Assembly (NCBI GenBank): GCA_010015805.1
Contig: ML978123.1
Coordinates: forward strand, 744,001-808,000
Direction of reading: 5' to 3'
Length of the DNA stretch: 64,000 nt
DNA from: Rhizodiscina lignyota
Lineage: Eukaryota; Ascomycota; Dothideomycetes; Aulographales; Rhizodiscinaceae
The notes under the pieces are model-generated. The model had not been told where the DNA came from and ran no database searches. It saw only the letters and a program-made list of their open reading frames with translations. Positions 1 to 64,000 of the stretch are shown piece by piece. The position numbers were made by a program, and so were the translations under genes. Position 1 is the stretch's first letter. Each line of letters starts with the position of its first letter.

Positions 1-122
1 GTCAGTCACACGAATTATACGGTCTCGGTGTTCATCAGTCGCCAGTCACAGATGCTGGCCTAGCGCTTACTTCATCTTACTTGATTACCTCTTCAGATCG
101 TATCGCTTTAGTACAACAACTT

Positions 123-1588
123 ATGACTCTGGTAAACCGATCACTTCTTCCCCTCTTGTATTTGCTTCGTAATCCTAAATCCTTTGTTCGGAAATTTTGC
201 GCAGAATGTATATCGTGTCTTTGCAGATACTTTAGCTCTTTTTCGTTCCACGGACTACTCCGACCTGTATCGACGATTATTTAGATTATTGGTTGCAAAG
301 ATTTTCAAAATGAATCTCAGTGAAGAAGAGACCAAAGCCATCAGAGCGTAAGTCATATATCTATCCCGGACTCTGTCACTTGGATACTGATTGCCAAGAC
401 TATAGTCAGATGTTCTCGACGCCGACTCTCCAGCGTTATAAGACATTTTGCGATGAGAAGTCTCTTCCCGTAAACGTTGAGGACATCTCAGAAGAGGCGC
501 AAATAGGCTGGCTCGGTTCTCCAAAGGCTTCTAAAGTTGTCCTGTACACATGCGGTGAGTTCACCATCGCGTTCGTGGAATGGTTCTCTTACTTTCATAG
601 GCGGCGGCCTGAAGGATCCGGCAACGCCATTCCATATACCGTTAATTTACAACGGCGTCCATCCGGTGCCCGAAGGCAATGAAGTTGCTGTTGGCCTTAT
701 CATGCATGGTACGTGCTGGACTGCATCGCATTAATGGATATCCGTGACGGCGCACAATTAACTTCTCAGGTCTCGCACCATCATGTCGATATCCTGGACA
801 GATTAGAGACTTCATTCTTGTTCTGAATCATATCTTGAAGACAAGACAAGCAAATTCGGTCAGCCTTCCGCCGGTCTAGTACAGTAGAGCCCAGTACGGC
901 AGCTAGTTGAGACAAGATCTACCTAGCAGGCGATTCGTCTGGATCCGCATTGATCATTGCCGCTCTCTTTCACCTCGCTCATCCGCACCCACATGTCCCT
1001 GCACTTGAATTACCGCTATCGCAGGCTTTCGCGGGCGGTCTTCTCATCTCTCCCGCGTTTCCGCTCCCTTCCTCCGCTCCATCGGTCGACAGCAACAACG
1101 GTAAAGATCTGTATCCTAAATCCTCCTTGGTGGAGATGCGGGATACTGTTAGCTCTTCGACAGAAGAAGGCTTCAAGTTGACCATGTCTGACCCGTACTT
1201 TGCACCGGAGCAAGCGCCAGAAGCGTGGTTTTCGAATTTACCCATTGGAGATGTTTTGTTCTTGTTCGGAGGCAAAGAGATGCTTCACGATGACCTCGCA
1301 ACATGGGCAGTGAGGTTCAAGGTAAGAAAGAAAAATATCTCGCTTTGTACCTCGAGCAGGGGAGCTTCCATGCGTGTGGAGCTATCCTCCCTTGGCCTAT
1401 TGCGGACGCACCAACTTGCTCTTTCTCGACCCAAACTAACAGTATTCCAGAGGCAACATAAATCGCTCGTCGATATACACGATAATCCAGACCATGTACA
1501 TTGGCAATTCATTGTTGATGCAATGATGGGCGGGGACCCGTCTGTGCAGACGTCTGATATTGTTAAATGGCTGCAGTCCCTCTATTGA
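123..1588 (+). CDS. alpha/beta hydrolase, steryl acetyl hydrolase/HSL-like (7 exons)
   Basis: Hand-built exons 123-168, 227-347, 406-554, 601-708, 770-858, 917-1321 and 1451-1588 close in frame to give about 351 residues, the usual length of the fungal HSL/steryl acetyl hydrolase family. Introns are 43-129 bases. Seen: GLAPSCRYPGQIRDF (family block LAPe..YP.Q), nucleophile elbow IYLAGDSSGS, a probable acid in GGKEMLHDDL, and a probable catalytic His in DNPDHVHWQF. These fit a serine esterase acting on an acylated small lipid or sterol; the substrate is inference. Odd: the oxyanion motif normally HGGG reads CGGG (VVLYTCGGGL). The intron before exon 6 could use the donor at 859 or 874, and its acceptor (caag at 916) is weak. 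The ATG at 123 was chosen because it is the first in frame with the exon-2 helical N-terminus. Confidence 0.72.
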
Positions 1589-1984
1589 ACGCGAAGTCCC
1601 CTCAGCAGCCACAACACTCCAAAACACGGCCAATTTCTTTACTCTTTCTTGCACCTCGCAATCAAATCTGCTGTAGACATCGCAGGTGTTTCAGTCGGGC
1701 CGACACATATCTCAGTTATATTCTTTGTCCCTTCCACACAATGCATTGTATGCGACACCGTGTTCTGGCTTCATGTGTGCAGCAACTCACTAAACTCTGA
1801 CACTGTGTGAGCAAGTATATGTTTCAATTGAAAGGACTCATACACTTGATGAAGATTCCCCCATCATTATCGGGTAGCAACCGTGTTTGCCTGCTTCTGT
1901 TGAATTTGATCCTCGAGCCCCCCAGTGTTTCCTTCATCCTGGATTTAGGCTCAGGTACACCACCGCGGATCTTCTTACACAGAT
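1589..1984. other. intergenic, 396 bases
   Basis: 3' flank of the hydrolase and 5' flank of the first tandem paralog. I see no gene or clear regulatory motif. Confidence 0.6.
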
Positions 1985-3412
1985 ATGGACGGGTTTGACT
2001 TCAATCCAGACCTCTTGCAGAAGCTGCAGGATCTGCCCGAATGGGGATTCGACCAAGCCACTGAAGGACAGCCAGACACTAACCAGAACGCAGATCTTGA
2101 GGGCACTGGGTGTGCTTCCGTAAGCACCGAAATATCTACGAAGCGCGTGCGAGATGAAACGGCCGATAACGAGGAGCAGCTTGCTCCACCAGACCTCAAG
2201 TCGAGCAAGAGTGGCCAGTTAGTTACAGCAGACGACTTGATTCTTGACGCTATAAACGACATCTCTGAGGAGGAATGGGCGGCTATCCTGAACAATCCTG
2301 GCCCGAACAACGAGCTTGATACTCACGACTCTTCCCCCGAAGCGCAGGTTGGAGCTACCGCAGCTTTTCAGGCTGAGTCCGACCCTTCTGCACCCGCTGG
2401 AACGTTGTTTACACCTATTAGGCTTCTCGAGCATTCACACTTGCTTTCTGGTGCAAATGCTGTTCCCGCTCCTCACCAGTATGCTCCGCCTCCTCAATTG
2501 CTGTCTGCAGCAACAGTCGCAGTACCCCAGCCTCTAAATAATACACAGGTCGTCGATTCGAAGGTCTACAAACTGGTCTTGCCAAACAGGGAGGTGGCCG
2601 CACAGGCGGCTCAAAATAGAGCATACTTGCCTACGCCATCACCGACTCCAGGGCCAGTTCAGTATTCCACGCTTTCCCTCCCCGCTCTCCCCAATGAATT
2701 CGTGCAGGCTGCTCCCATTCCCCCGTCAGTACGGAGGAGCCCTTTTGAGGTAGCTACGCCGGGATGGGCAGACTTGCGACTCATCAAAACTGTCATCACA
2801 GCTGATGAGATCTTGGCATATTTGCCGGAGCACCTGAAGGTCTATGACTGCCTTTTCCGTCTCATTTACAATGGCTTCTCGCAGTGTGACATTGCTGGAG
2901 CTTGTAACTTCTTCCGCGGAGCCGAGTTCGAAGGGGCTATGTTGCAGAACACTATTACGAAACGTATGAAATCGATCGAAGCCGCACGCCACCAGGAGAC
3001 AGGGATGAATGGTGGCCAGCCTTTTAAGGGAAACAAAGAACGGAAGATGCAGCATCTGCAATGGCCGTACTTCGACACGGAGAAATGGGGCGCACCACCA
3101 CGCACGACTCTGAAAGACTTTCCACTGGCCGGGCTAGCAAATGGACTTGTGGTGAGACCTTGGGGAGAAGGACGCGGCCCTCTGTCGAAGTCCATTGAAT
3201 ATGCTGAGATGCATCCGGAGTTGAATCTCATGTTGTCGAACGTCCCTGCAATCATGGCCTCGCAGGGTTTTAAACCCATCGAACCTGCTGGATGTAATAT
3301 CGACAAGAAGGCACGGGAACGTCTTACGCCTTACATTTCCAAGCGTGGGATGAGGTATCCTGAGCGGAGAACAGACCGAACGGACAAGGTCAATCTGCGG
3401 AAGAAGAATTGA
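1985..3412 (+). CDS. tandem paralog 1: unknown HTH-like family protein (475 aa)
   Basis: Single-exon ORF of 475 residues; I do not recognise the family. The first ~260 residues are acidic then Pro/Gln/Ala-rich and look disordered. Residues ~261-330 hold the shared core: ITADEILAYLPEHLK, then LIYNGFSQCDIAGACNFFRG, which resembles the turn of a helix-turn-helix (NG-x-x-Q-x-x-I). A second shared block follows: LAGLANGLVVRPWGEGRG, SIEYAEMHPELNLMLSNV and DKKARERLTPYI. The C-terminus is basic (SKRGMRYPERRTDR, NLRKKN). The same order of blocks appears in the next two genes (4430-5590 and 6633-8210), all on the same strand, so this is a tandem duplication. A nuclear or DNA-associated role is inference from the HTH-like core and basic ends. 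The ATG at 1985 is the first in the open frame. Confidence 0.75.
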   Translation: MDGFDFNPDLLQKLQDLPEWGFDQATEGQPDTNQNADLEGTGCASVSTEISTKRVRDETADNEEQLAPPDLKSSKSGQLVTADDLILDAINDISEEEWAAILNNPGPNNELDTHDSSPEAQVGATAAFQAESDPSAPAGTLFTPIRLLEHSHLLSGANAVPAPHQYAPPPQLLSAATVAVPQPLNNTQVVDSKVYKLVLPNREVAAQAAQNRAYLPTPSPTPGPVQYSTLSLPALPNEFVQAAPIPPSVRRSPFEVATPGWADLRLIKTVITADEILAYLPEHLKVYDCLFRLIYNGFSQCDIAGACNFFRGAEFEGAMLQNTITKRMKSIEAARHQETGMNGGQPFKGNKERKMQHLQWPYFDTEKWGAPPRTTLKDFPLAGLANGLVVRPWGEGRGPLSKSIEYAEMHPELNLMLSNVPAIMASQGFKPIEPAGCNIDKKARERLTPYISKRGMRYPERRTDRTDKVNLRKKN

Positions 3413-4429
3413 GATTCAGTCGATCAGAAATGTCTTGGATTGTCCACCCCCCTGATTCAGACATGTTTCTTAGCTCTTTGGGGGTTTGGTGTTCCGGCGT
3501 TCGGGCGTTTCGATTCCCCCTTTATTGGTTGCTCATTCGACCCTTCGCCCTGATGCGATAGGCAGAATATTATCGCGCGCATATTGCTGTTAGTCTACCA
3601 TCTCACAATCAAGAAAATTTAAAGTATTTCCTCGAAACTCTAATAAAGATGGTGAGATGACCAGGAGATTTTAGTTCACCTCATTGTTCCCATGACGAAG
3701 TCCGGGATACGGATACGTTTGCGGAAACCTGTCCCTACCCGTAGATGATTGCTTTTCAAACAATGACAACTGTCTTCCCTGAAAAAATATTAGTCCCGTA
3801 ATCCTTGACGCTTAACTCCGTTGATTGCGACTCTTGCTCATGCCTGGAAGCATATAAGGGTCCCCTATACCTACTGGATCGACCTGAACTAAAGAGCCCA
3901 TTCAGCAAAGATATATACCAAAACTTCCCATAATGTATAGTCCTTCCTATGTTTTCGTTCTCTCAACCGAGGATTCGACTTGAATAGGTCTCTGGACTCC
4001 GTACGTCATGGTGGCACAGCGCCGCACGTCAACGGCCATAATGTCCCCCTTTTCCATCGTCGCAGCATGTGCTGTAGCAGAACATCTCCACCGCTACCGT
4101 CGTCCAATGTCTGCGCACTTCCTTGGCCAACTAGGTTGAATAACGGGGTCCGTCCGTCCCCATTTGTGGGGGATACAAAGCGCTATTGCCTGCACAATGC
4201 CTTTGTTTCTGGACGATGGCAATGAAGACACTCAAGATGAATTTGTGTCGGCTGTCAACACCACAACTGGCCAACCTCACTAATTCTTCACGATGTATAT
4301 TTTCTCTTTACCAGTCCTAAAACTCTTTTGCCAATCATCGTCTGCAAGCGGTTTCGAACGTCCCAATCAACGAATCCAGTTTGTACGCGAAGAAGAACCC
4401 ATCGTCACATACATTTAAAGCTCTCAGCT
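3413..4429. other. intergenic between tandem paralogs 1 and 2
   Basis: About 1 kb without a supportable gene. A TATA-like catataagg lies near 3852, too far upstream of the ATG at 4430 to assign. An 81-codon ORF at 3980-4225 has no family features and is disregarded. Confidence 0.5.
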
Positions 4430-5590
4430 ATGTCATATCAAGAGAACGGGCAGGCGGGCCAGCCTTCGGGGTCTCGTCGTTCACCGACCCCTGAGCTCCG
4501 GCCACCACCATCAATGGAGGAGGCTCTCCGCGAGCTTGATCCTCCAAAGTGGTATCCTTGGATGGGCGGCAGGCCTGGACCATATGATATCGACATGTCT
4601 TCCCACTTCAGGGTTAGCACAGATCAGGATGGCGACAAGATAGTCGAGTTCATTCCGGGACGCAATGAGCCGTCCGAGCAATCAGAACTCGGCGACTCGA
4701 TTCGTCGTCCAGTCAAGCATGGGCGCGACGACGATGACCTTTACGAGGCTCCTCCAAGAAAACAAGGACGACCTAGAAAGTTCCTCGTCCCTCAGCCAGA
4801 ACATGTTATAGCGGGTCCTTCTACGGCTCCGGTCAACCAGCAGATGCCACAGATGGCGAACGGCACCCAGAACGGCTTTGGCAATCCGCCGACAATGCCA
4901 ATCCAGCCAAATGTGGCTCCTGCAGGTTTGCTAAGGCCGTCCCTCCTGGATGGCTCGAAGCTCCAAGGAGCCACCACTATATCAGCAAACATTGCGCTGC
5001 TGAATATTGACATCTCAGCGGAGGAGTACCTCACATTCTTCCCTTTACACTACCGCTGGAGACAGGGATTGCGTCGCCTGATCCGAAACGGTTGGGACCA
5101 GAACAGTATTGTCGGATACATTAACTGGTCTCGGAACCTGATCGGGCGAGACCAGGCCATTGACTGCAACACTCTCGTGAAGCAGATCGGAAGCGCGGAT
5201 GAAGAGGAGTGGGGGAGAAAATGGACCAAAGCTACAAGGCCACGGGACAGGGCTCAGTTGAATCTGAAGCCTGATTCATGGACAATAGCTAATCGCAGAG
5301 TAGAAGACGTGCTATTACGGACTCTGGTGGTTGGCGTTGTTCGTTTTCCGACTGGAGCTGGAGAGGGAGCGCTGACTCGGGCCGTCCGCTACGCGGTGGA
5401 ACATCCTGAGGAGGCTATCATGCTCTCTGGGGTCAACAACTTGATCCGTCGAGAGACTGTCCAGCTTCTGCACGTGCCCTGGGGCCAAAACCTAGACAAA
5501 GATGCTTTGAAGCGACACATGCCCATCATTGGGGCTGCGCAGTGGAGTACGCCCAAGGATTGGGCCAAAAGGAATGGCCTCTGGAATTAA
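4430..5590 (+). CDS. tandem paralog 2: unknown HTH-like family protein with AT-hook (386 aa)
   Basis: Single exon, 386 residues from the ATG at 4430. The frame is open further upstream to an ATG at 4328, but those residues are low-quality and Arg-rich, so the internal start MSYQENG is preferred. N-terminal block: DPPKWYPWMGGRPGP, also found in paralog 3 as HPWFPWMGS. Near residues 109-116, PRKQGRPRKF matches an AT-hook (GRP core flanked by basic residues), which binds the minor groove of AT-rich DNA in known proteins. The core from ~190 reads ISAEEYLTFFPLHYRW and LIRNGWDQNSIVGYINWSRN. The second block has VVGVVRFPTGAGEG, AVRYAVEHPEEAIMLSGV and LDKDALKRHMPII. The closest relative in the window is paralog 3. 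A DNA-binding role is inferred from AT-hook plus HTH-like core; the target is unknown. Confidence 0.75.
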   Translation: MSYQENGQAGQPSGSRRSPTPELRPPPSMEEALRELDPPKWYPWMGGRPGPYDIDMSSHFRVSTDQDGDKIVEFIPGRNEPSEQSELGDSIRRPVKHGRDDDDLYEAPPRKQGRPRKFLVPQPEHVIAGPSTAPVNQQMPQMANGTQNGFGNPPTMPIQPNVAPAGLLRPSLLDGSKLQGATTISANIALLNIDISAEEYLTFFPLHYRWRQGLRRLIRNGWDQNSIVGYINWSRNLIGRDQAIDCNTLVKQIGSADEEEWGRKWTKATRPRDRAQLNLKPDSWTIANRRVEDVLLRTLVVGVVRFPTGAGEGALTRAVRYAVEHPEEAIMLSGVNNLIRRETVQLLHVPWGQNLDKDALKRHMPIIGAAQWSTPKDWAKRNGLWN

Positions 5591-6632
5591 GCATAGATGC
5601 ACGCTTAGAAATACTTGGTTTTGCGAGTTTGAAATTTGTCAAAAATTTGGGAAAGCAGTCTTAAGAGAGAGCAATAACAGAAATCGCTCGCTGAAGACTC
5701 AAGCACATGAGAGACGCGAAAATGTCCATAGATAACTGAAATCCATGAAATATCAATTGAAGCGCAAACCATTTCGTACGAAGTTCCACAGTGAATTTGT
5801 GGGTTGTCCTCGCTCATTGAGCAGCTTTGGCCATATTCGGCCTCATGAGCTGCCCAATGGATATCGCAGAAAACCCGCCAGTGGAGTCCTGACGGCTTCT
5901 CCAGTGTACGACTCGAATCCCGTATGTTCACCAGACATGAACTGTGTGCTAATGTCGCCATGAGCGAGACAGAATCCGTCAGATAATGCCGATGGACGAA
6001 ATTGCGGTATGTGATATGCGGTACGTGTTCATCCGCCGGTGTTCGCCCACTGGCAACGAATGGGAATGATCTGTACCCGTGCTAATCCGTCTGAGAGAGG
6101 TAAAGCAGATAGCTGCCCCCTTTATCGCCATTCATAGCTTGTATATAGACCTGAGTTAGTTCATGGTTAGTCTTCGTTCCTTGTGCCTATTAGATGTCCG
6201 CCCATCTCAGCATGAGATCTCGTAGGAGAGACGAATTCACGTCCTACGTAGTCGAACACACTCTAGATGATAGTGGCTCCCTCGTTGGGAAGTATCAGGC
6301 GTGAGGGACGCTTCCTGGACGATTCGAGGATATGTGAGGTCGAATACAACCTCGGTGATAATGGCCATTCTGCGGGTCGTCATCATCGTCATCGCCCTGC
6401 GCGCGGATGTGTGTTCATAGTAGCCCTCCTCTTTGCCTAGACTGTGTCCACTTTCTGAGGCTAAAGGTGTTGTAGAGATGATAAATCGCATAGAAAGGCT
6501 TCTGCTCTTCTTCACTCCATCAATCTCTCCATCCACCTGTCTCTTCGACTCCAGCACGTTGAGCACAGCTCTTTCGACGTCACCAAACCCTTTGTACCCT
6601 TTTACAAAGGACTCCAAAAGACCAACAGTAAA
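5591..6632. other. intergenic between tandem paralogs 2 and 3
   Basis: About 1 kb. A TATA-like tatatag lies near 6141. A 139-codon minus-strand ORF (6237-6656) overlaps the paralog 3 start and has no recognisable features. No gene supported. Confidence 0.5.
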
Positions 6633-8210
6633 ATGTCCATACAAGCAGCCCAGCATGGCGCTCTGCCGCTCAGCGCGCTAGTCGAACCTCTCACCGATTC
6701 CGAGTCATCGTCGCAGCTGCCAATCGCATATCGGCGAGCGCTCTATCATCCACACCCATGGTTTCCATGGATGGGAAGCTTGCCAGCTTTCCATAAAAGC
6801 GACGCCTTGGTACGACCTGCGCATCTCGATGGTGATGAGCCACAGCTAACACTTCAGATCGTCAACCAGTCGACCGCTCTGACAGCTCAGCAGCAGCAGC
6901 AGTTGGGTCATCGGTTAGTCAATCATAGGGAGAATTCGTGAGTGCTCTTGGGTTAAGTGCTGATGAGTTACAGGTGTACCCAAACGAAGCGAAAGAACCA
7001 AGCGACCGAACCTCCGAAGCCTTCGCCCAAACGGCAGAAGATGAACCCAAAGGGCGCGCAATAGTAAGTTGGTTGGTAAGAAACATACCTGTGATAGTAA
7101 CCACTGAGCAATGCGGATAGGAATAGGATCCCGAATACATCTCCCACTCCTCACGGTATTCAAGACATATCGAGCTCAACCCACACGAGCATCCAGAACG
7201 ATAGTGGTGATGGCGTCCATGAGTACAATGTCAAGAAGGACATCACCGACAAGAGCAATGCCCAACTAGCCAACCCCAGTGGCTTCATAGACCCCGCCCT
7301 CCTCCTAATTTCGCGTCCAAGTCCAAGTCTAGGTCTAGGTCTAATGGTTGGCGAGACAACTAACAATACCGAGTCTTCCGGACCAAGCACGTCACGTGGC
7401 CCAGGAGTGGACTTCAGCGTCTATCCGGCTTTCCAGGGGAATGAAGGCAATATGGTGCAGGGCCAGACACCGGTCTCCAGTAACTCGTCTCATCCTCCTG
7501 TTTCGTCATCGCAGCACGTGACACAACAGACTCCGCTCCTACAAGTGCCGCAACCAAGCACCACCAGAGCCCCCACGATGTTGCAGAAGCTCCAAGGTGG
7601 GACGCCTCTGACAGCAGACATTGGTTTACTCCACGTTGATATCACTCTCGAGGAGTTCTTGACCTTCTTCCCGGCTCATTATCGCTGGAAGCTGAGCCTC
7701 ATCCGTGTGATCTACAACGGATGGACACAGGCTGATATTGCTGCGTATCTTAATTACGCAAGGAACTTTCAAGGCAATATGGCAGTGAGAGAAAATTCCA
7801 TCAGGAAGGTAATCGTGGAGGCGGAGAAGACACACAAGGGTGGTGTCTTTACAAACAGCAACCGTCCGATGAACCAGCCGGTCCATGACATGAAGCCAAC
7901 AGGATGGGAGCCAGCGGAAAGGTACAAGTCGGACCTTAAGGACACCCTGCTGGTCTCGCTGGCAGCTGGGGTGGTGAATTGGCCGGCGACGGAAGGTCGG
8001 GGGGTATTAACGCAGGCAATTGAGTACGCGCTGAGTAACCCAGATCGGAAGTTGCGATTGTCGGACGTGGATGGGTTCGCCGCCATACCTGGGATTGCGG
8101 GAGTCCAGCAGCCAACTGGCCCGGCGACAAATCATGACAAAGAGGCTCTAGAGCGTCTCCAGCCGATTCTTCGCCAGAAGCAGTGGCGCAAGCCCATGGG
8201 AAACATATAA
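6633..8210 (+). CDS. tandem paralog 3: unknown HTH-like family protein (3 exons, ~490 aa)
   Basis: Proposed exons 6633-6913, 6974-7063 and 7109-8210 give 490 residues in frame. Exon 1 carries RALYHPHPWFPWMGS, matching paralog 2, and ends in a short Gln run. Exon 2 encodes a Lys/Arg-rich stretch (TKRKNQATEPP, KPSPKRQKMNPK) that looks like a bipartite nuclear signal. The core from ~residue 297 reads ITLEEFLTFFPAHYRWK and VIYNGWTQADIAAYLNYARN; the second block has LAAGVVNWPATEGRG, AIEYALSNPDRKLRLSDV and HDKEALERLQPILR. Intron 2 (7064-7108) uses a weak GAG acceptor; the more obvious TAG acceptors at 7120 and 7126 would create a stop, so this junction is the least certain part. The third exon alone is secure. 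Function unknown. Confidence 0.66.
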
Positions 8211-9156
8211 TCTGCAGATGCTGTAGTATGAGGGAAGAGTGTGAGGACATAGTGTAAGGGAATGGGACAAGGGAAGAGTATGAGGCAAGAGTTATGAAGA
8301 AAAGGGGATATTCGGACCTAGGTGGAGGGTATAAGTGAGGAAGAAGAGGGTATCGATGCGTATTTATGGTTGCTGTACCGGGGTGTACCATCCGCGTACC
8401 ATACGCGTCGAAGGTGTCTGGTGTCTCTCCGCAAGTACGTTCTGAGGTATCTTCACTGGAAGATGCGAGCATTACTGTCCACGTGTCTAGCAGCATCGTG
8501 AAGCGGGAGTTGGTTCTTCGAAGTCGTTATTGTTCTTGTTGGGAGTTTGGGTATTTTTTCATATCGGTCAATACACCTTCACCAGTTGTACAAGAAGCTT
8601 GCATACGCGTACCTTCGCCTGTTCCTGAGATTCGCGGCAAAGGGTCTTATCGATCGACCACTCGCCGCGGCGACGGGTGTTGGTGCTTCCCTGTCGCTGG
8701 GGCTGAACGCCGGTTTCCAGAGCTCCAACCACGTCTAACAATCACGTGTGTAGCGGCGTTCCTGCAGGTCTGCTGCAGTCGATGTGAAAGAGGGCATGCT
8801 GATTTCTAAACCCCACAGCGACGTCGGAAGGTCATTGGAAGCGCATGCGAGATGAGCTTCACCGCCCAGCACGGGCGGCCGGGAATGGGCCATCCGAACC
8901 ACGCCACCCTATCACACAACCTCTCCTTGGCACAACCATCCTTTCCCAAGCAATACTCCGTACATTCGAGCCATTGGCTTACCACGCTCTCTTCTGACGA
9001 CCAGGAAAGGGCATTGGAGCATCTGCGCGCCTTTCCAATTCAAATCCAGACGCTTTTCATGCTCTCCTGTTTCTCTAGATCCCCCCTATTAAGTCGTCGC
9101 ATCTGTACGGGACCGCGCACCTTCGAAACGCATATACAACAAATATCTGGCCCAAT
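8211..9156. other. intergenic and probable ERG5 5' region
   Basis: About 950 bases. ORFs at 8366-8809 and 8852-9241 lack family features and codon consistency; the second runs into the ERG5 first exon in another frame. No gene supported. Confidence 0.5.
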
Positions 9157-10973
9157 ATGGCCGCCGATTTCAGTTACGCCTCTCCCACGGCGGATGCAAC
9201 CTCAGCGCCTCTGGTGTTCACAGGAACTCTGGGCGGATTGATCGGGCAGGTCCTCACAGGAGTGCAAATATGGCATATCATCGTGACCCTGATTCTCGGT
9301 CTGGTGGTCTACGACCAGAGTGAGTAGCAGCGGCGATCCCGGGAGCCACTCTACAGCTATACTGACAGTCGCAAAGTTTCGTACATCTGGCACAAGGGGT
9401 CCATCGTTGGTCCATCTTGGAAAACGCCATTCATTGGACCCTTCCTCGATTCGATGAACCCGCAATTCGAGCAGTATATGGCCAAATGGCTCAGTGGTCC
9501 GCTTAGTTGTGTATCTGTCTTTCACAAGTAAGCTCCGCTCTATGGCCTCATAGCATATTCAAACTAACCTGTATTAGATTCGTCGTGATCGCATCGACGC
9601 GCGACATGGCTCGCAAAGTCTTCAACTCTCCGATGTTCGTCAAGCCATGCGTCGTCGATTCCGCATACAAACTCCTCCGACCTACAAATTGGGTGTTTTT
9701 GGACGGCAAGGCACATGTAGACTACCGGAAGGGTCTCAATGGCTTGTTTACACGCCAGGCTCTGGAGTCTTACATGCCAGGACAGGAGGAAGTATACAAC
9801 AAGTACTTCGCCACGTTCTTGCAAATCTCAAAGGAGAACGGCTATAAGCCAAAAGCTTTCATGCCGGTCTTCCGCGAGCTGCAGTGCGCGATCGCGTGCA
9901 GAACCTTCGTCGGCCACTACATGCCAGAGTCGTCGATGAAGAAGATTGCGAACGACTATTATCTTATCACTGCAGCGCTCGAGCTCGTAAACTTCCCCAT
10001 AATCCTTCCATTCACCAAGTCATGGTATGGTAAGAAGGCGGCAGACATGGTACTCGATGAGTTTGCCAAGTGCGCCGCAAAGAGCAAGGTTCGCATGGCA
10101 GCTGGTGGAGAGCCAGAATGTATCATGGACCGCTGGATTCAGTCAATGTTTGCTTCAGAAGCATACAGGCAGAAGGTAGCGAAGGGCATTGAGGTAGACC
10201 AGTCTGAGAAGCCAGATATGCTCATCCGCATGTTCACCGATTTCGAAATTTCCCAGACTGTCTTCACCTTCCTGTTCGCATCGCAGGATGCGACCAGCAG
10301 CGCGTGCACATGGCTCTTTCAAATCATGGCGGACCGACCAGAGTTCTTGGACAGAATTAGGGAGGAGAACCTCGCCGTACGCAACGGTGATCGCAACATG
10401 CCGATTTCCTACTCGATGATGGAGAAGATGACGTATACGAGGGCAATTGTGAAGGAGGTGCTTCGGTACAGGCCACCCGTAATCATGGTCCCCTACGTGG
10501 CCAAGAAGGACTTCCCAATCACCAGCGATTATACTGTCAAGAAAGGTACGTTTGTATCGGCGTATTTAATGCTTCTAGCTCTAATACAACCTGTAGGCTC
10601 TATGGTAGTCCCGACAACTTATCTCGCCCTACATGATCCTGAAGCATACCCGAACCCTGATTCATTCGATCCAGAACGATGGATCACTGGCGACGCTGAG
10701 AAACAGGTCAAGAACTGGCTCGTCTTCGGCACCGGTCCCCACTACTGCCTTGGCCAGATATACGCGCAGTTCAACCTGATGGCCATGATTGGCAAGGCGA
10801 GCATGTTCCTCGACTGGGAGCACCAGATCACTCCCCTCTCGGAACAGATTGAGGTCTTCGCAACGATCTTCCCGAAGGTAGGTCATCCATCTTCCCAATT
10901 CGGAATGATGTTCATGCTGACACGCGTTTCATAGGATCACTGCCTGCTCTCTTTCAAGCAGCGTCCACAATAG
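9157..10973 (+). CDS. ERG5: sterol C-22 desaturase, cytochrome P450 CYP61
   Basis: Exons 9157-9319, 9377-9527, 9578-10545, 10597-10877 and 10935-10973 give 533 residues, the normal CYP61 length. The N-terminus has one membrane anchor ([14 protein letters not shown]), placing it on the ER. Seen: the CYP61-type I-helix [15 protein letters not shown], the ExxR helix KEVLR, the PERW block, and the heme-binding loop [11 protein letters not shown] with the Cys thiolate ligand. ERG5 introduces the C-22 double bond late in ergosterol synthesis. The small last exon ([12 protein letters not shown]) restores the usual C-terminus. Four short introns, all GT..AG. The ATG at 9157 was chosen because it yields the anchor directly. 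Confidence 0.95.
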
Positions 10974-11424
10974 AGTCGAAACTGCAAAGTTTCCCATCCA
11001 TGAGCCATAGTCTCCAGGCGCGACTAGCTCTTCCTAAAGCCCTCCTATGTATATCCCGCTTCTGTTTCCTTGCTGGGCTGGGGCATAGCTTGCAACTGCT
11101 CACCTGGAGCTTACGATTGGCACCGTGAAGTGTGCCTCATAGAGCAAGCATTCTACATAGAATAATATTAATACAATGAATTATACGATGAAAAATGATG
11201 GGTTTCCGTTCTTCCTTAAATGGGCCTGAAATTGAAAGGTGCACGTGATATGATTTCTCATCCATTGAAATGAACCGAGCTTGAGCTTGAGCTTGGACAT
11301 TGGAATTTCGGTGACGACATGGCCATATAGACTTTCGATCCGCCTAAATTCAATAACGAACATTGCAATTGATCTCGCCTGAGCAAGCTGCATCTTCAAA
11401 CTCTCTGCTCAATCATCGCGCAAA
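10974..11424. other. intergenic, 451 bases
   Basis: Between ERG5 and the rhodanese gene. A short tandem repeat of the hexamer gagctt (three copies) lies near 11277-11296. Nothing else seen. Confidence 0.5.
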
Positions 11425-12054
11425 ATGGCCGCGCGAAGGGCACTCTTCCAACTCTCATCCCGCACACTCGCGATATCCGCACCAAAAGAACCAATTCGCC
11501 ATAGCTTGCGTGTCCTAGGCAAAGAAAGCACAAGATGTCTTCGCACGGCGACCATAGCAGCATGTAGAACATCCTCACAAGTTCAGAGAATTGAGCAAAG
11601 ACGATGGCACTCAACACCATCCGAAGTGCAGAAGCCAAAAGTCTACAACTTCGAAGACGTACGCTCCCCGCTCCGCCATCCCATCCCATCCCACACCCAA
11701 CTGACCCTCCCCTCCCAGATCCAATCCCTATCGTCCTCCCCCTCGCCATCCCGCATCCTCATCGACGTCCGCGAGCCCGCCGAGCTCTCCGCCTCGGGCA
11801 CCATCCCCACCGCAATCAACATCCCCGTGACGTCGCAGCCCGACGCGCTCGCCCTGCCACCAGACGAATTCTACGACCGCTTCGGGTTCGACAAGCCGTC
11901 GCCCGAGGCCGAGGTCGTGTTCTACTGCAAGGCGGGCGTGCGGAGCTCGGCGGCGGCGCAGCTCGCGCTGCAGAACGGGTATGAGAAGGTGGGGAATTAT
12001 AGGGGGAGTTGGTTGGATTGGGAGAAGCGAGGGGGGCGGAAGGAGGCGGTGTGA
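11425..12054 (+). CDS. mitochondrial rhodanese-domain sulfurtransferase
   Basis: Exons 11425-11658 and 11719-12054 give 189 residues. The first ~65 residues are Arg/Ser/Ala-rich with almost no acids (MAARRALFQLSSRTL..., ending RRWHST), a typical mitochondrial presequence. The rhodanese domain follows: YNFEDIQSL, RILIDVREPAEL, TIPTAINIPV, then the active-site loop VFYCKAGVRS with catalytic Cys and GNYRGSWLDW. It transfers sulfane sulfur through a Cys persulfide. The 60-base intron has a CTGAC branch site at 11701 and no in-frame stop, so the unspliced frame is open too (209 residues). Splicing restores the standard ED-I-Q-L spacing, which is why I prefer it. The 3' end faces the DDB1-like gene. 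Confidence 0.88.
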   Translation: MAARRALFQLSSRTLAISAPKEPIRHSLRVLGKESTRCLRTATIAACRTSSQVQRIEQRRWHSTPSEVQKPKVYNFEDVRSPLRHPIPSHTQLTLPSQIQSLSSSPSPSRILIDVREPAELSASGTIPTAINIPVTSQPDALALPPDEFYDRFGFDKPSPEAEVVFYCKAGVRSSAAAQLALQNGYEKVGNYRGSWLDWEKRGGRKEAV

Positions 12055-12388
12055 GGACGAAGAGGTACGGTGATGCGGAGTTATGGAGAGGGCGTGGGGA
12101 AGTTGAGCTCGCTTCTGGGATGGGAACATGCAGGCTTATTTCAAATGATAGACCGTCGACATGTACGATCTCGATGTACAAAGCGTACATGAGGTCGTAA
12201 ACCAGGGTGCGACACGACAGTTATTAGGCCGTTCAATGATAACGGAACCATTCATATTCTCCGTAGCAGCAACGCAATTCAGCAAGAACAGTAGTGACAT
12301 TGTGTGAGCGGCGTATATCGAACGCAGCATCCATACTTTTCAAAGACTGTTACCGAACGGTATAAACAACGCCTGATTCGCTTTTATA
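12055..12388. other. convergent intergenic, 334 bases
   Basis: Shared 3' region of the rhodanese gene and the minus-strand DDB1-like gene. No gene seen. Confidence 0.5.
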
Positions 12389-15300
12389 TTACAGCATCGG
12401 TGCCATTACCATCCTTAACCACCTCCACAACTCGCGTGCCAAGGTCTGCTGCTCATCATCCATCATGTCCTGGTCCAGTTCTAAGACAATGCCAGCCGCC
12501 CGAGCGAAATCTTCATAATCTTCCTCTGGCAATCCCTTTAAGATCTTCGTGATCGACTTCTCGCCTTTCCCTCCATCAGCGAGTAGCTTTTCCAGAAAGT
12601 CTCCATTAACATGACGTGGGTCTTGCGCTCCACCCAGCGTTCTTAGCACGTGCAAAGCATTGCCATCGAGAAGGGAGAACTGATAGACATGCCCATCAAC
12701 AGCTACGCCAACGATATCGTCTGCGAGGACGCCTTGTGGAAGCGCTGAGCCTTGTGGGCGAAGCCATGGTGGCCTCACAAGCCCACGACGTAGCCGCATG
12801 ATGGAGCGTGGAAGGTGAGCTTCGAAAAGTGTTGGGGCTGCAAGTTGGTTTGCGCGACGCGGCGGGCAGAAGAGGCCAGTAACAGACTGATTCTTGTCGG
12901 AGATGAGGATGAGGTTGGGATGAGAATCTACTCGGCCAGGTGGTGCGGAGTCAATTTGCATTGCGTCTGGATCTTGTGTTTGTATAGTGTTCGTGTGCGG
13001 TCTGTTGCAGTTCAAGTGAAGGTGATGTAGTGATTCTCGCGCCTGGGAATCTGAGAAGATCGGTTCGAGGCGCGCTGACGTTGGCCTCATATCTGTGTTT
13101 GCATGACCTGATGTAGTGGCATGCGTGCCGGCGGTCGTATTCCTTTCATTATGTCCATTCGTTCGGTCTTCAATGAATTCAAAGGCCATCAAGGAATCCT
13201 CTAAAGTTGAGACGTATACGTAAGGTGGACTGGCCGTAACTTGCAGACCGATAGACGGCAATTCGTACTTGCAGAGCCTTGCTGATCTTTGGTCACCGTT
13301 AGTTCGCCGGCACATCAGCTTGTTGTATTGTTGTTAAACTTACTTCCTGGTGGCAGCATCCATTCTCAGGATTCTCAACGCGGTCCCGGTTGTGATAGCA
13401 AAGTCTGTCTCACCTAAAGCTGCAACGCTATAAACCGGGTTAGGATATTCTGCTTTATGGACCACCCTTGTACTGATCCCTGGTCCACCGTCCGCTTCTA
13501 TTCGCCGGAGACTTAGGAAGTAAAGGACGCCAGTTGGATTGCCTTTCTCATCTTCCCTACCAGTGCCCACTAGCAGATGCACATACTTTTTCCCATCCAC
13601 AGAGATCTTCCATTCAAGTAAGCAGAATATCTTCTCATTAGGATACAGTGGAAGGGTGTAAAGATTACGCGAATCATCGTTCTCGTCAACCGGAGGCGTA
13701 TCAGCGGTGCTGATGAATTCGATTTGACCTCGGGTACATCGTTTGCCCGCCCAGTTCGGTCTCGGAATTCCCATATCTACCAAGTCTGTCCTTGTCGAAG
13801 CAACGACCATACAGTCGAGTTGTTCAAGATAGAGTAGGCGTGTTGGCGTACCTTGTTCGTGAAGCGGAAGTAAAGTTGGCACAGCTTTGGGCTGGAGATC
13901 AACAGAGGCTATGCTCAGTGTGGATCCAGATACAAGGACAGCCTTGCCCTCTAGATCGGCCCTTTCTAATAGATATGGATTGGCGATGCAGCATAAAGCC
14001 GAGATTGGAGTTCGCCGAGGGGTAGGCGAACCACGAAAGTTAGATACGACCTCATCAATGTGGAGAGTACCATTCCCCTGCAGCGTCAAACGGCAAAGTG
14101 TCGGTCCGCAGATTGCAAAGGCGGTACTGTGTGGTGAAGCACTTTCCGGGACAAGAATTACAGGAGTAATGCCAAGAGCGATGAATTGTTGATCCAAGGC
14201 AACAATTTCTGGGCCCGTAGGCGTATGATATGAGCGATAGCCATTGAATTCGGCAGTCCCATTTGCGTGTTCCATTCTCATATCTGGGGCAAGACGCACC
14301 GTGAGAATCGAACCATCTCTCATGCCACATACAAGCATGCATGTGATATCCGAGTGGGAGGATTCGGTATCGACACTCCGATGCAGCACAGTAAGTGACT
14401 CGCATATAGTCGGTGAGTTGGCGTACTCGGGTCGTGCTAATCTGTACGTCAAGCACGGCGACAACGTGTCCCGCTCGCCTCGTCTGAGCAGATGCAAGGT
14501 TCCGTCGGCTGTGCTTGCAGCTGTGTACAACGTTGCACCGAGCTCGAAAATTGCCACTGCGGTCGGCTCCGAGGAAAGAATGAACAGTTCTCCAACGGTA
14601 TCATCGGTGTTTTCCAACCCAGGCGGTATATTGGCTTGGATCTGGACTAGACACAACGCGAAGGCCGTTTCGACACGTAAAGCCGCAACAACTGTCGAGG
14701 TACTCCTTGAAATAGAGGCGCAAATGATGTGAAAAGAACCAGGAGGTCCGAGTATCACCTCGGAGAATTGTTTGAGGGTGTTGCCATCGCTGTATAGAAC
14801 TTGTAGAGAAACATCCGTGACTTGGACAATCTGTCTCCGAGGTAAAATGGCAACAGCAAGAGTTGGACGATTGAAAACCAGGCCACAATTCTCCTCGTTG
14901 AAGTCGCCTTCCAACTCATCGTCTTCTTTCGCATTTGTTGCTATCGAAAGTCGCACAAGCGTGGTTTCCTCAGCGTGAGACAAAAAGAGCAAGACATCTC
15001 TGGTCGTTTCCAGGACAGCCCAGAGTCGAATAACACCTGAGAATGATTCAATTGTCCCAGTGAATTTTGTCAATGCCTCGACACCAAGCCTCAATTCTGC
15101 GATCGCGCCATGTCGTGGACCCCTCATTGCCGTAGTATATATCGATGTGCGGCCCTCAGAGGCACCCACGCCCGACCGTTGGCCAAGTCCAGAGACAGTC
15201 ATATCAAAACTGGCAGACCAATTGTGAAGGGTTTCGACAGTCTGTGGTGTCATGGCTTCTGGGCGAGTAAGGCCATAGAGGAGATCATTAGGCCCTAGTC

Positions 15301-16637
15301 CAATTTTCAGCACTTGACCTGGACTTTCATTGCCCGTGGACACCAAGAAGAAAGGTCCCCGCAGCGTTGTATCGACCTCGCAGTAGGCAAAGGCTTGGTC
15401 AACGAATCCACCGAAAAGAGCCATCTTCCCAGACATGTCTGCTTCTCCATTTTCGAGATGGAAGTAGTAGACATATCCATCTTCTCTGACGATATGGAAA
15501 GCTTCCTTTTTCTTATCAATCCACTGCACATTGCGTACCGCTCTCGACCAAGCTGTCCACAGTGGACGACGAGAAGAGGTTGCTGGGAAAATTGGGGCTT
15601 GTTGCTGTGTATTTAGAAATTCGGTCGGACCGTAAAGGTTCAGTGAGCGTGACATAGCATCGCTGCCGATGAGGTACTCTTTTTCATACACCAAGAGGAA
15701 AGAAGGAGAGTGCTCCATAGGAATGAGTAATTGAGGTTTTTGGAAGCCTGCCAGTATTAGCTGATTGCCCTTTTGTGGGATATATTGTCATACCTGGCCC
15801 AAGAGGATGAGTATGAGAGCCACTGTGCTTGAGGGTAGGATTTTCGGCGAAATTCCAAGTGTACCACAAAATCTTCGTTCTCTGTTCGCTGGCAACAACT
15901 AGGACCAGAGCAACGTGGTCTGGGTAATCTGATCCTAGTGCAAGGAAGTCCATGCATTGGATAGTGCCTTCGACTCGCAACATGGATGCAGCCGCAATTG
16001 GGATCCATTTTGATCTTCCATGGGTATCAAGATAGACTTTGCCGAGAGCCTCGAGATCTCTCAGTTGGAACATCATTAAATTATTTTCATGTGCGGCAAC
16101 GGCGATGGCGCGGTTGTTTGGGTCCACCGCAAGCAGATGCCCAGGTGTCCTAGTAACATCACCTGGGTCGAAGAGTGGCCATATATGTTCATTAAAATCG
16201 ACACAGTTGGGATTTGTTTCATCGGCTATGAGAAATCGAAGCTCCGGCGGATCTTCCAACACAAAGACGAGAAACTGGGGTGGTGGGACATTTTCGGCGG
16301 GTTCCTTGAAGTACTCCTCTGGTACCTTTTGTGGCGGATGTCCTTCAGCTGGTTCTGGCTTTGGACCTTCTCCAATCACCGCGGCTGCTCGGATTCGTGA
16401 AGAGAAGTCGCATATCGTCCCAACATGGCGTAGGTGGCCATTCTCAGACATCTCCTTGATATGGAAAAAGTCTTCTCCAACAAAGACAACATTCTGGCAT
16501 TTCTTTCGATATAGTCTTGCTGGAAGAATCTTCTTGATGGCTGGGCTCCTGAGCAGAGATCGTGAGAGGACACCCACTTCTGGTGCAGCTTGCCGTGAGC
16601 GCTGGGGGAGATGATGATCGACATCCATACTCTCCAT
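12389..16637 (-). CDS. DDB1/Rse1/CPSF-A superfamily WD-propeller protein (MMS1_N-like)
   Basis: Minus-strand exons 16637-15794, 15747-13344 and 13286-12389 give 1381 residues in frame, the size of fungal DDB1/CPSF160-type proteins. Seen near the N-terminus: LSRSLLRSPAIKKILPARL and NVVFVGEDFFHIKEM, typical of the fungal MMS1_N-type members. Many beta-propeller-like strands follow, and the C-terminal CPSF-A-like part holds ASPPYVYVSTLEDSLMAFEF and VAVDGHVYQFSLLDG. These proteins scaffold cullin ligase, splicing or cleavage complexes; which one is not decidable here. The ATG at 16637 sits in an excellent context (accaccATGg), but the frame is open upstream to 16724 and still reads family-like (TLRLDLWVLLEPPP), so a further 5' exon is likely. 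Divergent from the Gyp8-like gene. Confidence 0.82.
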
Positions 16638-17936
16638 GGTGGTTGAGAAGCGTTCCGATAGTGGGGGAGGTTCAAGTAACACCCACAAATCAAGTCTAAG
16701 TGTCCATACGTTCCTACCGAGATTCTGGCGAAGTCAACGGCTCTCAGAGCCCAAGAGGTGAATCCTGTACAGAGAAGGCAAAGAGGTGAATGATGACTGG
16801 ATTGAACACGATGGAAAGGCCTGGTTTCAGACGTGGCTGACTTGTTGCTACCACGTCATGAGAAATCGAGAGATGTGGAGAGGCTGAGGAAACACGCCTG
16901 ACATGTTGGGACGTCCAATTTCGCGGGTCTGTCGTCCTTGGAGAGTGCAGTGATGGAGGTGAATGTGGTGAGACTCTGGCAGCAATTCTCTCAAATGTGA
17001 AGCGGCTGTGCGGCGGCCAACTCGCGGCAGTGGTGATCAAGGCATGAGTAAGGCAACAATAAGTGACTTAACGCAGTCCACCACGAGAAGCGCTGCAGCT
17101 CGCTGGAACCGGCGAGAAGCGTTCGCGAATCACGGACTCTGGCAATGCCGGAAAATCGGAGCAGATCGTTCGAGAGATTCCGCAGGTGACTGGCGTTTGC
17201 TGCACTCAGTTATAGCCTGATATAAAGGAGGGCAGGGAGCGGTGATGGATGGAGACCGGAGCAAGGCGAACTCCAGAGTCCAGCGTGCAGAGGTGACAGC
17301 TTCAGCCAACGTCTTGCGTACGGCTTGCAGCTCGCACTGCACTGCAGCGCCCGGCATCCAGTGACGACTAAGACGTGTTTGGGCCGTCCTACCGCAATTC
17401 CGAAGCTGCGGCGTGGGATATGAAGGTGATTTGACGGGGAACGGGCGCTCTCTGACCCGGAATGCTGCAGGCCGTGGCAGTCTCGAGCTAATTCGTTTTG
17501 CCTTCCTAGCCCGGGCGTGGTGCTGAGGGTCCCTTAGTCCAAAGGAGTACGTAGCAGAAGAGGCTCTCCATGCAGCCCACCACTCACTCACCTCGGCGTA
17601 TTCTGCCCTTGCCGGAGCCTGCACCTGCAGGCTGCCGCGAGCGGGTAATCTTCGGCATCTCGAGCTCCAGATCGACGCCATCGAGGTGGAAGGCAGCTCA
17701 AAAGCTCCATCCCCAACGCTGGAACTCCACTGCGTACTCCGCACGTCGAGCGAGGACTTACTGGATCCAGATTATTTCTGCATGCATGCAAGTCCAAAAC
17801 ACCTGGCCGTGTAACCACTCTCCCACCCTCTCGCCTTCCCCGAACCTAATTGCGTATCCCACTCCCTCCGTTTGACGTCTCGTCAGAAGCGCCTGCGAGC
17901 AGACTATGGAGCCGCGTTCACATACAACGTGGCTAT
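16638..17936. other. divergent promoter region
   Basis: About 1.3 kb between the DDB1-like gene and the Gyp8-like gene, including possible 5' UTRs and perhaps a small missed first exon of the DDB1-like gene. A GC-rich 204-codon minus ORF at 17130-17744 lacks any domain features. Confidence 0.45.
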
Positions 17937-19417
17937 ATGGATCGTCGTTCTTCTAGTTCCAGCTCCTACGCAAGCTCCCTTCGAGCACACTTTCGTTCCG
18001 AACCGAGCGAAAAGACGCCCCTCAATGGGCACACTCCATCATGGACGTCGGAGCGTCTGCCAGAGGCTCAGCAGCAGAAGGTGATGCAGATTCTGCAGGC
18101 CTGCAAGGACAGAAATATTGCAGCTCTAGCCTCGCTTGCCGCCAGTCGCGATGGTTTCGTAGAGGACGAGGTCCGCCGGACAGCATGTATGTCATACCGA
18201 TCCTTCACGTCGCTTGTGTTACCTGGAAACAGGTCCGCTTTTTGGCTTGCACGCCTTCCATTGGCCTGGTACTATGGCTGCAGCAGAGGTCAGAGCTGAT
18301 GATGTTTCGTTCCAGGGCCCGTTCTGATGGGTTGTGACGACTCCAACGCCGATGCAAAGGCAGACTGGAAAACATTGCCCACTCATCGGGACGAGGATCA
18401 AGTCAAGCTGGACGTCAACAGATCGTTTGTGTATTACCCAAGCGGCGAGTCGGAAAAGCAACTCGAGCAACGTAAAGAGGACCTGTCTGACTTAATTACG
18501 GAGACGCTAAGGAGACACCCAATCTTGTGCTACTTCCAAGGCTATCATGACATTGTCCAAGTCTTCCTACTCGTCCTGGGACGAGAGCGTGCAGTGTCTG
18601 CCATTGCACGGCTGTCATTGCTTCGTATCCGCGACTTCATGCTTCCAGCGCTGTCGCCAGCCATGCCTCATCTTTATCTCCTTCCAGCGATTATCTACGT
18701 GGCCGATCCGCTCCTCTGCAGGCACATATCTGGAACACAGCCGTATTTTGCGCTTGCAGCGACTCTGACCTTATATGCTCATGACATCCAAGAGTATGGG
18801 GATATTGCTCGGCTGTTTGACTTTCTCCTTGCCAGAGAAGCTGTCGTCTCCGTGTATCTGTACGCAGTGGTATGGCTCCATTGAACTGCGCGTGTAGGCG
18901 TGTCCAGTAACTTCAATTTTAGATTATACTCGCACGCAAGGAGGAACTACTGGAGATTCCCACCGACGAGCCAGAAATGCTGCACTTCACACTCTCCAAA
19001 CTCCCTCAGCCCCTTGACCTTGAAAGTCTCATCGAACAAACGACCTACCTTTTTGCAAATCATCCCCCCGAATCTCTCCCTTTTCGAGCTTGGCGACGCA
19101 TATCTGGAAACAGCGTCCTCAAGACCACACGTGATCCAACCGCACTCTCCAGGCAAACAATAAAAGATGGAGAAAGATTATTTGCTAAACAAGCTGGTGA
19201 ATTGCGGCGTCAACAGATGGTTGAAGCCGCGACGAAAGAGATGAAGAGACGATTGTGGACATACAGGCGCCCAGTGGTGCTCACCGCGGCTGTAGCTGTC
19301 GGCTTTCTGGCATGGTACATTGGAAGTAAAGGGCCGTCTGGGACCGCTGGGAAGTTGATGGGTGCTTCTGCCAGACTCTTTGGGGAATTTTCCAAGATTT
19401 TAGGATGGTTATGGTAA
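17937..19417 (+). CDS. Rab GTPase-activating TBC protein, Gyp8/TBC1D20-like
   Basis: Exons 17937-18186, 18316-18869 and 18923-19417 give 432 residues. The TBC domain has the two catalytic fingers: Arg in KLDVNRSFVYYP (~117) and Gln in YFQGYHDIVQVF (~157). The block EIPTDEPEMLHFTLSKLP is characteristic of the Gyp8/TBC1D20 branch. A C-terminal hydrophobic segment (VVLTAAVAVGFLAWYIGS, ~385-402) predicts a tail-anchored ER protein, as in TBC1D20 and Gyp8, which stimulate GTP hydrolysis on Ypt1/Rab1. Intron 1 (129 bases) was set by restoring RRTAWPVLMG; intron 2 is 53 bases with phase 0. The ATG at 17937 begins a Ser-rich leader; an in-frame ATG at 17850 is possible but less likely. Confidence 0.9.
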
Positions 19418-19775
19418 GGTTTAGACAAAAGTCGGCAATTCCAACTGAAGGAGCCACATAGAAGGCGCATTGGAAGTCCATCGATACCCGGGCAAATTAT
19501 ATTTTGAAATACAGGAGATCTCTCACGATGATAACTTTCAACACCTACCGTTCATATTGGTATCTCGTTTCTTTCGTTGGAGTCTTGATTTACCAACGGT
19601 GAAGTTGGCCTTCCATATTTCAACGGTTATCAGCTCCATCATCAGACCTACAGTAGTATTTCGCACCTTCCTACATATACCCCTCTCCCCTCTCATTTTC
19701 CCAATCGCACCTTCATCACCTCAAACAGATTTCAAACCAATTCGGGAGCCACTGCCAATCCAGCATCGCGCAAAG
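19418..19775. other. intergenic, 358 bases
   Basis: Pyrimidine-rich near 19660-19740, fitting a promoter or 5' UTR of the next gene. No gene seen. Confidence 0.45.
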
Positions 19776-20710
19776 ATGGAGATCATCAACTCAGCCTTCA
19801 AGGAGGTTGTGCCTGCTGGTGACTTTCAGTAAGCCACCTTACTTCTTTGATTTGAGTTTGTTCGTTATTTGAGTGGATTCTAATTTCGGTGTAGCAAAGT
19901 GAGCGGCTGGACAGCTGTCAACGCCTTTCGCTACAACTTAAACTCGATGAACGAAGCTATTACTAGAAGGCATGTCATCCTCAGAATGACGACATTCATC
20001 ATCAACAACACTAAGATGCTAACCACACCAGCTTATTAGAACGATAGGAACATCGACTCCGAATAGCTCCGGTGTTTGCCGCGGCCTCCCAACTCCTTTT
20101 GAGAGCGGGCCCGGCGACCAGCATCTAATGCAACAGGGAAAACGGGCGAAGAAAAAGGCTCGCTCAACTGTCAACAGACCAGCCTGCAACGCAACAAAGA
20201 AACGAAAGAGGGCGTCAGTCTCACCCACCAATCCGGAACCAGTCATGAAGCGAACCAAGTGAGCTTACACATATGCACATCAATGAGGTTAGAGCTAATA
20301 CGCGTAGGCACTCGTCTTCTCCTATGTCACCGCCAACGCTTTCTAGTCCTCTGGATCGGTCCGCAATGTCTTCCTGGGTGAACGAGCAAACACGCAACAG
20401 ATCTACGCCGATCAGTGACCTCCTAGCAACCACCCTCTCTGATATTGACGAAAAAAACAAGAGACTTGCTCGAAGTTCCAACGAGCGCACAGGGGAAGAG
20501 CAAACTTTATCTAGTGCTGGAGCTACAATAAGTTCTCGCACTACATGGTCTTCGTTCGCGACGCCAAAGGAGAGCAACACGTCTTGGACCAGCCCCCAGA
20601 TCGATAACGCTTGGGCTAGAGTGAATGAAGCCAGCACAGCTATTACCCAAGCGGCTCGAGAGATGAAGAGATCTGCGAAGAAAATCAACGCACGAAACGC
20701 CAAAGCATGA
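19776..20710 (+). CDS. hypothetical basic nuclear-type protein (253 aa)
   Basis: Exons 19776-19828, 19895-19973, 20032-20258 and 20308-20710 close in frame to 253 residues; the three introns are 66, 58 and 49 bases. I do not recognise a family. The N-terminus reads KVSGWTAVNAFRYNLNSMNEAI. The middle has two strongly basic clusters (GKRAKKKARS and TKKRKRAS) that look like nuclear localisation signals. The rest is Ser/Thr/Pro-rich, probably disordered, with a Lys-rich end (REMKRSAKKINARNAKA). It follows the Gyp8-like gene on the same strand and converges with niiA. A nuclear location is inference. Intron 2 uses a plain gtcatc donor; a nearby gcatgt alternative would break the frame. Confidence 0.62.
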
Positions 20711-21012
20711 AGCCTTTTGAGTTGTGATCGAAGCTAGAGAGTATGCTCTGGGAAGTTCACAGGAGCCATTGGAAACACAAACCTCTCGAGACATAAGCAT
20801 GCATTAAGCTTCGAGGTGCTTCTCTCATGCTGTCTTTATCGCATATTCAAATATTCTTTTCTTTTTGGCATGGGATATCTGCTCGTTTTGTATTGTTACG
20901 GGATGGGGTTTAGTGGTTTGTTTCAGGGCAATTGGATACCGTCTACGAGTCGATTTTGGTTCGCTCCTAAGAATGGAATCTCTACTCTACTCTACTTTAT
21001 ATTCTACAATAT
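20711..21012. other. convergent intergenic, 302 bases
   Basis: Shared 3' region with niiA. Contains a short ctact repeat near 20980-20998. No gene seen. Confidence 0.45.
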
Positions 21013-24000
21013 CTACCAATCGATGCCGTTTGCGCCTCTCTCCCCGCCTGCCAGAATCATCTTCGCCGTTGCTATCTCACCCTTTCCACCCTCAAAATGA
21101 CTCGCTTGCAGCCCTTTCCTGCCCTTCATCCGCTCCAGCTTCTTATCCAACTTCTCAAATGGATCGGTCGTCTCTGCCTTCTTTATCTTCCACTTCTCCG
21201 TGCCCAGCACCGAGTCCAATTCCTCGACTGGCGGGAGTTTGACGTACACCCAGCCATCATCCCTCTCCTCCACCGGAAACGTCGCAATGTTGACCTGGTC
21301 GTCGTTCCCGCACTTTCCTGCGCTCTCGCCTCCAAGTTCATAGTTGCGCTTGTGGTACGGACAGCTGACCCAGAGTTTATTGTTCGCGAGGTCCTCTCCG
21401 ATCAAGCCGTCGGCGAGTACGAAGGCACGCTTGTGCGGACACATCTGCTGGGTGCAGTAATACTTGCCGCGAACCTTGAAGACGGCTAGCTGCGTGTCGC
21501 CGCGCTTGATAGCCTGGCTATCGCCTGTTGCGACGTCTCGGAACAGGTCGGCTTTGACCATGGGCTGCCACGTCAAATTACTCCACTTGGTACCACGGAA
21601 GTCCTCTTTAACTGACTCCTTGGGCCAGTACGACGGCCGTGCCTGGCCGCGCTCAACGGTCGGTTCGATTGTGTCGACAATGTTATCGTCAGTGTTGGCA
21701 AATTGATTGAAGAGTTTCCGACGCTCCGGATCCTTGATGACTTCAGTCCATTCGCAGAAATATGATCCAACAAGCTCCTCCATCTGCTTTTCCAACTCCG
21801 CGCAGATACCGAGCTTATCCTCTAAGATCACTTCGCGCAGATATTTTATGCCGCCCGGCAAGTTCTCGACCCATCTGGCCGTTCTCTGTAGTTTATCTGC
21901 GGTGCGAATGTAGAAGCTGAGATATCTGTCCAGTATGGGAATGACGTCGTCTGGCGGTACGTCCTTGGCCAGCAGTTCCGAATGTCGGGGTTTTGCACCA
22001 CCATTACCACCCACAAAAATGTTGAAGCCCTTCTCTGTCGCGATAAGGCCGAAGTCCTTATTTTGTGCTTCGGCGCACTCACGAACGCAGCCAGATACAC
22101 CACCCTTGATCTTGTGCGGGCCTCGGATGGACTTGTATCGTTCCTCCAGCCGAACGGCCATGCCCACGGAATCGCCAATGCCAAACCGACACCATGTGGT
22201 TCCCACACACGACTTGACTGTGCGAAGAGACTTTGCATATGCATGACCAGACTCCATCCCTCCCTCAATGAGCTCGGTCCAGATTGCAATAAGATCCTGT
22301 TTCCTAGCTCCGAACATGTCGATTCTCTGCCCACCAGTGATCTTTGTATAGAGGCCGTACTTCTTCGCGACAGTACCGATGATGATCAGCTTCTCAGGGG
22401 TAATCTCGCCGCCTGCAACCCTGGGAATGACTGAAAAGGTACCGTTGCGTTGAATGTTTGCTAAGAATTTGTCGTTCGTGTCCTGCAACCCTCTTCGGCC
22501 CCCGCCGATAATGTGCTTGTTGAAAAGCGATGCGATGATAGATCCAATTGCTGGCTTACACGCCTCGCAGCCCAAGGACTGGGGGTCCTTGCCGCATTCC
22601 TTCATGATATCTGGGAAGGACTGTAATTTTTTGACATAAATGATGTTGAATAGATCGGCTCGTGAATACTCGAAATGGGGGCAGAGGTGATTTTTTACCT
22701 CCTGTCCCATGGACGCCATGGCCTTGTTGAAGATGGTCGTGACCAGCGGCATGCAGCCTCCACAACCAGTACCAGCCTTTGTGCAGGCCTTGACGTCGCC
22801 AATGCTCTTGCATGTACCATCTTTTATGGATTTGACTACATCGCCCTTATTGACATTGTGGCACGAGCAAATTTGCGTATCATCGGCGCTGATTGATAAT
22901 TAGAGAAGTCCCCAAATCGGAAAGAAGAGTACTCACAGGTCATCCGCATCATCATCTTTCGATGCACCAACAATAAGTTCGCTTGGAGGGATTTCCAGAG
23001 GTTTCTGGTTCTTCACCAGTGGTACCAGTTTGATGTAATCTTTCGTATCGCCAATCATCATGCCTCCAAGCAAGTATTTGCCATCCATCGTGAAGAGGTA
23101 CTTCTTGTATACTTGTGAAAACGGGTCTTTGTAAGTCAACGCCTTGACAGGAGGAGGTGGCGGTCCATCTGTCAGCGATTTGACACGCTCTTTCGCCTCG
23201 ATGATGCCCTCCTTCTTCCCGCCGTGTCTCTTTGTAGGCAGTTCTTTCGGTCCGTCCCTATCTGCGAAAAAGTCGCCAAAGCTCGCAACCTCAACGCCGA
23301 GCAATTTCAACTTCGTGCTAAGATCAGGCCGTTTAAATGTCCGCGGAGAGTGTGCTTTAGCTTGCGTGAGATTGAAGGCTAAGACGTCCGCCATCTCTAC
23401 ACCTGGTGCGATCAGGCCAAACGTTTGATTCTCCCAGCTTGCGCATTCTCCGATTGCGTAGATGTCGGGAATAGACGTAGACAAATCGGTCTGTACTACA
23501 ATGCCACCACCTCGATCGGCACATTTGATGCCGGCTTTGCGCGCCAGGTCATCGCGAGGTCTTATACCAATCTGCAAGCATGAGCGAAAAGCCAATTGAC
23601 TTGTCGTCGAGATCGACTTACCGCAAAGCAGATGCAACTGCAGTCCATTTCTTCGCCATCCTCAAACTTTACACCAATCACGTTGTTATCCGCGTCCGTA
23701 TGGACCTTCCCAACTCGCTTGCTGAGAAGAACTTCCAGTCCCAGTGCTTGGACCTGCTCCACAACCATGCCACCAGCATCACCATCAAGCTGTCTTGACA
23801 GCACCCAACGATTCCGTTCTATCAACTTTACTTTGCTGAATTGCTCAAGGTCCATCATGGCTTTCGCCGCTTCTAGGCCTAGCAAACCTCCGCCCACTAC
23901 CGCGCCCGTAGTGCCTTTCTTCGTTGCCGCAAAGTCGATGAGGTTCTGTAGATCGTTGATTGTTCGATATACGAAGACGCCTTTTGCATCGTGGCCTGGT

Positions 24001-24525
24001 GTATGTCGCGGCAGTAATGCATCTGAGCCAGTCGCAAGAACAAGGATATCGTAGGAAACGTCGTCACCCGCAGATGTCTTCACGGTTTTGTTCTTCGAGT
24101 CGATATCTGTCACACGCGTATTGATGTGATAGCTTAATGAACCTTCTGGCATACTTGAATACTAGATGGAATCGCGTTAGCCCTTGAAGAAAGCCACATG
24201 TAGAGTAAGAACTGACCCATTCTTTTGGATTCAGATACAAGTTTTCGATTTCCCGATGCTGAAAGAAGCTCGTCAATCCCACACGATTGTAGGCAAGATG
24301 TGGCTCCTCTCCAATGACGACTATGTCGTATTCGCGTCGCTTGATATCGAGCTTCATCAATTTCTCAATGAACGCGATGCCGACCATCCCCAGGCCTACA
24401 ACCACTATCCTCTTTCTGCCTGTGCCATTGGGCAGTTCCTGCTTTAGCTTCATCTCTTCCACCTTCTCGGGGAGTCGGTTCGCCTCAGCATCGTTCCACT
24501 CCCGATTACTCTGACCCCAGTCCAT
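21013..24525 (-). CDS. niiA: assimilatory nitrite reductase [NAD(P)H]
   Basis: Minus-strand exons 24525-24217, 24161-23622, 23571-22937 and 22888-21013 give 1119 residues, normal for fungal NiiA. Order: FAD/NAD(P)H module starting [19 protein letters not shown], with [16 protein letters not shown] and DIYAIGECA; a BFD-type [2Fe-2S] motif CSCHNV...CGGC; the ferredoxin-like nitrite/sulfite reductase domains with siroheme/[4Fe-4S] ligands SCVGTTWC (C-x5-C) and GCVREC (C-x3-C); and a C-terminal Rieske-type domain with CPHKR and CPYHKRNY. It reduces nitrite to ammonium with six electrons. It lies directly downstream of niaD on the same strand, 761 bases apart, with its own promoter containing a NirA-type site. 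Three introns of 55, 50 and 48 bases. Confidence 0.96.
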
Positions 24526-25286
24526 GCTGATGCTGCTACTTCCGCAGGCACTGGAGTGCCCAGAAATGCAACGCTTAAAGGGTTTTGATCAAAGACGATC
24601 GTACCAAACAGATGGCCTTTCCTCAATGAAGGAGGTCGAGCAAACTGGGAGAGGGTTTTAACCTCAAGAGGCCTTCAGACAAAATCCCATCCAACACCAA
24701 TGTTGCGCTTACGCTGAAGGCAAAAACATAAACTCTGAAGGTTGAAAAAAGGTTCCAGGCGAACCAAAAGGATTGCAAAAAGAGAAACCGGCAATTACAG
24801 TTTCATTCAATGGCCTACCTAATCCGAATTGCAGAACTCTCCATCGCCGGAGATGTCATAAACAGAGTTCGACCACAGAATACCCCAGATGCACGTCACT
24901 ATCGCGATCCAAAGTCCGCGCAAATGCATCATGGCGCACAGATGCCATAGACAAGCAGAATTAATCGATAAGCATGGGATACATGTTCGCCTCCGTGGTC
25001 TAGACAGCGCGTGGATTGGTTTGTTCAACCGTTCCTGGTTTCTCCGGGGAAAGAAGAGTGCAGCGATCCTGATAAGAAGCTGATTGATATGTGGTGAGAC
25101 GTTAAGGTAAGGATGCGCCGAGACATTAGCGGAGAAAGAGTCCTATCTTGAATGGTGGCGAGCCTTTAACGAGCTGGTGCCATATCTATGCGGTGGACTA
25201 CATCTGAGATTTGGCATTTACTTGCTCTACCTGATGTGGGAAAAATACGAATATACATATTGTACAATGAATGACGAGCGTTTTGT
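24526..25286 (-). promoter_or_regulatory. niiA promoter with NirA and GATA motifs
   Basis: The 761-base stretch between the niaD stop and the niiA start. Seen: CTCCGTGG at 24991-24998, a full match to the NirA consensus CTCCGHGG known from Aspergillus nidulans; GATAAG at 24967-24972 (19 bases away) and again at 25071-25076, matching the AreA HGATAR consensus; and CCGGGG at 25044-25049, matching the CreA consensus SYGGRG. The close pairing of NirA and GATA sites fits nitrate induction plus nitrogen metabolite repression. Binding is inferred. Confidence 0.65.
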
Positions 25287-27960
25287 CTAGAAAAATAGCA
25301 GATCAGAGTCTTTCCAACCAATTTCGTTCAACGCCAGATGCACGCTCTTCTCCAAAGTCTCTGGGCCGCATATCAGCACCAACGTGTCCGCCGTCTTTGA
25401 AGCATGCTCTCTCAGTAGTGGCGCTGCTATTCTCCCTCTCAATCCTTTCCAGTCATCGGGACCCTGAGTTAATGTATACAACAATTTACACTTTTGCTCA
25501 TTAGCCATAGCAAATTGATCCAGTTCCGCTTTGCATAGAATATCCTCAAGCAACCGATTTCCATCGAGCAACGTGCAGTGCGTGTGATCGTCCTTGTCTT
25601 GCATCACTGCTCTGAAGACCTGGTATATGGGCGTGATACCACTTCCACCACATATCATGATGAAGCGCTCAATAAAACGTTCCTCTTGGTTGACAGCACA
25701 CTTCCCGCGGCCAAGATACTCAAATTTGCCGATTGGGCCTTTGAAGTCTATGGCGTGGCCGATGGGTATGGCGTCCATTGCCATCGACATTTTTCCACCT
25801 GCTCGCTCTTTGGTGTCAAAGTATATCTTGACCAGTACATCGAGGTATCCTCTCTTCGTGGTCTGTGAAATTGGGGTGTAGCTTCTGATGATAGCTTCGC
25901 GCGTCACTGGGTCGCGGATGCGCACCATGAGATGCTGCCCGGTAGGCAATCCGAGAATCTGTTCGTCATGATCGAGCTTGAATGTAAAAATTCGAGTGTC
26001 CCAAGAGACGATTTCCTTCGCTTGAAGTACGGCTTTAGTCCAATTGCGAGGGTCCAGGAAGATGGGTCGCGGTTCATTCGATTCCGGTTTAATTTCCCCT
26101 TCGCTGAGAACACGGCGAGATGCCTCGTCCAAGGTACCGATATGATATGTTGGCATCATCGCCTTTGCAGTCTCACTGTCTGTTTGATGTCAACACTAAT
26201 GTCACATAGGCACTGCAAATTAACTTACGAATCGCCATGAATTCATCCGTAGCATCCAGCCCAGCAGCAGATATAATACTCTGTGCTCCACCTGGATGCT
26301 CCTTGAGAAATGCAGTGCCATCATAGACTTCGCCGTTCACAACGAACCATGGATTGCTGTCGTTGTCGTGCTTTCGTAGCTCGTCAATCGTGATCTCGTT
26401 ACTCAGGCCATCCTTCGTCATCTTGATCTCTGCTGATGTCTCCTCTTGCGCTTCTTCTTTGACGGATTCTCCTCCCAGCCTATCACCCCAGTAGCCATTC
26501 ATTAAATTGCCCCCCTCCTTCTTCACGCGCTCCATCCAACCGCCAGGCATGAGCGCGGGTTGTGTTGGGTGCTCAAATCGTATTGTATCTCCCTCCAAAT
26601 GTATAACCACTCTGAACCAAGCGTTGTTCATCATTCCCATCACTGACCAATACATGTCTCTTGGTTGAAGATTCATGCTTTCATCCATTGCTCGGACCAC
26701 GACGTCTTGTGCTGTCTTCAGTTCCTCGATCGGAATATCGAGCTGCCAGAAACACCAGCAGAAACATGTATCTCTCCAACCCACGTCTAAAGTACCACCG
26801 AAAAGCTCTTGTTCTCTCGCTTCTCGATACCGATCTTCCGCATAATCAATATTTGCGAGTCGCCATGTTTTGCCCTTGTCCAGTGATAGTTCCACTCTTG
26901 TAATGCGACGCCCATCACCTGCATATGCATATCCTCTCACTCCGTACCTCTCCAGGCGGCTATTCAGCGGTAATCGCTCATCATGAGCAGGACATGCGAT
27001 TGCTGAATTTGTGCTCAAACCATATATTGCGTATCTCTCATCCGTCCACCACTCGGGCTTGTTCGCTGCCTCTTCCGGGCTGATCATGGTTGGTAATACT
27101 CTGTTGTCATAGATATGGTACCAATTGTCGCTCGGCCCCTCAGTGACTATCAGCTTTTTCAGCCATTTGACGCTTCGGCCACCAATCTGCCCGGGTACCA
27201 CGGCGCGCAACGGCTTGCCATGGTCTGGCAGCAGCATTTCCCCGTTCATTTTGTATGCAAGCATCATTCCGCGGTTTGGGTCCATAGCCCAGGTGAGCCT
27301 CACACCTGTGCCATAGTAACCATTTGGTAACTTGTCTGCGCCTTCCATGCAGAGCCACCGCGCTCTTCTTTTTGGTTTTGCTCGACGCAGCACATCGCCC
27401 ATGACAACACCAGTGAACAACGCTGTCGAGAGCCCGGCGGGACCCCACGAAAAACCTTTCGTCTTTCGTACAACATTTTGCTCCTTGCGTCTGTTACCGG
27501 CACAAACAAGGGTGATTGGGTAAGTCTTCTGCTCGTAGTCCGCGATGAGGTCTCTGAGAGTGATCTTCAGAGGATTACTGACGAGACCTTCGACAGTGAA
27601 CTCCCAGTCGGGGATGTCTGCATCGTTTACTTCGGGCACGGGTCCATGATTCCGGACATAGAAAAGTTCGGGGCTGGTGAGAAAGCCTTCGTTGAAAAGG
27701 TCGGTGAGAGGTGCTTCAACATTGAAAGGATGAACTCCAGTTAGCCGTATTAATCTGGGATCTCTTGGGACGTGAAAGTCTGGCGTTTTCTTGTCGACTT
27801 CGAGGACTGCAGTCGGAGGTACTGATGGTGGTGGCAGCGGAAAGTCTATGCACTCTGAAGACGAGCTCTCTCCATCTTCAGTATCTGGAGGCGTAGGGGG
27901 AAAGCTGACTGGAGTGACGCCTAATTTTGACTCGATTTCGTTCTTCGTGGCTGCTCCCAT
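25287..27960 (-). CDS. niaD: assimilatory nitrate reductase [NADPH]
   Basis: Minus-strand exons 27960-26229 and 26179-25287 give 874 residues. Order: a Pro/Ser-rich leader; the molybdopterin domain with the Mo-ligand Cys153 in LVCAGNRRKEQN; the Mo-Co dimerisation domain (WFRVVIHLEG at its end); the cytochrome b5 domain with heme ligands His555 (HPGG) and His578 (AIHSE); and the FAD/NADPH reductase module with IIRSYTPIS, ICGGSGITPIYQ, ICGPE and the C-terminal SDLLFF. It reduces nitrate to nitrite in the cytosol. The single 49-base intron splits the codon of His578. It lies head-to-tail with niiA, unlike the divergent arrangement in A. nidulans. Confidence 0.97.
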
Positions 27961-29260
27961 CGTGAGAAAAATGAAGTGGACGATCTATGACATAACTTGG
28001 AGATTGATAGATTGTGAAGGAGCGGATTAGAAGACAGCAATAATCCTACAAATGACGAATGCAAGGAAAGACGATAAGCCCGAAAGAGTAAAACTGTGTA
28101 AAACAAATTGACTTCACCCGGAAAGGACTCAAAGGAGAGGTTACACGAAAGGAAACTCAAATTGCGTCCTATTATTGTTTCGTCATATCCATTAGCCACA
28201 GGTAGGTTGAGTACATGCCCCGGAGATGGGCAATGCAAGCAAGCGCCAGATCTCAACCACACAGGTACTTACCTACGATCCTCCAACCCCGCGGAGGTGC
28301 TTCAGCTTTTAGTCTGCTGGTAAGGCGAAAGGGGCCCCAGATCGGTGGGTACTGCCTGGATGTACGAGGTTTCGACATGCGGCTAAGAAATTCCTTATCG
28401 CGAGGCTCAGATAGCGAATCAGCATCGACGTGATACGCGACTCTTCCCGCCAGCGGAAACTCTTAAGTGTATATAGTGTCCTCATTGTAGCTGTGACGTG
28501 TACGAATAAAATGAATCCAAAGGTTAGAGCATTCAGCTCAACTCTTTAGTTATAGCTGTGCAGAGGATTCTGCTGGTGCTTCTGCCGGGTCAGCCCTCTA
28601 CTGGTGTCGCAAAAGAGAAACTGGGCAATAGCACCGTCAAGAACGATTTCTGGATGTCAGGGTAATTGCTTTGTATCGCAGAAAAAAAAAGCCATCAGCA
28701 AGATGTCAAGTAACGACGTCATTCTAAAGATCTGATGTTGAAGGGTGAAGTTCCATCAAAGTTTCGATCTTCGCGTAATAGAAATTGGCCATCACGTGAA
28801 CACGCGCCTCCTTCCGTCTACCCCTTTTCGCGATCGCAGCGGGTCTACAACAGGACTTCAATGTGCGGAGTATTTCTGCCATCGCATTTGGTTGCATTGT
28901 GAGTGCGAATTGCTGCAAGAGCACCTTAAAACCCAATCAAAGCACGGCAGCCGGACGAAAGGGCTAGTCACGCAAGCAAGAGTGTTTGGGGGTAGTTTGG
29001 AGCCAATACTGTTCGCTCCTGTCGATGTCATTTTGGACTCAATAGCCAACTATCTGGCTAAGTCAAGGCTTGCTGACCGTTGTTTTCAGTCCCTACAAAA
29101 GCCATTTCGAGAAATCGTCTGCGCCGACAACACCCTGTGACCCTCACCTAAAGCCCTGTCCTTCAGTTCCATTTGAGCAAGAACCATGTCCTAAACTGTC
29201 TCTGCACGACTGCTTCAATTCTAATAGCCTGTTTGCCATCAGACTGAGCATCAATTCCTG
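27961..29260 (-). promoter_or_regulatory. niaD promoter region with NirA and GATA motifs
   Basis: About 1.3 kb with no gene. On the minus strand CTCCGCGG at 28289-28296 fully matches the NirA consensus CTCCGHGG, about 330 bases upstream of the niaD ATG. GATAAG occurs at 28073-28078 (plus strand) and 28394-28399 (minus strand), and AGATAG at 28409-28414. Small ORFs here (28108-28323 and 28745-29140) have no features. The part beyond ~28700 is also the 3' flank of the Myb-like gene. Confidence 0.6.
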
Positions 29261-30164
29261 TTACTTTCTCGGCCTTAGATGCCTCTCATCGTTGCCAGCA
29301 TTACCAGTGTTGCCCTCATTGACACCGATGACACCGTCGCCACTATTGGGAGAGTTCGGAGCGAGATCAGCCTCGAGCTTCTTCCACTGTTTCTCAAGGA
29401 CGATGGCCTGGATTCCTGTCAGTTTTGCGTGGAATTCGGAGACCTAGAGTTCCTACATTGTAGTCGTCCATGATACCCATCTCCTTCATCTTGGAAGCCG
29501 TGAGGACCCATGTCTTGGCATCCAAGGCCTTCTTCTCATCCTCAGTCTGCTGGAGTGCGGCTGTGCGGGCGTCACGGAAAGCTTGATGATGCTCAGGCTT
29601 CACGCAAGAGATGTTGTCCTTGATACGCTTGTAGCGGGTATGAAGCTGCGCACTCTGCTTCACAACCTTGCCAGTCTCGCGCTCCCACATGGTGATGAGC
29701 TCCTTTCCGGTCGCACCGGATTCCTTCATTTTGATGAGCCGCTTGTCAGCTGGAGAGAGCTCATCGTAGGTGGAAGCAATTGGCTGGACTTTAGCGAGCT
29801 TGCGGGTGCCGTCCTCTCCGCCAATGGAAGTCTAGGTGAAAGTCACTTCGTGGTACTGTGGCATGAAGTTCCGAATATAACAAACCTTCTCCCGCGCGGC
29901 CTTTGCACGCTTCGACTTCTTGGTCGGAGGTTCCTTCTCAGCATCAGAGTTTCCTTCAGTCTTGATTTTTGCCATAGCACCGCGCTTCCTAGACTTCTTC
30001 GGGGTTGCCGTCGTTTCAACTGGAGGCAAGGCCTGGGTGATACTGTAAAGCTGGGCTCATCTTGAAGAGGAGAATTTTGAATGCCTTACTTCTGGAGCAG
30101 AATCGTCCGAAGACAAGCTGTCTGCTCTGCCGGCAGACTTATTACCATCGAAGTCGTTCTCCAT
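29261..30164 (-). CDS. Myb-like basic protein, paralog A (247 aa)
   Basis: Minus-strand exons 30164-30090, 30032-29886, 29831-29457 and 29407-29261 close in frame to 247 residues; all three introns (57, 54, 49 bases) are phase 0. After an acidic/Ser start comes a Lys-rich segment (TPKKSRKRGAMAKIK, PPTKKSKRAKAAREK), probably nuclear. A helical Myb/SANT-like domain follows: LSPADKRLIKMKESGATG, then ELITMWERETGKVVKQSAQL and HTRYKRIKDNI. A further helical region (KALDAKTWVLTASKMKEMG) ends in the last exon AIVLEKQWKKLEADLAPN. The neighbour at 30668-31454 is a clear paralog with matching introns. A DNA- or chromatin-binding role is inference; the exact family is not recognised. Confidence 0.7.
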
Positions 30165-30667
30165 GATAGCTGGCACTGAAAGAGCAGTGTGCTATAAGGT
30201 GGAATGTGTGGGTCGGGAGGTTAGAAAGAAAGGTTGGAGAAGGAAGAGAGGCAGAGGTACTGAAGGGATTCCAGGCACAAGCAGTGTCCAACGTTGCTGC
30301 CTGGAAAGAATGAAGACATGAAACGCTCACCGCTCTTTCATATCATGTGAATCAATTAGAACAAAGAGTGTTTTCAAGTGGGGTTCGGGGAGAATCTTGA
30401 ATGAAGTGGCACAGCGAACTGAGTATCATGAGGTCAAAACTTTATTTACGCTAACGCTAAAGTTTCGGAGAGTTCAACAGATCTTCATGAGATCGATACA
30501 GGTTTCTATATCGTTTCTCATGAGTCTTGAAAGAAACCATTTCACTACTTGAGTGTAATTCCACATTCGAAGGCCACCATTCGTCAACATCCTCCTAGGC
30601 CATCATGTAATTCCATGTCCCACACCCAGTTCACGCAATTTAAAGCGATTGTCGATTTGTGCCAGGT
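30165..30667. other. intergenic between the Myb-like paralogs
   Basis: About 500 bases, serving as promoter of paralog A and 3' region of paralog B. Nothing else seen. Confidence 0.45.
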
Positions 30668-31454
30668 TCACTCCTCCGTGTCTGCAGCGGGAGAAGGGAT
30701 GGCGGGAGTGGCGGAAGTTGTGCTGATCTTCTTGTAGCATTTTTCGACAGCGCCAGCCTAGCCATTGTTAGATGAAGCTCTTGAATGATACAGGGATCTG
30801 AGTTATTCATGTACCGGATAAAGTTCTGTTCCTTTCTCCTGCATGAGCTCAGCGACCTTGTAGAAGCGCTTTGCTCTAAGATCTTTAACCTGCTGCTCGA
30901 TAGCAGCATCCACCTCATGTACGGCCTCCTTGAGAGTCTCGTAGTCATCCTCCTTGACGGCGGACATGACAGCGGTGACAGTCGCATAGCGGCTAAGGAG
31001 GGTTTGACGAGGCTTCTTCTCGCCTGTCGCAGTCTCGATTGCGGCGATGATTTCGGCCCAACTCTTGCCATCCTAGTGCACGTTGGCTTTGAATGCGAAG
31101 ATGAGAAGCGGCGAGGCAACACTAACCATTTTCATCTTGTACAGGATGCGGTCCGCGGAAGAGAGGTCTTCGGGGTTACCGGCGACCTTGCGGGCCTTCG
31201 CCTTCTTGGCCGCGGCGGGCTTCTCATCGCTAGCGCCGTCGCTGGTATTCTTGCGCTTCCTTCCCTTTAGGGGGTTGACGGGCGTCTTGGGAGGAGACGG
31301 AGGGACGCTGGTCTCAGGCGTCTCTTCCTTCTTGATGTCAGGATTCTGCGAATGTTAGCACTCTGACCAGTCTCGAGACTTTGAAATAAGTACTCACCAC
31401 TGGCGTGAAAGAGTTGGTGGGCTTCATGTCCGGCGTGCTTGGTTCGCTGTTCAT
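30668..31454 (-). CDS. Myb-like basic protein, paralog B (207 aa)
   Basis: Minus-strand exons 31454-31398, 31345-31127, 31072-30815 and 30757-30668 close in frame to 207 residues; the introns (52, 54, 57 bases) are phase 0. Layout matches paralog A: a Pro/Ser leader (MNSEPSTPDMKPTNSF), a Lys-rich segment (NPLKGRKRKNTSDG, AAAKKAKARK), the Myb-like part LSSADRILYKMKM with DGKSWAEIIAAIETATG and QTLLSRYATVTAVMSAVKED, a helical region (VKDLRAKRFYKVAELMQEKG), and a last exon AGAVEKCYKKI that lines up with paralog A's AIVLEKQWKKL. The duplication is old, since only scattered residues are identical. Intron 2 here interrupts the Myb-like block, unlike paralog A where it precedes it. Probably nuclear; function unknown. 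Confidence 0.7.
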
Positions 31455-32208
31455 GATGAGCGTAGGAGAGACGATTAATCTCGAGATCGGAAGCTGATAT
31501 GTACTGGGTTTAGAGGTTCCCGAGAAGGTTGGTGTTGAGAAAAGGTTGAGAAAGAGGAAAGGGAAGATGGGTGCCTTAAGATCGAAGTTAAGTTTGTCAC
31601 CCAACAGGTCCAGAAAATGAGGAGGCTGGAGAATAAGTGAAGCATGTGAAAAAGTATGAGATCAGGCAGAAATTCTTGTCGGTGAATGGAATCCTGAAAC
31701 TTCAGGGGGATCTTTGAATGCATTGTCCTTGTCAATAGGGTGAAGGTCTACAGAGTAAACGCTTCCAGCAAACAATGGCCCTTTTGTTCAGTTCTTAGGA
31801 CCACAGATGCCTTCTATTTGCATTTTTTCCCTTTGCAAACTAGTTCTAATGTTGAAAATAAGACTGGCGAACAAAGAGGAAGAAATGAGAGGAATAGCAG
31901 CTACAAGCTAAATACATGGCAAGCACGTATATCATGTGAATTTTGAGGCAGTCAGCACAGTTGGTAAAAATAGAGCAATCCAATAACTTATATAAGTAAT
32001 ATGTGTGGGCTAACAACAATCAGAGGCCTCCATATGTGGTCTGGTATTGGAGTGTGAAGTCCTGAAGTTCACCAATTCAGCCCTACATTGGATTTTGCCG
32101 AATATTTACCGAGACCATATACGTATGTAGCTCTAAATATGGACATGCCAGCTAGAAATATGTTTACTCTATTGCCTCCTTCCCCTTGCCGACTGCCCTC
32201 AATTCACA
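31455..32208. other. divergent intergenic, 754 bases
   Basis: Between Myb-like paralog B and BOS1. A/T-rich around 31960-32010, with a palindromic cttatataag at 31987-31996; a pyrimidine-rich tract just before the BOS1 ATG. No gene seen. Confidence 0.45.
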
Positions 32209-32979
32209 ATGGTGCGTTTCATATTCCATATCGCTTTATCAAACTAACTCCATCTCCAGAACAATCTATTTAATTCCGCCCTGCGGCAATCTACCTCGCT
32301 CCGCAAGGACCTGGACACCCTCTCCTCAACGCCCTCACCAAGCCCAGCGCTGCAAGGCCAAATAAGCACATCACTAACTTCCTTCTCGCGCACAATCGAC
32401 GAATATGCAAACCTCGCCTCGCAGGAGCTGCATCCAGACAAGAAGTCCAAAGCCCTCGAGCGTACCAAGACATTCCGCAGCGAACTCGCAGACTACAGGG
32501 AACGCTTCGCGCAGGTCAAGAAGAGCCTAGAGGAGCAACAGACCACAGTCAACAAAGCGGAACTATTGGGGCGAAGGCCACACCATGCCGCCACACCTGA
32601 GAATCCGTATGCAAACGTAACGACGTCGAACGGGCCGTGGAAACCTCCCCCGGGGGGGAGTGGCGGGGCCATATTTGGCAGTAATGATGCTACGCGAGAG
32701 TCCCATGCTCTGCGGGAGCAGTCATTTATGCAGCAAACGAACTCACAGTTGGATGAATTCCTGGAGCGGGGAAGAGCAGTGCTGGGGGACCTAGGAGAGC
32801 AGCGTGAGATGCTGAAGGGCACGCAACGAAAACTGTATAGCGTCGCAAACACGCTGGGCATATCAGGAGATACGATTCGAATGGTGGAAAGGAGGGCAAT
32901 GCAGGACAAGTGGATATTCTGGGGTGGAGTTGTAGTATTCGTTGGGTTTTGCTGGCTGGTGTTGCACTACCTGCGGTAG
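32209..32979 (+). CDS. BOS1: Golgi/ER SNARE Bos1 (membrin-type Qb-SNARE)
   Basis: Exon 1 is only the ATG (32209-32211); after a 48-base intron (32212-32259), exon 2 (32260-32979) gives NNLFNSALRQSTSLRKDLDT and so on, for 240 residues in total. The N-terminal start, the helical Habc-like region (YRERFAQVKKSLEEQQ), a C-terminal SNARE helix (FMQQTNSQLDEFLERGRAVL through KLYSVANTLGISGDTIRMVE) and a single tail anchor (FWGGVVVFVGFCWLVLHYL) identify Bos1/membrin. It acts in ER-to-Golgi vesicle fusion with Sed5, Bet1 and Sec22. Without the intron the frame lacks any proper start, and restoring MNNLFN gives the family's usual N-terminus. Converges with the gene at 33463. Confidence 0.9.
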
Positions 32980-33462
32980 GATGGTAGAAAGTGAGCAGAT
33001 TAATTTGTAGGGCTATGTTTTTGCATACAGCGAGGGCGTTGGGGCTCGGTTGATATATGGAAAGTCGGAACGCCGGCCACTCGGAGTGTAACTGCTAACA
33101 TTCGAATTGCCGTTAGCATAAACACGATATGCATACTTGACGGCAGATGGTATTCCAATCTGTAATCTGCATCGCTGCATATTGCTCTAAACACTCGGCT
33201 GATCCCCTCAGCTGTTCGTGACAATCTGTTCCAGCATAAGATATTGAAGGATCACTATTCTCATCCCGACCGCTCAGCATTAAGCGTCGAACGGTGAAGT
33301 CGCCAAAGCTACGCCGCCAGCGCCCATACCCAAGACCAGAACAGGACCAAAGGAAGGTGATGCGTGCTCGCCACCCGGGAACAACACGAGAAACCAAGGT
33401 AGTATGATACAAAGAAAAGTCAGGTCAATTTCGATCAAAGCATTCTGCAGTGGCGTTTGCAA
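32980..33462. other. convergent intergenic, 483 bases
   Basis: 3' regions of BOS1 and the RG-rich hypothetical gene. A 99-codon minus-strand ORF here has no features. No gene supported. Confidence 0.45.
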
Positions 33463-34506
33463 TTAATCCAAAAGTGCAAACCGCCGCCTTCCAAAGCCTC
33501 CAACCCCGAGGCCCCAGCCAGGAGATACTGAACGAGATCCTGGCAGTGTTCGAAGCGTAGGTGGGCCTAGCTCATGATCGACTTTATCTTCCAGCTTGTT
33601 GATTCGACGATGCAGTATATCTAGATCCGGATCACTTGTAGACGCCATGAGCAGCGGTGAACCGTTGTATCTTTTTCTAGGAATTCGGGTATCAAATGGA
33701 GGCATGTCCCAAGCGTCTGGATACCCATAAGGCGGAACACTACGGCTCCTCATGAGTGGCGGTCGTCCATATCCGACAGAACCAAAGTTTGCACCGAAGC
33801 TTGGGCCGAAGCCTCTGAAGAACCCTCGGCCACGACTTGGGAAGGCAAGCTCAACACTCTGAGCTTGGTGAAAATCGATGCGACGAAGGGCCTCGAGGAA
33901 ATTGCCAACCGCTGGTCGGGGGTTTTGTAGAGCGACTTCGTCAAGTAGGGCTGGGTCAGCAGTGAGAAACTCTCGCATGCAATTGATCAGATCCGGTTGC
34001 GGCATCCTCGCGTTCATAATCGAAACGCCCCAGTGGTCAAGAGCATTCCAATCTCTCCTCACGATTTCCTCCCCGTGTTTATTGAAGAAGCTGGCAAGAG
34101 ATGAGGCGATACGCCTGGACTCGCTGAGAGAAGAGATCTCAGCTAGACACATGAATAGGTTCAACGTCTTCGGATATTGAGATGTCATGGCATCCATCGG
34201 ATCCGGGAGATAAGTTTTGTCCCGTAGTAACTCATCACCTAGTAAGTCTCGGAGCGCCAGCGATAGACCAGAACAATCACCGCTCCGTTCAGACAACCCT
34301 TTCACTACCATTTCCCAGACGTACAACATCTGATGAGGAGTGATGTAATTCGAATGTACGAGATCAGAGTCGCGTATCAGGATGTTAACGTCAATGTAGC
34401 CACCGTTGGTTGCCGCGATTCGTGCCACTCGAGGAAGGTTCATTTGCAGGATTTGGTAGTCCACCGGCCACTGGCCGGAGCCAACCGAAACAATGATTTC
34501 GAACAT
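33463..34506 (-). CDS. hypothetical protein with RG-rich segment and coiled-coil end (347 aa)
   Basis: Single exon on the minus strand; the ATG at 34506 (MFEIIVSVGSGQWPVDYQIL) is the first true ATG. I do not recognise a family. Residues 1-~210 look globular and helical (HQMLYVWEMVVKGLSERSG, TLNLFMCLAEISSLSESRRI). Then comes an Arg/Gly/Phe-rich stretch (SRGRGFFRGFGPSFGANFG) typical of disordered RNA-associated regions, a Pro/Tyr part, a short coiled coil (DLDILHRRINKLEDKVDHEL) and a Gly/Arg end (GWGLGVGGFGRRRFALLD). An RNA-related role is only suggested by the RGG-like region. Confidence 0.62.
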   Translation of the reverse strand: MFEIIVSVGSGQWPVDYQILQMNLPRVARIAATNGGYIDVNILIRDSDLVHSNYITPHQMLYVWEMVVKGLSERSGDCSGLSLALRDLLGDELLRDKTYLPDPMDAMTSQYPKTLNLFMCLAEISSLSESRRIASSLASFFNKHGEEIVRRDWNALDHWGVSIMNARMPQPDLINCMREFLTADPALLDEVALQNPRPAVGNFLEALRRIDFHQAQSVELAFPSRGRGFFRGFGPSFGANFGSVGYGRPPLMRSRSVPPYGYPDAWDMPPFDTRIPRKRYNGSPLLMASTSDPDLDILHRRINKLEDKVDHELGPPTLRTLPGSRSVSPGWGLGVGGFGRRRFALLD

Positions 34507-36485
34507 CGTCAGAAACAAAAAAGGCCGTAATCAGATGATACAGGAAAAAAGCAGATGAGGAACGATCGACGAAGTCAGCGGCAAAATCGGCTGTTTTGTA
34601 CCCGCCCTCACGCGATGTTGTTGGGAGTGCAACAAAAGAAAGGAGCAATAAAATTGGAACGGAGTTGAAAATCTTATAGCACAGATCGTCGGTGAGTCTT
34701 GTCAAGGCGCAGTCGTGCCGCAAACAGCCCAAGCGGTTGCCTGACTACACATTTGTGAGGCGCTCAGGTGAGTCTCACGCCCCATTATCTGATGCAGCTC
34801 GATGCAGATTGGCGGCTACAGCAGCGGATGACTTCCCCGATTGCTGTCCCATCGCAATGGTAGCAAACAATTGACACTGTGAGGTCGTGCCAACAACTGC
34901 TGCGCCATTTAGAACGTTTACTTAAGGCGACTGATGCCCAACGATTGAGATTTGAAGAAGAGAATATTTTGCTCTGAGAGTCTCATGCAAACGTAGCAGT
35001 AAGCGAGAATATTCCGAAGGGGGTATACTAGTAATGGAGGTTATGCCGCTGATTGATTATATGTCGAACGGGTAGCTGCATCACCTGTCAATTCACTACC
35101 TCGCAAGCGTATCTCAACAGTAAACGCAATTATCGCCGCACATATTAATCAACGAGTTAGAGCGAGACGTCCAGGATCGGAGCGGACTGCGCTGGCAGGT
35201 ACAGCGCACAAAAGCAAGGAAAAGAAGAGTTGATCATCGATTCATCCGCAAAACCGATTATGGTGTAAGCTGAAGGGTACATTGGTCAGACGACACGCAA
35301 AACGTGATACAGGCAAAATGAACGAAGGAAAGAACATGCGAGTGATTAAAAAAGGGCATTACCGCCTTGTCCATGCAATCGTAATTCAGTCATGCCTCCA
35401 GCTCGAGGACCGGTGAGAAGGGCACGGATGGAGCGCGTGACACATGTACAAACAGTAAGAAGGAACCTTATGAGAACCAATATAGATACGCGTAATTGGC
35501 AATCAATGAAATTGCGTGGCGGGCCGCAAGGGTAAATCGACTTCGCAGCCACTCCGACTCGGGTAGAAGGACAAACTACGGAATGGTTATACAATGATAG
35601 AATCATGGAGACCACAACATTTGCGCAAACCGTGTAGAGGCATTCTCTCCTTACTGCCACTGCAGCTCTAGCATCGGGGTCGGTCCGCCTGGAGTTCCCA
35701 ACTAATATCAAAGTAGATGGTCCACCCAGAGAAGCGAGGTGCCGCAAGAGACGCTTCGCGAACCAGCAGGATCGCGACGCTCTTGGCAATCGCGTGTTGT
35801 AGTCATTTGTCGTTGAGGAGACGGCTTGCGTGGACGTACGGAGGTTCTCGTTGGAGAATGGGGGTGGAGGAAATATTGAAGCTCGGAGATCTTCTCGGCA
35901 ACATCCGTATGGGGCTAAGGAGGCCAGTCGAGTGTCCCAGAGGACTTAAATTGAGTGGCGTAAGGTTTCAAAAAGCTGTGAAAGATATGGCGAATTCGAA
36001 TTCGATGGAATCAAGTTTTCGATGTGCTATTCGGAAAGTACCCTTGGGGAAATGGCAGACCATTCGGAAGATGTCATGGAGTGCTGGCGGGTGGAGAGCT
36101 TTAAAATCCGTTCCAGCAGCTACTGCCATCTTGTCCAGCAGCAAGTGTTGAACAACAGACGCAACATATCTTCCACTGCATCGACGATGAAGGGTTGTTC
36201 ATGACCGTCCCAAGCCTAATTCAGGGAGAGCCGCCACAGATCAACACTGGTGTTTTCTATGAGCACGACGGCAAGGTACATTTTGAAGAATATCCCGCTA
36301 TTTTGTACACATACTTGAACCAACACGGTGGAGATGTTGAGACGAAGAAACGCTACCGTAACAACCCTAGCACAACCAAGCAGATGAAACCAGTCCTCTT
36401 GAACCTCTCACGAGAACCCATGAGAACTTAAACCAGTTCTCGTAGCCGCTATATGCAACCACCTACTCGCCCTTGATATCTTCCT
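34507..36485. other. gene-poor 2-kb stretch with a possible relic ORF
   Basis: No supportable intact gene in almost 2 kb. Between about 35985 and 36431 two plus-strand frames read protein-like: one around 36022-36204 (KFSMCYSESTLGEMADHSED) and another at about 36150-36431 (INTGVFYEHDGKVHFEEYP). They are in different frames, and no good splice pair joins them, so they may be a decayed host gene or chance. A minus-strand ORF at 35346-35789 is Cys/Arg/Leu-rich and unlike the neighbouring genes. Confidence 0.35.
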
Positions 36486-38318
36486 CTAAAGCATTAGTTC
36501 AAGGGGGTTCTCGACAACCTTCTTCAGCTCGCGCATAAACTCTGCACCAACTGCACCATCGACGAGCTTGTGGTCGAATGACGAAGTAAAGACAATCTGC
36601 TCATCCCATGCAACGGACTCCTTGCCCTCTTCCACATATTCTACGGGTACTGCGACCTTCTTGACCGTTCCGACAGCGATAATAGCGGATTGCTGATGAA
36701 AATGTTAGCGCTGATCTTCACACATTATTCGGTCTAGGTTTCCGAAGTTTCGCCGAGATAGAGTTGCAGTGCTTAAGAATGGGATAATTAATCAGTGACT
36801 GGAAGACTTACCGGTGGGTTGATGATAGCTGAGAATCGGTCTACAGCATCGTTGGCTCCCATATTGGAGATCGTGATTGAGCCTCCTTGGTACTCCTCCG
36901 GTTTGAGCTTTCCGTCTCTCGCCCTCTTCGCAAAATCTTTCACTTGAGAGCTGATAGAAGTCAAACCCAGCGCACCAACGTTCTTAACGATCGGAGTCAT
37001 AAGTCCAATAGGCGTAGCAACTGCAACGGAGACATCAACAACGTTGAATTGACGGATAACAGTCTGGCCACCCTCCTCGCGCCATGAAGAATTGACGGCA
37101 GGGACCTTTTGACAGGCGATAGCAATGGCTTTGACGAGGAAATCGTTGACGCTCAGCTTGTAAGCGCCATTGGCAGATGCGTTCAGTGCGGCTCGAAGCT
37201 TAAGGAGTTTGGAGACGGACACGGTGGACGAGACCCAATAATCAGGGCTCTGGTTCTTGGACTGTGTCAATCTTTGGGCAATGGTCTTGCGCATGCTGGT
37301 GGCAGGGGTATCGACGAATTCAGGTCCTGCTGTCGCAGCGGCGCCACCAGCAGATGCAGCGCCCTTGTACTTCTCAACATCTGACTTTGTGATCTGTCCT
37401 CCAGGTCCAGTGCCTTTCACCTGGCCAATCGGTACACCTTTCTCAAGCGCGAGTCTCTGGGCCGCAGGTGAGATCTTCGGTGCACGCGAAAGGGCTGTCT
37501 CGAGCTTGCCACCAGTGGAGTCGGACTCCTGAGCCTGAATGCCGGCGCCAGATGAAGGTTCTTGCTTCTGCGGCGGTGCACTGTCCGTATCTTTCGATGG
37601 TGGTTCCGATGCGTCAGCTGCTTCTTGCTTTGCGCCTGATGATGGAGGTGCCTTGTCACCACCGGCATCGTCGACAGTGAAGGACTCGAAAGCAGAGACA
37701 TCGGTGCCTTCCTCCACCATGACGGCAATGGGCTGCGAATTATTTCATCAGCATATTTCCATTTTTGTATTGACACGCCTTAGTCCTCTGAGATGAGATG
37801 GAACCTACACTTCCAACGGCCACATCTTTCTCTCCAGACTCCTTCAGAACCTTTGCCAGGACGCCCTCTTCTTGAAACTCGAAATCCATCTGTGCCTTAT
37901 CCGTCTCAATCTCCACCAGCACATCGCCAGGTGCGAGCGTGTCTCCTGCCTTCTTTTGCCACGCGCCGATGTTACCCGCTGTCATTGTAGGGGAGAGGGC
38001 GGGCATGCTAATGACGGTATGGGCGGGAAATGCTGTAGCACAACCAGATTAGTCTCGAAAGAAGTAGTGGGGAAAGAAACCTGCAACACATTACAGGACA
38101 GACATACATTTTGAGGCATAGTATCTCGCGAGAGCTCCAAGCGCAGGTGCTGGCCGTCTGCATCGACATGTTAGTCGCGTCCAGTATCAATTGAGTGATT
38201 TTAGTACTGGCAGAACATACAGTATCGCTCCTCGTGCTCTGGGGATAGATAGGCCAGTTAATGAGCTGTTCCGAAGACATGATTGTCCGGATGCTCGTGC
38301 AATGCGCACGGCGGCCAT
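36486..38318 (-). CDS. LAT1: pyruvate dehydrogenase E2, dihydrolipoyllysine acetyltransferase
   Basis: Minus-strand exons 38318-38221, 38157-38108, 38032-37809, 37732-36812 and 36692-36486 give 499 residues. A mitochondrial presequence ([16 protein letters not shown]...) ends near [13 protein letters not shown]. One lipoyl domain follows: [14 protein letters not shown] with the lipoylated Lys in [13 protein letters not shown]. Then comes an Ala/Pro/Ser-rich linker, the E1/E3-binding domain ([20 protein letters not shown]), and the acyltransferase core with [30 protein letters not shown] and the catalytic FDHKLVDGA. It transfers acetyl groups to CoA in the mitochondrial PDH complex. The last intron is 119 bases, the longest here. 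Divergent from the Sec7 gene. Confidence 0.95.
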
Positions 38319-38801
38319 TGTGAGGGGGTTGGAGCTGCGGGATGGATCGTGTGGAAGGAATTTCTGATGAGGAAGGGTAGGGTGGTGATGGGCAGCTCCA
38401 GAAAGCACCCCGGAAAGATAAAAGAGGGCGGATGAAGGTGGGAGAGGAGAATTGAAAAGTTGTTGGTTCGGACAAGAGCTCAGCGTTGAGCTCAAAAACT
38501 CCGGAAGCCCCTGCACCAGGGATTTTCGCGGCAAAACGCCGGCCTAACGTAGGCATGCGTTTACTCCCTGGACTGGACACTAGTCCCTTCGTATTGGGCC
38601 CTTGAAGTCGACACTTTGCGAGCGCCAGCTGTAAAAGATTACCAGAACCGCACCCTGCCTTTCACACAGTGTTCTTCGTTGCAGAGCGACTGAGGGCTGG
38701 AGTTGTCATCTTCTGACTTTCAAATCATGCAGCCCTAATCGGCCCTTCAACAGCACTGGCGACTCAATTTCCTACGGAGGTCTGCGGAGCTGTCCTATAA
38801 C
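38319..38801. promoter_or_regulatory. divergent promoter, LAT1 / Sec7 gene
   Basis: 483 bases between two divergent starts. No specific motif is assigned. Confidence 0.4.
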
Positions 38802-41800
38802 ATGGCCGACGTAGAGGAGGCTCCGCCTCCAGCTACCGCAGGAGACACTCAAGAACGGGGAAGAGAAAATGGGGAAGTTCCGGAGGAACAACGGGAGCAA
38901 GTGCACGAGAATCAAAGGCCTCAGGTGAAGGTCAAACCGTCCGAGGACCGAGTCCCTATCGCTATAGACGGCATACCAAACTCCGCTTCTACTCCTACAA
39001 TAAAACAGACACCAGATGTGCAGTCGCCAGATGCGCCTTCGCCTCAAATGGGCACTCCAATAATCCGAGAACCTGGAGATGCTCCTGAAGCACCAGTGTC
39101 GAGAACTCCGCCAACCAGGCAGCGAACTGAATCCGTCTCTACCACTGCCACTGCTGGCGGTGGCCGCTCCTCTACACGCAGCTCCTTGGTCTTTGTGACC
39201 ACTGCGTTAGAAACAATTGCTAGTTCAAAGGATGCAAGGAGGAACAAAAAGCTTGGAGATGCTGCGCAGAAGGCTCTGTCAGCAATCAAGAGTGATGGTG
39301 ATCCTGCGCGCATCAACCCAGAGGTGCTGTTCGAACCATTACAGCTTGCAAGCGAGGCCCATACAGTCCAAGTTGTAACAACCGCCCTCGACTGCATTGG
39401 CAAGCTCATTAGTTACTCCTACTTCTCCTCTCCTGCCGAACCCCAGCCCGAATCACCAGAACAGCCCCCACTCATCGAGCGCGCAATTGATACGATATGC
39501 GATTGCTTTCAAAGCGAGGCAACGCCGGTTGAGGTGCAGCTCCAGATCGTCAAGAGCTTGTTGGCTGCGATATTGAACGATAAAATCGTGGTGCATGGAG
39601 CTGGGTTGCTGAAAGCTGTGAGGTTGACATACAACATCTTTTTGCTCAGCAAGAGCAGCGCAAACCAGCAGGTCGCGCAAGGAGCGTTAACGCAAATGGT
39701 TGGCACTGTTTTCGAGAGGGTCAAGTCGAGATTGGCCATCAAAGAGCAGAGAATCAATCTCAGCAAAACTTCTCTCGGAAAAGAGTCAGACGAAACTGCA
39801 GAAGGCGAGACTAGCCTGGACGGTATAGATGTCTCCACAGTCAACGGCGATGCTGCGCCTAGCGACACGGCGTCTACAGCTCCGAGTGATATGCCAGTCG
39901 AGAAGCACGATGGCCCAAAAATCACACTGCAAAGCTTTGAGAACCGCAAGAGCTTCGACGATGCAAAGATTAACGATAATGCGCCCACTTTGGTGACGCG
40001 CGTCAAAGCACATCGAAAAACGTCTGCGAAAACAGCGTCGACAAGCGACGTCTCCACACCTGTAGACCAGAATGGACACACACTTGACGAGGACGAAGAA
40101 GATGAAATATACATCAAGGATGCATATCTCGTTTTCCGCGCCATGTGCCGACTCAGTACGAAGTCTGTTCCCGTCGAGCATGCCTTGGACGTCAAATCAC
40201 AGAGTATGCGATCAAAGCTGCTTTCTCTTCATATCATTCACACTATCCTTTACAATCACAACTCTGTGTTTGTCTCTCCATACTCGACAATCAAAAGCAG
40301 CACCCATGACGAACCTACGTCGTTTGTGCAAGCTATCAAGCAATACCTTTGTCTCTCACTGAGTCGCAATGGCGCATCTAACGTACCCCGTGTGTTTGAA
40401 GTCAGCTTGGAGATCTTCTGGTTAATGATAAAGAACTTGCGAGTACTGCTCAAGAAGGAAGTCGAAGTCTTTCTCAAGGAAATCTACATAGCAATTCTCG
40501 ATAAGCGCGCAGCACCAGCTTGGCAAAAGCAAGCTATCCTCGAAGTTTTCAACCGTCTAGCAGCTGACGGTCGTGCGCTCGTCGAGGTATACCTCAACTA
40601 TGACTGCGATCGTTCAGCTCTCGACAACATCTTCGAAAGGATGGTTGAACATCTCTCAAGAATAGCAACTGTGCCAATTTCTGTCACTCAAGTCCAATAC
40701 CAAGCTTTTCTTGAGCACCAAATGAAATCTAACTCCAGCCTCTCCGACTGGCAACACAGAGGCACAATACCGCCGAGTTTGGCAACTGCTGCCATTGGAC
40801 TCAATCAGGATATGGACCAAGGCTTCCCGGCAGAATTATCCATGAAACAAGAATCCCTCGAGGCACTTGTAGAAATTCTACGGTCTTTGGTCAATTGGTC
40901 GAACAATGGCCCTGGTGCTGAGCGTTTGAGCATGCGAGAACCTGAGTCTAGGAATTCAATGGAAGATATTCGCTCCTCAATGGAAACGAGAGAGACTAGC
41001 GGGACTTCACCCATCCCTCCTACAACAGGAGGCACCGACTCGCCAGGCACTGCAACTCCTATCCCAGAAGACGATCCAGGCCAGTTGGAGAGGGAAAAGC
41101 GAAGAAAAACTGCCATGACGAATGCTGTCCGCCAATTCAACTTCAAGCCCAAGCGGGGAGTCAAAGTGCTGATCAAGGAAGGCTTCATCAAATCTGACTC
41201 TCCTCAAGACATAGCCGTCTTCCTCCTAGGCAATGATCAGATCAACAAGGCATCCCTCGGCGAGTTTCTCGGAGAAGGTGACGAAAACAACGTCAAAATT
41301 ATGCATGCCTTTATCGATTCGATGGATTTCCGGCAAACTAGATTCGTGGATGCTTTACGACGATTCTTGCAGAGCTTCAGGCTCCCCGGAGAGGCCCAAA
41401 AGATCGATAGGCTTATGGAAAAGTTTGCCGCCCGATACATCACCGGAAATCCAAAGGCTTTTGCAAATGCGGAAACGGCATACGTACTTGCATACAGCGT
41501 GGTCATGTTAAATACGGATCAGCATTCTCCCAACATCAAAAACAAACGCATGACCCCCGAGGACTTTATCAAGAACAACCGTGGCATCAACGACGGTGCA
41601 GATTTGCCAGATGATTACCTGAGAGGTATCTTTGATGAGATTGCGCACAACGAGATCGTTCTTAACACCGAGCGAGAAAATGCTGCGAACTTGGGCATGA
41701 TTCAACCCGTGGCGAACACTGGCTTAGCTGCAAGCATTGGACAAGCACTATCAGGGAGGGACCTGAAACGAGAGGCGAGTGCACAGGCTAGTGAAGAAAT

Positions 41801-44800
41801 TGCGAGCAAGACGGAATTACTGTACAAAACTCTGCTCCGTTCTCAAAGGCGCAGCAAAGCTGAGGTCTCGCGTTTCATTCCGGCTACTTCTTCTAAACAC
41901 GTCGGTCCAATGTTTCAGGTTACTTGGATGCCGTTCCTGACCGCTCTCTCTGGCGCCGCGCAAGACACTCAAAATCTCGAGACCGTGAGACTCTGCATGG
42001 AGGGTTTGCGACTTGCGATTAGAGTGGCTTGTGAATTTGATCTTGAGGATCCTCGACAGGCATTTGTTGCCGCTCTTGGGCGCTTCACAAATCTCTATAA
42101 TCTTAGCGAAATGAAAGCCAAGAATGTGGAGGCTCTGAAAGTGCTCATTGAGGTCGCACACATGGAGGGCAATGGCCTCAAGCAGAGCTGGCGCGATATC
42201 TTGACCTGCATCAGTCAGCTTGATCGATTCCAACTCATATCTACGGGCGTCGATGAAGGGGCTATTCCTGATGTATTCAAGGCAGGTCAACAATTGGCCA
42301 GAACAAACACAAGCAGCAGCGCTGGACGGAAGAGCTTGAACGTACCCAACCGAGTAAGGCCACGGAGTTCGAGTGGGATGTATCAGTCTGATATCGCCGA
42401 GGAGAGCCGAAGTGCAGATATAATTCGGGGCGTTGATCGCATCTTCACGAATACTGCCAATCTTTCTGGCGAAGCAATTCTGCACTTTGTCAGGGCACTT
42501 ACGCAGGTCAGTTGGCAAGAAATTCAGTCGTCTGGCCAATCTCAGTCACCTCGGACGTATTCGCTACAAAAGTTGGTCGAGGTGTGCGGGTACAACATGA
42601 CTCGTGTACGCTTCGAATGGACACAAATCTGGGCTATACTTGGATCGCATTTCAACCAGGTCGGATGCCACACCAATACCACAATTGTGTTCTTTGCTCT
42701 GGATTCGCTGCGACAATTGAGCATGCGTTTCATGGAGATTGAGGAATTGCCGGGTTTCAAGTTCCAGAAGGACTTCTTGAAGCCGTTCGAACATGTCATT
42801 GGCAATTCAAGTGTCGTTCCAGTCAAGGATATGGTACTCAGATGTCTGATCCAAATGATCCAGGCTAGGGGTGAGATGATAAGAAGTGGGTGGCGGACAA
42901 TGTTTGGTGTTTTTACTGTTGCAGCCAGAGAGCCTCACGGTCAGTCGTTTTATGCATTTTGTCTTTCCCTGTTTCAGCAGACTGATGAGCTACTCCAGAG
43001 GCGATCGTCAATATGGCTTATGACAACGTCACTCACATTTACAACACCCGCTTCGGCGTCGTGATTTCCCAAGGCGCCTTTGCCGATCTTATCGTATGCT
43101 TCACACAATTTGCCAAGAATATGCGCTTCCAGAAGAAGTCACTGCAGGCAATTGAGACTCTCAAATCCAGTGTGCCAAAGATGTTGAGGACGCCTGAGTG
43201 TCCACTCTCTGCAAAGGTCGAGGCAAAGAAGGAGCCTGCTCAGATGGGCGAGGGTGAGAAACAGCCAAGCCAACAGACGCAAGAAGAACAGTTCTGGTTT
43301 CCAGTGCTCTTCGCATTTCACGATGTGCTCATGACTGGAGAGGACCTTGAGGTCCGGTCGCGGTGAGTCTTGCTCCTACCTTGGCATTCTTTTTTTCTGC
43401 AAGTGTCCTGATGAATCTCTTTAGAGCCCAACGCTACCTCTTTGAAACGCTCATCAATTATGGTGGCGACTTCCCCCGCGACTTCTGGGACACTCTTTGG
43501 CGCCAACTGCTCTATCCTATTTTCATGGTCTTGCGCTCAAAATCCGAAATGTCGAAAGTAGTCAATCACGAAGAACTCTCCGTCTGGCTCTCCACGACGA
43601 TGATCGAAGCCCTGAGGAACATGATCAGCCTGTTTACGCACTTTTACGATTCTTTGGAGTACATGCTGGACCGTTTTCTGGATCTCCTCACTCTTTGTAT
43701 CTGTCAAGAGAACGACACGCTCGCTAGGATCGGCAGCAACTGCTTGCAGCAGCTCATCTTGCAGAATGTCACAAAATTCGAGCCGGAGCATTGGTACAAA
43801 ATCGTTGGTGCCTTTGTGGAGCTTTTCAACCGTACGGAAGCAACTGCACTCTTTTCTGCCGTTACAACATCATCTCTCGGTCTCGCTAGTGCTTCAAATG
43901 GTAACAAGACACCAAAAACACCAACTGCGGCCGACCCTCAGTTCTCGTCTGAACTCCAGCTGAACGAATCCTCAACACCGATAGTAAAAGAACCTTCCGA
44001 GTCGATCCCTGAGGATCAAGACACCACTGGCCTTGGCATTAACGGCCTCCAACCAACTCATTCCCGAACCTCGACGGTGACGTCCGACATCTCCGCCACA
44101 TCTTCGCGCCAAGCCTCCCCACTACCCAAATCTGCTGCTGTCGCGGAGCTAGAAGACTACTCCAATCCCGAAGGAGGCAACTCGAGCATCCAACAAACGC
44201 CTGTTCCAGTGTCTGCCGCACGGCGCCGGCTGTTCAATCAGATCATCACAAAATGCGTGCTACAGCTCCTCATGATTGAGACTGTGCATGAACTGTTCAG
44301 TAATGATGCAGTTTACGCCCAGATCCCATCAGATGAGCTGTTGCGACTTATGGGGCTGCTAAAGAAGAGCTACCACTTCGCCAAGCGCTTCAATAATGAC
44401 AGGGATCTCCGCACGCGTCTGTGGAGGGAGGGCTTCATGAAGCAACCACCCAACCTCTTGAAGCAGGAATCTGGTGCCGCAAGCGTCTATGTTAGCATTC
44501 TCCTCCGTATGTACCATGACCCGTCACCGAAGCGGGCGGCGAGCAGGGACGATACAGAACAGGCACTCGTACCGCTCTGCGCCGACATTGTCGCCAGCTA
44601 CGTCGAATTGGACGAGGAGACGCAGCAGCGGAACATTGTCACCTGGAGACCCGTTGTCGTTGACGTTCTGGAGGGATACACTGGCTTCCCACCGCCTGAG
44701 TTCGAGAGGCACGTTGGCATTTTCGCTCCGCTGATTGTCGCACTCCTAGGACGGGAGATGGGGCCGGAATTGCAAAGGGCAGTGCAGGGACTGCTAGCGA

Positions 44801-44934
44801 GAATGTTTGAGGTGAAGATGGGAGTGGATTGCACTGCATATGTTGGCATGAGCTCTGCTTTAGGGAGCGTTGGGGCTACACCGACTAGTCCAAGAGGAAG
44901 TCTTGGTGGAAGGCGATGGAGTCGAGGAAGATGA
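38802..44934 (+). CDS. SEC7: Sec7-domain ARF guanine nucleotide exchange factor (BIG/Sec7 type)
   Basis: Exons 38802-42939, 42999-43362 and 43425-44934 give 2003 residues, the size of fungal Sec7/BIG proteins. Disordered acidic N-terminus, then DCB/HUS-like helices. The Sec7 domain lies at ~780-970: FNFKPKRGVKVLIKEGF, the glutamic finger in LGEFLGEGDENN, FVDALRRFLQSFRLPGEAQK and YSVVMLNTDQHSPNIKNK. Long HDS-type helical repeats follow, including AIVNMAYDNVTHIYNTRFG across the first splice junction. It exchanges GDP for GTP on ARF at the trans-Golgi and is the target class of brefeldin A. Both introns are short and phase-consistent. The Ser/Pro-rich segment near 43900-44200 is probably a disordered loop. 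Confidence 0.95.
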
Positions 44935-45583
44935 GGAATTGCGGCAGTTGAGACTGTTGCTTAGGACATATGGTTTGCTTAATTTAGGCGTTTAAAACTT
45001 ATTGGGCGGAGCGAGAGCTGTTGAGTATGGAAGCCTTTTGTGTATGAATATTCTATACCATTCTTGTACAGGAAGCTGCGCTCTTGGAAGGGCATAAAGA
45101 TTGAATCTCCTAGCGCTACAACATCAAAACATCAGAACCTATCCTTCCGACGAAGACATTCACAATTCCTGTAAATTCCGCCTCGCATCCGACTTCAATT
45201 GTGCGCGCAGGGGGTCCGAGTGCTTCATAGCGTCGCCGGAGTTAAGAACAAGAAAGCGGGTCGACCGGTGGGCGAAATACGGCCGACTGCTTCCAGACGT
45301 CACATCTCTGCCTTGCGAAACTTACGTGGCTTTCGTAACCACGTCCGCGTATATATCATCCTATGATACCCCTTCGTTTCTGAGGTAGCAGATCTAAACT
45401 GCTATCTCATTTTTCTTCGCCATCTTGAATTCCTTTACCGCACTGCCCCTTTGGGTAGAAACTATCCAACCACGCACAAGAGCGACGAACGCGCTTATCC
45501 GGATACGAGGACTGAGAGAGAGCTGTAGGACGAAGCTCTGGGCGGGCTGGCATATCATCAAGAGCAGATACAGTACTGGCGCA
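44935..45583. other. intergenic, 649 bases
   Basis: Between the Sec7 gene and the Cld1-like lipase. From about 45404 the frame of the lipase is open without an ATG and is Arg-rich (see that gene). No other gene seen. Confidence 0.45.
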
Positions 45584-47373
45584 ATGGCGTCTACGGCAGA
45601 CAGCGACGGCGAGGTGTCAAGTGTGAGGGATAGAGGACAACAGAATGCACTAGCGAGCAAGAGACAGGATTCGCAGGCGCAGAGGGCGAACCAGAGGTTC
45701 CCTCTCGGATGGAAAGACGGACTGAATCAATGGGTACGGCGCGCTTCCTTCTCATCCGAAGAGTAGAACACCAGAACGAGAGACTGACCAAGCGGCAGTG
45801 GGCATGCCTTTCACCTACGACGACAGAGCACCGAGTATTATCGTTCATACCTTACCTTCAACAACCGCCAACGCACACGGAAACAGGCTCTGCGCCGTCG
45901 TCAACAAGTCCATCTGCTGTCAATCTCACGGATGGGACTGGGAATCCAATGGTCAATCTGGGCCAACCAGCGACTCCCGTGACAACGAGTTCAGTTACAG
46001 ACCCGTATGGACCGAGACGGTGGCATTCAAATCTGGTCCCTTTGAGTGGGAGGAATCGCGCTTTGAATGAATTCTCAGTGGAGAGGGTGGATGAGGAAGT
46101 GGAGAACAACTTGGTGATGCTGCATGGCTATGGCGCAGGCTTGGGCTTCTTCTATAAGAATTTCGAGGCACTATCTCGAGCACCAGGTTGGAAACTTTAC
46201 GCGCTCGACCTTCTGGGCATGGGACGAAGCACGAGGCCGCCGTTCAGGATCCACGCCAAAGACCATAATGGCAAGATAACGGAGGCGGAGAATTGGTTCA
46301 TTGATGCTTTGGAAGAGTGGAGACAAGCCAAAAAGATTGAGAAGTTCACGCTTCTTGGGCATTCCATGGGTGGATACATGGCCGTGGCATATGCGCTCAA
46401 ATATCCCGGCCACCTCAACAAATTAATTCTCGCGAGTCCCGTCGGTATACCAGAAGATCCATATGCCGTCAACGCAGACCTCCCCGAACCCCAAGAATCC
46501 ACCATGATCAACGAGTTCACCCAAGATCAAGACGAGACCACAGGCAGCAATGCTGCTTCCAGCGATGGAAATAATTTCCTGGGCAAGAAGGCTCAACACG
46601 AGGCACAAGCTGGAGCAACATCACAACAAGAACCACCACGAAGGCCGTATCCCAAATGGCTTACTACGCTCTGGGACGCCAACTTCAGTCCATTCACCTT
46701 TGTCCGCTGGACCGGGCCGCTAGGTCCACGTCTCGTGTCTGGCTGGACATCGCGGCGTTTCAGCCATCTTCCTGAGGAAGAAGCCCAGGCTCTCCACGAC
46801 TATTCTTACAGCTTGTTCCGCCAACGTGGTAGCGGCGAGTACGTCCTGGCCTATGTCCTTGCTCCCGGTGCGTTCGCTCGGAGTCCTTTGATCAGGCGGA
46901 TACAGGGAGTTGGCCGACAATATCTAAGACCTCACGATGGACCAACAGCGGATTCTGGACCTCGAGATGTTCCCCCGGGAGCATCAACGATGCCTGGGTC
47001 CTCGGCTTCTTCAGCTATTACTGGCGCAGATTCTGGTTCCACTCCTGCCACTTCATCCGCTGACCTTACAAACCCTGAAGATCGCCCGAGGGAGAATGGC
47101 TTCCCTGTCGTCTTGATGTATGGCGAGAACGATTGGATGGATGTCAAAGGCGGGTATGCCGCACAGGAGAAGATTCTCAATCTGAAGAAGGAGATTCTGA
47201 AAAGCAAGAGTGCAGAAGAGAAGGCCAAGGACGAGGGTGATGCCAAGGTCATCATCGTGCCGGACGCTGGTCATCACCTCTACCTCGATGGGTGGGAGTA
47301 CTTCAATAAGAAGATGCTGAAGGAGATGGACGAGGTGAGCAAGCGGGAGAAGAGGAAGAGAAGTCAGCAATGA
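45584..47373 (+). CDS. alpha/beta hydrolase of the ABHD4/5-Cld1 family (phospholipid acylhydrolase)
   Basis: Exons 45584-45733 and 45799-47373 give 574 residues. Seen: FPLGWKDGLNQWWACLSPTT across the junction, NLVMLHGYGAGLGFFYKNF (oxyanion region), WKLYALDLLGMGRS, nucleophile elbow LLGHSMGGYMAVAYALKYP (Ser ~236), and the C-terminal catalytic His in VPDAGHHLYLDGWEYF with the HX4D motif of this family. Yeast Cld1 removes acyl chains from cardiolipin in mitochondria, so a mitochondrial lipid role is likely. In-frame sequence upstream of the ATG (from ~45425) is Arg-rich and targeting-signal-like (RIRGLRESCRTKLWAGW, RYST) but has no ATG, so a missed 5' exon is possible. Confidence 0.88.
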
Positions 47374-48501
47374 TATACATACTATTCGGCGTTATGGAAG
47401 GACGACTGGGACGTTCATAGAGGCTTGGGAAAGCAATGGTATACGGCAATGGGTCTGCCTTCCTCTTGCAATGCTTTGAATGAGCGGTAGAGCGTTTATC
47501 GCCTGCATCTCTGGAGGCTTAATCGCCTGTTTTGTTCAACACCTAGATTCATATAGAAACCGTGAGTGATGGATGACTCCACATTCGTACCTAATTTAAA
47601 GCGCAATTCGCCTCCAACGTACAAACTAGTTCACCCTATGTGAATGCGCTGCATGCAGCCATAAAATATGGTCATCTGGGAATAGTCGAGCTGCTGCTTG
47701 ATCGAGGCGCGGTCGTCAATACGGAAAGTGAATATTTCGGAAACCCACTACGGGCATACGACTACAAGGTTCCTGAGCTAATCACCGAACTACTACGATC
47801 CAGAGGCATCGATGTCCGTATGAGAGAACATAGTATGCGCAGCACTCGCCATAAAGAATTTGAGGATTTGGATTGAAAGATATTCTTTGATGTACAATCA
47901 CAAATAGTAGATCAGGATAGCGAGAATGGTATCTAGGGGAATTTCATGGTTCTTTTGTTGAAGTAATATATGAAACTTTATGAAAAGACGCCTACGTTCC
48001 TCGTGATGAAGTCCTCCCTTGCGAACGCAGGTGAGCGTTGAGGGTCGGAAATGCACCTCAAAAGACCATGTAGCGGGAAGGACGAGTCCCCAGTTGATAA
48101 AATGAGATATAAAGCGCAATACAGCTTGTTACGTGTAATGGTATCGGGTCAGCCGTGAAGCAGGTAAGGTCGCGTGAAATCGTTGCTGTAGATCGGTAAA
48201 ACCTCGTCAGGATATCGGTAAATGGATACCAAGATGACGTCTAATCTCTCTCCCTTTCGATGTCACGTTCAGTCTCTCGTCGTCCAAACAGCACCTGCAT
48301 TACCTTCCCAATTTTCGGATTTCAGACACCAATAGAGTTTCTAATCAGCTGCACACATCACTAGCATGTCTTTTCTGCGTTCTCTCGTCGGTAGTTGAGG
48401 CATTCGCCGCCGCGTGACAACACGCGCCACGAATTAAACTATCCGACAACCAACTTCGCTCCTCTATTGTACAATTCCTCAAGTTCAGGGCCGGAAAAAA
48501 A
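47374..48501. other. intergenic, 1.1 kb, containing an ankyrin relic
   Basis: Apart from the ankyrin fragment at 47638-47876, I see nothing supportable. The last 250 bases are pyrimidine-rich and serve as the Spo7-like promoter. Confidence 0.45.
47638..47876 (+). pseudogene. ankyrin-repeat fragment (relic)
   Basis: About 79 codons, with no ATG at the start, encode one and a half ankyrin repeats: NALHAAIKYGHLGIVELLLD, RGAVVNTESEYFGNPLRAYD, then VPELITELLRSRGID. The pattern matches the ankyrin arrays common in fungal NACHT/NLR-like or protein-interaction genes. No upstream domain is present in the preceding 260 bases, so this appears to be the 3' remnant of a larger host gene, or an unannotated small gene with a missing first exon. 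Confidence 0.5.
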
Positions 48502-49851
48502 ATGTCCAAACTTGATCAGATAGTTAAAGGCGCCCCCCCGCCTAACGTCTCCGCCTCCAATATCGCGCAAACAACGTCCGATCCAACTGCCCTTTTACCC
48601 AGTTCCCCGCCTCAGATATATCTCAATCTGCTCATCCTCGAAGCCTCCCTCCGCGCACAGTACCTCCACCTGCTGTCGCGACGCCGCCAGAACACCTCCG
48701 CACTCATCATTCTTGCGCTCTGGCTCGCGTACTTTGCCTACGCGCAATTTTTGCGCCCTCGTAACGATGGCAGCGGTATTGTGGGTGGCAGCCCGTACTG
48801 GGCAGTCGATACGGCGGAGAAGATGGCTTTGATGGGCGGCGCGGTACTGGCTGTGCTCTTCTGGGCAACGGGGCAGTGGGAGAGGGGCGTGCGGTGGCCT
48901 AGAAGATGGATTGCCGTGACGAATAGGGGCTTGAGGGGCTTCAATTGCAAGATTGTGGTTCTGAAAGGGAGGTGGTGGCGTGAGGGAATGGGGCAACTGA
49001 TATGCCTGATGCTGCCGCTCGCGCTGTTCTGGCCTGCGTTTGATGGCGGGGTGATGGGAACGCCAGGCAATGGAGGGGAATATACGCGCGTGGAGTACAC
49101 GAATACAGAGAAGAGGGCGATGTTGCGGATGGGACAGCACGTGCCGAGGCATATGGAGCCGGTAGAAGAGGATGTTTCTCCTGGTGGTGATGTGGTGAAG
49201 TTATTATTATTGCCGAAACCATTCACGCCGGATTTCAGAGAGAACTGGGAGATTTTCAGGACGGAGTATTGGGAAACGGAGAATGCGAGAAGAGCGGAAT
49301 TGAGGAAGAGAGTGCGAGCTCGGCAGAGGGAGGTTGCGAAAAAGGAAGGTGGATGGCTATGGTGGGCCGGTTGGAGAGGATTGCCAGGAAGAAAGAGCAG
49401 GAGTGCCACGCCAGAGGAGGGAGAGAGGAGCAGGCCGCATAGTCACAGCCATTCGCACAGTTTGACGCACCAACGGGAGCTAAAGGAGAAGAAGAGGAGG
49501 AGCAGTGCTCTGGGCCAGCGGATGGAGAGGGAAGGGTCACACTCAAGGAGCTCGTCCCGAAGCTCGACCATCACGATTGATGGTGAAAACGAGCGGCCTG
49601 CTAAGTCTTCGGGCGTAGCCGCGGAAAGAGGACGAAGGCGAAAGGCACCATCCTTAAGAGAGGGAGGGTTGACGTCTCGCCCTTCACCACTCACGCCCGC
49701 CGGATCGAGACCGGGCACTCCAGGCATTGGCGCTGGTAATCTCAGAGAGTCTGGTTTGAGGAAGCAAGCTAGCACACTGAGCACAGGGAGCGAAGGAAGC
49801 GATTCAACAACTGATCCCAGACTCAAGACAGAGCCTGGAGACACACCATAA
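48502..49851 (+). CDS. SPO7: Spo7-like regulatory subunit of the Nem1-Spo7 lipin phosphatase
   Basis: Single exon, 449 residues. The N-terminal half matches the Spo7 layout: QIYLNLLILEASLRAQYLHL, a first membrane segment (TSALIILALWLAYFAYAQFL), a second (MALMGGAVLAVLFWATGQWE), then RWPRRWIAVTNRGLRGFNCK and a further hydrophobic stretch (LICLMLPLALFWPAF). Spo7 sits in the nuclear/ER membrane and, with Nem1, dephosphorylates the lipin Pah1, controlling membrane synthesis. The C-terminal ~190 residues are Arg/Ser-rich and disordered (GRKSRSATPEEGERSR, RSSSRSSTITI), a long extension beyond the yeast protein (259 residues). The ATG at 48502 follows an A-rich run. Confidence 0.85.
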   Translation: MSKLDQIVKGAPPPNVSASNIAQTTSDPTALLPSSPPQIYLNLLILEASLRAQYLHLLSRRRQNTSALIILALWLAYFAYAQFLRPRNDGSGIVGGSPYWAVDTAEKMALMGGAVLAVLFWATGQWERGVRWPRRWIAVTNRGLRGFNCKIVVLKGRWWREGMGQLICLMLPLALFWPAFDGGVMGTPGNGGEYTRVEYTNTEKRAMLRMGQHVPRHMEPVEEDVSPGGDVVKLLLLPKPFTPDFRENWEIFRTEYWETENARRAELRKRVRARQREVAKKEGGWLWWAGWRGLPGRKSRSATPEEGERSRPHSHSHSHSLTHQRELKEKKRRSSALGQRMEREGSHSRSSSRSSTITIDGENERPAKSSGVAAERGRRRKAPSLREGGLTSRPSPLTPAGSRPGTPGIGAGNLRESGLRKQASTLSTGSEGSDSTTDPRLKTEPGDTP

Positions 49852-50317
49852 AGCAAGCAGAAATTCAAGCTAACAGGAGAAACAATACCAGCAACATTTG
49901 TTACTTGGGCTGGACTGGTCTTGAGGCTTGCATGTGCTGTCTCTCCCCTCGCCGTCATCCATATTAGGGTTAAGGTCCATTGTGCACGCAATAGCAATTG
50001 CAGACAGAGGAAACTACAAGCGGTCCACTGCTTGAAAGAATCTTTGTGAAGAGTTCATGCTTGGATCGTGTTGCACCCCTTGTCTTACTGACGCACTGTT
50101 AAACGCAACAATTGCTTCTGTCTCAGGCAGTCAATATGGTGTAAGACATCTAGCAAGATAAAGAGGGGCTTGCTGGGTGATAGTCCTGTTGCCTTTAAAT
50201 CTTCCATAACTCTCCCTCCTTTCTTCCCAGATCCATACCTAAATTTCGCGGCCTTCTGTTCTCCGCTCGTACCTCTGCTTTATACAATTCCTTGACCACA
50301 GAAACCGAAACCAAGCA
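49852..50317. other. intergenic, 466 bases
   Basis: Between the Spo7-like gene and the His-rich ORF. No gene seen. Confidence 0.4.
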
Positions 50318-50788
50318 ATGAACAGTACCATGTCAACGAATGAGACGATGCCGATCGACAGTACAACGTCGAGCCTACGACTGCCGAATATTTCAACCGC
50401 ATATAGGTTCGTCAAAAGGAATTGGCAGACCATCGAATTCATTATTCGCGGGACTCACGAACTCTACTCTTCGCATCGACGTAGACAACTCCAACGGGAA
50501 GAAGAGATGCACAGGAACCGCGAAATGGCAGAAGACGCAGCTGCTGCAACTCATGTCCATCACCATTATCATTGTGTCACGCATCATAGTCCTGGCGTCA
50601 ATCATCATCAGCACACGCATTATCATGGCCATAATCATGCACACCTGCAACTCCAGATACGGAATGCTATCCGCAATCGACTTCATGTACATAACATTCC
50701 ACGCTTCCGGAATCGCCATCACCATCGACGACACCACTGGGGGCAGGAGATCATCGCGGCGCGCATCCGGCGCCGGCACTCGTATTAG
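50318..50788 (+). CDS. hypothetical His-rich small protein (156 aa)
   Basis: Single-exon ORF of 156 residues with a good ATG context (caagcaATGa). The N-terminus is Ser/Thr-rich, then comes a helical charged stretch (HELYSSHRRRQLQREEEMHR). Residues ~80-110 hold a dense His cluster (THVHHHYHCVTHHSPGVNHH, then QHTHYHGHNHAHLQ), and the C-terminus is Arg/His-rich (RFRNRHHHRRHHWGQEII). No family recognised. Dense His clusters often bind Zn, Cu or Ni, which is a possibility only. It could also be a chance ORF, since His codons are CAT/CAC repeats; no introns and no homology evidence is available here. Confidence 0.45.
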   Translation: MNSTMSTNETMPIDSTTSSLRLPNISTAYRFVKRNWQTIEFIIRGTHELYSSHRRRQLQREEEMHRNREMAEDAAAATHVHHHYHCVTHHSPGVNHHQHTHYHGHNHAHLQLQIRNAIRNRLHVHNIPRFRNRHHHRRHHWGQEIIAARIRRRHSY

Positions 50789-51306
50789 TGGAAAGCTATA
50801 CGCTTTAAGTTGTTGTCGAAAGAGACAACAATAGCGATATCTTTTCATTATGTCGCGTATATTCTCTTCAAAAACGCGTTTCCTACCTTTATGCCTTAAC
50901 TACTTCCTCTGCATGCATTTACACCGGAGCAAAAGAAGATCGACTTATCCTCCAACTGGCCTTCAATTCGCGTGGACGCTCGGTCTCAAAAGTTTCTGTC
51001 TTGGTACGACTTCCCGGCAAATGTTGTGTTCACAGACTTTAACGAGTCTCCGAGCATGCTCGAACCGCCTTTGACCTAAGTCCTTTCGGAGAACAGAAGC
51101 TACCTCAATAACAGCTCAAACATGCATTTGCCGATAAATACAACTTCATTCGATGTCCACCTTTGGCGGCGCACTGCAAATCCCAATTACGACACACAAG
51201 TCCAAACCAGTCTCCGCGAGGTGCAACCTGCAACACCCTCAAATTATCCCCCTTATCGCCGCACCCTCTCTTGCAGTTCACACGTATAGTCTGAATTTCG
51301 ATCCTG
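50789..51306. other. convergent intergenic, 518 bases
   Basis: Between the His-rich ORF and the DUF7730-like gene. No gene seen. Confidence 0.4.
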
Positions 51307-52570
51307 CTAAACCGGACTCTGATTTTCCCTCGGCCTCACCATCCTCAGCCCACTTATCTTGCTCCCGCCCGGTCCCAGACTCATGGTCTCAAAGTTATTC
51401 TCCTGCCAACTCGTCGACACAATCAACTCGCCTCCCTTGGATGCCAGCCCTTCCGCCAACGCTATGATCGGCGTATACACATCACCCCAGCGTTTGGGAA
51501 GCTCGAACTGTGCAAGGGCATTGCTCACGAACGGGCCACAATCGACACTCAACTCTACATTCTGCAGCGAGCTGAACGGACGGTCGGAGCACGTCGGCCC
51601 ACGTTTTGAAAAGAGTTTGGCGATGCCGGATCTCTGGGGCTCTTTGGGGCATGTGTAGTAAGATTTCGGGTCTGCTGGAGGCAGGATGACGGCAATTGCT
51701 TTCTCAAGCGTGTATTGCGGGAGATGATCGCGCCACTGAACGATTGCGGCTAGCGAGATGGTGGTGATGAGGCTGAGGCGAGGACGCAGGATGATCATGG
51801 TGAAGTCGATGAGCGTTTGACAGGACGTAAAATGGAATCTATCGTGGCTGTAAAGCATGTGGATGGTTTCCGAGTATCTTTTGTTACAGGTCTCAATCAG
51901 CAATTTTTCGTTCCACAGACCGCATAGGGTGGATCATAACTTACATTTGCCGGCAGCTCAGCAACACACTGAGCGGTCGCCAATCCGATTCCTGTACGAC
52001 CTTGAGCATGGTGGCGTCTTGGTTGTACTCTGCCTGCCCTTCTGGTCCAGTTTCATTGTAGTAGTCCTCCGATTCAACCATCTCGTCAAACCCCAATCTC
52101 TTCACCTTCCCAAACCCCACTCTCTTCCTCCCAACTTCCACGCCGTTCACCAAGCCAACAACTTTGCCACCCATCACATATCCCCAAATCATCTCTCTAA
52201 TCTCAGCTGGCAGCATCAGCAACTTTGATCCCTCCTGCGCCTTTGTCTTCTGCCTTTTCAACCTCCATCCCACCAATTTCCCCTCCATACCATCTTTCCC
52301 TTCCGTCGGCAGCGTCAACCGCCGCGTTCGCTTTTGATTCAACGGTCGCGGAATCCTAGACAGCATCTCTTTCCGCTCCCTCTGAAAGCGGCGCTCTTGA
52401 ATGCGGCCGGTACCGCAGAAGCCGTGAGCATTGGGATCAAGACTGCATGAGCAGCAAATGCACCAGAGTTTGAAGCATATGAGAAAAGAAGCATGCAGTG
52501 CGAATTTGCCTGCGGCTATTGCATATTTCTTCGCGCGCTTTTTGACTCCTTGAGTGTCGATCTTCTTCAT
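51307..52570 (-). CDS. DUF7730/F-box-like fungal protein (398 aa)
   Basis: Minus-strand exons 52570-51945 and 51877-51307 give 398 residues from the ATG at 52570 (MKKIDTQGVKKRAKK). The frame is open upstream to 52771, but those residues look non-coding. Seen: KLLMLPAEIREMIWGYVMGG, the F-box-like start of the fungal DUF7730 family, and SVLLSCRQIYSETIHMLYSH across the splice junction, matching that family's (CRQIY.EA...LY) block. The C-terminal part (LVDFTM-like helices, VELSVDCGPFVSNALAQF) is typical of the same group. The intron (51878-51944) uses an aaag acceptor that restores the family motif. Function of the family is unknown. A Cys-rich hydrophobic stretch lies near residues 20-50. Confidence 0.72.
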
Positions 52571-53133
52571 TGCGGCACAAGCTATACTAAGACCACGTAT
52601 TCCTAAAGAAAATTTGAAGGTGAGATGCACCAGAAAAGAAGAGATGGGAAAGATGATCTGACAATTGTCGGGAAAGGATTTATGGAAATATTGACAAGTC
52701 TTCACAGCCTTATTGTCTTCGCAGCCTGGTGAAGAGTGGCGGGCTGTGTACATCTGCGCCACAGTATCCAAAATCCTCCTCGAGTATCATTCTCCAATCC
52801 TGCTTCCAGTCAACAGCTTTGGAAGCGACCCGTGCATCAGATTTTAAACTTGCGCACCCTGATTGGCAGTTGATCAAAGCCTTGAAACCTGAGGGGCCAA
52901 AGTGAGCCACTGGAAGATGTTGCGCGAGAACAATTTGGGGGCGACAGTTACCAAATGCTACGCAATCTCTAGAATATATCGATGGCATTCGATTAACAAT
53001 ACTCAATGCTGCGTATGAACACAAACAAAACAAAGAGTCGAGAGTGGTATACGTAATGAGAAGAGCTCATGGAAAAACCCAAATGACCTATGCCGTCCTC
53101 CACCCAACGTTCCAACCCAAAGACGCTCGTCCT
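52571..53133. other. intergenic, 563 bases
   Basis: Upstream of the DUF7730-like gene and downstream of the Om14-like gene. No gene seen. Confidence 0.4.
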
Positions 53134-53574
53134 CTATTTCTTTGGCGGGTACTTCTTGAACAGCAATTGCGATGCCCAGACATCAGCAACGGCAAACAAG
53201 CCCACAGCTCCAGCGATCGCGCCCGCAACTTTCCACGAGAACTCTCCCGCCGTGTACTTCTTGTACGAGAACCAACCCAGCGTAGCTCCACCGATAGCGA
53301 CGATGAGCGCATTGCCCAGGATGACGGGGTTATCCGCATTCTCGCGCATCCTCTTGCCTGCAACGCCTGCCTTCGCCTTCGCCTTCTCTTTCACCTCCTT
53401 GGCCTTCTGCTCATCCTGCTTCTCCTTGTCCTCTGCCTCATGCTCCAGGCGCTCGGCTTGCGTGTCTGTCTTTACGGACTGCGACTCGTAGTCTGATGGG
53501 ACGGAAGAGATATGCGGGGAGTCGACGTCGATGAGAGACGATGCGGATTGCGAGTCATGCTGGATCTCGGGCAT
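53134..53574 (-). CDS. Om14-like mitochondrial outer-membrane protein (146 aa)
   Basis: Single exon on the minus strand, 146 residues. The N-terminal half is acidic with a Lys/Glu-rich coiled coil (ERLEHEAEDKEKQDEQKAKE). The C-terminal half has two hydrophobic segments: NPVILGNALIVAIGGATLGW and VAGAIAGAVGLFAVADVW, separated by FSYKKYTAGEFSWK, and ends LLFKKYPPKK. This layout and the NPV-LGNA...KYPPK ends match the C-terminal domain of yeast Om14, an outer-membrane protein that helps ribosomes and import factors dock at mitochondria. The assignment is by recall of the family pattern. Confidence 0.72.
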   Translation of the reverse strand: MPEIQHDSQSASSLIDVDSPHISSVPSDYESQSVKTDTQAERLEHEAEDKEKQDEQKAKEVKEKAKAKAGVAGKRMRENADNPVILGNALIVAIGGATLGWFSYKKYTAGEFSWKVAGAIAGAVGLFAVADVWASQLLFKKYPPKK

Positions 53575-54571
53575 TGGTGGTGCGCGACTGGAGTAGAGGT
53601 TAGCAATCTACGATTAAACTATCATGCTGAGAGAAGCATGGCAGAGTATCAGCTTTGGAATGGCACGGGTGGTGAAATGCATCGCAAAAGACAACTTTGT
53701 GCACGTGAGAGCAAGTTCCCTTGCAGACTCTTCAGGAAGACACTCATAGCCATCAAAGCTCTACTGTAAGTAGGATTATGAACGTGAAAGGGCAGCCAAG
53801 CAGTGCCTCGCAAGCTATGAACGTGTCTAATCTGCGTTTTGCGTATTTCGTTTGCTTCGCGCGGTCGAAAGGAAGTCGTTGGTACAAGTCACCACAAAGA
53901 AATAGAACTTACGCCTGCGAATTCATTAGTTCACTATCTTCTATGTCGTTCCAAGGACAATACTTACTTCTTCAGGGCTCTGCTTCGGCCCGCTTGCAGC
54001 TACGTCGGCATAGCTCATTTCGGCGATTGTTATTAGACTGAGGAAGCTTGCTGCGTTCTACGGTCTCAGAGGCAAGGGAAACCTTGGCGTTGAAAAGGTG
54101 GGGAGGTGAGCCGGTGAGGAGAAGAAACTCCAAAGATGAGAGCTTCCGCGTGAGGGTATCACAAGCTGCAGACGGTGATGGAGAATGCCGGATGGGGTCA
54201 CGATAATGGGAATTCAAGGAAGGAGGTTGGCAGCTCTCACATGTTCCGCGCAGGCTTGGCGTAGCCAAACGGTACGTCATTGCATCACTCGCCCCTGATT
54301 CGTCCATTTTCGCATAAGTCAGGGGTTGCAAATTTGTATTGGTTCTATGAAAGTCCAGAGAGCTTGGACCTTCTTGATGTCTCTGCTGTACAGCTGTGCT
54401 TTTAAGGGGAATCTTGCGAACAGCGAAAGCGTGATTCATCTACACTCCATCCGCGCCCGCTATTCGTCCATCTAAGCAGAAACGCCTCCCGATGCAAGCA
54501 AATGGGTTATCAACCAACGTCAATCACAAGGGATATCTGGCAAGCCGTGACGAAAGCCAAAAACAGCCTCC
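53575..54571. other. intergenic, ~1 kb
   Basis: A minus-strand ORF of 155 codons (53972-54439) starts at a true ATG (MNHAFAVRKIPLKSTAVQQ) but is Ser/Pro/Arg-rich without recognised features. It might be a small gene. Nothing else seen. Confidence 0.35.
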
Positions 54572-56098
54572 TCATCGGTGATCTGAATTCGGATTCGAAT
54601 TCGAGTTGGAGCCACGCCCAAACAGGCCTCTCACTCTCTCTGCGAAGCCGGGCGTAGAGCCCTCCCTCGAATGGCTCGAACGCTGACTTCCACTTTGTCT
54701 CCGGCTCTGTTCATCCGCATTAGCCTCAGGGTAACCAAAGGCACCTGGTATGGCCGGAGAGGGTGAGTTCACTCCGCTTGCGGCATTCTGCTGGCTCGCA
54801 CTCGAGGACGTTCTCCGTCCACTCCACGGCGATGGTTGCGGAGCTCCATTGGCGGCCGTCGAAGCAGTAGCCGTCGCATCCACGTTCGCGCCGCTTCTGC
54901 CCTGCGCCTGATCTCTTGCCTGCGTAATTCCCATCCTACACTGCGGGCAGCTGTCATGCTCTCTTAGCCATGAACCCACGCACTCGCCATGAAACCAATG
55001 GCCACACCAAAGACGTGTAACCTCACCTCCAACTTCCACGTCCTCCATGCAGATACTGCAGTCCGCCTGGCCGGTCTTAGGATCCACCATATCTTTTGTG
55101 ATCTTAATTTTTGGCAACTCCGATATCGATTCGGCAGACGCAGGGCCTGGAGCATTGCCCATGTTGTTCTGCTCCATCAGTTGCGACAGAATGCGGTCGA
55201 AGGCCTCTTGTGTGTAGACTGCATCGCCGTGGGCAGCATTGGCGGGGTTGAGGAGCGGCAACAGGAAGCCTAGGAGCGGCGGAGGACCGCGAGGGAAGGG
55301 GCCGTCATGGTCGTCAAGGCCACGGGAAGGATCGCGCAGGCCAGGGCCAGGGCCGTGAGGGTTCATAGGACCGAAGAGTGTCTCGCTTAGGATCCTGTTC
55401 ATGCATAAGAATCAGTTCGTTCCGGAGAAGGAGTGCGGAATGAGAACTTACCTCTGCAAATCATCCACTGGGACATCTGGCGGCTGAGGTTGATTCGCAT
55501 TGCGGGGGGTCAACGGAGTCAATCGCGCTGAGCTTGTCCTGGAAGTCCAGGCGTAGCCTGGTCCGTGGCCGGATCGTACTGATACTCCTGGTCCTCCAGC
55601 ACCAGCACCAGCACCACCGCCCATTGCACCATGTCCAGGACCTTGCACTTGACCCGCCGCAATACTCTGCATCATTTGCCCGAAATTCGCGGCCAACATT
55701 GAGAATGGATCGGTATTGTTCGGCTGCGGGGAACGAGCGCCTGGTGAACCATTAGGAGAGAAAGGGCGAACAAATGTTCCTGTGATATGAACCCTGCCTG
55801 GACCTGACGACTGCCACTGTAATCTGTTTAACGGTGGACCGTCGTCTTCGTGATCAGGTATGTTGGCCCATGGGTTGTGGTCGCGGAGAGGATGCGGGGG
55901 GAGTGGAGGAGGGACAGATTCGGGTGGGTCGTCGGCAGGTATTTGGAGCTGGTCCTCGCGCGGGTCGTGGTCTGGTTCGATGACCTCTGTGAACTCGGAA
56001 TGGCATGCTGGACATGTCAAGCCATGCTCGTCTCTGTACCACTCATCTGAGCACTGATGGCAAAACACCAGTTCCCTTTGTCGGTCGTGTGAATCCAT
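54572..56098 (-). CDS. RING-H2 E3 ubiquitin ligase, RNF115/126-like
   Basis: Minus-strand exons 56098-55452 and 55394-54572 give 489 residues. The N-terminus carries a small zinc finger (FCHQCSDEWYRDEH with CPACHSEF), as in the RNF115/126 group. The middle is Pro/Gly-rich and disordered. The RING-H2 domain has the C3H2C3 ligands: CSICMEDVEVGGEVTRLWCG, HWFHGECVGSWLREHD, CPQCR. The tail is Ser/Asn-rich. It is expected to accept an E2-ubiquitin and ubiquitinate substrates; yeast San1 in the nucleus is a loose functional analogue. The 57-base intron is phase 2 and restores RILSETLFGP. Confidence 0.9.
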
Positions 56099-57671
56099 TG
56101 CGAAGTTTAGCGATAGGTTTCAATATGAATGGCGACTACTGGAGGTTGGAAGACGAGCGCGATGATGAGCGCGCTGTCGCGAGGTGTGGCGACGTGCTTG
56201 GTCGGTAGAAGCGATTTGTTAGGTCATTTGAGCCTGGCGGGTGATAGAAGCTCGGCAGTGGGCGGTGCAGCTGCTTCGAAGCTTGCCACAAGGCTATAGG
56301 TGTGAAAGGAAGGCTGGTGATAAGTCGACGTGTCCTTTCGGCAAAGCTTGGGGAATAAGTTAGGGTCGTAATAGGTGCGTAGTGTTGTAGAGTTAAACTG
56401 GCTTACAACTCCAGGAAGTTCGAAGACCGCGGTCGAAACGGCGCTCGGACGCGCGAGATATGACGTTTCCTCCAGCTATCGCTCAACTCACGTGCTCGAG
56501 CTTTCCTCGTTACCACTCCACTTCCAAGCTAACAAGAACGTAGGAAATGATGAACGAAGATCGTTTCTGCGCTGAGGGTAGAGAGTTTGAGTGGGGAAAG
56601 TGAGTTGCGCAGCTATTTCAATAACCGCCAGAGCGTTTTGTGACTGTTTGCGCTTCCCCACAGTTCGATAAGCTTCTTCCAACTGTGAATACGTTTGCTA
56701 GGCTACCGTTCAAGCAAATGTTTTCACGATCTATTTCGGTATTGTGGTATGTACAATTCCACTCAAACCTCAATGACAGTAGGACATTCTCATTGTAAAC
56801 ATGACTTCAATGAGAACAAAGTCACTATTGCTCAGGCGCGTATACGATAAGGTTCAGCCTCAGGCTTCAAAAAGGATTTCTCCTAGATTCACTTACATTT
56901 CCTCTTCTAAACGAGGCTCAATATGACCGGTAGGATGTGCCTTCAACTTTGCGGAAAGAGCCGGCGCCGGTACAGAAAGGAATATATGGAAGTCTGGCGG
57001 ACAGTCTCCCGATCAACCAATACCGTATGCAGGTCAGGGTAGTACGGCACGAGGGTAACAAAATAGTTGAGTCCATGAGGTTTAAAAGCGTACAGTAGAA
57101 GCAGGTTTCTTCTTCAACGCTAGCCAGAGCATCTCTGGAAGGTTAATTAAATATATACTAGAGTTCATTTTAAAACGCTCAGCTTCAGCGCGACCCACGT
57201 TAACTATCGAGTATATACATCCATCTCACGGTTCTATATATTGCAGCCACGACAACTATTTTGTCACCCACTTGTAGGGTCAGCCTGCGCTTTCAGGAGA
57301 GCGCTGCTAAATTTCTGAAGGGAGGCAATCACTCCAAGCCCAGACTTCATCATCTCCCCACACTCGGAGGTTCCAGGGCTTTTCATTGCGACTGGAGGCT
57401 CTTTTCAGGGGTGGAATTTCCTTCCAATCATCAGCAAATATATTGTGAAAATGCAGGATGAAGCGCTTGACGAAAAATTCGTGAAGCGGTGGGCATAGAA
57501 TCGTGAAGAAAGAGTGGTGGCTCGTGGATCCTTTGTTCCTAAGAGGGAGCTGAGTGACCTGGTTTGACCGTGGATATGGCCATCAGTACGACAGCTATAG
57601 GACTGCAAATTGAATTGTCAATGCAGAATCGTGGGTGAGATATATGTATCTTCCAAATTAATGTACAAGGG
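56099..57671. other. intergenic, ~1.6 kb
   Basis: Contains the promoter of the RING gene and the 3' region of RRN5. The part near 57140-57250 is A/T-rich (attaaatatatac). Short ORFs at 56375-56575 and 57261-57461 have no features. No gene supported. Confidence 0.4.
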
Positions 57672-59240
57672 CTAGTCTGGAGCGCTTTGCACTTCCCAGG
57701 GTGCCTCATAGTCCGTCCAGTCGTGCCAATCAATAAGTCCATCTCTTGCGGTCCGCTTCAACGCAGGGCGATGCACAGGTTCCTCATCTTCGGCATGGCC
57801 AGAATCCTCCTCTCCAAGCGCTTCAAGTAAGCGTGCTTGTTCCTCCACAGCTGCGCGTTGGTCAAGCTCTTCAGCGTAGCGTTCATGCTCTGCCTCCAGC
57901 GCGGCGAGCCGCCGGTCATCTTCGTCCTCATCAAGGTCGGGAAGAGAAGACATTTCTTCTGTATCTGATTGTTCCACCGGTGGTGGGACAGAACTCCCTG
58001 AGAGAAACGCTTCAGTCTCTTCGTAGCTGAGTTCATCCTTTCGACCCATATCTGTCAAAACGACACCACATCTTCTTGCGGTCCAGATCCAGAAGTCGCG
58101 TGCGTTCTCCTTCATGCCTAGAATGCGAAGAGCAGCTTTCACGTCTTGTGATGTCACATTCAGCCTCCTGTTCCGCATTGACGAGTTCCACACATCTGAA
58201 GCTCGTAGTCGACTCATGGCTTGGAATAGTACGGTTTGCACAACCCGACGCGTTATAGTAACAGCCAGCCGATGAAAATCAAGAAAAGTGGTACACATCA
58301 TCGACGGCTCGTCATCTTGCGTAGCAATGGACAACCAGTTTTCATCTTGCCTACTACCTCCTGCGTTCATAAACACTTCGGTAGATAGTTTGATCCAGCT
58401 GCTCGTTTTGAATAACTCCGCCGCTCGTCGAATTTCATGGTCTTCAGACAAAACTTGTTTGAACGACGGATCGTGAAGTTTCAGCCGCTTGCTTGGACTT
58501 TCCGGGTCCCGATTTTCGTCGTCTGAACTCGGATCATCGTCAGGGAAGTCGTTGGTAATTGCATCATCAAGCTCTTTGGCAACAGCCGAATCGATCAGCC
58601 ATAATGATCCATATTTCTTCTCCTCTTGCTGGATTTCCCAATTCCATTGATTGAATGCCAGGGCATCTGCAGCACCATTTAGCTTCTCCTCGCAAGTCTC
58701 GCCAATCTCCACAGCAGCCGGCATATCCCCCATTGATGCGAGACCATATTCAGGGTCATTGAGGGAGTGTTCTACAAGTCCATCCTTGAGCGTAAACAGA
58801 TAGTCTCGAACTTCAAGTTTCGATTTAGAGCCTATAGCAGCCGAGACTTTGGGTAAATCATCCCGACCATATCGAGCAAGAGCCTCGAACATCACATCTT
58901 TCTCTTTGCTGGTCCACAAAGAAGCACCAAAGTGAGTTTGAGCAAACCTGTTTTGTACAACGTCCGCGAACGGGGTTGCTACTTCATGAATTGTGGAATT
59001 TAGAAGCTGCCGGAATGAGTCGCTGTATTTCCCTTGCAGGCGCCTTCTCTTTGCTGCTGTTGTTTTTCTCACAATTTTCCGCTTTTTGGTAGGGCTCGGG
59101 TCCAACGGTTGCGAGTCATTCTGATCTGATACTTGTGGTGATATGCCCGACTGCTGCGACACCGTCGATCCGTCTTCGCTATGCTCGTCGTCTTCTGGTC
59201 TGAAATCGCTCGCAGTCTCTGATAGTTCGTCGCTCATCAT
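57672..59240 (-). CDS. RRN5: RNA polymerase I initiation factor Rrn5-like (SANT domain)
   Basis: Single exon on the minus strand; the first true ATG is at 59240 (MMSDELSETASDF), giving 522 residues. Acidic/Ser leader, a Lys/Arg cluster (KKRKIVRKTTAAKRRRL), then a SANT/Myb domain with the Trp of LWTSKEKDVMFEALARYGRD and VSAAIGSKSKLEVRDYLF. A histone-fold-like region follows (VTITRRVVQTVLFQAMSRLR, LNVTSQDVKAALRILGMKE). The C-terminus is acidic with a coiled coil (DEDDRRLAALEAEHERYAEE). This layout matches Rrn5 of the upstream activation factor that directs Pol I at rDNA. Divergent from the BRE4-like gene. Confidence 0.8.
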   Translation of the reverse strand: MMSDELSETASDFRPEDDEHSEDGSTVSQQSGISPQVSDQNDSQPLDPSPTKKRKIVRKTTAAKRRRLQGKYSDSFRQLLNSTIHEVATPFADVVQNRFAQTHFGASLWTSKEKDVMFEALARYGRDDLPKVSAAIGSKSKLEVRDYLFTLKDGLVEHSLNDPEYGLASMGDMPAAVEIGETCEEKLNGAADALAFNQWNWEIQQEEKKYGSLWLIDSAVAKELDDAITNDFPDDDPSSDDENRDPESPSKRLKLHDPSFKQVLSEDHEIRRAAELFKTSSWIKLSTEVFMNAGGSRQDENWLSIATQDDEPSMMCTTFLDFHRLAVTITRRVVQTVLFQAMSRLRASDVWNSSMRNRRLNVTSQDVKAALRILGMKENARDFWIWTARRCGVVLTDMGRKDELSYEETEAFLSGSSVPPPVEQSDTEEMSSLPDLDEDEDDRRLAALEAEHERYAEELDQRAAVEEQARLLEALGEEDSGHAEDEEPVHRPALKRTARDGLIDWHDWTDYEAPWEVQSAPD

Positions 59241-59598
59241 GAACTGCTGTTGGACGGATCCCGAACCTGCTCGCCCCAAATGAAGCACGTGTCGAACATG
59301 GAACTGGACAAACTGCCACCCATGTTTGATGATGTCGCTGAGCAGAACTGACTTTACGGCGGTAACGCGACATGCAAATTAAATTCTGTCACGAAACTAA
59401 CACGGTTCACGTGGATCGCTTACATAAGGCACGGCGACGAAACATCCGTAGGATTGAAGCTATGACGCCCCCAACAGCTGCTGAAATAAACATAGCAAGA
59501 GCAAATGTTCTTGCGTGTGAACGAGGTTCACAGCAACTGCCAGGCGGAGTGGAGAGCACTTGGGGATGTTGGCGCTCCATGACCGGGAGCTATAAACA
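59241..59598. promoter_or_regulatory. divergent promoter, RRN5-like / BRE4-like
   Basis: 358 bases between divergent starts. No specific motif assigned. Confidence 0.4.
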
Positions 59599-62500
59599 AT
59601 GAGCGCGAACGGCTCTTCTGCCGATGCTTCTCAGTCATCCGCAAACCGCCGTTTTCTATGGCGCCCGAAGGTATGTTCAGAGTGAGATTCAGCCGAAGAA
59701 CGGGAAGAAGCTGACAGAGACAGGTACGAAATACGACCTTAGTCCTCCCCCGAACTGGCGAGCGAGTGCACCGAGTCTTCACGTTGCGCGATTCTCCACT
59801 CGACGACGATGGCCCTTCAGACGACCGCACACCTCTCCTTGGAGGCTCCGCTCCAACTCGCCGAGCAGAAGGGCGGGTCTCGAAGCTGCAGAAACAATTA
59901 TACGCGAAGTCTAAAGAGGCGTATGCTTTCTGGACGTCTAAAACTGGAGTGGGCATCCTCAAATGCTCGCTTGCATATTTGCTCGGCAGTCTAGCGACAT
60001 TCGTCCCATTCATTGCGAATACGTTGGGCCGAAATGACACCAAGCATATGGTGGCTACGGTCACAGTGTACTTTCATCCAGCCAGATCTGCAGGCAGCAT
60101 GGAAAACGCCCTCTGCCTCGCTATTTGCGCGTTTATTTACGCAGCATTCGTATCATTTTCGAGCATGGCTGTATCTGCATTCTTCGGTCACCACTATTTG
60201 ATTCCTGTGGGACATGCTATAGTCCTGATTGTTTTCTGTGGTGGTGGCCTTGGTCTGATTGCCTGGACCAAGCAGAGGCTGGGAAATCCTCTGGTCAACG
60301 TGGTACGTATGGAATGAACTCCTTCTAGAGTCCCTGCGACTAACTTTTCAAGGCGTGCTCGCTAGCATCACTTTCTATCATTTCGATTCTTACGAAGGAG
60401 GGTGCTGTTCAGGAATCCAAATTCTCTTACGAGAAGATCCTTCAGATTCTGAAGATGGTCTTAATTGGCATTGTGATGACTACGTTTGTTAGCTTTGTCA
60501 TCAAGCCGATTTCTGCTCGTCATGACTTCAGAGAGGACCTTGTAAAGACCACTGATCTTCTGGCGGACTTTCTGTCAATGATCTCGCGGTCGTTCTTGTC
60601 TGGTTCTGATGAGGAGCTCAAATCGCCCGCATATGAAGCTGCATCCCAAAAATACACGTCAGCATTCAATTCATTAACCAAAAATCTGGGCGAATCGAAG
60701 TGGGAACACTACCTCTTTGGCACGGAGAAAGAATATAGAGCAAACGTCAAGGTTACGAAGTGCGTCGAGACGATTTCACAAGATCTGAGAGGTCTCCGAA
60801 GCGCAGCCTCTACTCAGTTCTCCCTCATGGAAAAGTCCTCGCGTCCGAGCACTCCCCCTCGTATGAATGGTGCGACGGCGGATACTGCTCCCTTTAGTCC
60901 TGGATTACTCACGCCAAACTCTTTCGATCCGCCTAGCATGTTATCATCAATTTATGAGGAGCCTGAAGAGGAAGAAAATGAACAGACCACTAGCCTGGAG
61001 AGGCGAGGCTCTGCATTGTCACTGGATGCGGCAAGCACTTCTGCTGACATCTTCAGTCTCTTCATCAGCAATCTCGGACCACCGATGAAGTCGTTGGCGT
61101 ACACGCTTAAGGAAGTTCTTGGTGAACTGCCTTTTGACAGCGCTCGGCATGTGAATGTGAACAGTCATTTCCGGGGAAGTCTTGTTGACGCCAACGCTCT
61201 CTACACCAATGCAAGGAAAGACGGTCTTTCGCAGCTCTACAGAAACCGTTCGGTAACGAAATGGCGTTCTGAAAAGGCAGCCGATTTTGAAGACGTTGCA
61301 GCCAGTTGTGGATACTTTAGTTCATCCCTGCAGGATCTCGCCGAGCATACCATTCATTACCTGGATGTGCTAGAAGAGATGAAAGGCCTGGAAGATAGAT
61401 CTCTGAAGAAGCGCTCTTGGAACTGGCTAAAGTTCTGGCGTATGTTCCGACCTGCTTCAAGTGATGGGCCTCAGGATGAGGGCATTATTCATCGACATGC
61501 TACTCCTGAGGAGGGTCTTTCCCAGCCAATGCCAAGCCCGAAACTGCATCATACGGATGATCTAGGCGATCAGCCACCTAAAGAGCGTTCCATCAGGCTA
61601 CGAATGTGGCAAGCGTTTCGCTTCATCAGGAGGGAAGACATCAGATTTGCAATCAAAGTCGGAATCGGCGCCGTACTGTTCGGCATGTTTGCCTTCATTC
61701 CTTCAACCCGTCCGATCTATAATCACTGGAGGGCCGAGTGGGGCCTCTTGAGCTATATGCTTGTTTGTTCAATGACAGTAGGAGCGTCTAATACGACCGG
61801 ATTCGAGCGCACGTGGGGCACATGCGCTGGTGCTCTCTGCGGCGTCGTCGCCTGGGTTATCGCTGATGATAATCCGTGGGCGCTTGGATTCATCGGTTGG
61901 CTTATGGCAGTATTCGCATACTACATCATTCTCGGCCTCGGCAAGGGCCCCATGGGTCGCTTTATCCTCCTCACATACAACCTCTCGGTCTTGTACTCCT
62001 ACTCCCTTACCGTCCGCGACCAAGAAGACGATGACGATGAAGGTGGAATCGACCCAGCTATTTGGGAGATTGTGCTTCATCGTGTTGTCGCTGTGACTGT
62101 TGGTACGATGTGGGGTATGATTGTGACCAGGCTCATCTGGCCTATCAGCGCGCGGAAGAAGTTCCAAAATGGACTGTCGGTATTATGGCTACGCATGGGG
62201 CTAATCTGGAAACGGGACCCGCTCTCTATATTGATGGAAGGCGAACCCGGGTCAAGTTACATGGACATTCGAGAATCGATTGAGCTTCAGAGATTCCTTT
62301 CAAAGCTGGATGGACTAAGAGACTCAGCAGCTTATGAGTTCGATCTGCGCGGCCCGTTCCCGAAGGAGACCTTTGGGAGAATACTGAAAGCGACAGGCCG
62401 TATATTAGACGCATTCTATGCGATGAATGTTGTCATTGTCAAGGACCTCAAGGCCACCCCCGGTGAGGCAGAAATCTTGAAATATACCAGGAATGAGCGG

Positions 62501-62858
62501 ATGCAGCTCTCGTCACGCATCTCTCATCTCTTCTCAGTTCTGGCGTCTTCGATGAAACTGGAATATCCGCTCAATGACGCATTACCGAATATTGAGCATA
62601 CGAGGGACCGATTGTTAGCAAAATTGTTTCAGTTTCGGACGCATATGACAGGACAGCCAAATGCACCTACAGATGAGGACTATGAGCTCTTCTATGCGTA
62701 CTGTAAGTTTTGTTATTCACTTTCTTCGACAGAAACATGCTGATGATCTGCTTCTAGCTTTGGTTACTGGTCAGCTTGCGCAAGATATTGGTGACATTGG
62801 TAGGGACATAGAGCAGTTATATGGTGTGCTCAATGAGGACAGCTTGAAGCTTCAATAG
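59599..62858 (+). CDS. BRE4: BRE4-like aromatic acid exporter-type membrane protein
   Basis: Exons 59599-59670, 59724-60302, 60353-62702 and 62758-62858 give 1033 residues. Two membrane blocks of the fungal ArAE/DUF2421 type are seen: the N-terminal one with GILKCSLAYLLGSLATFVPF, SMENALCLAICAFIYAAFV and LIPVGHAIVLIVFCGGGLGL; the C-terminal one with FAIKVGIGAVLFGMFAFIPS, EWGLLSYMLVCSMTVGASNT, GALCGVVAWVIADDNPWALG and VVAVTVGTMWGMIVTRLIW. A long soluble region between them is Ser/Pro-rich. Yeast Bre4 is linked to brefeldin A sensitivity and endocytosis; the relatives are plant/bacterial aromatic-acid exporters. The substrate is unknown. Its 3' end is only 63 bases from that of DPH5. Confidence 0.88.
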
Positions 62859-62921
62859 TCATTACGTCTAGTTTGATACCCACTACCAAAATGCATTTTC
62901 TTCGGCGTTCAATATCGTGTC

Positions 62922-63898
62922 CTAGCCTTTTCCAGCATAGTCATTCTCCCAGACCTCATCAAATGTCTTCTGATTGACTGCAAAGTCTCGAAGGTACTCC
63001 CTCTCGAGGTCATGCGTCCTTCTTCCCAGCAACACCACACTGTGAAGCGGCTTGCCCACGTCAACGTCGCATAGCTCTTCCAATGTCCCAACCACAAACG
63101 TCTGGTCTTTTGCGCCTACTCTCGCTGCTCCAACAGCCAAACTGCGAGGTCCGTAGACAGCTTCCTTCCTCTCCTCTTCAACCTCCAACATCTGACTCGC
63201 GCATGTCGCCACGCTCATGTATCTCGGTTGCTCATACACGATCTTGCCACGGGCCAGCATGTCCAGATTAGGCTCCTTGACCTTGATGTCCAGCAATATC
63301 AACGTATGCAAGCCGATTTGTACATTCTCTTTCACGCGGTCGTAGAACGACGACGGTTTCCACGTCTCAGTAAAGAACACCATTGAGACGGTCTGTCCGA
63401 AGTTGTAGAGTTGTAGGCCACAGGCTCCAATGGCCGAGAGAATAGAGGCATTGGGAATCGAGGTGTAGGCGATATTCAGTGCGCGAGCGCGGAGGAGGAG
63501 GTCTGTGTGGGTTGTTGCGCTACAATCGACTCTATAAGCGTGATTTCAGATACAAGAAGGGTGTAGAATTACCCAAATGGGTCGCCAACGACGAGGAATG
63601 CTACATCGACTTTGTCTGCGTCGGCGAGGATAGTGTCGCTGGACGACTCGACCATTTCGCGGTCGGCTATGATTACAGACCTCCCATAGAAAGCTTCCTA
63701 CTGATGGCGACCATATCTATTAGCCTACGTATTCCGCAGCAGTTAAATGGCATGATCATTCACCAATTGCTCCTTGTCGACCAAAAGGACTGCAGTGTAT
63801 GCTTCCAGATACACCCTCTCGGCCTTTTTTACGACGTCGAGGCCTTTGACAGTGATGTCAGTCTCATCGGCCAGACCGAGGCCTACGAGGTAGAGCAT
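62922..63898 (-). CDS. DPH5: diphthine methyl ester synthase
   Basis: Minus-strand exons 63898-63764, 63697-63573 and 63519-62922 give 285 residues, close to the yeast protein (300). Seen: [20 protein letters not shown] at the N-terminus, [50 protein letters not shown] and [20 protein letters not shown], all characteristic of the tetrapyrrole-methylase-type fold of Dph5. It methylates the diphthamide precursor on eEF2 using S-adenosylmethionine. The introns (66 and 53 bases) restore the conserved QLEAFYGR and DPFGATTHTD junctions. The gene is complete; the remaining ~100 bases to the window end hold its upstream flank. Confidence 0.95.
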
Positions 63899-64000
63899 TT
63901 TTGTCGTATCTCTCTGGATCGTCGACAATGTTGCAGCGACGTGGGTATCTGCACAGTCTGATCAGAATTAGATGTGGCTTGAGAGCACTGGCCATGGACA

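Follow-up and report, generated by a model that had tools for sequence, protein, structure and literature searches.

A two-block protein family in Rhizodiscina lignyota whose members resemble gene-switch proteins

We found in the genome of Rhizodiscina lignyota a two-block protein family to which no name could be given from Pfam, NCBIfam, or PDB sequences, and whose members look like gene-switch proteins. Three of the four genes (G1, G2, and G3) belong to the window, that is, the whole stretch of 64,000 nucleotides that was analyzed (C3:744001-808000), and the fourth lies on contig C1; the searched genome comprises 33.4 Mb in 29 contigs. The sequence comparisons directly established that both blocks are homologous across the four genes, how many members the genome search found, and that the protein is under constraint. 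As the best explanation, we consider an unnamed family of nuclear DNA-binding regulators of the helix-turn-helix (HTH) type, amplified by old tandem duplication, and we hold it to be somewhat better than an even bet.

Catalogues of fungal regulators are built mainly on DNA-binding domains that are already known, and a conserved core without a family model would escape them. If the core binds DNA, the family would add regulators that are otherwise annotated as hypothetical proteins. Additionally, four genes in one genome would form a small test system for the predicted regulatory role of the core.

Three tandem genes and their common core

The earlier note had described a triad of same-strand genes with two-block cores, and this was borne out by the coordinates of three plus-strand open frames in tandem (Table 1), by BLASTP, and by Smith-Waterman scores against shuffled sequences. 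The common core is C-terminal, comprises about 200 amino acids, and is alignable over its full length. Identical residues numbered 77 of 193 between G2 and G3 (BLASTP E 5e-47), 69 of 193 between G1 and G3 (5e-30), and 60 of 196 between G1 and G2 (2e-19), each E referring to a single comparison. The Smith-Waterman core scores of 358, 248, and 170 were about three- to seven-fold over the shuffle maxima of 51, 50, and 55, with 500 shuffles per pair.

Table 1. Positions of the family members and their parts. Coordinates refer to the window unless contig C1 is named.
Feature	Position	Strand	Remarks
G1	1985..3412	+	475-aa protein, single open frame
G1 parts, N to C			acidic/aromatic N-terminus (MDGFDFNPDLLQKLQDLPEWGFDQ), long low-order linker, core, basic tail
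G1 block 1 (HTH-like)	2780..2995	+
G1 block 2	3086..3361	+
G2	4430..5590	+	386-aa protein, single open frame
G2 AT-hook-like basic motif PRKQGRPRKF	4754..4783	+	read by eye; no model match
G2 block 1 (HTH-like)	4985..5206	+
G2 block 2	5279..5554	+
G3	about 6633..8210	+	upstream exon(s) and last exon; splice sites judged by eye
G3 exon 1	starts at ATG 6633	+
G3 possible middle exon	6975..7061	+	open stretch; basic nuclear-signal-like cluster KRK...PKRQK
G3 last exon	from about 7109-7127 to 8210	+
G3 block 1 (HTH-like)	7626..7844	+	sequence used for folding
G3 block 2	7905..8195	+
C1 member, open frames	C1:1231797-1232513 and C1:1232555-1234048 (L009:3797-6048)	minus	5' end approximate

The block 1 motif proposed earlier fitted all three proteins (ITADEILAYLPEH, ISAEEYLTFFPLH, and ITLEEFLTFFPAH, then NG[FW]xQxxI), and D-K-x-A-x-x-R was exact in each of them. 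The block 2 motif was also present in all three, although the pattern as written was slightly too strict: G1 has GLV for GVV and SI for AI/AV, G2 has AGEG for EGxG, and G3 has NPD for HPE. Block 2 is conserved on a par with block 1.

Disorder-promoting residues made up 61-71% of four N-terminal stretches; in the three window cores their share was 56-57%. This measure of composition is crude and separates N-termini from cores only modestly. The N-termini had been said to differ, which is true of G1 but probably only in part of G2 and G3, as G2 and exon 1 of G3 have the stretch MSxQ...PxW[YF]PWMGxxP in common. The score of this pair (54) was the best of five N-terminal comparisons, and 2 of 1000 shuffles equalled or exceeded it; the other four comparisons were at chance, with 605, 408, 463, and 453 per 1000 shuffles reaching the score. 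Upstream of its core, G2 carries PRKQGRPRKF, which resembles the AT-hook consensus (a GRP core with basic flanks). However, the G2 motif is single, short, and without a model match, and it was not seen in that form in G1.

The coding sequence of G3 extends 5' of the 7101-8210 frame. The 5' splicing of this gene is odd (6914-7126): when the middle stretch was joined to the last exon through the most typical donor and acceptor, a TAG resulted, so the middle stretch may be intronic. The TAG would not arise with a single long intron, or if the acceptor were an unusual one.

In the aligned cores, codon-position identity was 0.46-0.48 at position 1, 0.57-0.63 at position 2, and 0.33-0.37 at position 3. 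Near-random third positions in a kept protein suggest old duplicates with selection on the protein. No DNA repeats of at least 25 bases were found within positions 1-9600, and on this ground, together with the third codon positions, a recent duplication was rejected. From these comparisons, G1, G2, and G3 are best read as old tandem paralogues under protein-level constraint.

A distant fourth member on contig C1

The fourth family member, which was absent from the earlier note, is distant and was reached weakly by genome BLAST with the window cores, with E values of 0.004 for the G1 query and 0.26 for the G3 query; the G2 query did not find the locus at E up to 1. In the reverse search with the C1 exon as query, G1 was matched at 0.007 and G3 at 0.117, and G2 was not found. 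The three-core profile scored 46.1 bits against the second C1 exon alone and 60.0 bits (E 7.9e-17) against the second exon with the joined end of exon 1, whereas 5000 shuffled versions of the second exon reached at most 10.3 bits. Block 1 alone resulted in an E of 1.2e-9 (36.6 bits versus 8.0 for the best shuffle), and block 2 alone in an E of 9.5e-7 (27.0 bits versus 10.7). The profile was run on a background of 1085 six-frame open stretches of at least 40 amino acids, the members among them, taken from the window and from L009, and the matches listed (down to 4.5 bits) comprised no open stretch besides the window members and the C1 exon. Both blocks, in order and above chance, were thus found over the whole core in G1-G3 and block by block in the C1 member, whose intron signals are typical (GTAAGT...CTAAC...CAG).

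A consensus built from all four members was submitted against the whole genome at E up to 10. It returned the same four places, all in open frames, and no fifth; this search takes no account of introns and its scoring is confined to the top candidates, so it may overlook a member that is more fragmented or further diverged. A weak match to the G2 query on contig C11 (E 0.587, with an internal stop) was rejected because it was missing with the other three member queries and with the consensus.

Upstream of its core, the C1 member harbors a six-cysteine cluster (C-x2-C-x8-C-x5-C-x2-C-x6-C, read by eye) that was not seen in G1-G3, and it also has a basic segment, GKKRKHE. The Pfam model Zn_clus (PF00172) matched the second half of the cluster, in exon 1, with 9.7 bits, where the cut-off is 21, and matched none of G1-G3. 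With the cysteine-bearing first exon as genome query, only the exon itself was found.

Known families and predicted fold

The earlier note knew no named family with this layout, and nothing credible emerged from Pfam, NCBIfam, or PDB sequences. Pfam, NCBIfam, and PHROGs were searched at E up to 10 with program filters that discard most matches above about 0.1, and no HTH family was listed in any of them under these settings. Pfam-A gave no family for the G1-G3 proteins, and NCBIfam gave no match for five sequences. The four sequences submitted to PHROGs gave one weak match, PHROG 29414 (function not annotated, E 0.4), which was rejected as it matches G2 only. In Pfam, seven separate blocks left two weak traces, Lipase3_N (E 0.11) and Pentapeptide_3 (E 0.017), the four-member consensus left one, PgaA_barrel (E 0.1), and the C1 exons left the Zn_clus trace only; the first three were rejected as single-sequence matches under the cut-offs.

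Searches of the PDB sequences gave one chance-level match for G3 by itself, one for the profile of the three cores, and three for the block 1 profile built from four members. These matches (a GST homologue at 0.75, cysteine synthase at 2, adenylate kinase at 0.11, and SAVED proteins at 0.22 and 0.4) were mutually inconsistent and were therefore rejected as chance. The three-core alignment gave 151 pattern matches in viral and 63 in prokaryotic contigs, of which none was confirmed. No description of the two-block family was found in the part of the literature that the search covered, which is not proof of its being unpublished.

The full core, predicted from three sequences, had a mean pLDDT of 43.9; the model was uninterpretable beyond being helical, and it was left out of the fold searches for this low mean. 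In this model, the block 1 region had means of about 50-64. The second helical block suggested by the earlier note was predicted as helical, but with block-mean pLDDT of only 28-60. Block 1 was folded for one of the four members, G3 (73 aa, four aligned sequences), and the AF2 model had a pLDDT of 70.8 and a pTM of 0.54; the five AF2 models ranged from 57.0 to 70.8 in pLDDT. Its helices span residues 8-13, 21-30, 35-45, and 56-72, with ten-residue pLDDT means of 74-82 over residues 21-70. The connector before the last helix, of about 10 residues, is longer than the classic HTH turn.

The Foldseek search of G3 block 1 against the PDB resulted in 80 matches at E up to 10 and none at 0.001, with a best E of 1.7. 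Six rows among the 50 of 80 matches listed superposed at an rmsd of at most 2.5 Å (4xvn, 8zwn, 7r3g, 4y13, 6jqs, and 4y15; E 2.4-7.7). They represent five distinct HTH proteins: one is the small terminase of a phage, and the others are regulators of the LuxR/GerE type, with SdiA present twice. The first row was the Pax-6 paired domain (3.4 Å), and the second a UFL1-DDRGK1 chimera (3.5 Å). The matches listed also comprised non-HTH rows at 4.8 Å or more (carboxymuconolactone decarboxylase-type chains, kinases, and phosphatases) and HTH regulators that superposed badly, namely VraR at 6.7-6.8 Å and LiaR at 8.5 Å. The BFVD structure search gave 202 matches, none significant (best E 0.85), and the 50 of 202 listed were mostly uncharacterised or unnamed.

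In its helix order and rough superposition, block 1 resembles LuxR/GerE-type and paired-type HTH units (8zwn, 4y13, 6jqs, and 6pax), and EvgA (8zwn) superposed at 1.5 Å over 53 columns. However, the E values of these four are non-significant (1.7-7.2), their sequence identity with block 1 is 12-20%, the connector of block 1 is longer, and block 1 has no sequence-family match. The compact DNA-binding-type fold proposed earlier is thus moderately supported as an HTH-like block 1 by the model pLDDT and the HTH superpositions, whereas the structural matches fell short of significance.

Candidate explanations and gene neighbourhood

The regulator reading draws on the helix order, the HTH superpositions, the basic segments of G2 and C1, the sub-threshold Zn_clus match, and the N-terminal composition, from which we infer an HTH fold, DNA binding, a nuclear location, and a regulatory role, along with a role for block 2. 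Block 1 would be a helix-turn-helix type unit that contacts DNA, and the low-order N-terminus would supply basic nuclear-signal or AT-hook-like segments. The acidic-aromatic stretch of G1 could activate transcription, block 2 may form another helical module through which the protein dimerises or binds a partner, and the C1 member would add an atypical Zn2Cys6-like cluster. The four-sequence model of a single member, the spread of its five versions, the lower means of this region in the full-core model, the non-HTH rows, the badly superposing HTH regulators, and the negative sequence searches for HTH families count against the HTH reading, as do three further points taken up below. The Zn_clus score under its cut-off and the crude disorder measure also weaken the regulator reading. 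More tentatively, and with rather less than an even chance, the members could be lineage-specific fungal regulators with an undescribed two-domain core, an HTH-like block joined to a new helical effector block, and the dispersed C1 member would pair this core with a zinc cluster that the triad lost or never had.

Those three points, namely the non-significant structure matches of block 1, its long connector, and the only mild net charge of the cores (+2 to +7), would also suit a core that does not read DNA but serves nuclear or chromatin proteins as a helical module for contacts with other proteins; the AT-hook-like and basic segments alone would then confer nuclear or DNA association. Block 2, which is without an assigned fold and as conserved as block 1, fits such a module too. 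We consider it unlikely, though worth serious attention, as both the order of the helices and the structures that superpose best speak for an HTH, and all four members have R27, R46, and K61 unchanged in block 1.

The cysteine cluster of C1 raises the question of a diverged branch of known fungal regulators, for example Zn2Cys6 proteins, with the zinc cluster lost in the triad. Its layout ahead of the core is similar to that of the Zn(2)-Cys(6) binuclear cluster regulators, and Zn_clus weakly matches its second half; nevertheless, the first loop has 8 residues versus the usual 6, the match stays under the curated cut-off, the three window proteins have none, and the shared core matches no Pfam regulator domain, which makes this origin improbable. 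Slightly more improbable still is a core derived from a domesticated mobile-element protein (the part with which a transposase or recombinase binds DNA) and then duplicated in tandem. Domestication can leave an HTH-like domain in few low-copy genes, and the family would fit such an outcome, but Pfam gave no transposase or integrase match, the repeat search over 1-9600 was negative, and the four genome places are all in open frames.

The neighbours of the triad have no clear functional link to it. Pfam at 1e-5 was run on 10 of the 46 window open stretches of at least 180 aa, and 7 matched. The frame upstream of the triad (911-1585) had no Pfam match at 1e-5; it is presumably hydrolase-like, with a GDSSGSA motif that we take to be esterase-like, and it could represent an esterase gene that has diverged or is broken. 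Downstream, a cytochrome P450 (Pfam, 9507-10931) adjoins the triad, and its heme region presumably recalls the sterol desaturase CYP61/ERG5; a rhodanese protein and a CPSF1/RSE1-type propeller protein also lie downstream. Two domain sets (Pfam), one of a nitrite reductase and one of a nitrate reductase, stand side by side at 21016-27984 on the minus strand, and they likely form a nitrate-assimilation cluster.
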